The notes below the pieces were generated by a model. It was not told the DNA's origin, made no database searches, and saw nothing but the letters and a program-made list of their open reading frames with translations. Of a stretch of 64,000 nt of DNA, positions 1 through 64,000 are shown piece by piece (position 1 is the stretch's first letter; the number at the start of each line of letters is the position of its first letter). Made by a program: the position numbers and the translations under genes. Source of the DNA: Neolentinus lepideus HHB14362 ss-1 (Eukaryota; Basidiomycota; Agaricomycetes; Gloeophyllales; Gloeophyllaceae); NCBI GenBank assembly GCA_001632425.1, contig KV425554.1:418634-482633 (forward strand), read 5' to 3'.

Positions 1-1185
1 GCGACCTTTCCCTACGTCCGCCAAGACCACTCGCCCCAGTCCCTCTTCGGCCCCGACGCCTCCCTGGGCCCGTACCAGAGCCGCTCGGACGCCATCTACG
101 GCGAGCCTCTCCCCATAAACGCCGAGTCCGGCGCCATCCACCGGTACCAGCCCGTCCACCACTCCCCGCACACGCCCTACCACGAGCTCGACGACCCCAT
201 CAAGCTCGAAGAGTCCCACGTGATCGTGCCGTCCCAGCAGTTCTACCCCGCGCGCCACCCGCACATCCCCCAGCACGCCCACTCGTATCCTTACCCGCCA
301 CAACTCCCCATCCAGCACACCGACGACGCCGCGTCCAAGGAGACTCAGTACCTCCGGAGACGGTGCAACAACTGCCACACAACCGAGCCCCCCTCATGGC
401 GCCGGTCCACTCTCAACCCAGGCAAGATCGTCTGCAACAAGTGTGGCCTCTACGAGCGCACGCACTTGAGACCACGACCGCTCCGCTTCGACGAGCTCCG
501 AGCCGGTGGCAAGGGCCGGAAAGCAAGCGGCGCCATGGGCGTGCAGCGGAAATCGAGCCCCAAGGTCAAGAAGGAGCCCAACGGCACGTCGCCCGTCCCT
601 GGTGGCACGATCTCCAGGCGCGGCAGCGTGAGCAGCATCGCCAGTTCGGTGCACTCTGGCAGCGGCATGAGCGACTGGGACGATAACGGTCAGCATCCCT
701 CTGTCACTTCTACAGTACATGAAAATTAAATGGCATTTCTGTACGCAGTTTCTGTCTATTCGAACAGCTCCAACCCGCCCTCATCCTACCCGTCCCCTCA
801 GACGTTCTCCATCCCCATCCGAGATCCCGCGAGCGCGTCCCCGCCCTCGTCGGCAGCCGGCATACGACTCCCGCCGGCGCCCATGAGCGACCTCCACCCG
901 CACTCCCCGCACCTGCCCCTGCAAGGCTCGCCCCTGCAGCACACCGCCAGCGCGCACAGCTCCCCGCAACAGCCCCCCGCCGACCTGCGCGTGCCGGCGA
1001 AGAGCCAGACCGTGCCCGCGTACGAGTACGAGCGCGCGGGGGACGCGTTTATGCGGCGCGGGTCGCTGCCGGTGCCGCTCCCCGGGTACGGGCAGGAGAC
1101 GGGGTGGGTGTCTGTGGAGCGGGACGCGGGCGCGCGGGACTCTGGCGCGCACGTGCGGCTGAGCCCCGAGGCTATGGCGGCGTAA
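1..1185 (+). CDS. GATA-type zinc-finger transcription factor, 5' end missing
   Basis: The gene is open from the first base, so its N-terminus lies outside the window. Model: exon 1-688, intron 689-748 (60 nt, phase 1), exon 749-1185 with a TAA stop; about 374 residues are visible. A single GATA finger starts near residue 122 of the visible part (CNNC, then CNKC) with the WRR and CGLYERTH signatures. The two cysteine pairs are 19 residues apart by my count, against 17-18 in classical GATA fingers. A basic tail follows (RPRPLRFDELR, lysine/arginine-rich), as expected for DNA binding to GATA motifs in the nucleus. The rest is Pro/Ser/His-rich low complexity, typical of activation or interaction regions. 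Family membership is clear. Which pathway it controls (nitrogen, iron, light or development) cannot be told from this fragment. Confidence 0.85.
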
Positions 1186-4100
1186 TCCCCTCCTCCACTC
1201 CACCCCTGGCGGCCCGGCGTCGTCGTGTCCATACATACTGCAAAACGGATCTCTGTGTATCGCTACTCCCCTGGCTTGGATAACCGCCCCTTGTCTTTGC
1301 CAGTCTTTATTGCGCTTTCTTGTATCTTATTGCCTTGCACCATTCTCTTGGCGACCCCCAAAACCTCGCTTTGCTTATCAATTGTTTATTATCTTTGCAT
1401 TTCGCGGACGTATACCTGTCTTCCCGTTTGCTCAGCTCATCTAGTTTAGCTTTATTTATTGCGACTCCATTGCAGTGCTCGGTGTTCATACACTCCCCTC
1501 GTGTCGGTGGTAAAGATTATATCTATTGCGTGGTCTCCTCTCTCTATCTGCTTTGTACTAGTATCTTATTTGCATCGTCTTTGGCGTAGTACCTGTGTTT
1601 AGAGTAGATGTGGAATAAGTGAAGTAGCGTAAAATGCAATTGAACGTCATCACAAAGCGTATTGGCGAGCGAATTCGAGTGCCTTGAGATGCGGTGGTCG
1701 GGAGTGCCCTCTTTTGGGGAGAGGGGGGATATGCGTCGGCGTACGCGCGTTATCTCCAGCACCCACAGCACCTAGGCAAGCGGGTTTGCTGTGGAGACAG
1801 GCTTCTCTCGCCAGGGGCTGGCTTTCGCGTTTCATGTGCAGGTTCCCACGCGGGCCAGGTGGGAGAGATAACGGTGCCTCTCCGTGATGGTGAGGAAACT
1901 GGATGGTGGGTGGTGGGAGGAGGCTATGGGGGGCGGTGCGCGGCGATTAATTTGATGGGGCCGGGGGGGATCAGTGCTCGATGCGCAAACTGTAAACATA
2001 GCTGTAGACGAATTCGAACCACAACGCAACACGAACTCCCGCGAGCTAAAACGATCGGACGTCCGAGACTTTCACTATGTACGCTCTGGCTACGTTATCT
2101 GTCACAGGATCTCGCGGAAGTATTCTGTGGTTTGCTGAGAGTGGGGGGAGAGCTTAAGGGTGGTAGCCGGGTTTCAGATGTGCGATGTGCGATGTGCTCG
2201 AATGAGGTTAATTGAGGAGTTTGCCTACGGCTTTTTTGCGCAGTAGTTTTTATTCTGCATACCGAGGCAACGTTAACCTGATCAAGTCTACATACATACT
2301 ACTATCAGCTCAACCTTGAAGCTTGTCCGGTCGGGCTGCTATAACGACGACGGAGGGATGGTCGATATGATACAATAGTTTAACAGGCACGGATGGCTTG
2401 ATGCAGAGATCTCGGTGTCGGGCATGCTGCGAGCGCTCTGGAAAGGAAACGTATTCCGGCCTCGTACTTGGCTTGCTGGCGATGGACTAACTATCCCAGT
2501 TGTGGCATGTGATGGGGGACAGTTAATGGAATGCGTAGTCGGTGGTAGTTAATTACTACTACAACGCGCTAATCGGGAATGGAGAGCGGGAGGGGAAGCC
2601 GGGTGGATTCGTATGTGTCGTTGGACAAGAGAAATACTAAAAATATTGGGAATCAGGTACACAACACTTGCACGGACTCGGACAGGCCGGGGAGGGGGGG
2701 CTCTCCATAACATGGCTGTCAATACCCCAGACTCTGCCGACGCCACAAGCATGGTGTATACCGGTGAATTTCTGCAGACTTGGAGAGCGCTCGCCCGAAC
2801 TTACCCAGAGGGCGAGTTGATTGCAGATTTTCTTCTGAGTTGAATCACGAACCAGTCCGTGTCGGGTCAAAAATGCTCCTGATCGCCCGTTGAGCAGGAT
2901 GATTTCCTATCATCGAGCATTGCGAGAGTGGGCGACCATGTGGTTGGCCCGATGAACCTGGCCGACTCGGTCACTCACGCATACCCACAGATGCTCGCAT
3001 TCCTTACAGGAGGTATATGAACATCGAGCTGATGATCCAGCAGTCGGCCCTCTACAGCGTCACGATAAGTCACACAAACCGCCGGCTGGCACCGATAATA
3101 CGCCCTGGCAGCATCTCCTCGATCGTTGGACCAAAGTGAAACCGGTCAGCAACGAACCGAGATCACACCTCGTTTACTTCGTTGACGGCACGAGCCTGCG
3201 TGATGATAGTACATAATAGAGAGAAGACGCGCCATAATATACGGACGCGATCGGGGCCGATGCAAGGATCAGCATCGACGATATTACTTAGGAACCGGAG
3301 AAGCACTTGGCATCTACGCTACGCCTCGCTTGAGATATCTCGAGTTCGACCTAGACTTTGAGGTAGCAATACATATCTGTAGGCGTCTCCTGAAACGTAT
3401 CGCACGTGCGAATTCCTCGCACCCTGGCCGCCTAAAAAATTTGGGGGGGTACACAGTTCAATCGCAACACGAGCTGGTGATAGGAATTCAGTGTACAGGT
3501 CAGAGGGGCAGGAATTAATATCGAGGAACATATGCCAAACCGAGCGCCTAATCCGTGTCGCGGACATTTGACCCTCTTTACGCCTGCATGAAGGATGTGT
3601 AGCAGTCAAGAGTGGCTCTCTATTTGTATTCAGCACAGAGAAAGGGTACTTGTTGACATTAAACAGTATACCCAGCGATGGGCGCATACGGATTTACACC
3701 CCCAGATAAGACTCGACGTTAGTGGCCGATCGCGGCACTGCCTCCCGCGAACGTGACGGGTACTCGGCCGAGTCCGTCCATCTGAGGTCACCTGCCCCTG
3801 TCGTCAGTAATAATCTCGCTAGATTCAAGATATGCGCCCGTAGATCATGCTATGATAGATCTGTGGCAGATATTTTACTACACGGCAGGCAAGAGCTGTG
3901 GTTACATAGGAGAAACAGACTATTATGAACTTCATTGAACAAGGCGGAGGGGCAGAACACCGCCTTGACTTGTTGGGCAGATGCTGAGATGCACATGAGC
4001 CGAACAAATGCTGAGTTATCTATGTCGCCGTAGGTGCACAGCTCGTCATATCTTAATGATCGCTGTGGACCATCAGACACACCCACCTCCCTTACGTCTT

Positions 4101-4898
4101 ATGTTTCACTGTTTTTCAATTACTGGGAACGATAGGAGATGTAGGTCTTCTGTCCTGTGAAATTTCCGACGGTCGCACAATTCTACGATGGCAGCCCTGA
4201 CCTCAGCACGGACCCACTACTTCAGCATGTGGCTCATGCACCTAGAGCCCGATTACTTCGTGAGATCTCATAAAATTCATGACCCTGCTCAACATCCTCT
4301 AGATCGATCATAATTGTAGTGTTTGAACTTATCAACCAACGATCGTGGTTACCGGGCAATATCACTCCAGCCACAAAGTCTCTCTGAAGCAAGACTTGCG
4401 CAAGAGGCGAGGCTGAGCAGTGTCGACAACAACGCATCATGATATACCTTACAAAATACACAGGGTTACTGTCATATCTCCAAGTCCGCTCAATCTGCGC
4501 TACAGAGAAGACTCAGTTGACGGTCGAAGCGAAGCGTAGCTACGCCATTTGCTGGCGACCGAGCCGGGCTTCCGATTCATGAGCCAGCGGCTTGCTCCAA
4601 AAATCGCCCAGAACGACATCCCCCCTCTCCCAACCCCTCTGGAGGGGCAAGAAGCACCTTCCAAGGCACGTCAAAGCTCCGGTGCAAGCCTGGAGCTGTT
4701 GAGGGCATCCCAACGCCTCTCCCACAAGTCGTCTTGAATTCGCTTCGGCAGTATTATTGCTTAATTCATTCGTGGACTACGGCCCCCCCGACTATAACCC
4801 GTGCCGCTGAATATAAAACCCTGAGCGTAAAGGTGGGCGTGGAAATCCTGCCGACAATGTACCCCCGATTGTCTATGTCAAAGGCGCCTGTGATCTGT
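1186..4898. other. gene-poor intergenic stretch
   Basis: I see no convincing gene in these 3.7 kb. The first 450 bases are pyrimidine-rich and probably hold the 3' UTR of the GATA gene. Beyond that, open frames on both strands are short (about 120 codons at most), match no family I recognise and cannot be joined into a conserved protein. No tRNA-like fold, long repeat or terminal inverted repeat was noticed. Confidence 0.5.
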
Positions 4899-6193
4899 CT
4901 ACATCGGATGTCCGCCCTTTCCGCTGGGCGAATGAAGCGAATAAGTCGAGACTGGTGACCGTAGGTATCGGAATGCTTGCCGAGAGTATGATTCCGTAGG
5001 AGTCGGCTCTAAGCCGCTCTCGATATCGCCTGCTCTTCCTCGCATGCGTGAGGACTTTCCAATATCTGCGTCGTCTCGAATTCTCCTGCGCGAATCAGCT
5101 GCGCTGATGCCCAGGACACGGGACATGCTAGACAGCGCCCCGCCTACTACTCGTGCGCTCACCCACTGGGCGATGTTTCCGCCTGGGAGGAGGCTGACCA
5201 GGTCTTTGGCATCCCAGAAGTCGCGGTGGTGCGTGATGTGCCCCGAGTCATTGAAACGCAGCCTCGTTATCACGTGTAATTGTAAGTGCAGAGGGCTGGG
5301 CAGCATGAAGTTGAGCAGAGGAACTGAAATAGCTGGGTCACTGGGGTGGATGTACGTAGACGGATGCGATGAACTTCCGTGGGCATTCGGTAGAGCAAGT
5401 GACGAGGACATCGGTGTGTCTGGATGGGCGAAACGACCGGCTGAAGCAGTTGCGAAGCGGTCGGAATGAAGGCCGGGGAGAATTAGGATATTAAAAGTAT
5501 GTTCAATGACACATTGCCTGTGCCCATCTACATCGAGAATCAGCGCTGTCTTTCGTGCGCAGAAACTTACGTCCAAAAACCATGCAGCCAGGACACAAGA
5601 CCACAAGGACAAAGTGACGCTTACCGAAGCTTTCACTTTCTGAGATTTCTCCAACCTCTGTCCAGACACGGAGCGCCTGGAACAAGTTATGGCTGGCTTC
5701 ATCCCCTTCTAACAAATCTTGCTTCCCGAGGAGCATATATAGTACGACCAGTGGTCTTGGTACGTTTAGTCTAGAGAGTCGGTTTGTCAAGGAGTAGATA
5801 TCACATAGGACCGATCGTGACGTCGCGGTCAGGAGAGGATTCTCGTATCTGTAAATGCTTCCGCGTGTCAGCGACGGTGTCCAAGAAGTGACATTGCATA
5901 GAATACCGCTTACACTGAAAGAATATAGCACGCCAACGATGAAAAGGTGAGCCGGAGTTCCACCTCGAAGCTGAGATTGTTAGAAACTAACCAGCATTAG
6001 CTTCATAAAATCGTTCAATAGCATCCAAAGTAGATGTATGGCCATCTCCTTCTCCATAGACCAGATCACAAACCTCCAGCGCCGTAACATGTCGAGATAC
6101 AATTGAGAGGTCGCTTGTGCTAGAATTTCTAGCTATCGTCGGCCTCCCCTCAGACGGCGCACTTGGGAATGCAATCGAGTTCGTGTTTGCCAT
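4899..6193 (-). CDS. SnoaL/NTF2-like conserved fungal protein
   Basis: Five-exon model: 6193-5992, a single base at 5914, 5848-5625 and 5527-4899, with introns 5991-5915, 5913-5849 and 5624-5528; 351 residues. The exon list counts four coding pieces because one is the single base. The protein carries a fungal SnoaL/NTF2-like core: FYEANAVYENPLLTATS near residues 62-78, VIEHTFNILILPG, then ITHHRDFWDAKDLVSLLPG. The family is conserved in fungi but its biochemical role is not established to my knowledge; NTF2-like folds often bind small hydrophobic ligands. The C-terminal third is basic and low complexity. Joining exon 1 directly to the third piece shifts frame and hits a stop within seven codons. 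The lone T at 5914, between a CAG acceptor and a GTAAGC donor, restores the conserved Val. It is divergent from the ketopantoate reductase gene, 223 bp away. Confidence 0.8.
5914..5914 (-). other. predicted one-nucleotide microexon
   Basis: On the minus strand the order is donor GTTAGT at 5991, acceptor TTTCAG ending at 5915, base T at 5914, donor GTAAGC at 5913, a CTGAC branch-point-like motif, and acceptor TTTACAG ending at 5849. The flanking introns are 77 and 65 nt, normal for this genome. The G from exon 1, this T and the A of the next exon make GTA (Val). That fits the conserved Ala-Val-Tyr-Glu-Asn-Pro context and keeps the frame open. Confidence 0.6.
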
Positions 6194-6416
6194 GAATGTT
6201 CACAGAGTTTGCACACGAGAGTTTCGGCTTCGTGGTGATAGCAGACAGTAGTGGTTCTACACGCCACGACGAACGTCGAGCGCCACCAAGGGCGGACCGC
6301 GTAATCACATGGGATGCGTGTCGCCCAAAAAGGAAGGTGATTTCGCTCAGGAATAGCTGCTACAGGAAGGCCGGGAGCAGTTCAGCTTTCTCACCTGCTT
6401 TCACTCGGTATTCGAT
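6194..6416. promoter_or_regulatory. shared divergent promoter region
   Basis: These 223 bp separate the start codons of the SnoaL-like gene (minus) and the ketopantoate reductase gene (plus), so they must hold both 5' leaders and core promoters. I see no clear TATA box or other named motif. Confidence 0.45.
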
Positions 6417-8807
6417 ATGCTCGATATCTGCGTTGTGGGGTTAGGCGGTAAGATATACATTACGTGTAACCCAAGGTCGCTGAACGGCGGATATACAGCC
6501 ATCGGGACGATTTACTCATACGCGCTCGAGCGCTCCGGACGAGTCAGAGTCACGGCAGTATGTCGGTATGCAGCGGCTCGTTTTACGTATAATTCCGTAT
6601 TTCGCTTCGCAATGCTTTTGTGCTTTGGTAGACTTGGCCGTTTCTCATGAAAAAATTTACAGGTCCAACTATGACATTGTTTATAGTCAGTTGCACTTTA
6701 TTCATAAAGCACGTTGTTCATGTCCGGATTGCTTCTATTCCAAGGTGGGGGATTGAATATCACCTCAGATCGTCTTGGAATTGTCGAAGCATGGAAGCCA
6801 TATCGAGGTAAGCTTGGTCTTCGGGGTGTTTTCTATAGCACCGCCCACCTGTGTCGATATCTCCGTCGACATGGTTTCGCATTCGTTCTAGTCATTTGGA
6901 CTCTATGTTGGTAACTTTCTAACATACTGAACTGTCTATATCTTTCTTTGGACTCAGTGGTAGCCAGTGTCGACAGTGCCGCCGATCGTAACTACCGTTT
7001 CGTCGTTTGTTCATTCAAGTGAGTGGATCCCTTTTACAAATCCACTGAACCCGCAGTTTCCTTGTCTCCGACTCCGATCGGCTTCCCTAATGATGCTCCT
7101 GTTGTCTCTGATTTATACAACTTATCAATCGATGCTTACTGACGGTGTCCGAACGTAACGGTTTCTTAGATGTCTGCCGGATGTCCAGGACACCCCCAGT
7201 CTGATCAGACCTCTTCTGTCGAAAACCTCTGCGTTTGTTCTCGTTCAGAACGGGATTGGCATAGAAAGAACGCTTCGGAAAAATGTACCTGAAACGGTTA
7301 CGATCATTTCAGGGTGCGCCTGGATAGACGCCACCACAGTTGATGGAGGGAACAGAGTCCATCAAACCGGGGATGTGAGTCCCGCATACTATTCCATGAA
7401 TCTGCCTTTCGGCTTTGCCAGACATGACGACGCTATCCCTGACAAACTGCGTCGCCACGGGCGGGACCGTTATCTGACCGTTCAGACGCGGCTTTTCCAT
7501 ACTTGTGAAAACATAGGTGCAAGTGTCGGATTACTCAAACCTGATGATCATTTTCAGGAGCGCTTAACAATTGGCTACCACTCACCCGCAAACAATCATC
7601 CCTCCATCGAAGCAGATGCTCGCGAGTCGATTGACTTATTCGCAGACTTGCTACGATCTGGGGGATGCAACCCCGAAGTTACGAATAATATCGATGTTGC
7701 AAGATGGAGAAAGGTGCTCTGGTAAGTGCTGTTGATTTTCGTCAGTCTCAGTGAGACATGGCTGCAGACGCTAGTGTCACGAATATTGTGATCCTCGGAA
7801 CGTAATATTGTGCGAGAACATCAGATGAGGTCGTCCTGAGTGGTCGACCCTGACTGATTGTGGGCGTTGGTGGAGCACTTAGTGTCATACTGGCTAGCAT
7901 GCTACAACTGCCCGGTCCTTGGGTTCGTTGTGCGACAGGCACCTCCTCGTTGACATGTCCGAATAAATGATCGATGGCTCCGAGTCTTGCACTTGAGCTA
8001 CCTCCGCTGGTTGCCACCCTGGTCACTTGCGTGGCAGTCGGGCCGACGAAGGCAGAAGTACCAGTATAGTCCACCAATGACGAATTTCTGCGAGGGGCCA
8101 TTTCAATTTCACATAACTCTCTGCTGTAGCTAAAAACAATTATACCAGGAACGCAAGCTTCTCTACTCTATGCACCCTCACAAGAGGCTCATGCGCGGAC
8201 CTAATGTCCGCGGATGTGCTCTCTGACATGTTACCCGTGGTTCGAGGAGTGATGACAGAGGTTAGATATCCTTTCACTAAACTAAATCTCGAAATGGCTA
8301 GGCACGCCGAGGATAGCCATCGGTACTTACCGCGGCAAAATGCTAACTTTAAGGTTCTCTCTACTTGTGTAGGTCATTTCCGTCGCGCGTAAGGCAGGAG
8401 TGGAACCCACCGAGCTTCCGGACGATGTTGCAGAACCCATAATAAAGAATGCTATTCATGACTACAGCGACATTCATCTGAGAACAGGGGATACGGCGGA
8501 TGCTCGTGTGCCGAGCGCATTCAAGCCCTCCATGTTGGTGGACCTGGAAGCGGGGCGGCCGATCGAAGTCGAACCTATTATCGGTGGTGTGATAAGGCAG
8601 GCCCGGGAGCTCGCCGTCGAAACTCCTCGGTATGTTCCATAGGTCTTCTCCTCCGTTTAATGGGCTTCGTTCCTGACCGTTCGTTTATATGTGCCCCTTT
8701 CTTCTGCCATGTCTCGCGGGAATTTCTGGGGCGAGACCAGATTAGATCTCATTTACGCCACTCTCAAGGTGATTCAGCGGAATACCTTGAAAGCCAGGAA
8801 GGTGTAG
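6417..8807 (+). CDS. 2-dehydropantoate 2-reductase (ketopantoate reductase, ApbA/PanE family)
   Basis: Ten-exon model: 6417-6447, 6499-6565, 6663-6685, 6745-6807, 6958-7018, 7170-7374, 7558-7721, 8149-8260, 8373-8629, 8741-8807; 349 residues, the usual family length. The enzyme reduces ketopantoate to pantoate with NADPH in pantothenate (coenzyme A) synthesis. The N-terminus shows the dinucleotide-binding GLGAIG (residues 8-13) after a beta strand. The middle has FVLVQNGIGIE, and RWRKVLWN supplies the presumed catalytic Lys202 and Asn206, spaced as Lys176/Asn180 in the E. coli enzyme. GVEPTELPDD and a final LDLIYATLKVIQRNTL helix complete the family pattern. All ten joins keep phase. Related fungal oxidoreductases of this fold may use other ketoacids, so the exact substrate is inferred. 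The 427-nt intron 7722-8148 is unusually long. Confidence 0.88.
7748..8101 (-). other. 117-codon open frame nested antisense in an intron
   Basis: An ATG-started frame of 117 codons lies wholly inside the 427-nt intron of the ketopantoate reductase gene, on the opposite strand. It is rich in Ser, Thr, Ala and Arg and matches no family I recognise. It may be a chance frame, a small nested gene, or part of an insertion that lengthened the intron. Confidence 0.25.
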
Positions 8808-9119
8808 TAAGTGCATCCATGTAGCGCTAGCAGAGGATGTCAATTGGATAATCCTGGATGCATTGGTATTAGTCTCTGTGATAGTCCGATCGCGGTAGGC
8901 GCCACGTAGGAACAGTACCCAATAGTGCTCTGGAGCTCTCCTGGCAAAGCAGTAACGTTTCTGTAGATTGACTTCGAGATCGGCCATAATTAAATAATAA
9001 AGGGCGACACGTGTTAGGCTAGTGCAATTGGCTACTAAGGCTGTGGCGTCAACCACTTCGCCTGTAACTTCCATACGCATTAGCGTTGCGCTCTTCACTC
9101 GAGCGCGCATACGTTTGAA
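8808..9119. other. intergenic spacer
   Basis: 312 bp between the ketopantoate reductase stop and the Dsc2-like start codon. It should hold the 3' UTR of the first gene and the promoter of the second. I see no other feature. Confidence 0.5.
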
Positions 9120-10534
9120 ATGTCATTCGAGCATGCTCCAGTGACCAAAGGTATGTAATATGCTCTAAAAGGATCCTTGTTGAGGTTATGGAGCGGCTCG
9201 AGGCTGACCACCAGCGGTCTTCCTCAGGCCTCATGCTGGGCTGTGCGCTAGCGTCAATTATAGCCGGAGTTTTCGACTTGAAACACTATCTCCATCTACA
9301 GGTGTGTCTAATTCTGACTATTGGCGAAGGACACGTATTCACCCTAGGGCGTATCGCTCCAACGTCGACTGCGGTGCAAAGCTTATCCCGCACCTTTCTA
9401 GATCCCACCAAGTACGCAGCGAGTTGTTTTTGCTATCGCCATTTCCTATGTTCGGGAAAACGTAAGACTGAACGGGTCCTGTTGTACTCTCGATAGTATT
9501 GGCGGCTTTTCGTCCATCACATCGCATATTCCAATTCCAGTGACCTCTTCCTCGCAGAGATCATTCTATACAGTGTCTCTGTCAATGTGGAACGTGCCTT
9601 CGGCAGTGTCAAGTTTGCTGTGAGTCGCTTGCAAATCGACATCCTTGTCAAATCAGGATTGCTACCAATTATGTTTCCAGTCGTTTGCAGTACTATCTAC
9701 ATTGGTGGCAACGATCCTGGAATTCTTATCACTTCTGCTTTTCCATCGCTTTGGTCTCAACTACATCCCCTCTGGGCCAACAGCTCTGATATTCAGCATA
9801 TTGTATCAGTATTCAAGACTCATCCCATCAGTGTATCAATTCCGCATATTTGGTGTTCCGTTGTCAAACAAATCCTATACGTACCTGCTGGCCGTCCAGG
9901 TCAAGATTGTTTTGCAACGCCACTCCTGTCGCTATCTGACTATTCCTTTTGAGATAGCTGGCTATATTGCACTACCCGTCATCTCTACTGGTCGCCCTAA
10001 TCGGCATTCTCGTTGGACAGGTCTACCGTTCCGACCTTGCGAATCTAAAATCTTATCGCCTTCCTCTCATTGTCGTACGTTTAGCTTCTCGATACGTCCT
10101 ACCCCTGATTGGCAGCACTCGAGCACCCCGACGAAGTCATCTAGCCTTCCCCGACGAAAGGCCCTCTGGCGTCAGGACAGTCCGCTTACCTACTGTGCAA
10201 GATGAAGTTGTCACCACGGCACCCACGGCACCAGGTGACAATCTCATAACGGAACCCGATGGCGAGGGCAATAGCAACAGGTCGGTCATGCGAGAATGGG
10301 TTAACGAATTAACGGGCCGCGCGGAACGCGCCTCGTCGGGGCTCAGGGTGCCCAGTGAGACCGAAATCACAAACCTCATGAGTATATTTCCTGATCTCCA
10401 ACGCGACGTTGTTGTTGCTGCCCTCCAGCGCAGGTGCGAGAGATCGGCCGCATCTTCTAATTGTTCATACTCACTCCCGTAACAGCCCGAACATAGAGGC
10501 CGCGGCAGAAATTCTATTGACTTCGCAGCTGTAG
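9120..10534 (+). CDS. Dsc2/UBAC2-like rhomboid pseudoprotease with C-terminal CUE/UBA domain
   Basis: Seven-exon model: 9120-9150, 9228-9301, 9382-9411, 9497-9619, 9681-9899, 9958-10433, 10486-10534; 333 residues. The first two thirds form a derlin/rhomboid-like bundle of membrane helices: an N-terminal helix (LMLGCALASIIAGVFDL), then the core with NVERAFGSVKFA, STLVATILEFLSLLLF and GPTALIFSILY. The C-terminal 40 residues read as a ubiquitin-binding CUE/UBA module: EITNLMSIFPDLQRDVVVAA, then NIEAAAEILL. This order is that of S. pombe Dsc2 and human UBAC2. These act in ER/Golgi membrane ubiquitin-ligase complexes; in fission yeast the complex activates the sterol-sensing SREBP. The rhomboid catalytic Ser/His are not apparent, as expected for a pseudoprotease. 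The third exon is only 30 nt. Another derlin-like UBA protein remains possible. Confidence 0.78.
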
Positions 10535-10677
10535 AAAGTTGCAGTATGATAAGATACATAGCCCATATGTTCAAGAGCGAATCGGACATGCTGACAAGAA
10601 GAGCGCCACAATTGTATCGAAGAATCTTATTAATCACCCGAGACAGGTGCTAAGTCCCGGGTTCTGTCAGGGTCGAT

Positions 10678-12823
10678 TCAAGCCAGGGAACCCGCGTCTT
10701 CCTCCACAGCCCCTTCGGCATCTTCCTCCTCCTCAGTCGCGAACGCTGTAAGCGGTACCGCGTAGAGGCGGATGACAGGCTAAAAGCGAGCAAGATTCAA
10801 ACGTCAGTCAATAGACCATGCGGAAGCAGATTTTAGATCAGGGACGGGAATAAGAAGCATAGCAAAGGGGGTTAAAGGAATTGCATCATCCACCCGACCG
10901 GGACCTCACGCGTGAGAGAGACACAGTCGGCGGAACTCACCTTGTTAGGATCCTTCACCAGGACATATTTGCCTTCCGGCATTTTCATACAGAGATCGGT
11001 CACGGTCCGCACAATACCCCATCCGTTGGCCAAAGAGACATTGAGCTGAGCAGCGAAGTCTGTAGGCCGTACAGAAGTCGTACTCAGAATGACATGCCGC
11101 GTGTTGTCGCGAGGGTTCGCTCGCGATATGTATCTTCGCCACAGGAAAGAATCAGCGAGACATTCACAAGGACGACCGAGAGCTAAAAACTTACCCGATC
11201 TTCATTTGATCGGCACCTGCGAGAACACTCTGGACTGTCCACTTTGCCAGTTTGCAACTGTTGTTTTTCATCTCAGTTGCGACAACAGCTCCACGTTGAG
11301 AATCCAACTTGGATCGCCAGTCAGGCGCACCTCCGGCACCAGCCGCCCGGGGGTCGAATTCATTCAGTGCCCGGATAGTCAACAGCCCGCTACCATCCTT
11401 GGGGTTGCCTGCACCAGGCAGATAGGCGTCGGTTTCTGTCCGCACACAGATCCTAACGTCCTCTTCTTCGCTGACGGACATGTCGAATAGACGGTACCGA
11501 TAGCCGCAGGAAGCGAGAGGCTCAGACTCATCAGGCCCGTAGAAAGGGTTGGGCTTATTCAAGTCCACTGCAGGAGGCGGAGGGTTCTCGCTGACGGACT
11601 GGAACATGAAGTTTTGGTTGATGTACGTCGCTTCTAGAGAAAGCGACGTCGCGGAATTGATTGACGGCGTCTCTGGAGGAGCATTCTTGTCATTAGAATT
11701 CGGTGAGGGATCTTGAGGAGGGTCCGCAGCGTTTTCGTTCACAGTAACCGTATCGAAGGGTCCACCATCGCGCTTGTCAAAAAACAACTTGTTTCCCTCG
11801 CGAACGATAACGATATCCCAAGGATATACCGATCGGGGAGCACACATCAGCACCGCCAATATGACATCTGTCGCATAGACAGTCGCAACATTGTTGCTCG
11901 CAAGCTAGAAACGCAGTCAGCTCGGTTGACCACCATGATATGTAATCTCTACCAATAGCTTACGCACCTGCTGGATGACGGGGTCGTCTGAGGTAGTCGT
12001 GTTGTATTTGATGCGGTCTACCAGTTGCAGAGGCCGTTCCGACTTCGTGGTGACACGATCATACGTTTTGTCGTAGGGGAATAGGCGACCGTAAGAATCA
12101 CTAGATCAAAGTTCAGTCAACAAAAGTGAACGTAGATCGTGGGGATTAAGATTTACACATCCTCCGGCTCTTCAACGTCCAGACGCAATTTTGCCAGACG
12201 ATGAAACTCGATCTCATCGAGCATCTGCCAGTCTGGTGAGATAGCAACTGAGGATTCGCGAGCACGGCCACTCTGTGAGAAGATTAACTGTATCCGTAGA
12301 AATTCTCTGTACTGGTGCGTACCTTGTCCCAGTCCCGCCAACCACGCCGTCCCCCTCTTTGCGCGCCGCCTCTCGAATTCATGAAACCTCCTCTTCCGCC
12401 CCTTTGCGCTTGCCTGTTAGCATAGGAGGATCCACCCCTTCCCATCCCTCTTCCCCTGACCAGAGCACCTCCCCTCCTGGATGGCCCAACCTTGTTGTCC
12501 ACTAGGGAGAAACTAGCTTCATCTTCCGCATGGAAGTAGGCGAACGCGCTCGCAGTGCCGCTACCGAAGGCCTGCGCCGCATCACGTCTACGACCGCCGG
12601 GTCCAGCACCTGCGGCGCGTTGGTTGCCCATAGCCATCCCGCCGCCGCTCGACTGACCGCCCGTAGGATCATTCCAATCTGCGAATCGGCCCAATTTATC
12701 GGATTTTGAGTATGGAGCGTAGGGGATGTCCTTGAACTTGAACTGGGGCGGAAAGTTCGACGACGACGGTCCCCATCCGCCGTCAGGGTTGTCGTGAATG
12801 GGAGGTAGAGTGAATCCGACCAT
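10678..12823 (-). CDS. eukaryotic translation initiation factor 3 subunit D (eIF3d)
   Basis: Six-exon model: 12823-12323, 12272-12157, 12100-11968, 11904-11195, 11133-10941, 10779-10678; 584 residues, close to the human 548. The start is the ATG at 12823 in a CGCCATGG context; the upstream in-frame extension has no ATG. The protein opens with [16 protein letters not shown] and [20 protein letters not shown]. Conserved blocks follow: [67 protein letters not shown] and [10 protein letters not shown]. The tail is acidic, as in other eIF3d. eIF3d sits at the mRNA exit side of the 40S-bound eIF3 complex and in animals can bind the cap. The region at residues 60-165 is an Arg/Gly-rich low-complexity insertion. 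It shares a 90-bp promoter with the Ist3 gene. Confidence 0.95.
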
Positions 12824-12913
12824 GGCGGTAGCCTTCTGAGTAGCAGGCAAGCGCGTAGTCTGGCCAAAAATTCAATGAGCGTGTGAAAACAGACTTAGCA
12901 TTCAACCGCCACC
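12824..12913. promoter_or_regulatory. 90-bp bidirectional promoter, eIF3d / Ist3
   Basis: Only 90 bp separate the start codons of eIF3d (minus) and the Ist3-like splicing factor (plus). Both leaders and the core promoters must fit here or reach into the coding regions. No TATA box is obvious. Co-regulation of a translation and a splicing gene is inference. Confidence 0.55.
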
Positions 12914-14056
12914 ATGAAGTAGGTGCGTTCATCCGTTCTACCCATCAGCTACCAGCTAACTATTCGTGCAGTGTAGTACGAGAGATCAATCGGATAAATG
13001 ACAGGGAGCTCGACCTCATCGCACAAGGAGGAGCATCGTGGCATGATGAATACAAAGGTTCGTTCAGCCTCTGTTGTTCCTCAATACGCATTGAGCGCGT
13101 CACAGATTCCGCCTACGTATTCATTGGGGGTTTGCATTTCGATCTGACGGAGGGAGACGTGATCACGATATTCTCTCAGTACGTCCTACTCATCGTGACT
13201 TGATTCTACCACCGTAACATAGCTTTTAGATATGGAGAAGTCATGGACGTCAACCTTCCTCGAGACAAGAACACCGGAAAGACGCGTGGCTTCGGATTCC
13301 TAATGTACGAAGATCAAAGGTCTACAGTCCTTGCTGTCGACAACCTGAACGGGGCAGATGTCCTTGGACGAGTGCTACGAGTGGACCACGTGAAGAACTA
13401 CAAACAGCCCAAAGTGAAAGGAGAAGACGGCGAGTGGCTGGAACCAGAAGAGCAGAGTCTCAACGCCAGACCAGATATGACCATGGGTAAAGAGCCGTGC
13501 TCTCCATCTTCCTATCTTCCACCGCGATACTGACTGCACTCCAGCAGACGACGATGCCGCATCCGACTCGTCCGTATCTTCCGGCCCACCAATCGACCCA
13601 GAGGACCCAATGTACGACTACTTAGTCGCGCAGCGGAAAGAAGAGAAAGCGCTCAGGAAGTCGAAGAAGTCCAAGTCGAAAGGCAAGCACAAAGACGAGA
13701 CGCCCGAGGAGCGTCGCGCCCGGAAGGAGCGGAAGAAGGCGAAGAAAGTGAAGAAGCTCGCAGGAGGGAAGTCGGAGGGTATGCGGGCTGTGGAGGAACT
13801 CCTGGCTGAAATTGAAGGCCGAGACCGCAGGCATAGCAGGTCGAAAACTCCCCCGGTCACAGATCCTGAGTTGAGGAGCAAGACGCCCGAGAGAAGGGTC
13901 AGGAGGAGGTTTTCGAGCCGGTCGCCTGGAGGTGAGCGTGACAACCGTATGCCGCCTCGTCGAGAGCGGTACGATTCCCCGGATCAGCAACGAAGGGAAC
14001 ATGACTTTGACCGAGACTATGGCCATAGCGACCGGCCAAGGAGGTACCGAGAATAG
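12914..14056 (+). CDS. U2 snRNP/RES-complex RNA-binding protein (Ist3/Snu17, RBMX2 family)
   Basis: Five-exon model: 12914-12918, 12972-13057, 13106-13178, 13230-13486, 13548-14056. The first coding exon is only five bases (ATGAA). The N-terminus (VVREINRINDRELDL, then SWHDEYKDSAYVFIGGL) and a single RRM at about residues 32-110 (RNP2 YVFIGG, RNP1 TRGFGFLMYEDQRS) match Ist3/RBMX2 closely. RVDHVKNYKQPK follows, the segment that binds RES partners in yeast. The second half is a Lys/Arg/Ser-rich tail with SR-like and RD/RE repeats, typical of filamentous fungi and animals but absent in yeast. The RES complex acts on pre-mRNA before the first splicing step and aids nuclear retention. The last intron ends in CAGCAG, so two acceptors three bases apart are usable, adding or omitting one Ala. 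Confidence 0.92.
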
Positions 14057-14389
14057 TTGGTCGGCGAAGAAGGTGGTACGACGGTAATTCTACCTGTTGA
14101 ACATCGAAGTCGGTGTCTGTGGTCAAACACCTGTCTGTTCGAATTGTATAATTGACAGTGCCGTTTGCATTGAAGGGAACATTCACTCCATCTCACGACC
14201 CATCCGCAGAGAGAGCTCAGAATATTTTCCGTCTCTTTTGAAGGTTCGCGACGCTGCCGTCAGAAAAATCACTGATTGTGTCGGGCATCGACAGGGGAGC
14301 GGAGGCGCTGGTGTTACAGAGTTGGGTAAGCTGACCACTTGGACACATAGCCGATTAGATGAAATGTATGGTTAATTACTTTTACAAAA
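14057..14389. other. convergent 3' intergenic region
   Basis: 333 bp between the stop codons of the Ist3-like gene (plus) and the Rcf2-like gene (minus). It holds two 3' UTRs. Nothing else is recognised. Confidence 0.5.
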
Positions 14390-15251
14390 CTAAGAAGATG
14401 GCCGCGCGTTTTGAGCTGCACGCTCTTGCTCTTCCCTCTGTTCCTGCTCCAGAATGTCTCGCCATGAGTGATCAGGGATCTACGTATAGAAACGTCATGG
14501 TCAGAATAGTATCGAAAGCAGCCGACGCGGACAAAACTTACCGCACGCCGCTCATTATTCGTCTTCTGGCGACTCGCGTGCGAGATAGCACCGGCGGCAA
14601 TGAGCACACCGAGAGTCAAGCCCTGGGCCCACATACGAGCCTGGACGATCTTCTGAGCAAACGATTGATATCTGGAAAAATGCATCAACAACTGTGTACT
14701 GAAGAGGGAAGATGTAATATGTGCACTTACGGGTCGCGCATAATCCAGCCGAATGATCCAATCATACTCAACGCCCAGCTACCTCCGATAACACCATACT
14801 GATGTCTCGCGGCCCAATCCTGCATCTTCTGCGTAGGCGATAAAGACTCCCAGTGCGCCTGCTCGCGTGCCGCGACAGAGTCCAGCTCGACCTTGCCCGT
14901 ACCCGTCCTATGCACCAACCGTCAGCCACCGTGGTGCACCAGCCTCACAAACAATTCTCACCAATGATCCCTCTCGTACTTCAGCCCCGCATGCTCAGCG
15001 CAGATCGCAAAGGCCGGCACCGCGACCAAGATGATGCCGAATGCCTTCAGTGACGGCGGAAGCTGGCGGTAGTACGCCCATCGCTTGTTCAAAACGTACG
15101 ACGCTGGTCCGGCTACTGCCAAACCGCCAAAGAAACCCTTGGCCCCTCCGATAGCGGCGGTGCGCTGGTAGCTGTCAATGTCCTCGGTGCTGACGATCTA
15201 ACCGAAGGCGTGAGTATTTTATAGAGAGTAACGTTCGCTGCTCACCTTCAT
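14390..15251 (-). CDS. respiratory supercomplex factor 2-like HIG1-domain protein
   Basis: Five-exon model: 15251-15246, 15197-14962, 14907-14731, 14671-14542, 14479-14390; 212 residues against 224 in yeast Rcf2. The first coding exon is only six bases (Met-Lys). The N-terminal half has two hydrophobic segments (GGAKGFFGGLAVAGPASYVL and AFGIILVAVPAFAIC). The C-terminal HIG1 domain, about residues 110-185, has QKMQDWAARHQYGVIGGSW, then MIGSFGWIMRD and GLTLGVLIAAGAI, followed by a charged WRDILEQEQ coiled tail. Rcf2 lies in the inner mitochondrial membrane, binds cytochrome c oxidase and supports III-IV supercomplexes. The two-part architecture fits Rcf2 better than Rcf1, which has only the HIG1 part. 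Confidence 0.82.
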
Positions 15252-15602
15252 TGTCTACGGGGTTGTAGTGGTTGAATTACAAGTTTTCTATGGGTATAGG
15301 TAGTCGTGTATCTGTTCTATATGAGCGTCGAACTCGCTTTATTCTTATAGGGATTGAGGCGGAGAAGCTCGGTCATCGTGAGGTCTCAATGACGCAGGCG
15401 GCGAGGCGCCCTGTCCCAGGACAGAACCGGGATGCTGACAAAATGCCGCCGGCACATCTTTCCGCCACCCCGGCCACGTGATGCGTTATGCTACGCGTCT
15501 GGCTGAGGTGATTCAGGTAAGTATAGCTGTGTGCAGTATATACAAAAGTATGTGCATACGGTAAAAAATAGAGATGTAATATAAGACCATTCATCCCGAT
15601 AT
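15252..15602. other. tandem intergenic spacer
   Basis: 351 bp between the stop of the coiled-coil gene and the start of the Rcf2-like gene, both on the minus strand. It should contain a 3' UTR and the Rcf2-like promoter. No repeat or RNA gene seen. Confidence 0.5.
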
Positions 15603-18262
15603 TCACCGCTTCTGTATCCCCGCGCCTGCACCCACTCGCCGACGCTCAGCCTCCTCCAACACGTTCCTCGGGCCCCTCTTCGCCATCGCCCACAAGAACA
15701 CCAGTATGATGATGATGAACTGCAGCCACAGCCAGAGGTCCAGCACAACCGCCACCACGCCCTTCTTTTCCTCGTCCGTCTTGAGCACGGACTTCTCAGC
15801 CACCTCTTCCAACTCATCTTCCAGAGTTGGAGATGAAGGCCTAGTCTCCGGGGTTGAGTTGGAGGCGGGCCCAAACACGGTGCCCACAGCTCCTTCAATA
15901 AACCTCGACAAGCTCGCAGTGCGGGATAGTGGGGGCATAATCGTGCTCGTCGACGAGGGCTGGCGTCTTAATCCCAGTGGCGCCGAAGAGCCCGGCGAGG
16001 ACGGCGAGGAAGGATCGGGCTGCGACAGCAACGTCCCCTTAAACCTCCCATCCACCCACTGACTGGTCCTTGCCCTCACAGTCTGCGACAGCAGCCTATT
16101 CCTCAGCCTCAACGAGTCTCGCTTCGAACTCGTTTCCGGCCTCGGTATAGTAGCAGATGCGTTGACTTGATCCGACGGCGACGGCGACACCAGCGAGTTA
16201 CCGCTCTCATCCCGAAGATCCAGACTAAGCTCGCTCAATCCGTAAAGACTCGTCGTCCGCAGATGGTGATTCACACTCCCGCCACTCGGGCCGTCCCACT
16301 CGTCCCCCAGCTCACTGCCAAGCGTATGCCTTGCCCCGCGGTCCAGCTCGACGTCCGCGGAGATATCAATCGCCTCGCTGCCCGGGAAGGACAAATTGAG
16401 ATTCGTGTCTGGCAGGGGCGCCTCGCTCGGGATGGGACTCGCATTTTCCTCATCGAAATGTCTTGGAGGCGACGACCCTGCGATGGTAATCGAAAACTCC
16501 CTGCTTGTAGGCGTCGTCGGGTCCTCGCCGAATAGGCCCACGACACTCTTGCGGTGGCGCATCTTCACGTGGTTCGTGCTATGCATGTCCTCCCCAATCC
16601 CCCTCTCGAACTCTCCCAGGTCCAGCCGCGGCGGAACACCGCTAACGATGCTTTTCCTCAAACTCCTGAACCTGATTGTCTTTCCCCACTCCCTTCCCTC
16701 GCTCTCCTCCTTCGTCCCCTCGTCCTCCAAGACCACTTCCCCGTCTCCCAAGCACTCGTATAGTCTCTTAATCTGCTCAACATCCCTCTGCGCCGCTCTC
16801 ATCCTCCCCGTCGCCTCCGCTTGCTGCTCCACGATATGCGCGTTCGTCTGCTCGAGCTCGCGGATCTTCAACAGCAGCTGGGAGATCAGCGCGGATTCGT
16901 GCAAGGACTCGGGGGAGGGCTGGGGGCCGGGGCGCGTGAAGTAGGAGGCATTCGACGCAAAAGCGTCGATGTCTTCGTCTTCTTGTTCTTCGGCGGAGTA
17001 TTGCTCGGATCTAGTGGGGCTGGAGGAAGGAGATGAAGAGCGAGGCGGGAACGTGAAGTCCCTCCGTATCCTCCTCGCCGACGGCGTCACATTCGGCGTC
17101 GACCCCGCTGACAGCGCTCCACCGGGCGCGAAATCCCTCACTTCACCTCCTTCCTCCTCCTCATGCACTGTCCCCTTCCTCACCGCCTTGACCTTCTCCT
17201 CCCGCTCCCTCCTCTTCGCCTCCCTCACCTCTTCATCGTCATCTTCCTGCTCATGCGTCACAGCATTCTCCTCCAACTCCTGGCTCCGTGCCTGTGTGCA
17301 CTCCAGCTCCTCCTTGAGCAGCCGAATCTCTTTCTCCAACTTCCGCAGCCTGCGCTTCCCCGCCTGGTCAGCCTGCGCGCTCTCCGTCTCGAGCTTCTCG
17401 AGCGAGAGCATCAGTTCCGCGTTCTGGTCTGCCAAGCGCGTGATCTCTGAGGGTGTGACTGATATCCTTCTATTATGCGTGCGGGAGAGGGTGGAGGAGG
17501 CGGACAACGGGAGAGAGGGTGCGGAGAAGGGCGACGGAGAGCCGATGGGGGAGATGGGCTGCGAGGGCGGGAGACGGGCGAGGAGGGCATCGTGCTGGGA
17601 TTTGAGGGAGACGTTTTCTTGGTAGAGATTTTTGCAGACGGCGGAGGTGAGGCCGAGTTCTAGAGCATGGTGAGTATATAATTCGCGTCGTGTATGCAGG
17701 CTATCATAACGAGAAGAAAATAACGCAAAGAACTGAGAATGACTTATTCTTTTTTTGCGATGTCTTACATTACGCGTCCACAGCCCGTCTAGCATGGAAA
17801 CATGCCTGCGAAATGGAATGTGGACTAAGAATACTAGGACTATCTTCGCAGGGTGAATTGAGCCTAAGACTCAACACAACACACGTGTAAAATGAAGAAT
17901 TTATAAATGAATGTGACAATACCATTTTCACGATCCTTTATAGCTCTGTCGGCCTTGAGAAGGAGCTCTGATAGCTCCTCCTTCGACCTCTCATTCATCC
18001 ATTCCTCCACCACAGGCGAGGGCATTGCTCCAAGGTCAGGGCTCGTCCCGGACAACAAGCGAACCCTCTGAGCAGTCATAGAAATCGGGGACCCAAGGAT
18101 CGTGTCAAGCGGGGTGTCAGACAAGTCTGCTACATCGGTAGGAAAAGCTACGGCGGGCGCGTATGGCGGCGGAGGGGTGTCCTTGTACCGGCCTGAGACG
18201 GTACGGCGCACTTTGGCGGGCGGGCGGGGACGCGGGGTAGATGTGGAGTCGTTGGATAGCAT
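15603..18262 (-). CDS. coiled-coil protein with C-terminal membrane anchor, unknown function
   Basis: Two-exon model: 18262-17923 and 17659-15603 with a 263-nt intron; 798 residues. I do not recognise the family. The N-terminal 75 residues are Pro/Arg-rich with PPPPY. Heptad-rich coiled coil runs at about residues 85-135 (SKEELSELLLKADRAIKDRE continuing into the second exon) and 185-260. Acidic and Ser/Pro-rich disordered stretches follow, then another short coiled coil (LISQLLLKIRELEQTNAHIV). A single hydrophobic segment (LWLWLQFIIIILVFLWAMA) lies at about 748-773 with only 25 basic residues after it. This is a tail-anchored layout, with the bulk presumably cytosolic and acting as a tether or scaffold; that role is inference. 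Strong codon bias leaves long antisense open frames here. The large intron could hide a small exon, though the coiled-coil register is continuous across it. Confidence 0.8.
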
Positions 18263-18759
18263 CGTAAGTGTCGTCTCGAATATTTGGTAGAGAAAAAGTG
18301 GGCTGGAATAGTTAGATCTGTTCGGGACGTAGCTGCCACCAAGACGTCAAGAACAGCAAGAAAGCCTTGCCAGCTAGCTGACTGAACAGCACAGAGCCAG
18401 CCTAGTGCTGCCCGCGAAGCAGCTGGTAAGGAAGAAGCGCGGCAAGTGATTTGTGTTAGTTTCACGTGGGTGCCTGGGAGAGCGTGGACCTATAAGACCG
18501 TCTCGTGGACTTATCCTTTATGCAGAATAATAGAAAGAAAATCCTGATAAAATAAGGAAATAAAACGGATCCCTCGTTGCAGGCTAGAGCAGTAGGGACA
18601 ATATTTATGGAGGTCGAGGAGATGAACGAGATGCGTTGTGGGTCCCAGCGGACTAGATGTGATCGAGGTCACGTGGAGTTGTCTAAATTTCGTAGTCTAC
18701 TTCAAAGGTACACTCGGCAGCAGCCACAGTACTACTAGCCCTCGTCTTTGAATACAGCA
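18263..18759. promoter_or_regulatory. divergent intergenic region
   Basis: 497 bp between the start codons of the coiled-coil gene (minus) and Nop14 (plus), holding both promoters. Two CACGTG-core sequences occur (near 18463 and 18671), consistent with an E-box/centromere-binding-factor type site. Whether either is used is unknown. Confidence 0.4.
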
Positions 18760-21700
18760 ATGGGTAAAGGCTCACAGCTCACTCAGCTCAAGTCCGCCAT
18801 CTCCCAGGCTGGTCTGGCCGGTCGCCCACCCCCCAGCAAGAAACGAAAGCGCACCCAGTCCAAGACGGACCAGGCCGACAAGGACAAGAAGGCCGCGAAG
18901 CTGAAGGAGATCCAGCAGAAGCTCAATCCGTTTGACGTGAAGGTCACGAAATTAAAGCACGATGTTGGGGGACGGAAGATTAAGGGTGTGATGGGCAAGC
19001 CGGCGCAGAGTCGCCAAGCGGGGATCGAGGAGGTGCGTGTCATACCCTCTCCATCCAAAATATACGCGTGATTTGGAGGTGAAATGGATAGCGCAAACAT
19101 ACACTCCTGAAAGAATACGAGACTAAGAACCATGCCGGCGGAATTGTCGACCGCCGCTTCGGCGAGAACGACCCCTCCATGTCCCTCGAGGAGCGCATGC
19201 TAGAGCGCTTCACCAAGGAGCGGCAGCGCACGTCCAAAGGCGACCTATTTAACCTCGAGGACGATGGTGACATGGAATTAACACATTATGGGCAGAGTCT
19301 GTCCAAGCTCGATGATTTCGAGGATGTGGGGCTGGAGTTGGACGAGGACGAGGAGGAAACCAGAGGTAAGGTACCTCATTTCTATCAGGGAATGGCCCTC
19401 GATGTATGTTCGCGTCTAGGTCAGATTGATAGCGAGACTGTTAAAGCGGTCCATTTCGGTGGATTCGAAGATGAGGACGAAGAGGGAGGAGATGGCGAGG
19501 CAAGTCTATTAGTTCCTCCCCACCACACCACCTATCTAACTACATGCGTTCATTCAGCCTCCACGCAAGAAATCCAAAGCCGAAGTCATGGCAGAAGTCA
19601 TGGCCAAATCCAAAGAACACAAGGTGCGACCGTCCCCTCTCCTCTCATCCACACACCCTCTCACTAAACCGATTTGTTTTCCAGTACCGCCGCCAAGCAG
19701 AAAAAGAAGAAGACGAATCCCTCCGCGCGCAGCTCGACGACGACTTCGACTCGCTGCGTTCCCTGCTTTACTCCGCGCCGACACAACCTGCGCCTGCAGA
19801 CAAGCCCGTATCAGAGCTCCTCGGCACCAGCGAGCGGGACGCGGAGTACGACGCGCTCATCCGCGCGCTTGCGTTCGAAGCGCGCGCGAAGCCGAAGGAC
19901 CGGACGAAGACCGAAGAGGAGCTGGCGCTGGAGGAGAAGGTGCGCCTGGAGGAGAAGGAGAGGAGGAGAGTGCGGCGGATGCAGGGGCTGGATTCAGATG
20001 GGAGTGGGGAGGAGGGAGAGGGGGGAAGGAGGGGAAAGAAGAGAGCGGGAGGCGGGGATGATTTGGAGGACGATTTTTATGATGAGATGGGCGCGGAGTG
20101 GGGTGTCGGAGGTGTTGGGAAGGGGTTAAGGGAGGAGGGAGTGGGGAGTGCGAGTGAGGAGGAGGACGGGGGTGAGGAAGCAAGTGCGAGTGAGGAAGAA
20201 GAGAAGAGTGACGAGGAGGATGAGGGCGAGTGGGTGTCAGACGACGGCACCGATGAAGACGAGGAGGTAGAGGAGGGCGAGCAGGAGGATCTCGTCGCTC
20301 TTTCGAAAACAAAATCGAGCGGGAAGAATGGGAAGAATAATAGTAAAGGTGATAACGGCAAGCGGAAGGAGTTGCCTTACACATTCCCCGCGCCCGAGAC
20401 ACACGAGAAGTTCTTGGAGATCGTAGAGGACATTGAAGACGAGGACGTGCCCACCGTTATCCAGCGGATACGGACGCTGTATCATCCAAGCTTGGCAGAG
20501 GGCAACAAGTTCAAACTCCAGGTGCGTCCCAGCTCTGGAGCACACCATTCCAGCATTACTAGTACTAATTCGAACACACATACGCATACAGGCCCTATCA
20601 AACGTCCTCATCGACCACATTCTCTACATCACCTCCCCTCCCGACCCCCGCTTTCCCCTCCTCTCTGCCCTCCTCCCGCACCTCGCCGCCCTCACCCAAC
20701 AATACCCCATCCCCGTCGCGGAGCACTTCCGCTCAAAACTCTCACTGATGCACAAGAACCTCAAACGGGGGCTGTCCTCTGGTTCGCTCGACCCTTCCTC
20801 CAAGACCTGGCCGGGCCTCCCCGAGCTCAGCTTGCTGAGAGTAATCGGGCTGGTGTGGCCGACGAGCGACATGAAGCACCCCGTCGTCTCGCCGGCGCGG
20901 CTGCTGATGGGGGCGTACCTGGGGCTGGCGCGGGTGCGGACCCTCGCGGACGTCGCAAGTGGCCTGTTTCTGTGCACGCTGTTTTTGCAGTACGAGGCAC
21001 GGTCGAAGAGGTTCGTGCCCGAGGCGGTAAACTTTGCGATCAACGCCGTCCTGCACCTCGCGCCGAGTGGGTACAAGGACGTGAAAGACGTCCCTGGGTG
21101 GTTCCCGTGTCTGGACTTTCAGTCTGAGCTGTGCAAGCCGCTTATGATCAGTCATAAGCAGGTGAAGAAGCTCGGGCTGGAAGTAGAGAAACCGGATTTG
21201 GGGAGGATGTTGGTTGGAGAGGTGTTAAGTGAGCAGGAGAAGGTGGATTTACTGGCGCTGGCGTTGGACCTCTTGGGTCGATTTGCGGAGATCTATAAAG
21301 GAATTGAGGGATTCATTGAGTTATACGACCCGATCTTGCAGGTGTTGGAGCATATTGAGTCACACCGGCTTCCGCAAAGCCTGAAGGTCTGTCATAATCG
21401 TGCTGATCACTGTGTCTATTATTCAAATATCTTACAGGACCGTCTGACGAAGTCTATCGATATGCTCACCCGCATCCTCAAATTCTCCCGGCAAGCTCGT
21501 CGCCCGCTGCAGCTCCAAGCCCACAAACCCATCCCCATCCCCTCCTACGTACCGAAATTCGAGTCCTCATCCTCGAACTACTTCAGGAATCGCGACCCCG
21601 ATCACGAGCGAAACGAGGCGGCGAAGCTGCGGCGGCAGTACAAGCAGGAGAAGAAGGGCGCGCTGCGCGAGCTGCGCAAGGACGCGCGATTCCTGGCGGG

Positions 21701-21848
21701 TGTGCAGCAGATGGAGCAGATGGAGAAGGACAAGAGATATGGCCAGCGGATGAAGCAGGTGTTTGGGAGCATTGAGAGCGAGAGGGCGGAGCAGAAGGCG
21801 ATGGAGAGGGAGAAGAAGAGGGAGAAGAAGAGAGCTGAGAAGAAATGA
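18760..21848 (+). CDS. NOP14: nucleolar protein 14 (Nop14), U3 processome component
   Basis: Seven-exon model: 18760-19032, 19092-19365, 19420-19499, 19558-19623, 19685-20521, 20592-21386, 21438-21848; 911 residues. Start [19 protein letters not shown] is the family signature, and an upstream in-frame extension is short and unconserved. Further Nop14 marks are [69 protein letters not shown] and the all-helical C-terminal half ending in a Lys/Arg/Glu-rich tail ([14 protein letters not shown]). A long acidic region fills about residues 270-420. Nop14 is needed for 18S rRNA maturation in the small-subunit processome, with Noc4 and Emg1. The third intron has a GC donor (GCAAGT at 19500). Reading through it loses the frame, while splicing gives the basic [20 protein letters not shown] block. 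Confidence 0.95.
19500..19557 (+). other. GC-AG intron in Nop14
   Basis: A 58-nt intron starting GCAAGT and ending TTCATTCAG, with a CTAAC branch point about 20 nt upstream of the acceptor. Phase and conserved flanking protein sequence require it. GC donors are a minor class in fungi. Confidence 0.8.
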
Positions 21849-22237
21849 AGTTATCGGGATTTCCGTATGCCGCTCTGGGCTGCCTTGAATGTTCACAAGG
21901 CTGCGACACGAACGCGGAACTTTTCTAGTACCCTTTCGTTGGGAAGTAATCCATGCATAAGCGTCCGTCGCAAGCCCTTACAGAACCTTGTAAACCAGAG
22001 CTGTTGCAGCAGCAGACCGTACCCAATCCATGAACTTGAATCACCACGGTCGTAATCAGAGTCCCAGACGTCCGTGTGGAAGCCCAGTGTTTGTAGATGT
22101 ATACCGGGACAAAGCGTACAAAGCGAAACGCTAAGAGTAGTGATGAGCTAGATCCTCCACCCTGTAATGTAATCGAATGCGGCAGGTAATATTAGGCCTT
22201 CTAAGTAACACCAATTTGTCCATAACATACGAGATCG
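21849..22237. other. convergent 3' intergenic region
   Basis: 389 bp between the Nop14 stop (plus) and the F-box gene stop (minus). I see only presumed 3' UTRs. Confidence 0.5.
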
Positions 22238-23820
22238 TCATGCCTCCTCCGACCATGTCAGGTCCAGGTCTTTAAGAAGCCACGAGTCACCGAAGTTGCA
22301 TGAGTCACCGATGTTGGGAAACATCTCGAGAAGGGAGTCCCAAAGCCAACTAGTATTGTTATTGAGCGTCAGATTCGAAAGGGTCAGATTTTGCAGGGGC
22401 TTCCCCTCCTCGTCGAGAACAGGCCGAGATTCGTAAAAGTCATACTCGGAAGCCTTGACAGCTATCGCCAGGGCATTCAGGTTCACTCCGTATCGTGCAA
22501 CGACTTCGAAGCAAGCGCGAGTCAATGAACCATGGTTCATCGACTCAAAGTCTTTTAGACCTCCTGGTAATGATAAGCTTCGCATATTTGGCCAAGCTAT
22601 GAGCAATTCTCTGAGAAGTGCTTCGTTTAGGTCTGGGCAATTAAGAGATGATATTTCGAGATCTTGGAGGTGCTTCAGGGCGAACAATGTCCTGAGACTA
22701 TTGTCGGACAAAGTGACTGACTTGCTGAGATCGGTGGATATTGCAAGAGACGTTAAGTGTGTGAACATTGATACAGTGGTTGTAATATTCTCCAAGCCAC
22801 CACTCTCGGATTCTGGTAAATCAAGTTCGAGGTTAACAGAGCTGAGCGACGAACACCACCGGATAAGCTGCGCCAGTTCAGCCCACGCATCGCTAGCTTC
22901 GACTGTCACTGTTAGACGGCGAAGTGAAGGAAAGGGAGCGCGCGCACGACCTTCGTGGGAGCTGCAGGGCATCACTGCAGGGAGCGTGAAGAAGATCTGT
23001 GGCTCAGCTCTCAGTGTGACTTCCTCTAGCAGTGGCAGCGAAGCCAGACACTGTATAAATAGCTGAGACACCAGAGAAGAGTATGTGCGTATCTCAACCA
23101 CTCGCAGATTTTGAAGGTCCTCGATCTCGCAGGTCAGGACGAGACCTGACACCGCCCATCTTTCCAGGAGTAGCGTGAAGGATTCAAGAGAAGGACAGCT
23201 CTCCCGTGTCCTCCGAATTATGCGCGACAGGACGTCTGCACAAGGTGACCGGAAGTCGAAAGAGATGCGTAAGGATTTTAGACGTGAGTGGATGAACAGC
23301 GCAACGAGAGGCACTCCATCACTATCACTCATAGCACCACATGTGAGCGAGAGTAGATTGGGGAGGAGCAGACGAAGTGGCCGGAGTTTGTGGAGAGTGT
23401 AAAGTACTTCTGCCGTCACCATCTTGTCGTTCGCTCCCAAATCGGTAACACCAGGGTCATCCAAACAAATGCACATATCCTGGATGTGAGAAGCATATAG
23501 ATCAAATCGAGACCAGTCATGAGCACCAGTCGAGCCTCTAATGGTCTGCCGCATTCAATCAGTCGTAAGGTATGCTGGCGACCAGGTACATCACGCACAT
23601 AGTACATGTTCGGGTCATATTCCCATAGTTCCTGGGGTAGGCACTCGAGTAAGGGCTGCAAGCCCTCCTGCTTCCTCCAGAGGAGATGGATAGCTGGCTC
23701 AAAGAATATCTTGCACGTTCGAGCAAGACCAGCGAGATAGGCACGCTCGCCCTCATAATTGTTAAGAGTTGCTTCAAATATGACAGACAAAACTTCGGAA
23801 ATAGTAAGGCAGCGGTGCAT
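22238..23820 (-). CDS. F-box/leucine-rich-repeat-like protein
   Basis: Two-exon model: 23820-23599 and 23545-22238, intron 53 nt with donor GTGCGT; 509 residues. The start MHRCLTISEVLSVIFEA opens an F-box-like segment (about residues 1-50, ending TCKIFFEPAIHLLW). This is the layout common to the large agaricomycete F-box family, followed by degenerate leucine-rich repeats (LTSLAISTDLS, LKHLQDLEISSLNC, LRSLSLPGG and others). Such proteins usually act as substrate adaptors of SCF ubiquitin ligases through Skp1; the target is unknown. A broken paralogue with the same exon structure lies 1.5 kb upstream (25326-26887), so this is a tandem duplication. These families expand and decay rapidly, so expression is not assured even though this copy is intact. 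Confidence 0.82.
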
Positions 23821-23967
23821 CCTTGAGCTTGACAAGTGTCCTATGCAACGATCGCGGTATCGATGCGGCCGGTGCTTTATCAGTCGCTTCGGGACACACC
23901 GGCCTCATGGTCCGGCCACGCTCTTGAGAAATATATTCACAACCAAAAGAGCCTCAGGCTATATTTC

Positions 23968-24380
23968 AAGACTTATCCTATTCCGACCGCCTGAAACTTG
24001 ACCAGGCACTCACGCACCCTAAATTCGGAAAACAGGCCCTCAACGGTATTGAGGACCTGGAGCAACACTCTCATTGACGCAAAATTTTTACCTGATGATT
24101 GGATAACTTACTCGGGGGTTTTAGTGGGTATCAGTCTGCCTGAGCATGGTCGCCGACACAGGGAGCCGCCATAGCTGAGAAGGCTTTCTGGAGCCCCACA
24201 TGGCCGCAACTCTATGTTACGGTGTGCGTAACCGCATTCCCTCCGGAGGACTAATTGACTATTTGGATCTTGTATCTGGTTTATTGTACCGCACCATTTA
24301 CTAATGTCTGGGGGATAGCGCAGCCTAACTGCCCAGACATCATACCGTTCCTCTAAAAAAAAAAAGACTTATCCTATTCC
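23968..24380 (+). mobile_element. poly(A)-tailed retroposon with 17-bp target-site duplication
   Basis: The 17-bp sequence AAGACTTATCCTATTCC occurs at 23968-23984 and again at 24364-24380. Between them lies a roughly 380-bp segment ending in an 11-A run directly against the second copy. A flanking direct repeat plus a 3' A-tail is the hallmark of target-primed (LINE-machinery) insertion. The insert has no open frame of note but shows strong hairpins: CAGGCCTCAA-type arms around 24030-24057, and ATGTCTGGG paired with CCCAGACAT near its 3' end (24304-24340). It therefore looks like a SINE or a retrocopied structured RNA. No tRNA A/B boxes were recognised. It lies in the 650-bp spacer upstream of the intact F-box gene. 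Confidence 0.7.
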
Positions 24381-24474
24381 AGCACCTCTACGCGGACAAG
24401 CGACAGTAGAACGACGGTACGAAAAGATACCAGACACGAGTTAAGTTCTGCGACGTTACGCCTTCAGCGCTGGA

Positions 24475-25221
24475 ATCCCCATTTAGGCTCGTGACCACCC
24501 TCTCGATCGAGCGATTGAGGGCNNNNNNNNNNNNNNNNNNNNNNNNNNNNNNNNNNNNNNNNNNNNNNNNNNNNNNNNNNNNNNNNNNNNNNNNNNNNNN
24601 NNNNNNNNNNNNNNNNNNNNNNNNNNNNNNNNNNNNNNNNNNNNNNNNNNNNNNNNNNNNNNNNNNNNNNNNNNNNNNNNNNNNNNNNNNNNNNNNNNNN
24701 NNNNNNNNNNNNNNNNNNNNNNNNNNNNNNNNNNNNNNNNNNNNNNNNNNNNNNNNNNNNNNNNNNNNNNNNNNNNNNNNNNNNNNNNNNNNNNNNNNNN
24801 NNNNNNNNNNNNNNNNNNNNNNNNNNNNNNNNNNNNNNNNNNNNNNNNNNNNNNNNNNNNNNNNNNNNNNNNNNNNNNNNNNNNNNNNNNNNNNNNNNNN
24901 NNNNNNNNNNNNNNNNNNNNNNNNNNNNNNNNNNNNNNNNNNNNNNNNNNNNNNNNNNNNNNNNNNNNNNNNNNNNNNNNNNNNNNNNNNNNNNNNNNNN
25001 NNNNNNNNNNNNNNNNNNNNNNNNNNNNNNNNNNNNNNNNNNNNNNNNNNNNNNNNNNNNNNNNNNNNNNNNNNNNNNNNNNNNNNNNNNNNNNNNNNNN
25101 NNNNNNNNNNNNNNNNNNNNNNNNNNNNNNNNNNNNNNNNNNCAATATCGACCAGCCTCTCTAGAGCGATTCTGCCCTCAATCGCTCGATCGAGAGGGTG
25201 GTCACGAGCCTAATCCCCATT
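24475..25221. mobile_element. TIR DNA element with 9-bp target duplication, interior unassembled
   Basis: 39-bp perfect inverted repeats lie at 24484-24522 and 25174-25212, beginning TAGGCTCGTGACCACCCTCT. They are flanked by the direct repeat ATCCCCATT at 24475-24483 and 25213-25221. The interior is almost entirely a run of N (24523-25142, 620 bp), and the left repeat ends exactly at the gap, so the repeats may be longer. A 9-bp duplication with long inverted repeats fits the Mutator-like (MULE) superfamily; hAT or KDZ elements usually give 8 bp. At about 730 bp it would be non-autonomous, but the gap size may be nominal. Confidence 0.75.
24523..25142. other. assembly gap (620 N)
   Basis: A continuous run of unknown bases inside the inverted-repeat element. 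Its position between the perfect repeats suggests the assembler failed at the hairpin or at a repeat shared with other copies. Confidence 0.98.
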
Positions 25222-25325
25222 ATTTACATAAATCATGGTACAAAATTGCCTAGATTGACGGCCGACTGAAACATGGCGAAGTCTGGGGGCATTTGATCGG
25301 CGTCATCAGGAATATTTTCAATCCT

Positions 25326-26887
25326 TCAAATTTCAAAATCCAAATCGCCAACGAGAGCCGAATAAGACTCGAACTTCCGAATGTTGGGAAACACCTTGCG
25401 CAGGAAGTCCCCCAGCTCCTTCCGGCGACGCGTAGCGTCATCGAGGACGACGTGAAAGAGCGACGAGTTCTGCAGCGGCGTGCCGTGTTCATTTGAGAAC
25501 GGACAACTCGTGCCCAAGTCGTACTCGGAAGTATCGACTACAATACCCAGCGTTCCCAGGTTAAAGTACTGTATCGCTCAATTGATTCGAAGCACGCGGG
25601 TGTCAATAGTGTCCGCCTCTGCCCTTCCTCCGGTGCTGGCAGCTATAATGCGGTCAATTCGGGCCAAGCCCTGACCATCTCCCCCAAAAGCTCGTCATTT
25701 AGCTCCGATCCACTATATACCGCGGCATTGAAAACTTCAAGATTCTTTAACGCAAATAGTGTCTTGATGCCTTTAGCGCACAAAGGCTCTTCAGCAAGGA
25801 GACCATCCATCTGGATGATGGTGAGAGATGTGAGGGTCTTGAACTGCACTAGATTATCTGCTATATCATCCAGGTTGGGGACATTGGGCCTCCTATAGTT
25901 CAATGTCAGAGACTTCAAGGGCGAATTCCTGAAATGGTAAGTCATTTCAATCAACTCGTCACGAGAATCCACTTGGGGAACAAGCCGCCGCAGGGAAGAA
26001 TAGGGATGGTCGGGTAATGAGGAATCAACGTCCCTGCCCTCCTGCCAGGAAATTCGACCAAACGGCATTACCTCAGCCTCTAGTGACAAGGCTTCGAGCT
26101 GGGGCAAGCGGGCCAGGCCCTGTATGTAAGACCAAGGTAGGCAGGGTCCTTGTATCAGTGCACTGAAGGATCGAAGCTTTTGAAATGCCGTCACATCAAA
26201 AGTCGGAACATGGAGCGGATGGAACTGGAAGTTGGTGATTATTGTCAGACTGAGGTCCTCGAGACAAGGGCTTATCTCGAAGGTATGTCGGATTGTCTGC
26301 AAGAAAGCACCGCCCAACGCCTGGTAAGAGTCCAAACGTAAGCGCAAGCCTTTCAGCTGCGGACCAATGTATCCAAGGAGGAAGGGCGTTCCATCGTTAT
26401 CGGATACAGCATTCGACTCTAAGTGCTGTAGATTGGGAAGGAGTGAGTGGTGTGGCCGAAGCGAGTTCAACATGCGGAGTGTGTCCGGACTAAGCGATTT
26501 GATAGGTGATAACGAAAAGAGCATTGTCTGAGGCAACGAGACCACGATATACACTTCCTTCACATAGACCGCGTAAAGGTCGAATCGAGACCAATCAAGC
26601 GTAGAGGCTAGATTTTTGAAAGCCTGTTACAGAAGTTGAGCCTGAGCAACTGCACCCTACAAAATAGCACTTGCGTAATGCAGGCCGGAATCGTACGCCC
26701 AATACTCCTGCGGCAGGCACTCAAGCAGCGGAATGATGCTGGGCAGCTTCCCCCAGAGAATAGCTATGGAAGGCTCGAAAAAACTCTTGCATGTTCTAGC
26801 AAAAGCTGCAAGGCTAACCGAGTAATCGCTAGGGACATGCTCGGCGATGGCGGATACGATTTCTGGCAGTGTGAGACAGCGATGCAT
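25326..26887 (-). pseudogene. F-box/LRR-like paralogue with nonsense codon and frameshift
   Basis: Parts: exon 1 26887-26675, GC-AG intron 26674-26624, then a body from 26623 to the stop at 25326-25328. It aligns throughout with the gene at 22238-23820: MHRCLTLPEIVSAI, the intron at the same site before DWSRFDLY, matching LRR segments, and a C-terminus FLRKVFPNI against LLEMFPNI. Two lesions are visible. TAG at 25645-25643 replaces the Ser of the paralogue's LSLPGG motif. A frameshift near 25561-25575 follows, after which the C-terminal frame (NLGTLGIVVDTSEYDLG) resumes. A 107-nt segment with GTCAGG at one end and ATACAG at the other would, if spliced, remove both lesions and restore the frame at the cost of about 35 conserved residues. 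So it may be a pseudogene or a gene rescued by a new intron. Confidence 0.75.
26624..26674 (-). other. GC-AG intron in the F-box paralogue
   Basis: The donor is GCAAGT, where the intact paralogue has GTGCGT at the same codon boundary. The 51-nt intron ends TGTAACAG. The orthologous position argues that this is a T-to-C donor change in an existing intron. Confidence 0.65.
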
Positions 26888-28272
26888 AATCGAGGGCGGT
26901 GGTGGGAGAATGGAAGGATAAAGACAAGGTGGTTTGTAGACTTGTACCAATATCTCAGTGAATCCAAAGGAGACTTGATAACACTCGCTTCCACGTTGGT
27001 ACTGAGGACCTTGTCAGGGGAGCGTGTGCGTGAAAGTGTTACCGGATGTCAATTCAGAGTCGTGATGGTGTCTGGATGTTCGTACGGGTAAGGAGGACGA
27101 GCAAACGATGAGATTACGAGCGTGAGCAGCGACTTGAATTTGAAGGCACCCACGTTCGGATATAACCTTCAATCCCAGATATGGAAAGCGTCAAGCAACA
27201 CGCCATTCTTCCAAGAGCTTGTTCATCAGGATTTCCATCATGGTCGACCAGGACAGACATAGCCCATATCAAGGCAATTTCCAGCTCGACAGTTGTTTCC
27301 TTGCAATTTTTTACATACCGACGTTTACGATCACGTCCAAAGCAAAATACACCAGCTGGCGTTCGAGAAGATAGCCCGGACAGAACGAATAGGTAGAGAT
27401 ACAGGGATACCCTTTCCGAAACTAGTGCACTGATGACTTCGGACTGGCATTGCACGAAGAACGATCGATCACAACTATAGTCCAGACACCATATATCGTG
27501 ATCGATACGTTTCCCAGGACCCAGCGAATGTGTGACGGCGAATGGTTCATAGGCATTTGCGTCCGAACAGAGGAGCAATATGAAGACAGTCGTTCATGGG
27601 CATTCCTGGACAACTATTCTTCATGGCTTAGATCCGTCATTTCGGCGAGTTCGCACAATGGCAACTGGTCCATCTCCTTGACAAATTCTACCAACCGAGG
27701 CTGCTGAATTATCGAAAGCGTTGCATGGGTGGCGCTGACGAGGAAATTGACATTGGGACAGTAGCGTGAAGTTGCACGGCCTCCCTACCGCCTTGTCCAT
27801 CATCCTTTCTCTTTGGGCTTTCTTCTGCTTAGAGCGAGAGTAGGTCCAGATACGATTTCGTGGCAGAGGCTGCCAATAATTCGGGGAACAAAGCTTCAGA
27901 TGACCAGGCGCAAAATGGTAGCGACGATCGGTGGTAACGAAGGAAGGTACTGAGCTTCCGTGGAGTCGGTTTCACGAGATTGTAGTTTGTGTTGTTTGAA
28001 AAAGAGCCTCTCCGCGTAGAGATGCAAGGTTCACAATGCCACGGATCAGATGTCCGAAACCGCTGAAGCTGTGGAAGACGGAAACGTGTGGCCGTGTTGT
28101 CGAGAGCTCACTGAGTCAAACAGCCTCAAACACAAATCCGCGTCTGCTTTACGCATTTTCGGTTTGGTTGTTCAACGCAGCTACATGCTCCACAGCCGGC
28201 GTATATACCACTCTATATTCTAGTTCCTGTTTGCCTATCGTATCTGCTGTCTGGACATTAGTTCTTCTTGTC
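26888..28272. other. intergenic region with unassigned open frame
   Basis: 1.4 kb upstream of the F-box pseudogene and of Psy2. A 154-codon minus frame at 27114-27578 contains a hydrophobic patch (RVSLYLYLFVLSGLSS) and may be a remnant of a membrane protein, but I cannot extend or name it. The plus-strand frame from 28036 is continuous with Psy2 but unconserved and is probably leader sequence. Confidence 0.35.
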
Positions 28273-31200
28273 ATGAGCAGCGACGGCGCTGTTCTGTCTG
28301 CCGTGTCTTCCGAACCGCAAGACTCCCAAAACCAGCCTTCCATTGCACTGCCGACCGACATTTCGCATGACCCTGACAACTCATCTTCTGATATTATAGG
28401 GAACGGAAGCGGCGTGGACGGGGAGCAGGAGAAAGACGCGGTGCATGAGAATGGCGTCTTGGAAGAGCAGAACGGGTCAAGCGATGAGGTTGGATCACAC
28501 GAGGAGGCGCACCATGACCTCGTTTTCGAGGATAATTATGATCTGAAACGCGTCAAGGTAAGTCTATTAGAATGAATCTGCTGTTTTCACGCGTCGTTGA
28601 AGTTATCAAGGTATATGAATTGGTGGGTTCTCGCTGGGTTGATCAAGGGACCGCGTTCTGCTCGCCATACCAAGAAGGCCCCTCTGAAGACGCCTATCTA
28701 ATTGCTCGTGCCGAAGTGGATCCCCAGACTGTTATCCTCCAGACCACAATACGCGCCAGCGACGTCTATCAGCGGCAGCAGGGTGCGTATATGCGTGCCC
28801 GATTATCCCGTGTTGCGCTCACGCGTTGCGCAGAAACGCTGATTGTATGGACGGAACCGGATGGGATTGATTATGCGCTCAGCTTCCAAGATCCCGACGG
28901 ATGTTTGGAAGTGTGGAACTTTATAGTCACGAGGCAAAGAGAAATGAACGTTGGTGGTGCTGGTAAGTCTCTTGTCCCCCGAGTGATTGTGGCAGATATA
29001 GATGGCTGAACTAGAAGACCAACAAATGACGAGTTCACCTAATATCGGACCCGAATCCTCCACCCCTAGTTCAGTCACAGCTGCTTCCATTATACGGTCT
29101 GGTCGCCTGCCACTGCCGGTACTCGGTATCATAGGTGAAATCGAACGTGCCATCAAGACCTTGGCCAAAACGGCACACCTCAAGGAGCGGCTCTGCGAGT
29201 ACATCCAACAGGAGGTCAGTAATACCCCATTTTATTCGGTTTGAATCTCATGTAGTGTAGGAATATATCAAACAACTAGTAGATGTGTTCAACCAAGCAG
29301 AAGACCTTGAGAGCCTCGAGAATCTACATGCATTATGTAGTCTAATGCAGACTATATGTGAGTCGTGTTCTAATTGTGCTATGCTAAGGCTAAGGCTTTT
29401 TTAGTGCTCCTCAATGACCACAGCATGTACGAACACATCCTGGACGACGACGTATTCTTCGGCGTTGTAGGCATGCTCGAATGTCCGTCTCTCGCTAAGT
29501 CGCCTTCGCATGGCTCTCTCACTCACGCCGCGCGGCGCGTTGTTCTCCTTAGATGACCCCGAATTCCCCACGTACAAGGCTAACTACCGCGAGTTTCTTG
29601 GTCGCACCGCCCGCTTCCACCAGCCGATCCCAATACGTGACGAGTTAATCCAGAAGAAAATCCACCAGACGTACCGGCTGCAGTTCCTCAAAGATGTCGT
29701 TCTTGCACGAGCAATCGATGATTCGACGTTCAACGTGCTAAATTCCCTTATCATCTTCAACCAGATCGATATCATCAGTCACGTCCAGAGCGATAACACC
29801 TTCTTGAAGGAGATCGTAGATATATTCGACGACGAGAAGCCAGGGACTGCACAGAAGCAAGAGGCGAAGGAGAACTCCGAAGATGCCATGGACGTGGACG
29901 AGCCACAGACCTCGGTAAACGGATCTGGGAAACTTAACGGTGTCATCGCATCGAACGGCGGTGTGGCAGTAGTCACCCTAGACCGAAGTGATGATCATCG
30001 GCGAGAGGTCGTTCTGTTGGTTCAACAGCTGTGCTCTATGGGCAAGAACGTGCAACTGCCGGCGAGAATGGCGCTGTTCCGGACGTTGGTAGATCGTGGG
30101 ATCATTGCGTGTGTACAGTGGGCGTTTGGACACTCTGAGAAGACCGAGGAGAGGAGACAGATGATTGCTACGGCGGGCGAGGTGCTCTCAGCGATGCTGG
30201 ACCACGACACGATCGGTGTGCGTGCTCACGTTGTCCATAGGCAGCTTGGTATTGCACAGGGGAAGATGGATAAAGAGAATGAAGTTCAGAATTTGCCTCC
30301 TGCCGTCGGTAGGCGAGACACGCTGTTGTCGCTGATGTGCAGGGTCCTTGCGCAGAGTCGTGACTTGGCGGTGCAGAGTCAGATTGGCGATGCACTCAAG
30401 ATGTTGCTGGAGATCCCCCCAAATGACGGCCTTGATGTACCAGGCGTGAGTGTTGTGTTATCATGCTACTTTATGTTCTGTATGCTGTTGAGTCCGTTAT
30501 TAATGAGATCATGGGTATATGCTGGATAGGCTATTGTTGGTATCAAAATGCTATCACGAAAAGACGACCCTAGTACCGAAAGATTCCTGGACTACTTTTA
30601 CAAGCAGTGTATCGACATTCTTTTCAAGCCTTTTGGTGATCTACCAGACTACAAGAACGTTATAGGTACGCGAGTCCGACTGATCATCTGACCACAGCCT
30701 CACAACCTCGTGGTTTTTCCTTTCATCAGGCCAGACTCTCGGTTTGACGCGAGAGAAGTCCAATCTTTACCTCTACCTCTGCGACCTATTATCCAGTTTT
30801 GCCGTCCAACATTCCTTCCGCAGTCATTTTTACATTCTTTCATCTAACGTTGCCATCCGGGTCGCATCCTTACTGAACACACGCGAGAAGCACCTCCAGC
30901 TAGGTATGCTATCCCTTCATCACTCCTCACGGGTCTGATATCCCTGCTAGCTGCTTTCCGGTTCTTCAGGTCGTTCCTGAAACTGAATAATCGAAACATG
31001 AACATGCACATCATTAAGATTGACATATTCAAGCCAATCCTTGACTTGACCGTTCGGGAGTCTCGAAGGGACAATCTAATTAGTTGCGCCTGTCAAGAAT
31101 TTTTTGAGACCATGCGCAGGGTAGAGTGCACGTTTTTCATGAGCCACCCTCGCGACACTCACATTTTTCATAATAGGAGAATATGAAGGACCTTATCTCA

Positions 31201-32169
31201 CATTGTATGACCACCCATGAGGCTACAATCAAGAAGCTGGCGGAATCCGGTTTCGGGAGTGCCCGCTTCAAAGGTCTCATCCGCCGCCACGAAATGAACA
31301 TGGACCCTCCACCACCGGAGTCTGTTAAAGCGGAAATGTACATTTTCCCCAGTGTTTCGTGGCGTACCACTGACAATCAATCCTTGTACAGGACACCGGA
31401 GCGACGCAGTGTATGGGGACAGGGCCGCTTACTGGAAGCCGAAGAGGAGAACTACTTCAACACGGATGATGAGGAAGAAGAATCGACTCTCCTGACATCG
31501 CCTTTCCCGAGAGCACAAAGCACACCGCCTTCAGGAGGTGTGAAACGGAAACGCTTAAGGGGCGGGCCGACGATGCGACCTGCCCGTCCGCCTAACACTA
31601 CTCCTACACGGTCTCCAACCCCTCTCGGCAGCCTCCTCGACTATGACGATGACGATGAATCTACCAGCGGATTGATGGAAGCCTCCACTTCGCAGTTGGG
31701 TCCCGCGTCTTCTTTGACGTCTCTTTCTATCTCGCGACCCATGCCCGAGGATGACGTACCTCCTAGTCCCACACTATCACACCGGCAAATACCTGCCAGG
31801 GTCTTCAAGCCTATGGAAGAAGAGGATGAAACGGACCGTCAGCTCGAAGCGCTAGTGTCTAGGGGAACCTCACCTGGTCCCCCGTTGCTATCGTTCATGA
31901 CAGAGCCGTTGACTCCTAAGCGAAGGCGAGAAGATGAGGAGGATGACGGACTTCTTGAGCGGCTGGCAAACAAAGGAGCCAAGCGACCTAATATGGGTTC
32001 TGTTCAAAAGGAGGAAGAGCTTTCGGGCCGCGCAACGACACCGAAATCAGCAGAGGACGGGCCTCGGAAAATCAAACTCAAGTTTGGTGCTACAGGCATG
32101 GCGGTAGCGTCAGCGTCTCTATCCCCGGCGCCTTCAGAAGCTAGTGCGAAGGACGGTGACACTGGCTAA
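28273..32169 (+). CDS. protein phosphatase 4 regulatory subunit 3 (Psy2/SMEK)
   Basis: Twelve-exon model: 28273-28557, 28611-28782, 28834-28962, 29015-29214, 29261-29357, 29405-29482, 29553-30445, 30530-30665, 30730-30903, 30951-31120, 31177-31337, 31392-32169; 1090 residues. An acidic N-terminus precedes an EVH1/Ran-binding-like domain at about 85-195 (KVYELVGSRWVDQGTAFC, then WTEPDGIDYALSFQDPDGC). The SMK-1 (DUF625) region starts near 262 (EYIKQLVDVFNQAEDLESL) and is followed by ARM-type helices to about 830 (HPTYK-like motif EFPTYKANYREFL, then RRDNLISCACQEFFETMR). The C-terminus is acidic and basic by turns (VKRKRLRGG). Psy2 directs the PP4 catalytic subunit to nuclear targets such as the DNA-damage checkpoint. 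The last intron (31338-31391) is 54 nt without a stop, so retention would add 18 residues. Confidence 0.92.
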
Positions 32170-32702
32170 TGGGTGATCTTGCTACACGCGTCTAAGATAC
32201 ATGTAACATTGTCTAATATGTTTAGTACACATATGAATGCATAGAGTTCATGATAAGGAAAATAAATTCTCGACATTCCAAGATATCCAGGGATATAAAG
32301 CAGCTTTCGCAACTGATGTAGTATACATGTGAGGATCAGACAGAACGATAACGAGGTGTAACCCCGGGAGCTACTAACGAGAACAGCGGGCATGGTATGC
32401 AAAACTAGGAAAGGTGCTAATGGGAAGAACGACAAGACAAGTGCGAGAATTCATATAAAATGGAAAGGTTGACAAAACGTAGTAACAGATCATAATAAGG
32501 GTGGCGCCAGCAAAGAGATATATTATACTGGTGATGGAGTGAGGTGAGATGCAAAGAATTTGCCAGGTAGGATGAAGAATAAAGAAATTGAGCGTCCAAA
32601 TGACAACAACATATAACCTAAAAGAAATATATGCGACGAGTATATGGATATGATCATATAAATTGAATATACACTTGATATATGCGGAATGCGTCTTGAC
32701 TT
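32170..32702. other. AT-rich convergent 3' region
   Basis: 533 bp between the Psy2 stop (plus) and the Scw1-like stop (minus). It is clearly AT-richer than the genes around it, as expected for two 3' UTRs with polyadenylation signals. No gene or repeat seen. Confidence 0.5.
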
Positions 32703-35700
32703 TCAGCCGGCACGACCGGTCTCTAGGTTGCTGCTGCTTGTTTGATGAGATAGTGTGTGAGGGAAATGCTCGTGATGGGTCTCAGCACTCGACTGTTCGG
32801 GTATAGGATGCGGAGACGGAGACAATGCGAAAGGCGAGAACGTCGACGAGGTATAACCCTGCGCATTACCTCTCGGGTAGGCTGCCGTGGTAGCTTGTTG
32901 GTCGAATTGCGACGAGGGCGAGGGAGAGAAGAATCGAGGCGGAGATGGAACAGTATAATGATAGGTCGGAGATGTCAAGCCAGAATTGTCGCGACGGATG
33001 GTGCGGCTCAAGTCGGAATCTATGTAGGTAGGTTGTGGTTGCCTGGGCTGGAATGGTTCCGCAAAGGCTGAAGGGACTTGTGATGAATAATGTCCAGCAC
33101 CAGCCTGTTGCTGATGATTGCCGTTCGCCGACGTAGACGTACGAACGCCCAAAGGGTTCTTGCTATACGACAAGCGGATGCCTCCGCCTTTGATGAGACC
33201 ACCAAGGGCGTGTCCGTACAGCTCGTTGAGAGCCTTGGTAGCATACTGGACGTCCTCGAACTATACACCAATATATATTAGCCCCTGTGAGATGCGACAG
33301 AAATTGTGGACCCACCTCAACAAAACACATCGGTCCATTGCTCTTCTGCCTAAAGCATAACTTCCGGTAACCTGGACGCCGCGAGAACAGCTCGCGCAAG
33401 CTCTCCTCTAGAAAGTTCGGTGGATAACCCGCGGGCATTGGCGACGTTGGCAGGTTCCCAACATAAAGCGTATTAATCTGACAATCGAGATCAGCAACGT
33501 CAAAAATGTGGGTCATCTCAAGACCGCTCACCGGTGGATTTTGATCACCAGGGTTTCCCCTCGTACCGGAGCTGGCACCAGATGCAGGAGAAGGGAGCTG
33601 AGGCGATGTGGAACCTTGACTCCCACCCATCGTAAGGCCAACCATGGATCTCGATATCTCGCCGTCACTGACTTGCGATCCCGACATACTCGATGCACTC
33701 GAAGGAGGTACAGACGAGCTCGTCATTTGTCCAACCATACCAAAGACATGCGGTTGGTCATGGGAGTCCGCCGACGGCGAGTATGGTCTTGGACGAGAAG
33801 GGAGGGAGGGATGCGAAGGCAATGTTGAGGTGCCCACGGGCGGGGACAACGGCGGTCCACTGTTAAGCAGGTTGTTTGGCAGATCCTTGTCTGACATAAC
33901 TGACGATGCTGAGAGGGGCCCAACAGACAGCGGATACGTAGGGTCTGTACCAGACGACTGTGGACCAGTAGACGGGGGGCGAATAGGAGCATTTGTCAAT
34001 ATCGGGACGGATTGCTTCCTGAAGACACCAGCGCTACCCCAAGGACTGGCGCCAGCGGCACTCGTTAAGCTCTCGTAGCTCGATAAGTTCGGCATAGAAG
34101 GTTGAGTGTGGAGTCCAAAGCCATTGCCCTCAGCACCGGAAGCCAGACGACCGGCAGGTACTGAGTGGAAAGCATCGAACGCGTTCGTATTACTTGACCG
34201 CAGACGGGCTTCCTTGCGTCGCCGCTCCCGTTCCCTCTCGTCCTCTTCAACACGCTCCCTTGGTCCACGAGTGCCTAGAGAACCAAGGCCCATGGAGATG
34301 CTCATCTCCCGCTCCCTCGTCCGGTGCCTGTCTTCATCATCGCGGTCACCACCAAGCAACCGACTCTCCCTGCGAAGGCCCATAGCAGCCAAAGTGTCTC
34401 TGTCCCGGGAACCTAACTGATCACCATAACCCAATCCATCAGCACCCATAGATCCTCCTCCACCTCCTCCGCCAGCTGTAGCCGACGAAGGACCACCCAA
34501 CGGTCCAACACCCCTCTTCGTATGCAAGTTCTTCTTCGCCATCTCAGCCTTCAGCACTGCGCCCTTCTCAATATCCACACGACGGCCCTGCAGCTGGTCT
34601 CTCGCAGCCAACGCCTCGTCCCTTGTTCGGAACTTCGCAAACCCAATAATCTGCTTGCGCGGCGGCTGCGCGGGAGCATTATGCACAAAGTGGCTGTCGT
34701 CTGGTATCGTAGCGGGCCAGGAGCTGGTGGTGCCGTCGCGCCCGCCATCAACGACGACACCGCCCTGGTTCACCGTGACGAGGTTGTACGGGTCATTCTG
34801 GCCTGCGTACGACTGGTACTGGAGATTCCCACCTCGCGACAGCCCGTTCCCAGAACCATACGCCGTGGACTCCTTGTTTGGTATTTTCAAAGTCGCAGCT
34901 TCAAACCCGTTGCAGAACGTGAACATATTTTGAAATTCACGCTCCTAAAATAAGGAAGTCCAAGAATATGTCAGGCACCGAGCGTTGACGAAGAATCGGA
35001 AATAACTCACCGACATATCATCTGGGAACCCAACAACGAAGATAGTAGAAATCTCCTCTTGTGACGTCCCAGAGGCACTGCCGCCATTCACATGATTCAT
35101 ACTCGGACCCGAGGAGACAGGCGCAGCGGGTGCGCTCATACCATTGGTGGGTAGATGGGGACCAAATGGCGTCTGCGAGTGCATAGTCAGACCATTGGAA
35201 TAGCCGCCCATCTGCGAGGCCGTATGGTACGCATTATGCTGGTGCTGCGAGTGCAAATGCGACGGCTGTTGCGACACCTGTGTGCTGGCGATCACGCCCG
35301 CTTTGCTCACTTGATGAGACTGGAGCAGTGTGGAAGAAGTCCCAAAAGGATCGACATTGTTGAACGTGGGTTTAGGATTAACCCCGGAGAACGGCGAGGT
35401 TAACTGAGAACCGCGGAAGTCGATACGAGCTTGGTGTTGAAGGGAATCAAAGCCAGAAGGCAGAGATGTTTGTGTCGGAGACATGTGTTGTTGCAAAGGT
35501 GGTTGAGTAGGTGCGAAGATATCGGTGAGGGCAGCGTCGTGGAAAGCGCTGCCGGGGCCAGGAACAATTGACGAATTGCCGTTCCGGGTATTTGAGAAGC
35601 CACTGAACCCAGTAGGTACCCGATAAGGCCCATTAGAGAACCCGTTTGTCTTCACTCGTTGCTTCGCCTCATCATGATCGGTAGGGGTAGGAGTAAGGTC

Positions 35701-35853
35701 GGGGGGCATCTGGAATCTGTTGTACAATGACTGGGAATTATTGGCTGACCCCATCTGCATGCCGTAAGTGTCGTTCATTACAGGAGATTGGAGGTGAGTG
35801 GGGAGCATGTCAGGGGAGTGTGGTTGGGACTGTTGCTGGTGTTGGGATGACAT
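32703..35853 (-). CDS. Scw1/Whi3-family two-RRM RNA-binding protein
   Basis: Three-exon model: 35853-35011, 34944-33316, 33260-32703; 1009 residues. The start is the ATG at 35853 ([10 protein letters not shown]); the frame stays open upstream but without a convincing ATG. RRM1 begins near residue 270 ([20 protein letters not shown]) and is interrupted by a roughly 60-residue Gly/Ser/Tyr-rich insertion before [22 protein letters not shown]2 lies near 765-850 ([20 protein letters not shown], then [20 protein letters not shown] and [16 protein letters not shown]). The remainder is Gln/Ser/Pro-rich. RRM2 is the diagnostic Whi3/Scw1 type. Relatives bind mRNAs controlling the cell cycle, polarity and cell wall (yeast Whi3, S. 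pombe Scw1), often in condensates. The target set here is unknown. Confidence 0.88.
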
Positions 35854-37494
35854 GGTAAAAGGATGATACGTGGAAGGAGATCCAATGGATGAAGAGGTGG
35901 AGATAGAGCCCGAAGTAGCCGGTGCAGCCTCTGAGTCAGACGAGGATATCGGTTCAGCGTCGGCTTGGGCGTCAAGGCTCTCTAGGAGCGATTTGCTGAT
36001 CAACTCCAGCGGGGGACGACGAGTAATGGTAGCAGACGCCAGGATGGGCAGATATATCACAAGGGTGTATGTTACTGAGAGAATAGGAGGGATATGGCGT
36101 GATGAGCAAGTGGATGAAACAGTTTAGAACATCAACAGCCAGGGCGACGAGGAAGAGGGCAGGTGGGCAGAAACGCGAGACGCTGTCGGTGGTGGTACAG
36201 AGGAAGAGGTATATGGCAATATGAGGTGATGCTTGTCGGCGGTGAGGCGGCGACGGGGGCGTGAATGCGCGACGCGTGGGATTGAGGAATAAAGCAACAA
36301 GAGAATCGCGAGGATACAGTGAGCAGCAAAACGAAGCGAACAACGGAGAGCAGAGCGAGGTCGAGATACGGAAGTGGGTCGAGGACGTGCGAGACAGCGA
36401 GTAAAGGGGCTCGGTCGCTGTGGCTGTCGACTTTGGCGTACGATCGAGAGGATGAAGGAGGAAAGGAAGCGGGCGGGTCCGAGCGAGTTCGGCCAGCCGC
36501 ATGCCAGTCACACCCCCAACATGCTCGCATTTCACGTTCCCACGCACGGACCATCGGCAAACAAGGACCAAACATGACCAAACCTAATCAGGCAAGGAAA
36601 TGCCACGTGGCCTTCCCGCTCAATAGGGGCATCCTCTCCTCGACGCCGTCGTCATTGACTCATTGTGCAGCAGTCGACGGCGCACTCACCTGCGCCCATT
36701 GTTGCATGCAGCCCTCAATTCACGTCCGAATCCATGAGTACAATGGTCCCAATGAGCGCCTGCAGCCATAGACCGAATGCAGAGTGTGCGAGTGAACTAA
36801 AGAGGGTGGTCGAAGAAAGAGAGCAAGAGGGAAAATGGAAGACAAGACACAATCAACGCCCACGCGGGGAGGCGACACATTTCACCGTGACACTTAGAAA
36901 GGTCCAGCCGACTACCCGAACCCGGCTCACAGTTCCACGCGATGATCATTCCAGACCGTAGCTACCACAGCACTATGGGTTCTGCGAGTGCAAAGCCGAG
37001 TACAGCAAATATTTACCCTATTATTCTTCTACTGCGTCTTCTCCAATTCATACATTACGCACTCATCAAAGCCAGAACGCATCCGCGGTATACTATCCGG
37101 GACCCTTTAGTCCTAACCGCTTCCACTCCAAGACCATAATGTAATGTTGCACATAGACTCTCCAAGGTCACAGGGAAGAGAGAGCTCACACGTCAAAGAA
37201 CCGCCTATATGACAAACTGTTACGCCACTGGGATCAACAGATGCACGGAGTAACGGCAGCTTACACTTGCAAGTATATCAGCATGAAGGCTACGCAGGGC
37301 GTCTCTTTGCGGCGGCAGTCCGACGGTCGACGGCATCGAGCGTGCCAGGTATACAATCAGCGTGTCCGAAAATAATCAAATCGTCCGAGGACATGTACAG
37401 ATATCACCTGTCCAAAGACAAAAAATGAGCATCACGGAACCAACTTCAAGCAAACGAGCATCCTCACACAACAAAATCCGCACAAGAAAAACCC
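35854..37494. other. long upstream region of the Scw1-like gene
   Basis: 1.6 kb with no recognised gene. It should contain the promoter and a possibly long leader of the Scw1-like gene (minus) and, at its far end, the 3' UTR of the small membrane-protein gene. On the minus strand it is pyrimidine-rich in blocks. Confidence 0.45.
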
Positions 37495-37788
37495 TCACCG
37501 TCTCCTCGCGCCGACTCCCGCACCAGTAACCATCCCCGCCACAAACATCAACGCAAAAGCCCACACCACAGCGCCGACAAACCGTTTCCTCGCCCGCACC
37601 TCGGCCTGCTCGACCGAGTACGGGCTTCGCGGGTCATAGTACGGCAGCAGCGTCTCCTGCTGCTGCGCCAGTGGTGTTGGTCCAAACGCCGCTTGAGTCT
37701 GCGAGGATGACGCGGGAGGCAGAGCAGTAGGCTCTACAGTATATGGCGGTGGAGGTGAGGTTGGGGTTTTGTTGGGTTCGACGATCAT
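37495..37788 (-). CDS. small single-span membrane protein with PPPPY motif
   Basis: An intronless 97-codon gene with an ATG at 37788. The N-terminal half is Pro/Thr/Gln-rich and carries PPPPYTVEP, a PY motif of the kind bound by WW domains of Rsp5/Nedd4 ubiquitin ligases. One hydrophobic segment near residues 70-91 (VGAVVWAFALMFVAGMVTG) is followed by GAGVGARRR. I do not recognise the family. A small membrane adaptor or cargo for ubiquitin-dependent sorting would fit the motif plus the single span, but that is inference. Confidence 0.55.
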   Translation of the reverse strand: MIVEPNKTPTSPPPPYTVEPTALPPASSSQTQAAFGPTPLAQQQETLLPYYDPRSPYSVEQAEVRARKRFVGAVVWAFALMFVAGMVTGAGVGARRR

Positions 37789-40425
37789 CTTGGATTGAAA
37801 GAAACGTAGATCGTTGCCCCGAGGATGATATTAGGTCGTGCTCAGTAACCCGTATAGTCGTATTAAGAGTGAATGAGTGGGGTAGAACAGATCTGTACGA
37901 GACGCAGATGACCGACCGCCTTGTGGCGGGAGACAAGCAAGCGGAATCAATTCTTGCCGGAAAAGGTGACAGACCGTCACGGTCACGATCGCGAAGGTCG
38001 TGAACTCGACGTGAAGCTCGAATACTAGTCCGCTGATGATCATGATTACGGCCAGCAGCTTAGGCGGTCGCGATGATGTCCAAAATCATAGACATGACGG
38101 ATGTTATATCACCCAATTGGACAGGACGGACGCGATGCGTTCAATTCTCTGTGCAAATCGAATATATCCAAACACCGTGTATCTTGGACGACAAGCTGCC
38201 CATGCATGCCAGGTACCCAGGCCCTAGCCTGTTGGACGTTGAAATACCAGCGACTATGTGCCACCCGCCACAAACCATGGGTCAGTCTGTGGATAGTCAC
38301 CTGCTGGATCCATATCCCCCCACAGATCGCGGCGAGGATCGGTGACCGGTATTTCAGTCAGGAAGAGCATCGTGTCCATATGATACCTACGGTGAGCAGG
38401 AATATATCCTCGTAAGCTAAGGTAGCAGAAGCCCAAATTCCGAGGTCACATTGCCAGAAAGTTTCCGTGGTAGGCCCGAAGAGAAAGCATGCAAAGTATG
38501 TTGTGAGGCCCAGACGGTGCTAGATGATGGCTGACGAAGAGGGGCACAGAAGACGGTCCAATCTACTATGCCATAATGCAAAGCGGTTTCGTAGTCTCCC
38601 TTTCCTCAATCCGAGACGTGACGAATATATCCCAAGCGTTCCGAATGCAAAGAGATTCGCGAACGGAGACAAGCTTTCACGATGAGAACTACACAAAGTG
38701 ATAGTTCAGATCGACCACCCGGGTTTTTGATCAGTTCTTAAGCAGGTCTATGCTTCTAACGAACATCGCCCGCAAAGACGAATTTATCTTGGCACAGATG
38801 TCATACAAAGCTCGTTACTGAAAGAGTCATATTCGCGGCGCCACCTTAAGTTTCCACGGTTCTCATGCTTATTGATAGAATTCATTGTCTTCCTTACCTG
38901 AGGCCTGAAGTTTTGGCCTGAGGATAGGGGCAAGCGACACCCTTGCTTTGGCTTGGGTGGTGCTTTTTTACTGCAGGCAACCCAATCCCTTCTGGTATGC
39001 CACAGAGTGGCAGCATTTTCGAGAGAAATCTCAACTTCTCTAACACTTTGACGTTAGCTGTAAACCAGTGGATTATTTAGACAGAATAATAGTATATACA
39101 TCTATCCGAGACTTGAATATGAGGACCACACCTCTTATACCAGGGATATCTCTTGTTTACATACTCCAATCAGTGTCGAGGTATAGGTATCTTGACTGGC
39201 AATCCTTACCAGACAGGTTCTCCCTTGTTTCCATTCCATGAACAGTCTATATCTAGGTATCTGTGGTGGTCCCAATTTTTTTGGTTCAGCGCGGACGGTG
39301 TATTAAGGGGTTGCACAGGGATTGCAAAATTTGCAACCCTCATCCAACAATAGTACTTGTTTGTACCTTCAAGGAACAGTAGAACAGTCCGCAGACACCC
39401 TACTCAGAGACCATGCCGCAAGACATATATGTCAAAACAAAAATGATGTTTGATGAAGCCTGATAGATGGGGATCACCACAAGCTGACAGTTGGTCGGGT
39501 TTGAGCGCGGACGTCCAAGTCTGTGCTGACTAAATCGACAGAATGGCTAGGCACTGAGGCAGTGATGACCGTGGCATTTCTATATGTGCACGAACTGAAT
39601 CTTCTCTGCCCGGTACGAGGCAAACGCCTATAATTGTCGGAGTCCAAGAGTGTTGCCCCCGGTGCACGTCTAGAGAAATGTTGTGGACTGAAATATCATA
39701 CACAAGCCCAATCGGCGAAATCTTGACCAAGGAGGGCAATAACGATGAGCAGGAGCGACCCTCGAAGCAAACCAGCTCGGCATGGGCAAAAATAGGCCGG
39801 AACTCCGTCTCGCCGGGCGCCCTTTGCAGGTGTCGACCTTTGGAACTCGATGGCTGGTCCATGTCGTATAGCCTCACCGGAGCAAAAGTTTCAACCAACT
39901 GTGAATGATATGCATGCTAGAAGCCCGAGCAGTGTTCCGAACGAGGCCGTTTAATCCAGTCGATCTGCCAGGACAAGCGACACCTAATGATCCCATATCG
40001 GTCGCGTGAGCTCCTACCGTTGTCCTCGAGTACTCGAAAGCTCTAGACTGCGCGACAGAGGTAATGTGAGTGATTGCGACCCTACACGTGTAGATAGGCT
40101 CAAATAAGCAGACCACGAACGAGGCCTGACGGTGTGTTCCGACAAATCTTCGAAGGGCAGGCCGTCGATGTCGTCAGGCAGAAGTAGCAAACAGAGTAGG
40201 AGAATGTCGAGCAATAGACTGTCACTGCACGTAAATCATGAGAAAGAGGGAGTGTCTGGTAGTGAGAAAGCAAGAGTTGTGGCACCGAGTCCGTCAAGCG
40301 AACCGAGCCGCGGGCAGCGTTGCCCACCCAAGGTAATCTTGTATTTTGCTGCCTCTGCGTCGCCTTTGCCCTGTGGAGTCTGCATGGCTCTCTGTCGTCC
40401 GTCGCACCCGTAGCTAGCACACGCT
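37789..40425. other. gene-poor region
   Basis: 2.6 kb without a recognisable gene. Short minus-strand frames at 37831-38043 and 38109-38436 and a 122-codon frame at 39530-39898 do not join into a known protein. Hydrophobic patches near 38000 (FTTFAIVTVTV) hint at a decayed membrane-protein gene. Two adjacent hairpins followed by a T run are at 38897-38969. Confidence 0.35.
38897..38969 (+). ncRNA. possible structured RNA ending in a T run
   Basis: CCTGAGGCC (38897-38905) can pair with GGCCTGAGG (38915-38923), and AGCGACACCC (38933-38942) with GGGTGGTGCT (38955-38964), each with one or two mismatches. Six T follow at 38964-38969, as in a Pol III terminator. No internal promoter boxes or known RNA family are recognised, so this is only a candidate. 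Confidence 0.2.
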
Positions 40426-43400
40426 ATGTTCCCTTTTACCTCCTTGGCGTCCATCTTCGTCCTCTCTCTCTTGTTCTCTCTTGTTTCCGCCGAAGTCGCT
40501 ACCGTACCCTTCCATGACTGCTTCACCGGCAATGTGTCCGCAAAGCTCAACGTATCGATGGTCTACGCTCAGATCCTCCACAATGACTCGCTAGGAAAGT
40601 ATCTCAACATCACTGTCCTGGGCGAGAGCGCGCAGAACATCTCGGGTCGTGCGGATGGGAGCAATAACCTGGGTGCGTACTTCGGCAGCCTAGCCGTGAT
40701 TTCCTGTCTGACAATGCATAGCTACTCTATTTACCGATACTGAGATGCTCACATTCGCGGTGTTTGACAATAGCTCGTACCTATGTAGCACTCTTCAGCC
40801 ACCATCTCCCTTGTACGACCAGAACAACTCGTACGACAGGTACTGCCCTCTCCCAGCTGGCCCCTTCGCCCTCTCCACCACCGTCGCATTGAACCACCAA
40901 TCCTACGAGCTCGTTACCCTCGACACCCGGATAAAAGCTGTCGATCCCTTCAGCAATGAGATCCTTTGCGTAGATGTCTACGTTACGCCCATCGCTCCCG
41001 GTCTACTCAACTCTGTATACGGCCATGCTGCAATTGTCTTTTGGTGCACGGTCGCATTAACTATTGCATACTGGGTAGTCGTTGGTCTTGCTAGGATTGT
41101 GTCGGCTCGGGGAAGAGGAGCGTCGAGAATGGGTCCCGGACTGTGGTCCAGGGTGGAAAGCGCTGGGTTCATTCTTGCTAGTGCGATCAGCGGGGAGCGT
41201 CTGGCAAAGTCACCTGCGCTTATGAGATTCGGTGAATAATGCCAAAAGCTTGTGCCGGTAAATTGTGTTAAATATATACAGGCACTCCATCCATGAGGGA
41301 CATTATCTTTCACACCCAATGGTGCGCGGCACTAGCAATGGTAGCAGTTGAATGGCCATCATTTGTTTGTATGTCCCTTCCGTCTGTCCACTTTCAATAC
41401 CTCCATCCTAACGCAGTTTACAACCGTAGATCCCCTCCTGTCACAAACAGCATGGGCTATGCTCTCCTACAGTACGTCGATCACCTCATTAATCCACGTG
41501 ATTCATCTGACCCCTTACCTCCCGAAGACATCACCTTAACCCAAGGCACCTCCGACGATTCCATCCGCTGGAACCCGCTCTCTGTCCCGCCCTACTCCCC
41601 GCCCTCGAACTTCGCCGACCAGCTCTCCGATCACCAGAGCGTCCTCTTCATCGATGCCGACGCGCCGAACTACATCTTCATGCTGCCCGAGAACGCGAGC
41701 AACGGCCTCGAGAGCTTTGCGTATACTGTAGGCCTGCGCCCGCGCGACCTTTTCGGCGTCTGCCTCTCGCTCTTCCTGGCGATCACGGCTGGAGCGCTGG
41801 TCCTCTCCCTACTCGTCTGGGCCGTCGACGGGTTTGCCGCCCTCCTAACTGTTCAACGGCCTTCTTCGCGCTTGGGCATGACGGCAGGCACGCGCTCGCC
41901 GCGGTACTCAGCGGGCAGCAAGGATCTCCTGGACGGCATCCCCCCCGCGGACGAAGATAAGTCGCTGAACGGCCACTTCTTGATGCGCGGCGCGCTGAAA
42001 GGCACGGGGAGAGGCTGGATCCGGAAGCTCAGACCTGGCCTGAGCAGCTTCCACGGGAGCGTGCTGCACGGGAACCTCGTGCGGATACTCATGTTGTTCC
42101 ACCTCCCGGTGACGATCTTCTCGTGCTACCAGATGACGCTCGGGCGCGCACACGCGAGCCTGGGTTCAATTGTCCTCGCAGCTCTGTCATTCGCTGTGTT
42201 CTCAGTTATCATCCCTTTCTTCCTGGTTATTAGGCTCACGATGACCAGCACGAATAAACTCTATGATGAGACGCGGACCTTGTTGTCCTTCGGCCCGTTG
42301 TATAATCACTATCGGCATGGAAGTCAGCTCTTCGCGTGTTTATTGTTCGCGACGAATTTGGTGTTTGGAGTGACGATTGGGTGTGGCCAGAGAAGTGGGA
42401 CAGCGCAGGCGATCATTATTTTGGTCGTGGAACTCGGGACAGCGCTCGCGACGAGTCTATGGTTGCCGTGGGGACAGGGTGCGAGTATGGGTTTGATTAG
42501 CTTTTTGTTTTGCGTGGCGAGAATTGTCATTGCGGTATTGCTGGTCATCCTGACCTCCACGGTGAGTACGGATAGATCGTGATTGACATATCTAGCTATC
42601 CATTTACTTTCTGCTCAGGTATCTATTGGGGAACCCGCAGGGGCATGGGTAGCTTATGCCATCCTATTCATCCTCGCCCTGGTCTACCTAGCGTTCATCA
42701 TGATGCTCGTGGTGAAGCTCATTGAAGCTGCGGTCCGCATCTTCGGGGGCATTGGCTTCGACAGGAGCAGGCATGTCGTTGATAGCGGACTCTTTGGCGC
42801 ATGCGGCCTCTTGGGTTGCTGTGGCTCCCGACGTGGGCATCGTTCGCACAAGCGCACGCGCTACCGCGCTGCCGAGGTCCCACAGCAGCAGCCCGAGTTC
42901 GCGCTGGCACAGCCCACGAAGCTCGCCACCCCCAGCCAAAGCCAAAGCCATTCTGGGCCGCCATCGGTGCTGCGCCCCGAGCACGCCCTCCGACCGTATC
43001 GCGAGGACAGCGACGATGAAAGTGGATATATTATGGGCTCATGGCAGCCGCTGACGCTCCCTCGCCCCGGGTACAGTCCCGTTGACAACCAGTCGCCGTC
43101 GCTGCCCGAGACGTCGATTGGCACGAGCAAGAGTGGGTTCGCGAGGGTTGGAGGTGGGCGAGCGCATTATGATAACCCGTACGATATTGCGTCGGGGTCG
43201 ACAGTGTCGTTCCCGTCGCTGGATAAAGGCCTGAGGGGCGCAGGTGGGTCGACACATGCGCCCGGGACTCCGAAATTGAGTGAGGATTCACCCCCGCCGA
43301 CGCCGAGTATTGCAAGTCAGCCGAGGCAGGCAGTACCTCTCGTACCCAATTTACCTCCTGGTGCGATGCCACCTGCACATGTCCGGACAAAGTCACAAAC

Positions 43401-43863
43401 GGCTATTATTGAGGATGCATCGTCATACTTCAGCCCGTCCGCAGCTTCAAGTCAGCCGATGCTGGGCAGTCTGAGTGCTGCAGTCGAAAGCACTAGATTG
43501 CAGCCTGAACCTCAGCGTGCTACTCACGAACAGGAGCCTTCGTACGACGACGATGGTGCCTCAGAAGTCGCTCAACCGAAAAAGAAGCACTGGTTTAACC
43601 TGCGGAAGCCCCGGCGGTATAGCGACGGTAATCCGCTACAATTGGAGGAGGGCGAACCTATACCAATCGGCGAACAGCCACCAACATCGGGCAGGTCCTT
43701 CGTCGTTATACGCGACAGGAAGCCTATGGGCAGATCGAGTGAAGAACCGAGGTCGAGAAGGTCAGAGAGCGCTGCCGAGCCACCGGAAGCGGATCGGCCC
43801 AGATCATCGTTCGTTGTCTTGCGAGGGAATAACCACAGTTCGGGCGAACCGAGTGGTTCTTGA
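40426..43863 (+). CDS. TRP-like (Pkd2/Flc family) membrane channel
   Basis: Six-exon model: 40426-40672, 40722-41231, 41282-41368, 41430-41471, 41528-42561, 42619-43863; 1054 residues. A signal peptide (FTSLASIFVLSLLFSLVSA) precedes a lumenal/extracellular beta-rich ML-like domain (about 23-200). Then come about nine membrane helices, including IVFWCTVALTIAYWVVVGLA, ALAMVAVEWPSFVYPLLSQT and, after a large loop, LFGVCLSLFLAITAGALVLS; the last helices include AYAILFILALVYLAFIMMLV. The cytosolic tail of about 380 residues is Ser/Pro-rich. This is the fungal TRP family (S. pombe pkd2, yeast Flc1-3), implicated in Ca2+ homeostasis, cell-wall synthesis and FAD/heme transport into the ER. Exons 3 and 4 (87 and 42 nt) were placed by the conserved FVYPLLSQTAWAMLSYN and ITLTQG blocks. 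Reading straight through those introns stays open but breaks the conserved sequence. Confidence 0.88.
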
Positions 43864-44016
43864 CTATCATGATTATGCAATGGACATTTGGACACCTTGG
43901 GATCGTAATGCGCTGACGTTTGTACATCATAGTATTTAATTATATCGGAATAGTTCTTCGCTATGACCACCTGTGCTGTTACATACACTATACATACCTT
44001 TGTCTGTATTCCAAGT

Positions 44017-46685
44017 TCAATACTCTGCCATAGAATCGTCCTCGATTTCGCCTCCTGTGCCGCCCACCCAAAATACCCTCCAGTCCTCGAAACCCTTCCT
44101 AATCTGGCAATAAATACCCTCCTCCCTAGCCAGCTTTGCTCGAATTTCGTCCGTCGATAGACTGTCGAATGAAGAACTCGAGAGCGTGCTTGTAGTGGAA
44201 TAATTGCGGCTGAGGTTGGCAAAAGCTGGCCGGTGCCATTGTCCCCCCAAACACAGAAAGTCGATGTCGCCTCCAAGATCCGTATATGCGCGAACAGGTT
44301 CGATCGCCCTACCTTTGCCTTTGCTCGACGTAAGCGAAGACAGAGGTATCTCTTGCACCTCCACTCCATCATCACCAACAGCAACGAGCTGGAGGAAAGG
44401 CTGGGTCACGTCGTCCTCGTCATCTGGTAGACAGACACGCGGTATGACATGTTTTGGCTGGTAATTCCACTGCAAGATCTGAACTGGCGGTGTGCTTGGA
44501 ATATTTGCCGGAAGCGGGGACGAGAATAGATGTGTTTGCTTGCCCCTGGACAGGCAGTACATGCCTTGCGTGAGCCCATGGTGGCGTCCAGAAGGTGTCA
44601 TGGTCAAGGGTACTTCGATACTCTCCGGCGGCAGCCATGCTCCCTTAATCTCCTTGGTGAATCCAAAGTGACCACCACCATCATATGACATTCGCGAACG
44701 ACGCGCGTTGGATGATGGCTGGGCCATGCTATCCCTGCCATTCATGCCTTCGTACATCTCGACTTCTCCAACGGCCGCGTCTGCAATGCGGATGATGCCT
44801 GCCTTCTTTTCAAATATCACAAAGAGGCATAGCTGATTACCGTAATTCAGGAAGCGTCCTATCATGGACGAGTGTCGCTGATGGTGTCCTCTCCCTCCCG
44901 AAGATTCACGAACATGAGCGGCATCGGATGTGCTACGTGCGATTGTGTCTGAGTAGGCTTGGTGTACAAATGTCACGGACCGCGCATGGAATGGTGTGTA
45001 AAATTCCTGAAGGAATTGCAACCCGCAAAGAGAAGGCCACTTTAAGAATGGTACACAATAAATATAATCTGGACGCACACCTTGACAAAGCTGAAGGCCC
45101 GTTCACCTTTGGGTGTCTCATACAGAAGAATCGTGTTTTTTGTAGCAATGGCCAAGAGAGTACCCGCCCGCCTCTTGTTCTGGTCATTATAGAGATCATA
45201 ACACAGCACGGAGGTATGCCCTAGGCGGGTCCCTGCCAGCGACACGTAATCCTGCGCCCACTTCAATGGCAACTCATCTATGAGCTCCCATCCCGAATCT
45301 GTAGATGAGCCGGAATTATCTCGGGCTGGTGCCGACCGTTCGCGCAGGCTCTCATTGCTCCTGTTGTACGGCAGATCCAGCCTGGTCAAGGAAGAGGTTG
45401 GACTCAACGTAGAAGAGCTGGGAGAGAATGAAACACGCTGGTCCATGCGGTCTTGGGAGTGAGAGTTACTAGGGGAATCAAGAATAAGTGACCTCAATCC
45501 TTTCGTCAGGCTATGAGTAGACGTGTGTTGTTTCTTCTTGATGGGGGTCTGTTGCGCTTGCACGGTAAATCCCCGGCGAAGGTCTAGTGGTCGGGCATTC
45601 TACCAAGGACTGCATGAGCGATGCTAACTATGGAAGATAGAGTTCGGGATACGCACCTTCTGCGTCGTGATCCACCTGGCTAAACTCACCAGGCTGGAAA
45701 GGCTGTATAATCGTAGAGTCCGCGACGGCTCCTGATCTTTCGCCGTGTCGTCTTCTGGACGGCCAACAAGCGCTAAGACGACGCCCTGCGGCGTGCTGCT
45801 TCCGTTACTCTCAACTTCAAGGTAAGACATCTGGTAAACCCTACGATGAGCCTATCAGCATGGCAGAGAGAATACACTCCACCATCGCTTACCCTTCACC
45901 TTGCCAGATTAGCTTGGCCTGAGCTTCGCTGGGACCCTTGCTCAAGAGCCCGCCCTCCGCCCATTCCTGGGGAAACATGTCAAGCACTGATAGCCCATCA
46001 TCGTGGCCAATCAACAGCATACGATCTCCGGGAAGGGGCAGGAGAGAATGTATGGGAGAGGTAGTATGAGGCAGGAACCGAGACCCGAAGTTGCTCAGTC
46101 TGAGATGTGAAGGAGTGATAGTTTGCGGGATGAGTGGCGGCGTGCGCTCTGGAGTGAAGAACGGCGAGATCGGGGGTAGAGTCATGTTAGTTGTTTGGAC
46201 TTGCAACGGAGCAGGCGTCGGAGGTTGGTTCACGATCAGCGGGGGGAGGGGTTTGTGAGGATCAGGTAGTGTTATCGATGCCCGATGAGGTTCTAACTTC
46301 ATTGTAGGGGACATTCAGTCTTGCAAAGCAGAGATTCAATGGTGCAGTAGTACGCACATCCCATCCCCGTGCTCGTCGCTGCTCTCGCATTTCTGGTGTA
46401 ACGTCCGCATACCTCTCTGCCGCTCTTGCTCACCAAGACAGTTAATTGGCATAAGAGTATTCGACAACTGATCCTCACCTTTTCTCCACCCATCCTTTCC
46501 AGCGACCAAATCTACAAGTAGTTACTCAACGAACTCGAGACCCCGAATGGCGAGAGCACTGACCTTGAATTCGGGCCACTCGCTGCGGCAAGATCGTCGT
46601 AGGTGGGAAGCTCATCTCCGGTCTGCGTCGTTCCCTCCTGGTCTTGCTCCGGTGCATGGTACTGTGCATGGTCACTGCTAGACAT
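44017..46685 (-). CDS. citron-homology (CNH)-like beta-propeller protein
   Basis: Seven-exon model: 46685-46564, 46511-46479, 46424-46358, 46296-45893, 45840-45657, 45599-45081, 45006-44017; 772 residues. The N-terminus is acidic with PTYDDLAAASGPNSR and a basic ERYADVTPEMREQRRARGWD segment. The propeller part shows CNH-type repeats: HSLLPLPGDRMLLIGHDDGL, TLRLYSLSSLVSLARWITTQ, GTLLAIATKNTILLYETPKG, QLCLFVIFEKKAGIIRIADA. The C-terminus (EEGIYCQIRKGFEDWRVFWV) is well conserved in fungal homologues as I recall them. CNH domains mediate protein interaction, often with Rho/Rab-family GTPases and vesicle tethers; the partner here is not known. The exon 4 acceptor (after GAAG at 46297) is the least certain join. 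It is convergent with the TRP gene, 153 bp away. Confidence 0.7.
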
Positions 46686-47118
46686 AGCGAAACACGCTGA
46701 TGATGCTAGTTGTCTGGTGGTTATATTCGACGCGGTTTAAGCGCTCGGTGTATACAGACCGCGCCACTAGAGGATGTACTGCCTCGAGATCAAACTTCTC
46801 GGACCCTTCTCCGCTTACTTTGTAGCGATGGATCTGGTACAAGACGGGTAACCAGTGAAAGCAGGAAAGCCACAGCTGCAGTACACAGGCTCCATTTTAG
46901 GTCCATGGCAACATGTCCAATTGCGATACAGCTATGTCCTGTTTAAATATACCTGCATACTTCACCGTCATGCTGCGGAACACTTCTAATGACGGGCAAC
47001 GATGACCGACACATGGGCGACCCATATTAATAGACACTTAGAGATCATAGTACTCAAGCAATAATACAAGATTGCACTCGAAACGAACGACTCGAATCAA
47101 CTATAAATCATTCAAGAC
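46686..47118. other. intergenic spacer
   Basis: 433 bp that should carry the CNH-like gene promoter and the 3' UTR of the next minus-strand gene. No other feature found. Confidence 0.45.
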
Positions 47119-48447
47119 CTAGAACGAGTGAAACAGTGAAGTCAAATACGATCCAAGAACCAGCGCAAGGACATGCGTGAACAATGGCCACCAGATGCAC
47201 CGCTCCTCGTACGGGGGTTGTTTACGCATAATGTCTATGGCCCGCAGTCTGGCATCCGGACAAGCGCGGTTGAATAGGGAGAAAACAGAACCGTCCCCCA
47301 GATCCACAACATCGCTCTGCAGGCTGTGCGGGTGAGCAGCGACTTGCATATCCTGCACATCCTCCTGGGACAACACGACGGCTGACACGCACCCCTTGAA
47401 GATAGATTTCTTCTGGAGAGTTTCAACAAAGCTAGTGCTAGTGGTCCCGTTCGAAGGTGGCCGTTGTTGCTGGGAAACCACGGTGTGGTCGAGTTCGGAA
47501 GTACGAGGGCGCTTTGGGATACTCGATTTATCATGGACTAAATCCATGCCAGGAGGTTCAATAGCTGTATCTTGGTCTTCGAACTTGAGAGAGCACCTTG
47601 AACTGGTAGGCTCGAGAACTACAAGGAAGCATCATCTAGTCCGATTGTAAGTGCGAGTATCCAAAGTAGCGTACCGTATTGTCTTTGCCGGAGTATGGGT
47701 GTAGATTCGGGCTGCTGAAAACGCAGTGATGGTAGCGTGATCACGACCGTATCTTCTTCTAAGAACCCGGAGTAGTTGGAGGTAGAGTCAAGCATCTCTA
47801 TAACCTCCGTTTCAGAGACCAAGGAGTTCCGAGAGATCTCGGATTCCACCAGCGGTAGCGTAGATGTGAGTGGTGTAAACTTGCTGAAGCCGTCGCCAGA
47901 TATTGGTTCGTCCACCATGGTCAGGACTTCATCAACGGAAAGGGAAGAACCACTAAGTGAGGGCTCATCGTCGACCGGAGAGGCAACTTCATTTTCTCGA
48001 GTAAACGGAGAATCAGACTGTGTAGAAGCACCCTCAGTGTCCGCGGCAGGTAGAGCGTTATTCGGGCCAGGGAAAAGCATGCTTGATACTTTTTTTGGAG
48101 GCAAGTCTTAACGGAGGTCCCATATCCCGATCAAACACCAGGAGCATACTTTCAGTGGCTCCCGATACCAGATCGTCAGCCGTGTGTTCCGACTCCAGAG
48201 AGACAGTCCGCCATCGATAGCATACAGAATAGCGCCTCGACGAGCGTCTGAGTTTCGAGTTGTTCTTTGTAGGCCTGGATGTCGTGCTGGCAGCATCTTG
48301 ATTTCGGTAAGGACATCGATGGCCCTTGGTCGGTACGAGGCACAGTTTGCAATAAGGAGTCCTTCGATTTTTTGCCGGAGATGTCAGCCGTGCACGAACA
48401 GAGGACTTTCGACGTCTAGGACTACTAGCTTTCGAGGGAGTCGCCAT
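47119..48447 (-). CDS. unknown protein with CxxC zinc-like motif and C-terminal membrane span
   Basis: Three-exon model: 48447-48150, 48088-47675, 47618-47119; 403 residues. I do not recognise the family. The basic N-terminus (SPRRRKSSVRARLTSPAKNR) leads into YCKLCLVPTKGHRCPYRNQ, a Cys-x2-Cys...His-x-Cys cluster that could bind zinc. A long acidic Ser/Thr-rich disordered middle follows, then KRPRTSELD, and a hydrophobic end (WWPLFTHVLALVLGSYLTSL) that could be a tail anchor. The first intron (48149-48089, donor GTATGC, acceptor after seven A and a G) is inferred from phase. Without it the two long frames would be separate genes overlapping by 20 bases. A nuclear-envelope or ER protein is possible but is inference. 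It is divergent from the Nop13-like gene across 136 bp. Confidence 0.6.
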
Positions 48448-48583
48448 AAGAGCACAGGTTAAAGTCGAGCTAGAAGTGGTGACTGACGAGAAACCTCCGA
48501 CGAACCGGCCCGGCCAAACCGCAAGGGAGCACAATTCCGCGACGCCCCAAATTTGAATCTGATCTCCAAACCTGTTGCAAGGC
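48448..48583. promoter_or_regulatory. 136-bp bidirectional promoter
   Basis: This separates the start codons of the unknown zinc-motif gene (minus) and the Nop13-like gene (plus). Both promoters must lie here. No named motif was recognised. Confidence 0.5.
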
Positions 48584-50159
48584 ATGTCTACCTCAGCTTC
48601 TTCCACCTCTTCATCCTCGGGCTCGGAAACTTCGACATCGTCCAACCAACTCAAGCGCAAGAGGACCGCGGTTTCTGAGCGCTCCCTAGCCCAGCTCAGC
48701 GAGTCTGAATCCGACTCTGAATCCGACTCTGAACGCGACGAAGTCTTACCAGACGATGAGTTGTCTGACATACCGGTCCTCTCCCGTGCAGAAAAGCGAC
48801 GGCAGAAGAAAAAGCAAAAACTGGAGGTAGGAGAGACCGACTCCAGTCCGACGAAACAGGGCAAGTCAAAGGGCTTGAAAGAGAATAAACCCTCTCAAAA
48901 GAAGTCTAGCGACAAGACGAAGTCCAAAACGGACAGCACAGCTATACTACCTCAACGGCAAAATTCTGTTTGGGTCGGTAATCTATCGTACAGAACAACA
49001 CCGCAGTCCATACGAGAATTTTTCAAGGATGTGGGTGAGATCACGAGAGTGCATATGCCTACGAAGGCGGCAAAGTGGCCAGGAGGGTTGAAAGAAAATC
49101 GTGGGTAAGTGTACAATCGTTGTCAATAAATTATGCATCTAGTGACGGTGGTGCGCTAGTTTTGCTTATGTGGATTTTGCGTCGCCCGATGCGAAGGTCA
49201 TCGCGATCACCCTCTCGGAGCAAGAATTAGAAGGCAGGCGGCTACTAATTAAAGATGGTATGAAGTATCCGTCCAAGCTGGTTATCGTTATATTCAGTAT
49301 CGCATCTATTCTGTCCTAGGTGACGACTTCACCGGCAGACCCACACCAGCCACAGGGCCGAACATCGAAACCTCCAAAGACACCACATCCGCAGTGAGCT
49401 CAGGCTCGCACTCTCGCATGGCACAAAAAATTCTATCATCCCAGAAACAGCCCCCAGGTCCGACGCTGTTCCTAGGCAACCTCTCCTTCGAATCGACGGT
49501 GCAGTCTATACGCGAGATGCTCGAGGCACACCGGCGGGTGGATAGCAAGAGCGCTGACAAGGATAAGGAGAAAGAGAAGGAAGGCTGGATACGGAAGATA
49601 CGACTAGGGACTTTTGAAGACAGTGGTTCCTGTAAAGGGTTCGCATCCGCGCTGACATCTCTTAAATCAGCAGAAGTTCCTAATGCCTGATCCCTTTAGC
49701 TGGGCGTTCGTGGATTTCACTTCTATCGAACACGCCACCGCCGTGCTCGTTAACCCCCGAAATCATCACCTTGACGGACGCAAGCTCGTCGTCCAGTACG
49801 CATCACCCGAAGCCGTCAGGCGGGGCGGCGGACTGGGTCACCTCGAGAGGAAAGACAAATATTCAAAAGAAGGTAGAGAGGTTAAGAGACAGCTGAAAGA
49901 AAGCCTACCGAAGAGAAAATACGCCGAAGGAGACGGAGGTGAACCACATAATGCCGACGAGGGCCAGGAGGAGGGCGGACAATTTAGCAAACGTGAAAGG
50001 AGACCCTTTACCGCGAACGGCTCGCGAGTGGTGCGTAGAGACTCTGGACGGGACGGGGGCACTCGGAAGGTCAGAGCCAAACCAGGCGCTGCTCTCGCCC
50101 AGGCTCCCCGGGCGTCGGCCACCATCGTACCTAGCCAGGGCCAAAAAATCAAGTTCTAG
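48584..50159 (+). CDS. nucleolar two-RRM protein, Nop13-like
   Basis: Four-exon model: 48584-49104, 49160-49257, 49320-49638, 49700-50159; 465 residues. The N-terminal 125 residues are Ser/acidic repeats (SESESDSESDSERDE) followed by Lys-rich stretches, typical of nucleolar proteins. RRM1 at about 127-205 (SVWVGNLSYRTTPQSIREFF, RNP1 RGFAYVDFAS). RRM2 at about 255-345 (PTLFLGNLSFESTVQSIREM, RNP1 CKGWAFVDFTS) with a charged KDKEKEKEGW insertion. The C-terminus is basic (VRRGGG, KRKYAEGDGG, RVVRRDSGRDGGTRKVR). Yeast Nop13 and Nop12 share this plan and act in pre-ribosome assembly. The assignment between Nop13 and related nucleolar proteins is by architecture and should be treated as likely rather than certain. 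Confidence 0.8.
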
Positions 50160-50302
50160 CATGCTGACAGATGCAACACACCTGTCCTACGACTACTACT
50201 ATACCTGATAACTACACGCTGTCATCGAGAACTGCATGTTATACTACTATATATAATACCATGAATCGGTGCGAGCTCTAGGAGCTAACAGCGATAGCGC
50301 AT

Positions 50303-52547
50303 CTAGTCCTCCTCCTCGACCATGCCCACCTCATACTCGCCACAGATGTCCCACCGCGACCCCTCCGCTGCCGCCGACACATATTTGACAAAATGCATCA
50401 CACGTTCATCACGCAGCACCAGCAGGAGGCGGTTGAACCCAGGCTGAACAGTCAAAAGCGTGCCGCTGTCATCCTGCCCGTCGTTGCTGTCACCGTCACC
50501 GTCCATATCTTCATCCTCGTCGCTGGAGTGGGCGTCATTGCCATTGCCATTGCCATTGCCATTGCCATTGCCATTGCCATTGCCATTGCCGTTGCCGTGA
50601 GCCCTTTTCTTGGAGGAGCCGGAGCGGTAGACGGCAGGATCATCTTCCTCATCATGAGGCGCCATGTAGCACTTGGTAACGAAAGTTCAGGATACCACAC
50701 AAAGAGTGACTGTACAAAAAGTGACTGTACACTTACCTCCCATCCACCCCACTCACCCACCTGCCATCCGGTCAAGGGCATCTCATCATCATCCTCCCCC
50801 TCCTTCCCGTTGACCCGCGCCTCAACCAGCAGCTCAGGCGTCAAACCCAAAACCACGTCCAACCTCACCTCCCTCTCCTCACTCGTCGCCAGTGTATAAT
50901 CCAAACCCGGCCTAAATCTCCTCGCCTCCACTGCATACCTCAATGGCAGCAGCCTGCTCATGCACGCTAGCCACGCGCGGAACGCGGCGCTCGAAAAAAG
51001 CTCATCCTGCAAGGCCCTCATAATCTCGTCCGGGTCTGCCAGCGCCGTGCGCGGCGAGACCGCCTCCGCACGCTCTGAGTCTGGCTTTCTCTTGAGCGTG
51101 CAGTACCGCCACTTGTGCGGCGGCCCCTTGAGCGCCCAATGTGAGTTATCTGACGTCCCGGCCCAGTGCGGCGGGATCCGCCCGTTGCGGTCACCCTCAC
51201 TGTTCAGCAGCCCGTCTTTGCGGTCATTCTCACGGAGCCCAGATTGGAGTTTGGTGGCGAGGCCTTCACAGAGGAAGGAGTGCAGCTCGAGGGAGGATTC
51301 CTCGACGAAGCGCTCGGCAAGGGCTTTCATGAGGCGGGGCTGAAGGTAGACGGGGTTGAGGAATTCGGCCAGGAAGGAGATGTGGTCGGCGGAGAGGGGG
51401 GAGGAGGGTAGTGGTGGGTCTGTGCGTTCAGGGAATGCGAGGTCGAGGTAGAACTTGAAAGGGGTAAACATATGCGTCGAAGTCTTCCGCAAGGGTTAGT
51501 AACATGAAAATCAACCCCTTCGGAATAGACAGAAGGACGCACCAGCTGGTCACGGGAACTCTTATACACACTCATGGCGGACTCGGGCTCATGCCCTTCC
51601 TCACCTGGCTGCGCTGCATGGAACCACCCACTTATGCTCAGCCTCTGCCGGCCGTCCTCTTCACCCTCGCCAACAACCACCTCCTCTACCGAGTGGAAAC
51701 TCTGCCCAGGCTGGACCTCAAAAAATATAAACTGGTTCCAACTCGGGGGTATTGCCTTCTCCGGCATGCTCTGGGGCTCGGGCAACCCATCCACGCCCTC
51801 TTGCGTATCATACAGCTCTAGCGCCCCTCCCCACTCGCGCTGCCAGCCCTGATAGTGGGGCAAGGGCATGTATAGGATGTATGAGACACGCCGCGAGCCG
51901 ATCACGTCGTCGTGGTTGAGCAGATGGCAGCCCTTTTTGTAGGTATTTACAGACATGTCCTGCTTGATGCCGGACAGGGGCCCACAGCCTGTGACGGACT
52001 GCAGGAATTTTCGGAAGGTTTGGGAGTAGAGGGCATCGCGGAGGGTAAGGAGCGAAGGAAGGAGCGAAATTTGTTCAGGAGTGAGGAAGGACAATGATGC
52101 CAAGTCGCCAGTCTGGTGGACCTATAATATCATGAGGAAAGAGTGAGAAAGACGGCTCTGGAGCGCGAAGAGGATCGCTGATAGAATGGGTTTGAGAAGC
52201 TAGAATGGCAGTACCTTATATATGTCGGTCTCTTTCTCGGTAAAGCTGAGCTCACTTTGGATCTCATCCTTCACATTCTTGAGCAATTCATCCTGAAAGA
52301 GCTTCTCAACGACAACATATTTGAACGGCTCGCTCGTCTCATAGCTCTGATGTAGCCGCTCAACATTCTCAGAGTCTAACAGACCGTTGTAAAAGTGCGG
52401 AGTCGGGTCCGCGAGGACAGGAAAAGACTTGGGATTCGTTGGTAGCGAGCTGTCAGCCTTGTGCGATGCCTTCATCCGCTTGGCGAGCGAGCCGCCGCTG
52501 GTCGAAGTGGACGGCTCGGGCGAGGGCGAGCGAGGTCGGCGGCCCAT
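50303..52547 (-). CDS. Tpa1/Ofd1-family 2-oxoglutarate- and Fe(II)-dependent prolyl hydroxylase
   Basis: Four-exon model: 52547-52215, 52121-51543, 51483-50737, 50671-50303; 675 residues. The first domain is the catalytic double-stranded beta helix: iron ligands His181 and Asp183 (HLLNHDDV), His254 (SFHSVEEV), and 2-oxoglutarate-binding Arg271 (RLSISGWFH). The second, non-catalytic domain (about 305-640) has the family's EFLNPVYLQPRLMKALAERF and ELHSFLCEG. The family hydroxylates a prolyl residue of ribosomal protein uS12 (Rps23) and affects translation termination; S. pombe Ofd1 also controls SREBP stability by oxygen. A variable insert in the C-terminal domain contains ten Gly-Asn pairs encoded by a hexanucleotide repeat. 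A Dsc2-like gene in the same window could belong to the same oxygen-sterol circuit, though it is not adjacent. Confidence 0.93.
50537..50596. repeat. hexanucleotide microsatellite coding (Gly-Asn)10
   Basis: Nine perfect ATTGCC units (50537-50590) plus one GTTGCC. Read on the minus strand this gives ten Gly-Asn dipeptides in a disordered loop of the Tpa1/Ofd1 protein. The repeat unit is a multiple of three, so length changes keep the frame. Confidence 0.95.
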
Positions 52548-53453
52548 AGCTAGATTCAAGAAGACTGTACCTTTGCTAAAACAGCACTAGCACAGTTAGA
52601 CTACAGTTCAGCAACTATGCAAAGCCCCCCCAGCGTCGTCGTGGTAGAACGGAAGGAAGAGAGGACTCGAAATCTATAAGCGGTCTGCGAGAGACTCGAC
52701 GAGACCAGCGACCGAGGCAGGTCTGGCGCTGTTCCGCGCCCTGCGAATCTCCAGGTCTGGCTCCTCCTCTCTGACGCACATCTGCACGAAAAGTTTGTCG
52801 CAGCAAGTCTCCGTGAGCAGAGAAGGTCTGGCTGATGCCCAAGGCCTGGAACCTCTACCAATCATCCGAACTTGGGTGTTGTTGCCACCCGGATCCACCC
52901 AACACCAGCCTCGGGTATTACACCGCGTGCTCCCGAGGTGCTCTTCCCTTGTTTTTTCTTTTTTTAAAAACCGGGTTATGCCCCATTTTACCATCCACTT
53001 CAGTCCCATGTTCTCCCGCGCAATGGCACATTCCCTGCCATTGCCCCGACAACGGGTTTAGTGGGGCCTAGACGATTCCATACGACAGCGATCATTCCAA
53101 ATATACAAATTGCCGTGAAAAATGCACGACATACGCTACCATATATTCATCGTAATGTACAACAAACATCATGAGCGGAAAAAAGGTCATTCTATCGTAC
53201 CGTTCCGTAGAAAGGAGACCATCAATCCAGAAAACCGTAATAACCGGAATGGAATGGAAAGAATAGAAATAATTACAATGGGCTGGGATGACTACATATC
53301 AGACCGAGGCCCATGAAAGGAGTCAAACGGGAAGAGGACAAGAACGATTGCAAACGAAGGGATGAACTCTGGGTTGCCCGGAATTGCATGCGGATGGATG
53401 GGTGGGAGGATACGTGACAATGCAGAATAAATAACGCCGGCGACGACCGTGCT
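52548..53453. other. intergenic region
   Basis: 906 bp upstream of the Tpa1/Ofd1 gene and downstream of the next minus-strand gene. A 111-codon minus frame at 52674-53009 is not convincing. AT-richer sequence near 53100-53300 is probably the 3' UTR of the membrane-protein gene. Confidence 0.45.
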
Positions 53454-54621
53454 TCACGCCTTCACCTCCTTGATGCGAGACTCTTCGTACGAGGGTAACA
53501 AACCCTCATCAGGAATTACAGCTAGGCTAATCCGGCCAGTTGACTTGTGTCGATGGCTCCTCGAATGAGAGCGCCTGTGACCGGACGAGCTCGACGCCTC
53601 GGGCGCACGTGATAACCATGCCTCCGTAGCATTGAGATCCCGAGCTTGCTCTTCCGAAAGAATCGTAAGAGGTACTGGCGCGTAAACCAGGTATTCGGCG
53701 TCATTGTTGACCTGCGAGAGTGAGGTCGTGTGATGCGACACTGGGAACGACTCTTCGGTAGGGCTGGGTAAAAGGTATACACGCTGAGCCGAAGGGGTAC
53801 GCGAAATAGGACGCATTGACGTGTAGATCGGTAGGCCACCCTGCGCATACTTCGTCAGAGAGTAATAGTACGTTAGGACGGCCACGAGGAAGTGCAGCTA
53901 CAAAGCAATATATCAATTACGTCTTCAGCGCACAGATGTCATTGGCTAACTTACGCGGACAATCAGCATGATACCCATGATGCCAATGAACGCAATAGAA
54001 GCCCGCTCAAACCACACCTCGCAATTCTCAAGGCTGAGGCCCAGGTCGACCATATCGCGAAGCAACTCCGGTTGCCGAGACAGCTCTTCGCAGACGCCCG
54101 CCCTTACGGAGGTGCGGAACGACTCGTACGTGGCGAACAGGGTGAAGAACGTGCAGCACGAGAAGTCTGCTATGGAGTAGTCGCGGTAGAACCGCACGTA
54201 CGACGGGCGGTGCTGGAGGGAGAGGGGTTAATACCGACATCGTTATAACTACCCCAGACGCTGCAAATGCTCACCTTGAGGATGCCGACAAAGCCAACAA
54301 AACTTGCAAGGGCAGAGCACATGAAATACACTGACAGCAAGCCCCACGCGAGCTTCACCCCCTGGATCCCCCACATCCATGAAGACCCCGATCCCTCTGT
54401 CTCCCAGTCCACTTCAAACTCCCATTTGAACGACCGCCATAGGGACAACAATTGCAGTGCAATGGCAGCGTTGCCCACAACACCTAGGAACGATACGACG
54501 AGCGATGCGGATCTGCTCACGACACAGTCGTCACACATTAACGGGTAGAAATAACACGTCAGAAGTCCTGTCTCAAAACCTTGTATGATAACGCCGCTCA
54601 CCTAGCGTACGGGCGCGGCAT
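53454..54621 (-). CDS. multi-span membrane protein, unknown function
   Basis: Four-exon model: 54621-54602, 54512-54275, 54212-53955, 53897-53454; 319 residues. The first coding exon is 20 bases. Four hydrophobic segments are visible: SLVVSFLGVVGNAAIALQLL, LAWGLLSVYFMCSALASFVG, YSIADFSCCTFFTLFATY, and SIAFIGIMGIMLIVRLHFLV. Between the third and fourth lies a loop with two Cys (AGVCEELSRQPELL, ENCEVW), suggesting a lumenal or extracellular disulfide-bonded loop as in tetraspanin-like proteins. The C-terminal 110 residues are cytosolic-like, His/Ser/Arg-rich, with a PSYEES motif near the end that resembles a PY-type sorting signal. I do not recognise a named family. Confidence 0.72.
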
Positions 54622-57600
54622 AATGGTCACGACACAACCACCTCCGCAACTAATGACAGGACTCTATATCGACGCGTATTACGCCGCGCACGGACACAAA
54701 GCGAGAGTCGGGAGCAAGCGCAAGGTGGCTGAGACGGGCAGCAACGGAGAGAATAAAACAAGGAATGAAGCCTAAAAGCGCTCGGTTGCCGGGCTTGCGC
54801 TGCAGCGATCATCAGCATGACGCATTCCCTCTGTCTAGGGCCGTCGCACTCGGAGACCGGCATCCCGGCATCCCTAGCTTCCGCCGGCTTTCGTGGACTT
54901 ACTCCGGCCTGTTGCCGGACTACCTGCCAACAGCCGTCCTCCAGTCCAGCCGAGGTGGGATACGTATTCCGTCCTGCACGACGTCTCCGAGCCTAGCTCA
55001 ACAATGTCTCAGACCCCGTCGATTAGGAAGCAAACTGGGCCCATTATTCATCAAGGAACATTTCATTCATGTTTAGGTGATCCGATTCCACCCTGATATG
55101 TCGTGCGGGCTGGCCTGTCAGAAGATCCCCGGGAGGAAGCGGCGAGTATGAGATTGCATCAAGTGATTGCGATAATAGCACGCCGGGTGGTGTCGTTTTG
55201 CTTGGATGACTGTATTTCGGTCTAACAATCTCCGTGTCTCGCGGTCGGAGGTATGTCATAAGCAACTAGACCTCGTTTCGACTGACTAGAAGCTCGAACC
55301 ATTCGTCGTCTCCTTGCTTTCGATTTCCTGGCATCTACATTATTCGGATGCTTCGTTTATTGTTTTTTCTGATATAGGAATGCCGGACTTCACGTGTGAA
55401 CCTCGCTGGACGTGCGTGTTGACCTTGTATTTCTGGATCAACAGGGTCCTTACGCCAATCGAACCTCGCAACGAGTTCCCAGTATCGCCTTGGTGAGGTG
55501 AGGTGCGTTGACCACTCAGATATCATGCAGTACGTTGGACTCGTCTACTGTCATATTGCAGCGTCGCTGTCCGGTGACCGAGATGACCATCGTCTCCGCG
55601 CGCATGTGCAAATTATTTCTCTGCTGAGGCTGATCCTTGTCAACACGTTAGCCTCAAGACCCGGGATCAGGTCTTCCTGACATTACGAGCCATTTCTATA
55701 AGCACCTTGTTCACGAGTTATAATGGCAAGGCAGGTCCCTCTTTTATTTCGCAGTGCTTTGTTCCGCTCCCCGTCTAGGGCGCCGGGTCGCACCCGGCTT
55801 ACCTGAGCCCACTGGACAAATCATTGGGTGGCTCGGAGGCTTTGTCCATAGACAGTCGTTTCTAGGGTACCAGCGGGCTAAGGCCCGGAGTATGTTTGGT
55901 CCGCATCATTCATCTCGGTGAGCTGTTTTGTATATTTCTGCATTCGTGCAAGTGAATGATGCACCGCTACTAAGTATGAACCAATGAATGTGGCTTTGGA
56001 CTACCCTCTCCGAGCTCGGCAGCTCTTCCATTCAGTCTCACTCGATTATAGTCTGACTGGTCGAAGCACAATGTCCTCATCGATTCCCGCCACTCTGAGA
56101 GCATACTCATCTCGAAGGCTAACGCCCGACTTACCATTGATCTTTATCTTTAGTGCGTGTGCAGCGGTGCCGCTGCTACGGATTATTCTCATGCAAGGTG
56201 GGACAACTTCCAATTCACGAGGGTTCCATGACCGAGGTTTTTGGCTTCGATAGGCCTCTTTTGTCAGCGAATGTAGTTGTCGTTAGTCTTACGGTAATAA
56301 AAGAGATGAAATTTTTATGCTTAACTGCGAACAGAGGGAACTACTATTACTAACTATGAAAGACTTGGCATACATGGATGTCGGACGAATTCGAAGATGA
56401 GCACAGCATGCAGTACCTGCTATGCCACAAAACATATTTTTACTCATCACACAATGGGCTAGTTACCGGATGTATTTTTATATACTGACAGTTCGAGAGC
56501 AGAATCATAGGGTGCTCAGGCTGTGGCTGTTCGCCAGGGCTGAGCTGGACGTATGGGCGAACACCAGGCCAGATTGTTGTTTCAGCTCGATATCTCCCGA
56601 CTTTGATGTGCCCAAGTTCATCACTTCGTCTGCATCACGGAGATTGAGGTAGAGCCGACAGCCCTACGTGAAGTTCGTCACCTTCCGACATTGAAGCCTG
56701 GTCCAAAGACCATATTGCTTACCCCGATGGCGTAAACAGGCGGTGCCAACCTAAGTAAAGCGTCACACGTTATTACCAGAGGTAGTTCTGCGACGACATT
56801 ACTCACACTTCTGAAATTGCCGCAAGCTCTCGACCCGGGAAGACCAGCATGATCACCATAGATGATACGGAGACCACTGTTACACGTGAGGTCCGATAAG
56901 TACCATGCAATTTGCGTTGCAAAACGTACCGAGATACCTGCAAGAAAATGCGTCGGATGCGAATACGAGTCAACCAAGGTGACATTGCTCACATGCAGTA
57001 GTACATGACCCCATCTCTCGCCAAGAGATAAGACAACGGAGCAAGTCTGGGGAATGGAGTTCTGTTATCGAGAGAGCTAGTTCGAATCAGGGTGCTCAGT
57101 GCGAGAACTGTCTTGTATAAAGTCAGCAGCAAGAACGTTGCTGTTCTCCTTCAGCTTTTGTCATTCACTTAGTTGTAGAGATAACACACATGACAATGTT
57201 AATCCGGGAATCCTTGTTTTTGACTGGTCAGCCACTCAGGAAATATACCCACAAGACCTACCAAATCAGATAGAGTATATTGGCTTCGAAGGTACCATAG
57301 GTGCAGCCGGGTAACGTATCCGAGATTCCGGGGATAGGATGGACTGAGTTTGCTAATTTGACAGCAGCAACAATGTCGGTCTGGCAGGTTACAATTTCCA
57401 ATAGCTGGTGAAATACGAGCAAAGGAAGCTCTCACCACAAATGTGACTAGAGCTCAATGTTCAGTCCAAGCGAGTACTCTCGGACGATGATGGGACTGAC
57501 CGAAGTACTCCAATGTGACTAGTACTATAACTGAGGAGGTATGATAAGACCAAGCCTCGAAATCACTCGGCGCTCATACCATTTTTATTCCCGTGGTAGA

Positions 57601-59706
57601 GTGCTCTCACCCTGAGGCCCAACATCGCGTCACCTAGGAGTGAGATAAGCGTGATGCCACCACTAAATAGACATCCGAGTCAAGACAACATATGAGAGTT
57701 GCAAAAAGCACATGAGACGCCCGAACCTCTTATACTTTGCCCAAGGAAGGCAGCTACATGTTGGGAGAATGATCAAATACCCTATTGCAAGACAAAGAAT
57801 TGACCCACAACTAGCAACCAAAACGAAGGTACGTAAGTTGTGGGACGCCCAAAGAGGCCCCGTAACTTACGCTAGACGGAAACCCGGTACTTGGGCCCAC
57901 TGTTCCGATGATCAGAAGGGTCATACATCCAGACGGAGAACCAATGTACCTGAGACGTAGAATCTACAAATTGAAACTAGTTGAGAGACCGCATTACCAG
58001 GTAGGAATTTGTCTTTGAACGTACATCATGGTGATCACACAAATATATCTCAGAATGATGTAGAGGACTTTACTAAAGGTCCAGTTCGCCCTAATCGCCG
58101 GTAACTTGGTTGACGTGACTCCGGCTAAAGATGTAACGAACATGCTGACCTCCATACATGAGATACCTTCAAAACATGAGCAGTCGCAAGGAAAGGACTG
58201 AGAACATCATACCTCTCGCGGAAAGGTGAGGACAGTGTCGTAAAGGAGCCACATTGCGGCAGCCGCTGATTGATGGGGTGGCAGATGTTAGAAAGAATAC
58301 ACGTCACAAGCGGCAAAACTCTGACCGGTAAAGAGGTTCACGACATATATATCATGCACGAACTGAAGATATTGGTCGAAAAGCGTTTGACCAGCGATAA
58401 CGCCGAGGGACATTGTTCTGGTATAAATGATTTTCACGTGGAAAGAGGAGGATAGGAGCAGATAGCAGGGAGCGCTAGCAACGTTGTTTCGCGAGGATCA
58501 CATAAATATACTCGTTCACGGAACCCTTACCGGTGCATTGCTTCTTGCGTGGTTTCGTGATTTACGAGACATCATCGGACAAGTTCATGATGATCGCTTC
58601 TGTATCGATACAATTCAGTCCAACATTACCACATCAAGGCACGACATACTCTGCACCGCATATATGTTCTTGTTTGGATCACCTGCATCTCATAGAGATT
58701 CAAGTTATAGCTGGTACTAGAACTTGAATGCCCAGAAATGGCGGACAGATTGCTTCCGACCGACGAGGCCACGTCGAGTGCAAAACAGGTGGAGCTATTA
58801 GTGCTGCATCACGCCTACCTCTGCGATGACATGCAATAACTGGAACCCTGAACTGATTGCCGACGAGCAGTCGAGATGTGAACCTTAGCATACGTAGCCA
58901 CTGAGGAAGGTATAACTTCTTTTGAAACTTCTCCTCTGCACTTTTGACGAGCATTAGAGGCCGAGTCATCTGAGGCGAGAAGCACAGAATCCCAGTGAAC
59001 CTGTGTGCCCGAATCATGCATGAGGACAAGAGACATTGACAGTCAGAATGCAGGATAATAGTAACGTACTCATTCTTTGCCGTATACGAGTTCTTGGAGG
59101 GAACCAATTGTGTTGTCTCGGGATAACCATATGCTTAGAACCGACATCGATGTGCGATGATCACAGTCTCTTTCCAAACAAGAATGGAGAGACTGCTTCC
59201 AACCAACGAGGCAATGCAATGTTCCCTGTTTCAAGCACTGTTAGACATGGTTGGAAGTAAATTTGGCTGCTCAGGTGGAACTTCCGATCGATTGATTCTG
59301 AAGGAGATCATGGTGATGCGTACAAAGAACAGGGAAGCTGTAAATTCTTCCTCTAGCTTCAAACGAGGAAGAAGCCCACGCTCCGGTGAACTTGCGTACC
59401 CAAATTCCTATTCCCAAGATAGCGAGAGACAGGAAGAGCTCCGCCCTTAAGTACTTTGAATTCTCTGGTATGCCCCAAATTGAGGAGCGGAAGCAGTTAC
59501 AGTAGAAAGCGTTGACAGAGAGTTGATGTATCAAACACGAAACTGATGAGTCTCAAATCGATGCTATGCATTGAATCTGTCATGCGTATGAGTTCTTCGA
59601 TTCTGGCGCGGATGCACAAGGAATGTGATCTAGGGTTGATGATCCATCTGCTCGATCGTGTTGATTCGGATGATCAAGAACGTTGCCGAAAGTGTGTTCG
59701 AGCTGG
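54622..59706. other. gene-poor 5-kb region
   Basis: No intact gene recognised. Scattered hydrophobic frames may be decayed membrane-protein genes: plus 55379-55460 (RWTCVLTLYFWINRVLTP, loosely like the fungal DUF6533 N-terminus) and minus 56803-56985 (VSVSSMVIMLVFPGRELAAI). I cannot connect them across splice sites. The rest shows no repeat, RNA fold or long open frame. Confidence 0.35.
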
Positions 59707-60247
59707 TACAGTCGACTCTCTAACAACCCATACTCTGCTCTAACCCATACATTTTTGCGTCCACCAAGTTGGTTCCTAATTAATTTACGTGACAACCCAT
59801 ATCTCTGTAATATTCCATAACCCATGGCTTCTCAGCCAATCATAATCCATACATTTATTCCATTTTGGACAGAATTTACTATACTTGCTGCGACAATAGA
59901 CCAGAAATATTAGTTCTACAGCCGAAACTCATATGATATGATACTCGGAAGGGACCGGATGCTGCTCGCCACCCTTCATGTCACCATATCAGACGAGGAA
60001 GTCACGTGGATGAGCATATCAGGGAGCTGGAATCAGTTCTCGATGCAGATTACCGATTACTTTGCTCGAAACATTCATTCATGATATTATAGAACCTTCT
60101 AATAGTATTATTCTTGTATATATATAATTCGTATTTTAATGATATTTTAATGATATTTTAATGACCTCTCTCGCAACCCATACTCTGCAATAACCCATAC
60201 TTGGGGACGTCCACGGACCCGTATGGGTTATGAGAGAGTCGACTGTA
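59707..60247. mobile_element. TA-flanked MITE (Tc1/mariner-pogo-like)
   Basis: The element starts CAGTCGACTCTCT at 59709 and ends with the complement AGAGAGTCGACTG at 60245. It is flanked by TA at 59707-59708 and 60246-60247. The 537-bp interior is AT-rich with no long frame. A subterminal block AACCCATACTCTGC is repeated directly near both ends (59724 and 60175) and again inverted at the right end (GTATGGGTT). An 11-bp TAATGATATTT unit is repeated in tandem near 60136-60165. TA duplication and the CAGTCGACTC ends resemble pogo/Tigger-type elements; the superfamily is an inference. It ends 123 bp before the Rrp7 start codon. Confidence 0.7.
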
Positions 60248-60369
60248 ACCATGTTTTTGCTCGCAAATATAACATGCTGCGCTAGCTGTGGCAGTGCAAC
60301 GCTAGAGCAGCACAGCCACTCCTATGGGCAAATTCTGCGATCGACGGGCTCAAACTCTCTTCAGGATAA

Positions 60370-61373
60370 ATGGGCGGCCATAGCGCTCTGCCAACCTCTA
60401 TTGCTGGTTTCACGGTTATCCCTGTGGCGTACACATCCTCTACAGTGCACGTTCTATACGCGCGAAAACATGTCGGATCCAAGCGGGGAAGAGTTTCGGC
60501 AATTCCAGACGGTCGAACTTTATTCCTCGTCAACGTGCCCCCAGATGCAACAGAGCGAGAAATTGTCCTATTCTTCAAACACTGCGGTACCGTAGAGAAA
60601 GTGGTATTTGACTGGGAAGCTTCTGAGCCGACACAAGAACTTGAAACTAGTGACGAAGAAGATGAAGAGGCAGCAGAACCACAACAGGAACGGCATCCAC
60701 GAAAGAGGCGGAAATTGGCTAAGGGGGAGAAAGACAAGCCACCAAAAGTAGTCCCTTTACCCGAGCGACCACTACGGAAACTCAGAAAGACTGGGCATTC
60801 TGCACATGTTATTTTCTTGGACGATTCCTCCATGGAGCGTGCGCTGGCGCCTACGCAAAAGCCACGACCTTGGCCCATATCCCCCGAAGTGCCACACGGG
60901 CTAGCACATTATGCTGCATTATATGATTCTCTGCGACCTCCATTAGACGTCGTACGCGATCACGCGGACACTTGGATGGAGTTGTTCGACTACGAGCAGA
61001 CGAAGAAGAGACAAAAGTCAGAGTATCACAAAGGAGAGGCGATCGTCGACGAAGATGGATTCACGCTCGTTACAAGAGGTGGTGCTTACGGTCAGACTCT
61101 CGGCGGAGGAGTTGGAGTGGCGAGCAAGAGGTTCCAGGAGACGGGACAGGTGTCGAATAGGAAGAGGAAGAAGGAGCCGAAGGAGAAGGAGGATTTCTAT
61201 GCTTTCCAGAGGCGGGAGAAAAAGCGGAACGGTGAGCCAACCTCTACATATCTCCTGAAGGTGTACATTCATATTCTTTTTATGCAGAGTTGTTGGAACT
61301 GCAGAAAAAATGGGAATTAGACAAGGCGAAGGTAGAGGAGCTCAAGACGTCCAAGCGATTCAAGCCGTATTGA
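60370..61373 (+). CDS. RRP7: ribosomal RNA-processing protein 7 (Rrp7)
   Basis: Two-exon model: 60370-61231 and 61288-61373; 315 residues against 297 in yeast. The N-terminal part has a divergent RRM-like fold (RTLFLVNVPPDATEREIVLF, CGTVEKVVFD, GHSAHVIFLDDSSMERAL) with an acidic/basic insertion. The C-terminal Rrp7 domain shows TWMELFDYEQTKKRQ, IVDEDGFTLVTRGG, KKEPKEKEDFYAFQRREKKR and, in exon 2, ELLELQKKWELDKAKVEELK then RFKPY. Rrp7 joins the UTP-C part of the small-subunit processome and is needed for 18S rRNA production. The promoter is squeezed between the start codon and a MITE 123 bp upstream, so the element may contribute regulatory sequence. Confidence 0.92.
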
Positions 61374-61912
61374 GATCACTAATTTCCCCTGGTGTTCTAT
61401 CAACCTTGTCAACTCGAGAAACGCTTGCGAGTTCGTGCAGTACCTTGCAACTACGCGTTTGCCGTTGCTGCTTACGATGGACCAACGCGTCGACTTCAAG
61501 TTAGTCTGGAGCAGAGTCTCACTGATTCGGGTATTTGCTGAATACAGGAGACGTAGATACTCATTATGACCTACCAATGTGTTTGGGCGAGTAGTAGTGA
61601 CGTTCATTGGATCTGCCCATTGATAATTCTACAATGATCTTGTCTTCTGCTTTTTTTTGGAGATACATAACGAAGGTAGTGTCGGCTTATTCTTCTTCTG
61701 AATTTCTTCGAAGTTCGTCGCTGGCTTGAGTACTACGCCCTAGTATGGTTGTGTACCGCGCACCACCGATAATTATGTATCGAGCATGCATCAGAGATCT
61801 CGATAAAATAATTATGATCTGTGGTTTGGCTGTTGATGCATATGGCCGCTTCGATCAAGCTGAAGAAATGAAGGGACTTGGGCAAGAGGGCCACTGCTCT
61901 GCATGGCATGGG
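61374..61912. other. spacer downstream of Rrp7
   Basis: 539 bp including the Rrp7 3' UTR. No gene recognised. Confidence 0.45.
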
Positions 61913-62768
61913 TACGAGTCCTGAGGTCACTTGTTACATTTTCATATTAATTGTCTGAAATTTTTGTACTTCATTATAATTTAAAAATGGTCCAAAATGG
62001 ATTTTTAATTCTATTTTTATCTTATTTTAATCCATTTTTTGATTATGATGGGGTATGGAAATTTCTGACAACTCAGGACTCATAACAGTTACCATATTCA
62101 AATAATCACCCAAACAATTGTACAAGAAGGTGGATTAAGAACCCTATATACATACAGATGATTGTGGAAAACCAAAAGGAAAAAATATTGATGACCTCCT
62201 GAATGGCTCATCCGAATCCCTGGTATGACAATAATGCGAGATCTGATCAGCATACCAGGAACAAGGGTCTGAGACCTGACGTCCGACAAAGATCCTTCTA
62301 TAACCGCGCGAGAGATGGTCCATCCAATCAGAAGCCAGCGTTTCAAATCGACGCGGCGCACCGCCGCGCCACCCACTACAAACGGTCATTGAAGTCGAAT
62401 TCCCACGGTAAGAAAAACCTCAGAGAACATTTCGGGTACATCGAAGGCAAAAAAAACCCAAAAAATACAGGGATATTTCCAATAACGCATATATATAGCA
62501 TAAGCTTATATTAAAAAGGAGGAAGGAAACGGAGGGACTCCAAGACAGTGAGGAAGAGAATATTGATAAAAGGGACTACAAAATGAGTTTGTAGTCTCTT
62601 TGTAGTGATCACTACAAACGGACTATAAATCTGAGATTCAAATTTGTGATTAGCACTACAAATATTTTGAAACACCGATTACTCGGCACGAGTTCCCATG
62701 AAGGACATCGTTCAGCAACCCGCTCATTTTGAGCATACAAACTCATCCTTCGTACCTCAGGACTCGTA
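61913..62768. repeat. possible TIR element bounded by 15-bp inverted repeats
   Basis: TACGAGTCCTGAGGT at 61913-61927 is perfectly inverted at 62754-62768. If the outer TA is a target duplication, the repeats are 13 bp. A third, imperfect copy (CTCAGGACTCATA) ends near 62088. The interior is AT-rich with no coding potential seen and contains a cluster of TTTGTAGTC-type palindromes. It could be one 856-bp element or two nested ones. Confidence 0.45.
62574..62618. repeat. palindrome cluster
   Basis: GACTACAAA (62574-62582) pairs with TTTGTAGTC (62588-62596). It is followed at once by the perfect 20-bp palindrome TTTGTAGTGATCACTACAAA at 62599-62618. The shared CTACAAA core recurs at about 62655. 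Confidence 0.8.
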
Positions 62769-62796
62769 ACACTGTGGGAAACCCAGTCTTTAACAG

Positions 62797-62872
62797 CCTG
62801 CAAAATGTTGATCAAAAGGTATTATCAGCCAATCAGAGGGCGAGAAATACCTTTTGATCAACATTTTGCAGG
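62797..62872. repeat. 27-bp perfect inverted repeat with 22-nt loop
   Basis: Arms at 62797-62823 and 62846-62872 are exact complements (the left arm begins CCTGCAAAATG) around a 22-nt loop. The transcript would form a long perfect hairpin of small-RNA-precursor size. It could also be a minimal MITE. Confidence 0.85.
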
Positions 62873-63779
62873 TCCTCAAAGAGTGGGACTCCCGCAGTGG
62901 GAAGGGCGTCAGAATGTAAATGGCTAGGCTTAAGTGGTCTTAGTCTATCAGGTCTCTCGCAGGTATCCCTATGTGTGATGTCATTGTGGAGGACTACTTT
63001 GGATGTGTTGGTGCTCTGAACATTGAACAATGAATTTGAAAATATATTTTGCCCTCCAGGGCTGCGGTGCTCTCATTTTTATTGGCTACACAATCATCAG
63101 CAATACAGTGTGTCAAATCTGTTTCGAAATTCCGCGACATGGCCTCGCACCAAGCGCAAACATATACATGACTTATTAATGCACTGTCACGGCGGCATTC
63201 AAGGCGGACAAGCAAGTGAGTGAATTAATGGTGATGGCGTTGACACAGATGAGGACAGCGAGAGAGATCTCCTCAAATGAGGAAAGGCTCATATTGGACC
63301 TCTGTTTCAATATGAGTCCCTTATTCAACTATTTGTCTGACACATCGAATATTGCCGCAAGTATATATATTCGGTTGATAATGCATTTGTGATGCTCCGG
63401 ACTGTTCCAGTCCGTTTCCCAAATAACCTCGACAGAAATCTAGCACTTGTTATTTAATAACCATTCAAGCCATGTATTACTCTAGCCTCCTTGTTCTTTA
63501 TCCCGACTTGGCACAGAAAACCTATATAAACCCTACGTAGACGCCTGTACTAGTCCAGTGGATGCAGAATATCCAAAAGCTTACAACAGTCTTATTTTGT
63601 GTGAATCTTCACTCGTGTAGTGATACCATTACTTGCGTGACACTAGCACTACATATTTTTGACTGCACCTAGCTTTCATCTAAACTCTTACTTGCTTCAA
63701 GTCGTACTCGGGCAACACTCGGTCTGATCAACCAAGTCTTCTGATAGCGACACACTACAATCTCCAATTTTATTCGAAT
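62873..63779. other. AT-rich region upstream of retroelement ORF
   Basis: About 900 bp without a gene. A TATATAAA box lies at 63523-63530, 250 bp before the open frame, so this may include a promoter-bearing leader or a 5' LTR. A segment starting TGTCTGACAC near 63339 and ending in GACACA near 63755 would have TG...CA limits, but with one copy only an LTR cannot be shown. Confidence 0.3.
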
Positions 63780-64000
63780 ATGTCTCCTACTCGTTATTCT
63801 CTCAGAAGCCAAGCCCGTGTACCTCCTCAAACAGTACTACGAGGGAGAGGAGGCCCGCATGGCCGAGGTATGTCAGTTCATTCAGCACCAAATACTAAAG
63901 ATTCTTCTTTAGACCCTCTTACGTCAGACTCAGAAAGTACTGCGTCGGCACCCACATCTACCTCGGGACGCACATATGCGCAGGTAGCGGCGGTGCATAG
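63780..64000 (+). CDS. N-terminus of probable retroelement polyprotein, cut by window end
   Basis: An ATG at 63780 opens a frame that runs off the window after 73 codons. It starts MSPTRYSLRSQARVPP, then an RGRGGPHGRG basic patch, a Ser/Thr-rich stretch and SGRTYAQVAAVH. Basic RYxLRSQ-type openings and a YAQVA motif are common at the start of fungal retrotransposon gag/ORF1 proteins; I infer this from general resemblance only. No other domain is visible. Confidence 0.4.
   Translation, partial: MSPTRYSLRSQARVPPQTVLRGRGGPHGRGMSVHSAPNTKDSSLDPLTSDSESTASAPTSTSGRTYAQVAAVH

What the first reader, a model, noticed from the sequence alone, without database searches (positions are those of the whole stretch)
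5849..5991. A one-nucleotide coding exon
Between conserved exons of the SnoaL-like gene, direct splicing (5991 to 5849) shifts frame and meets TGA within seven codons. A single T at 5914, flanked by TTTCAG and GTAAGC, gives two normal-sized introns (77 and 65 nt) and makes GTA/Val exactly where the family has Ala-Val-Tyr-Glu-Asn-Pro. Other AG...GT pairs in the interval give a wrong phase, a 21-nt intron or a stop. Single-base exons are extremely rare and challenge exon-definition models.
Basis: partly seen in the sequence, partly recalled or inferred. Interest (0 to 1): 0.85.

Follow-up and report, generated by a model that had tools for sequence, protein, structure and literature searches.

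The report
Conserved single-base exon in mushrooms
In this fungus, and by protein evidence in many groups of mushroom-forming fungi, one gene appears to need an exon of a single base to read correctly, a rare extreme of gene splicing that automatic genome annotation tends to get wrong.

Summary
On the minus strand, exon 1 (6193-5992, phase 1) and the next exon (5848-5625, phase 2) differ by one base. T5914, between TTTCAG and GTAAGC, makes two GT-AG introns (77 and 65 nt) and restores a 351-aa protein. The window alone is suggestive only: AGNGT with two introns of at least 45 nt arises in 17% of random intervals, YAG-N-GTAAG in 0.08%. Relatives carry the case. Of 35 scorable anonymous relatives, 33 read Ala-[Ile/Val/Thr]-Tyr-Glu-Asn-Pro; of 73 scorable genome-annotated models outside Polyporales (39 genera), none does. 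They have other or extra residues exactly there, with marks expected of a phase-1 donor, a phase-2 acceptor and one missing base. Clean scorable models come from Sebacinales and a nested Polyporales clade (one taxonomic caveat). So the exon looks ancient in Agaricomycetes and lost in Polyporales. Single-base exons are already known (plant APC11, VPS55; Fusarium CYP621A); listings showed no basidiomycete case. No relative's DNA and no RNA read was available.

The parts
5992..6193 (-). Exon 1 (202 nt, ATG start, ends in phase 1 at GCT G)
   Evidence: aligned with relatives
5915..5991 (-). Intron 1, 77 nt, GTTAGT...TTTCAG; best-placed branch-point match CTCAC 33 nt before its end (weak); a CTAAC whose A is base 12 of the intron looks like a decoy
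5914..5914 (-). Single-nucleotide exon (T on the coding strand), middle base of Val codon G-T-A
   Evidence: comparative evidence
5849..5913 (-). Intron 2, 65 nt, GTAAGC...TTACAG, branch-point match CTGAC 19 nt before its end
5625..5848 (-). Exon 3 (224 nt), starts A|TAC GAG AAT CCT (YENP)
5528..5624 (-). Intron 3, 97 nt, GTAAGC...TGTAG
   Evidence: junction SESF|DGHRQ matches relatives
4899..5527 (-). Exon 4 with stop codon; completes the 351-aa NTF2/SnoaL-fold protein
   Evidence: single copy in own genome

Best explanation
T5914 is a real, probably constitutive, single-nucleotide coding exon of a single-copy NTF2/SnoaL-fold gene, and it is old. The two flanking short introns are each recognised as introns (intron definition) and removed one after the other: the acceptor AG of intron 1 and the donor GT of intron 2 lie one base apart, so both cannot be occupied at once, but after either intron is removed the T is fused to a normal-sized exon and the other intron becomes an ordinary substrate. 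Skipping T or retaining either intron ends translation at 68-73 aa, so splicing of this one base decides whether the protein is made. Shown: sequence, phases, splice sites, frames, and a shared deviation at this codon in relatives' gene models. Inferred: that it reflects a one-base deficit met by AG|T|GT in relatives, the order of removal, constitutive inclusion, and an origin after Sebacinales diverged with one loss in Polyporales.
For: Window: phase 1 to phase 2 mismatch of one base; unique AGNGT site with TTTCAG and GTAAGC; the only in-frame model of 103 that gives EANA-x-YENP. Anonymous relatives: 33 of 35 scorable (of 43 among P0001-P0152) have exactly one residue, 17 I, 15 V, 1 T; I and V both have T as middle codon base. 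32 of these 33 also run straight through the exon 3/exon 4 junction, as spliced cDNA would (31 by pattern, P0012 by eye; P0084 does not). Genome models outside Polyporales: 0 of 73 scorable (of 89) have V/I/T. The differences are patterned: 72 of 73 begin with a residue whose codon can start with A or G; 19 of 20 two-residue inserts are S/G + an A/G-codon residue, as if a GTRNGT donor were moved 4 nt to repair the frame; 12 of 12 one-residue models are S, R or G, as if the transcript's extra base were laid on the neighbouring splice-site G; 24 of 41 longer inserts end in S or R, i.e. AG|N of a phase-2 acceptor. Close pairs: Suillus model GY against V in a 96% identical anonymous protein; Lactarius 99%. 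Two proteins that appear to read through both introns (P0078, P0098) each allow exactly one YAG-N-GTRNGT site, with introns of 55/59 and 51/57 nt (4% and 3% of shuffled peptides). Clean scorable genome models fall only in Sebacinales and in one nested Polyporales clade, support 1.0.
Against: No RNA read or relative's genomic DNA was seen; relatives' gene structures are inferred from proteins, and the cDNA origin of the anonymous proteins is inferred too. P0084, one of the 33, keeps an insert at the exon 3/4 junction and is probably genomic (it lies in the Polyporales clade). Six of the 33 lie in the Polyporales or Sebacinales clades and so do not bear on the contrast. The closest relative P0001 (92% identical, 1,494-base contig) does not show the junction: it begins inside intron 2 and lacks part of exon 3; P0059 and P0085 also begin with intron-like sequence before YENP. 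P0156 (cDNA-like, beside Hymenochaetales) has Arg at the site. One genome model (Crepidotus, CQ) fits none of the patterns. With the looser YAG-N-GT pattern, 24% and 33% of shuffled peptides allow a site, and P0078 then allows two. P values treat congeners as independent; by genus: 38 of 39, 13 of 14, and 12 of 19 with at least one S/R ending. Intron 1 has only a weak branch-point match.
Confidence: 0.93

Rival explanations
1. A single ordinary intron spans 5991-5849 and a one-base assembly or sequencing error (or a recent frameshift, i.e. a pseudogene) makes the exons look out of phase.
For: In the window alone the data are compatible with a lost base; AGNGT with two introns of at least 45 nt arises in 17% of random intervals.
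Against: A deviation at the same codon marks 73 of 73 scorable non-Polyporales genome models from 39 genera (73 of 74 if Cristinia is counted by NCBI's order); independent assemblies would not share it by error. The rest of the 351-aa frame is intact and conserved.
Confidence: 0.03
2. The gene uses other splice sites that keep the frame, e.g. donor 5987 with acceptor 5857, adding residues (NAGYIYRYENP), or a 16-nt exon (NAAVFYAIYENP).
For: Such in-frame models exist, and annotations of relatives show comparable added residues.
Against: They need poor sites (GTTTCT donor, GAAG acceptor, GTCACT donor) and add residues beside a nearly invariant motif; of 35 scorable anonymous relatives only two show added residues, and those appear to read through both introns. 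The motif lies in a confidently predicted beta strand.
Confidence: 0.03
3. The one-base exon is real but its inclusion is regulated, so that skipping or retention makes an untranslatable RNA and works as an off switch. (This refines the best explanation rather than excluding it.)
For: Every non-productive route tested stops at 68-73 aa; P0001 suggests incompletely spliced transcripts in a close relative. Selaginella VPS55 has transcripts with and without its 1-nt exon (passages of PMC8831610).
Against: No condition-dependent data at all; P0001 may be a library or assembly artefact.
Confidence: 0.15

Closest known systems
Single-nucleotide exon of APC11, Arabidopsis and other land plants (Guo and Liu 2015, PMC4674806, parts 1-2 of 3 read; PMC8831610, search passages seen)
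   Same: One coding base between two introns, needed for frame, missed by annotation, conserved over a large clade, absent from lineages with intronless copies.
   Different: Plant gene with a 422-nt interval in Arabidopsis, proven by constructs in protoplasts; here the introns are short fungal ones and there is no experiment.
1-nt microexon of VPS55 in plants (PMC8831610, passages seen)
   Same: Well conserved 1-nt exon with a GTRAGT donor, missing from annotations.
   Different: Transcripts with and without the exon are documented; none is known here.
One-nucleotide exon of CYP621A in Fusarium (Nelson and Syed 2026, PMC12940212, parts 1-2 of 3 read)
   Same: Fungal 1-nt exon inside a conserved motif, 139-nt interval in F. 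graminearum against 143 here, same phase-one to phase-two logic.
   Different: Ascomycete P450, exon base G (AGGGT), reported for Fusarium and its teleomorph names only and backed by RNA reads; here T (AGTGT), unrelated gene, Basidiomycota, apparently several orders.
Stwintrons (spliceosomal twin introns; only listed titles and abstract starts seen)
   Same: Two fungal introns in one place, removed in consecutive reactions.
   Different: In a stwintron the internal intron splits a splicing element of the external one; here both introns are complete and one base stays in the mRNA.

Membership tests
Single-nucleotide exon | Exactly one base flanked by AG and GT, with both flanking introns of splicable size | tested here: met
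   77 and 65 nt, TTTCAG|T|GTAAGC
Single-nucleotide exon | The base is required for the reading frame and a conserved motif | tested here: met
   Without it 73 aa, with it 351 aa; AVYENP conserved
Single-nucleotide exon | The base is present in mature mRNA | tested here: inconclusive
   No read from this species; anonymous, mostly cDNA-like relatives have the encoded residue (33 of 35 scorable); closest relative P0001 does not cover the junction
Single-nucleotide exon | Splice sites conserved in orthologous genomic DNA | tested here: inconclusive
   No orthologous DNA (searches found none); inferred only from peptides that look like translated intron
Stwintron [D1,2] | Removal of the inner intron recreates the donor of an outer intron, split after its first base, and the product is in frame | tested here: not met
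   Using the donor so formed (GCT|GTGTAAGC) gives a stop after 82 aa; both introns are complete on their own
NTF2/SnoaL-like fold | Overall fold of NTF2-like proteins | tested here: met
Pfam SnoaL/NTF2 families | Score above the curated cut-off | tested here: inconclusive
   Window protein (357-aa version): none at E up to 1; in 44 relatives NTF2_SigF matched 10, best E 0.00043, SnoaL_2 matched 3, best E 0.098

The most novel reading that the evidence does not exclude
One single-base exon has been kept in place since before Hymenochaetales split from the other mushroom orders, across at least seven orders, because inclusion of the base is a conserved switch between productive and unproductive splicing; the clade is then a natural experiment in how a 1-nt exon survives and how it is lost (Polyporales).
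Probability: 0.15. Interest if true: 0.82.

Novelty: new member of a known kind. Interest (0 to 1): 0.63.

Why it matters
Very few single-nucleotide exons are described. This would be a further gene, the first in Basidiomycota as far as the listings I searched show, and one spread over several orders of mushroom-forming fungi, with Sebacinales as an outgroup and an apparent loss in Polyporales. It can be tested at once in public RNA-seq of model mushrooms, it suggests that dozens of annotated genomes share the same error, and the marks used here (S/G starts, S/R ends, a lone S/R/G) could help find other one-base exons from protein databases alone.

Tried and rejected
Looked for relatives' DNA in viral contigs and genome contigs: none encodes a relative. 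No paralogue in the own genome. The first protein query (357 aa) used a wrong exon-4 acceptor with six extra residues; corrected. A 21-nt intron with a 7-nt exon is in frame (353 aa) but was rejected: I judge the intron too short for this fungus (recalled), and it adds two residues. P0001 was examined as a possible direct cDNA; it starts inside intron 2 and is not usable. U-insertion RNA editing was not tested; it is not needed, because a T between AG and GT is there in the DNA. The genus-to-order sorting is mostly from memory; look-ups confirmed ten taxa and corrected one: Cristinia sonorae is filed by NCBI under Agaricales although its protein sits inside the Polyporales clade. Counted by NCBI, clean models outside Polyporales would be 1 of 74 instead of 0 of 73, and Polyporales 19 of 19. 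The third protein search came after those counts and adds: clean Serendipita models P0153 (V, motif YKNP), P0154 (V), P0155 (I); P0157 without the region; Suillus P0160 with GY; a shortened Lentinula model P0161; anonymous P0158 V, P0159 V, P0156 R. The 16 unscorable genome models and 8 unscorable anonymous proteins were dropped from the counts (motif missing, truncated or altered); of those genome models, three (P0094, P0141, P0142) were still labelled artefact in the tree, and six (P0075, P0137, P0141, P0142, P0143, P0147) were shown. Only the best 120 of 272 hits were listed and examined. One search compared 40 chosen genome models with 35 anonymous ones, not all; the tree used 92 of the 161 proteins plus the window, was made with FastTree, and was rooted by me on Sebacinales.

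Full report
Setting. The window lies in a 33.8-Mb, 168-contig assembly. The gene's nearest named relatives are Gloeophyllum trabeum and Heliocybe sulcata, and the window protein groups with them in a tree, so the organism is most likely a member of Gloeophyllales (Heliocybe's order). The gene is single-copy in its assembly.

The observation. On the minus strand exon 1 (6193-5992) ends GCT G, in phase 1; the next conserved exon begins at 5848 with A|TAC GAG AAT CCT (YENP), in phase 2. Splicing them directly gives a stop after 73 aa; inserting the T at 5914 gives one frame of 351 aa through exon 3, a 97-nt intron and exon 4 to a stop ending at 4899. The two introns are 77 nt (GTTAGT...TTTCAG) and 65 nt (GTAAGC...TTACAG). 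Intron 2 has a good branch-point match (CTGAC, 19 nt before its end); intron 1 has only CTCAC, 33 nt before its end, besides a CTAAC too near the donor.

Chance. In 20,000 first-order Markov intervals of 143 nt per pattern, AGNGT with two introns of at least 45 nt arises in 17%; with a pyrimidine before AG in 8%; with a GTRNG donor in 1.0%; with GTAAG in 0.08%. The window alone is therefore suggestive but not decisive.

Relatives. Protein searches gave 161 proteins. Of P0001-P0152, 43 are anonymous sequences (jgi, lgn, ena), most on contigs of about 1-2 kb by the listings. Of these, 35 are scorable at the site: 33 have exactly one residue between Ala and YENP (17 Ile, 15 Val, 1 Thr) and 2 have long inserts. 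Of the 33, 32 also run straight through the exon 3/exon 4 junction (31 by pattern, P0012 by eye), so they look like spliced cDNA; P0084 does not and is probably genomic. Six of the 33 (P0068, P0069, P0084, P0132; P0086, P0089) lie in the Polyporales or Sebacinales clades; the other 27 all have Ile or Val, though only 17 of the 27 were placed in the tree. Of 89 genome-annotated proteins outside Polyporales, 73 are scorable and none has V, I or T as a single residue; 61 have more than one residue and 12 have a single S, R or G. They come from 39 genera. In Polyporales, 20 of 20 genome models have a single residue (14 T, 2 V, 3 K, 1 Q); this group includes Cristinia, which NCBI files under Agaricales but whose protein pairs with Steccherinum inside the Polyporales clade.

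What the annotation differences say. If the true structure has a phase-1 donor, one base, and a phase-2 acceptor, programs that cannot place a one-base exon must invent a repair, and the repairs should carry marks. They do: 72 of 73 start with a residue whose codon can begin with A or G (the last base of exon 1), against 66% expected; 43 of 61 multi-residue inserts start with S or G (A|GT or G|GT, the retained donor), against 17% expected; 19 of 20 two-residue inserts fit a donor moved 4 nt to the GT inside GTRNGT; 12 of 12 single residues are S, R or G, the result if a transcript's extra base is laid on the adjacent splice-site G; 24 of 41 longer inserts end in S or R, i.e. AG plus the third codon base, against 21% expected. 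Seven of 41 end in V, readable as G of the intron-1 acceptor + T + the next base (Heliocybe, Rickenella, Serpula and others). Congeners are not independent, so the P values are indicative; counted by genus the marks stand at 38 of 39 (first residue), 13 of 14 (two-residue) and 12 of 19 (at least one S/R ending). One model, Crepidotus CQ, fits none. These readings of the errors are mine; no gene model's coordinates were seen.

Direct comparisons. One search paired 40 chosen genome models with the nearest of 35 anonymous clean proteins. The Suillus model has GY where a 96% identical protein has V, readable as G|GTTA of a GTTAGT donor like the window's own. The Lactarius hengduanensis model carries a 15-residue insert where a 99% identical sequence has V. 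Marasmius has G against V (86%), Schizophyllum commune GA against I (86%), Amanita brunnescens NPTFSV against I (90%).

Apparent read-through of both introns. P0078 and P0098 run in one frame with inserts of 39 and 37 residues. Each allows exactly one YAG-N-GTRNGT site with introns of at least 45 nt: 55/59 and 51/57 nt; shuffled peptides reach that in about 4% and 3%. With the looser YAG-N-GT, shuffles reach it in 24% and 33% and P0078 allows two sites. For P0098 the base must be T, the middle base of a Val codon.

History. With the tree rooted on Sebacinales, whose three informative genome models are clean (Serendipita: V, V, I), deviating models lie in Hymenochaetales, Gloeophyllales, Jaapiales, Russulales, Atheliales, Boletales and Agaricales (scorable), and in Thelephorales (Thelephora, unscorable but altered there), while a single Polyporales clade of clean models is nested among them, support 1.0. 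The simplest reading is one origin after Sebacinales branched off and one loss in Polyporales. P0156, a cDNA-like sequence beside Hymenochaetales, has Arg at the site and may be an exception.

Mechanism. The intron-1 acceptor and intron-2 donor are one base apart, so the introns most likely leave in turn (inference). After either one is removed the remaining junction is ordinary: CTAATGCTGT|GTAAGCGG or TTTCAG|TATACGAG. Guo and Liu offer the same combination of intron definition and stepwise removal for APC11. Skipping, or retaining either intron, stops translation at 68-73 aa. The order of removal and any regulation are unknown. Against the reading: the closest relative P0001 starts inside intron 2 and lacks part of exon 3, and P0059 and P0085 also start in intron-like sequence, so none of these gives junction evidence.

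Known cases. Single-nucleotide exons are reported for plant APC11 (PMC4674806, parts 1-2 of 3 read), plant VPS55 (PMC8831610, search passages) and Fusarium CYP621A (PMC12940212, parts 1-2 of 3 read, which calls itself the first for a fungal gene). One-nucleotide exons are also reported in mitochondrial genes (PMC12308204, passages; PMC5436844, listing only). The listings (14 papers; 7; 2), and the 20 shown of 2,326 and 20 of 105, named no basidiomycete case in title or abstract start; most subscription papers are not in the library.

Verdict. Most likely a real and ancient single-base exon, new as a gene and as a fungal group but not as a kind. RNA reads across the junction remain the missing proof.

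Noticed in passing
P0001, relative of window 5848-5913: The closest relative, a 92% identical protein on a 1,494-base jgi contig, begins inside intron 2 and then lacks much of the conserved start of exon 3, although its later intron (SESF|DGHRQ) is removed; an aberrant isoform or an artefact.
   Followed up: partly
P0026: The protein filed as Cristinia sonorae (NCBI: Agaricales) pairs with Steccherinum inside the Polyporales clade; perhaps a misidentified record.
   Followed up: partly
P0156: A cDNA-like sequence beside Hymenochaetales has Arg at the exon's codon; if real, its one-base exon may be G, or the structure differs there.
   Followed up: no
window 24523-25142: A run of 620 N, an assembly gap or withheld stretch.
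   Followed up: no
window 220-729 (+): An open frame with a GATA zinc finger, Pfam PF00320, E 2.2e-08.
   Followed up: partly
window 5971-5991 (-): The first 21 nt of intron 1 (GTTAGTTTCTAACAATCTCAG) contain donor, branch-point and acceptor motifs in miniature; probably a decoy. Removing it with a 7-nt exon is even in frame.
   Followed up: partly
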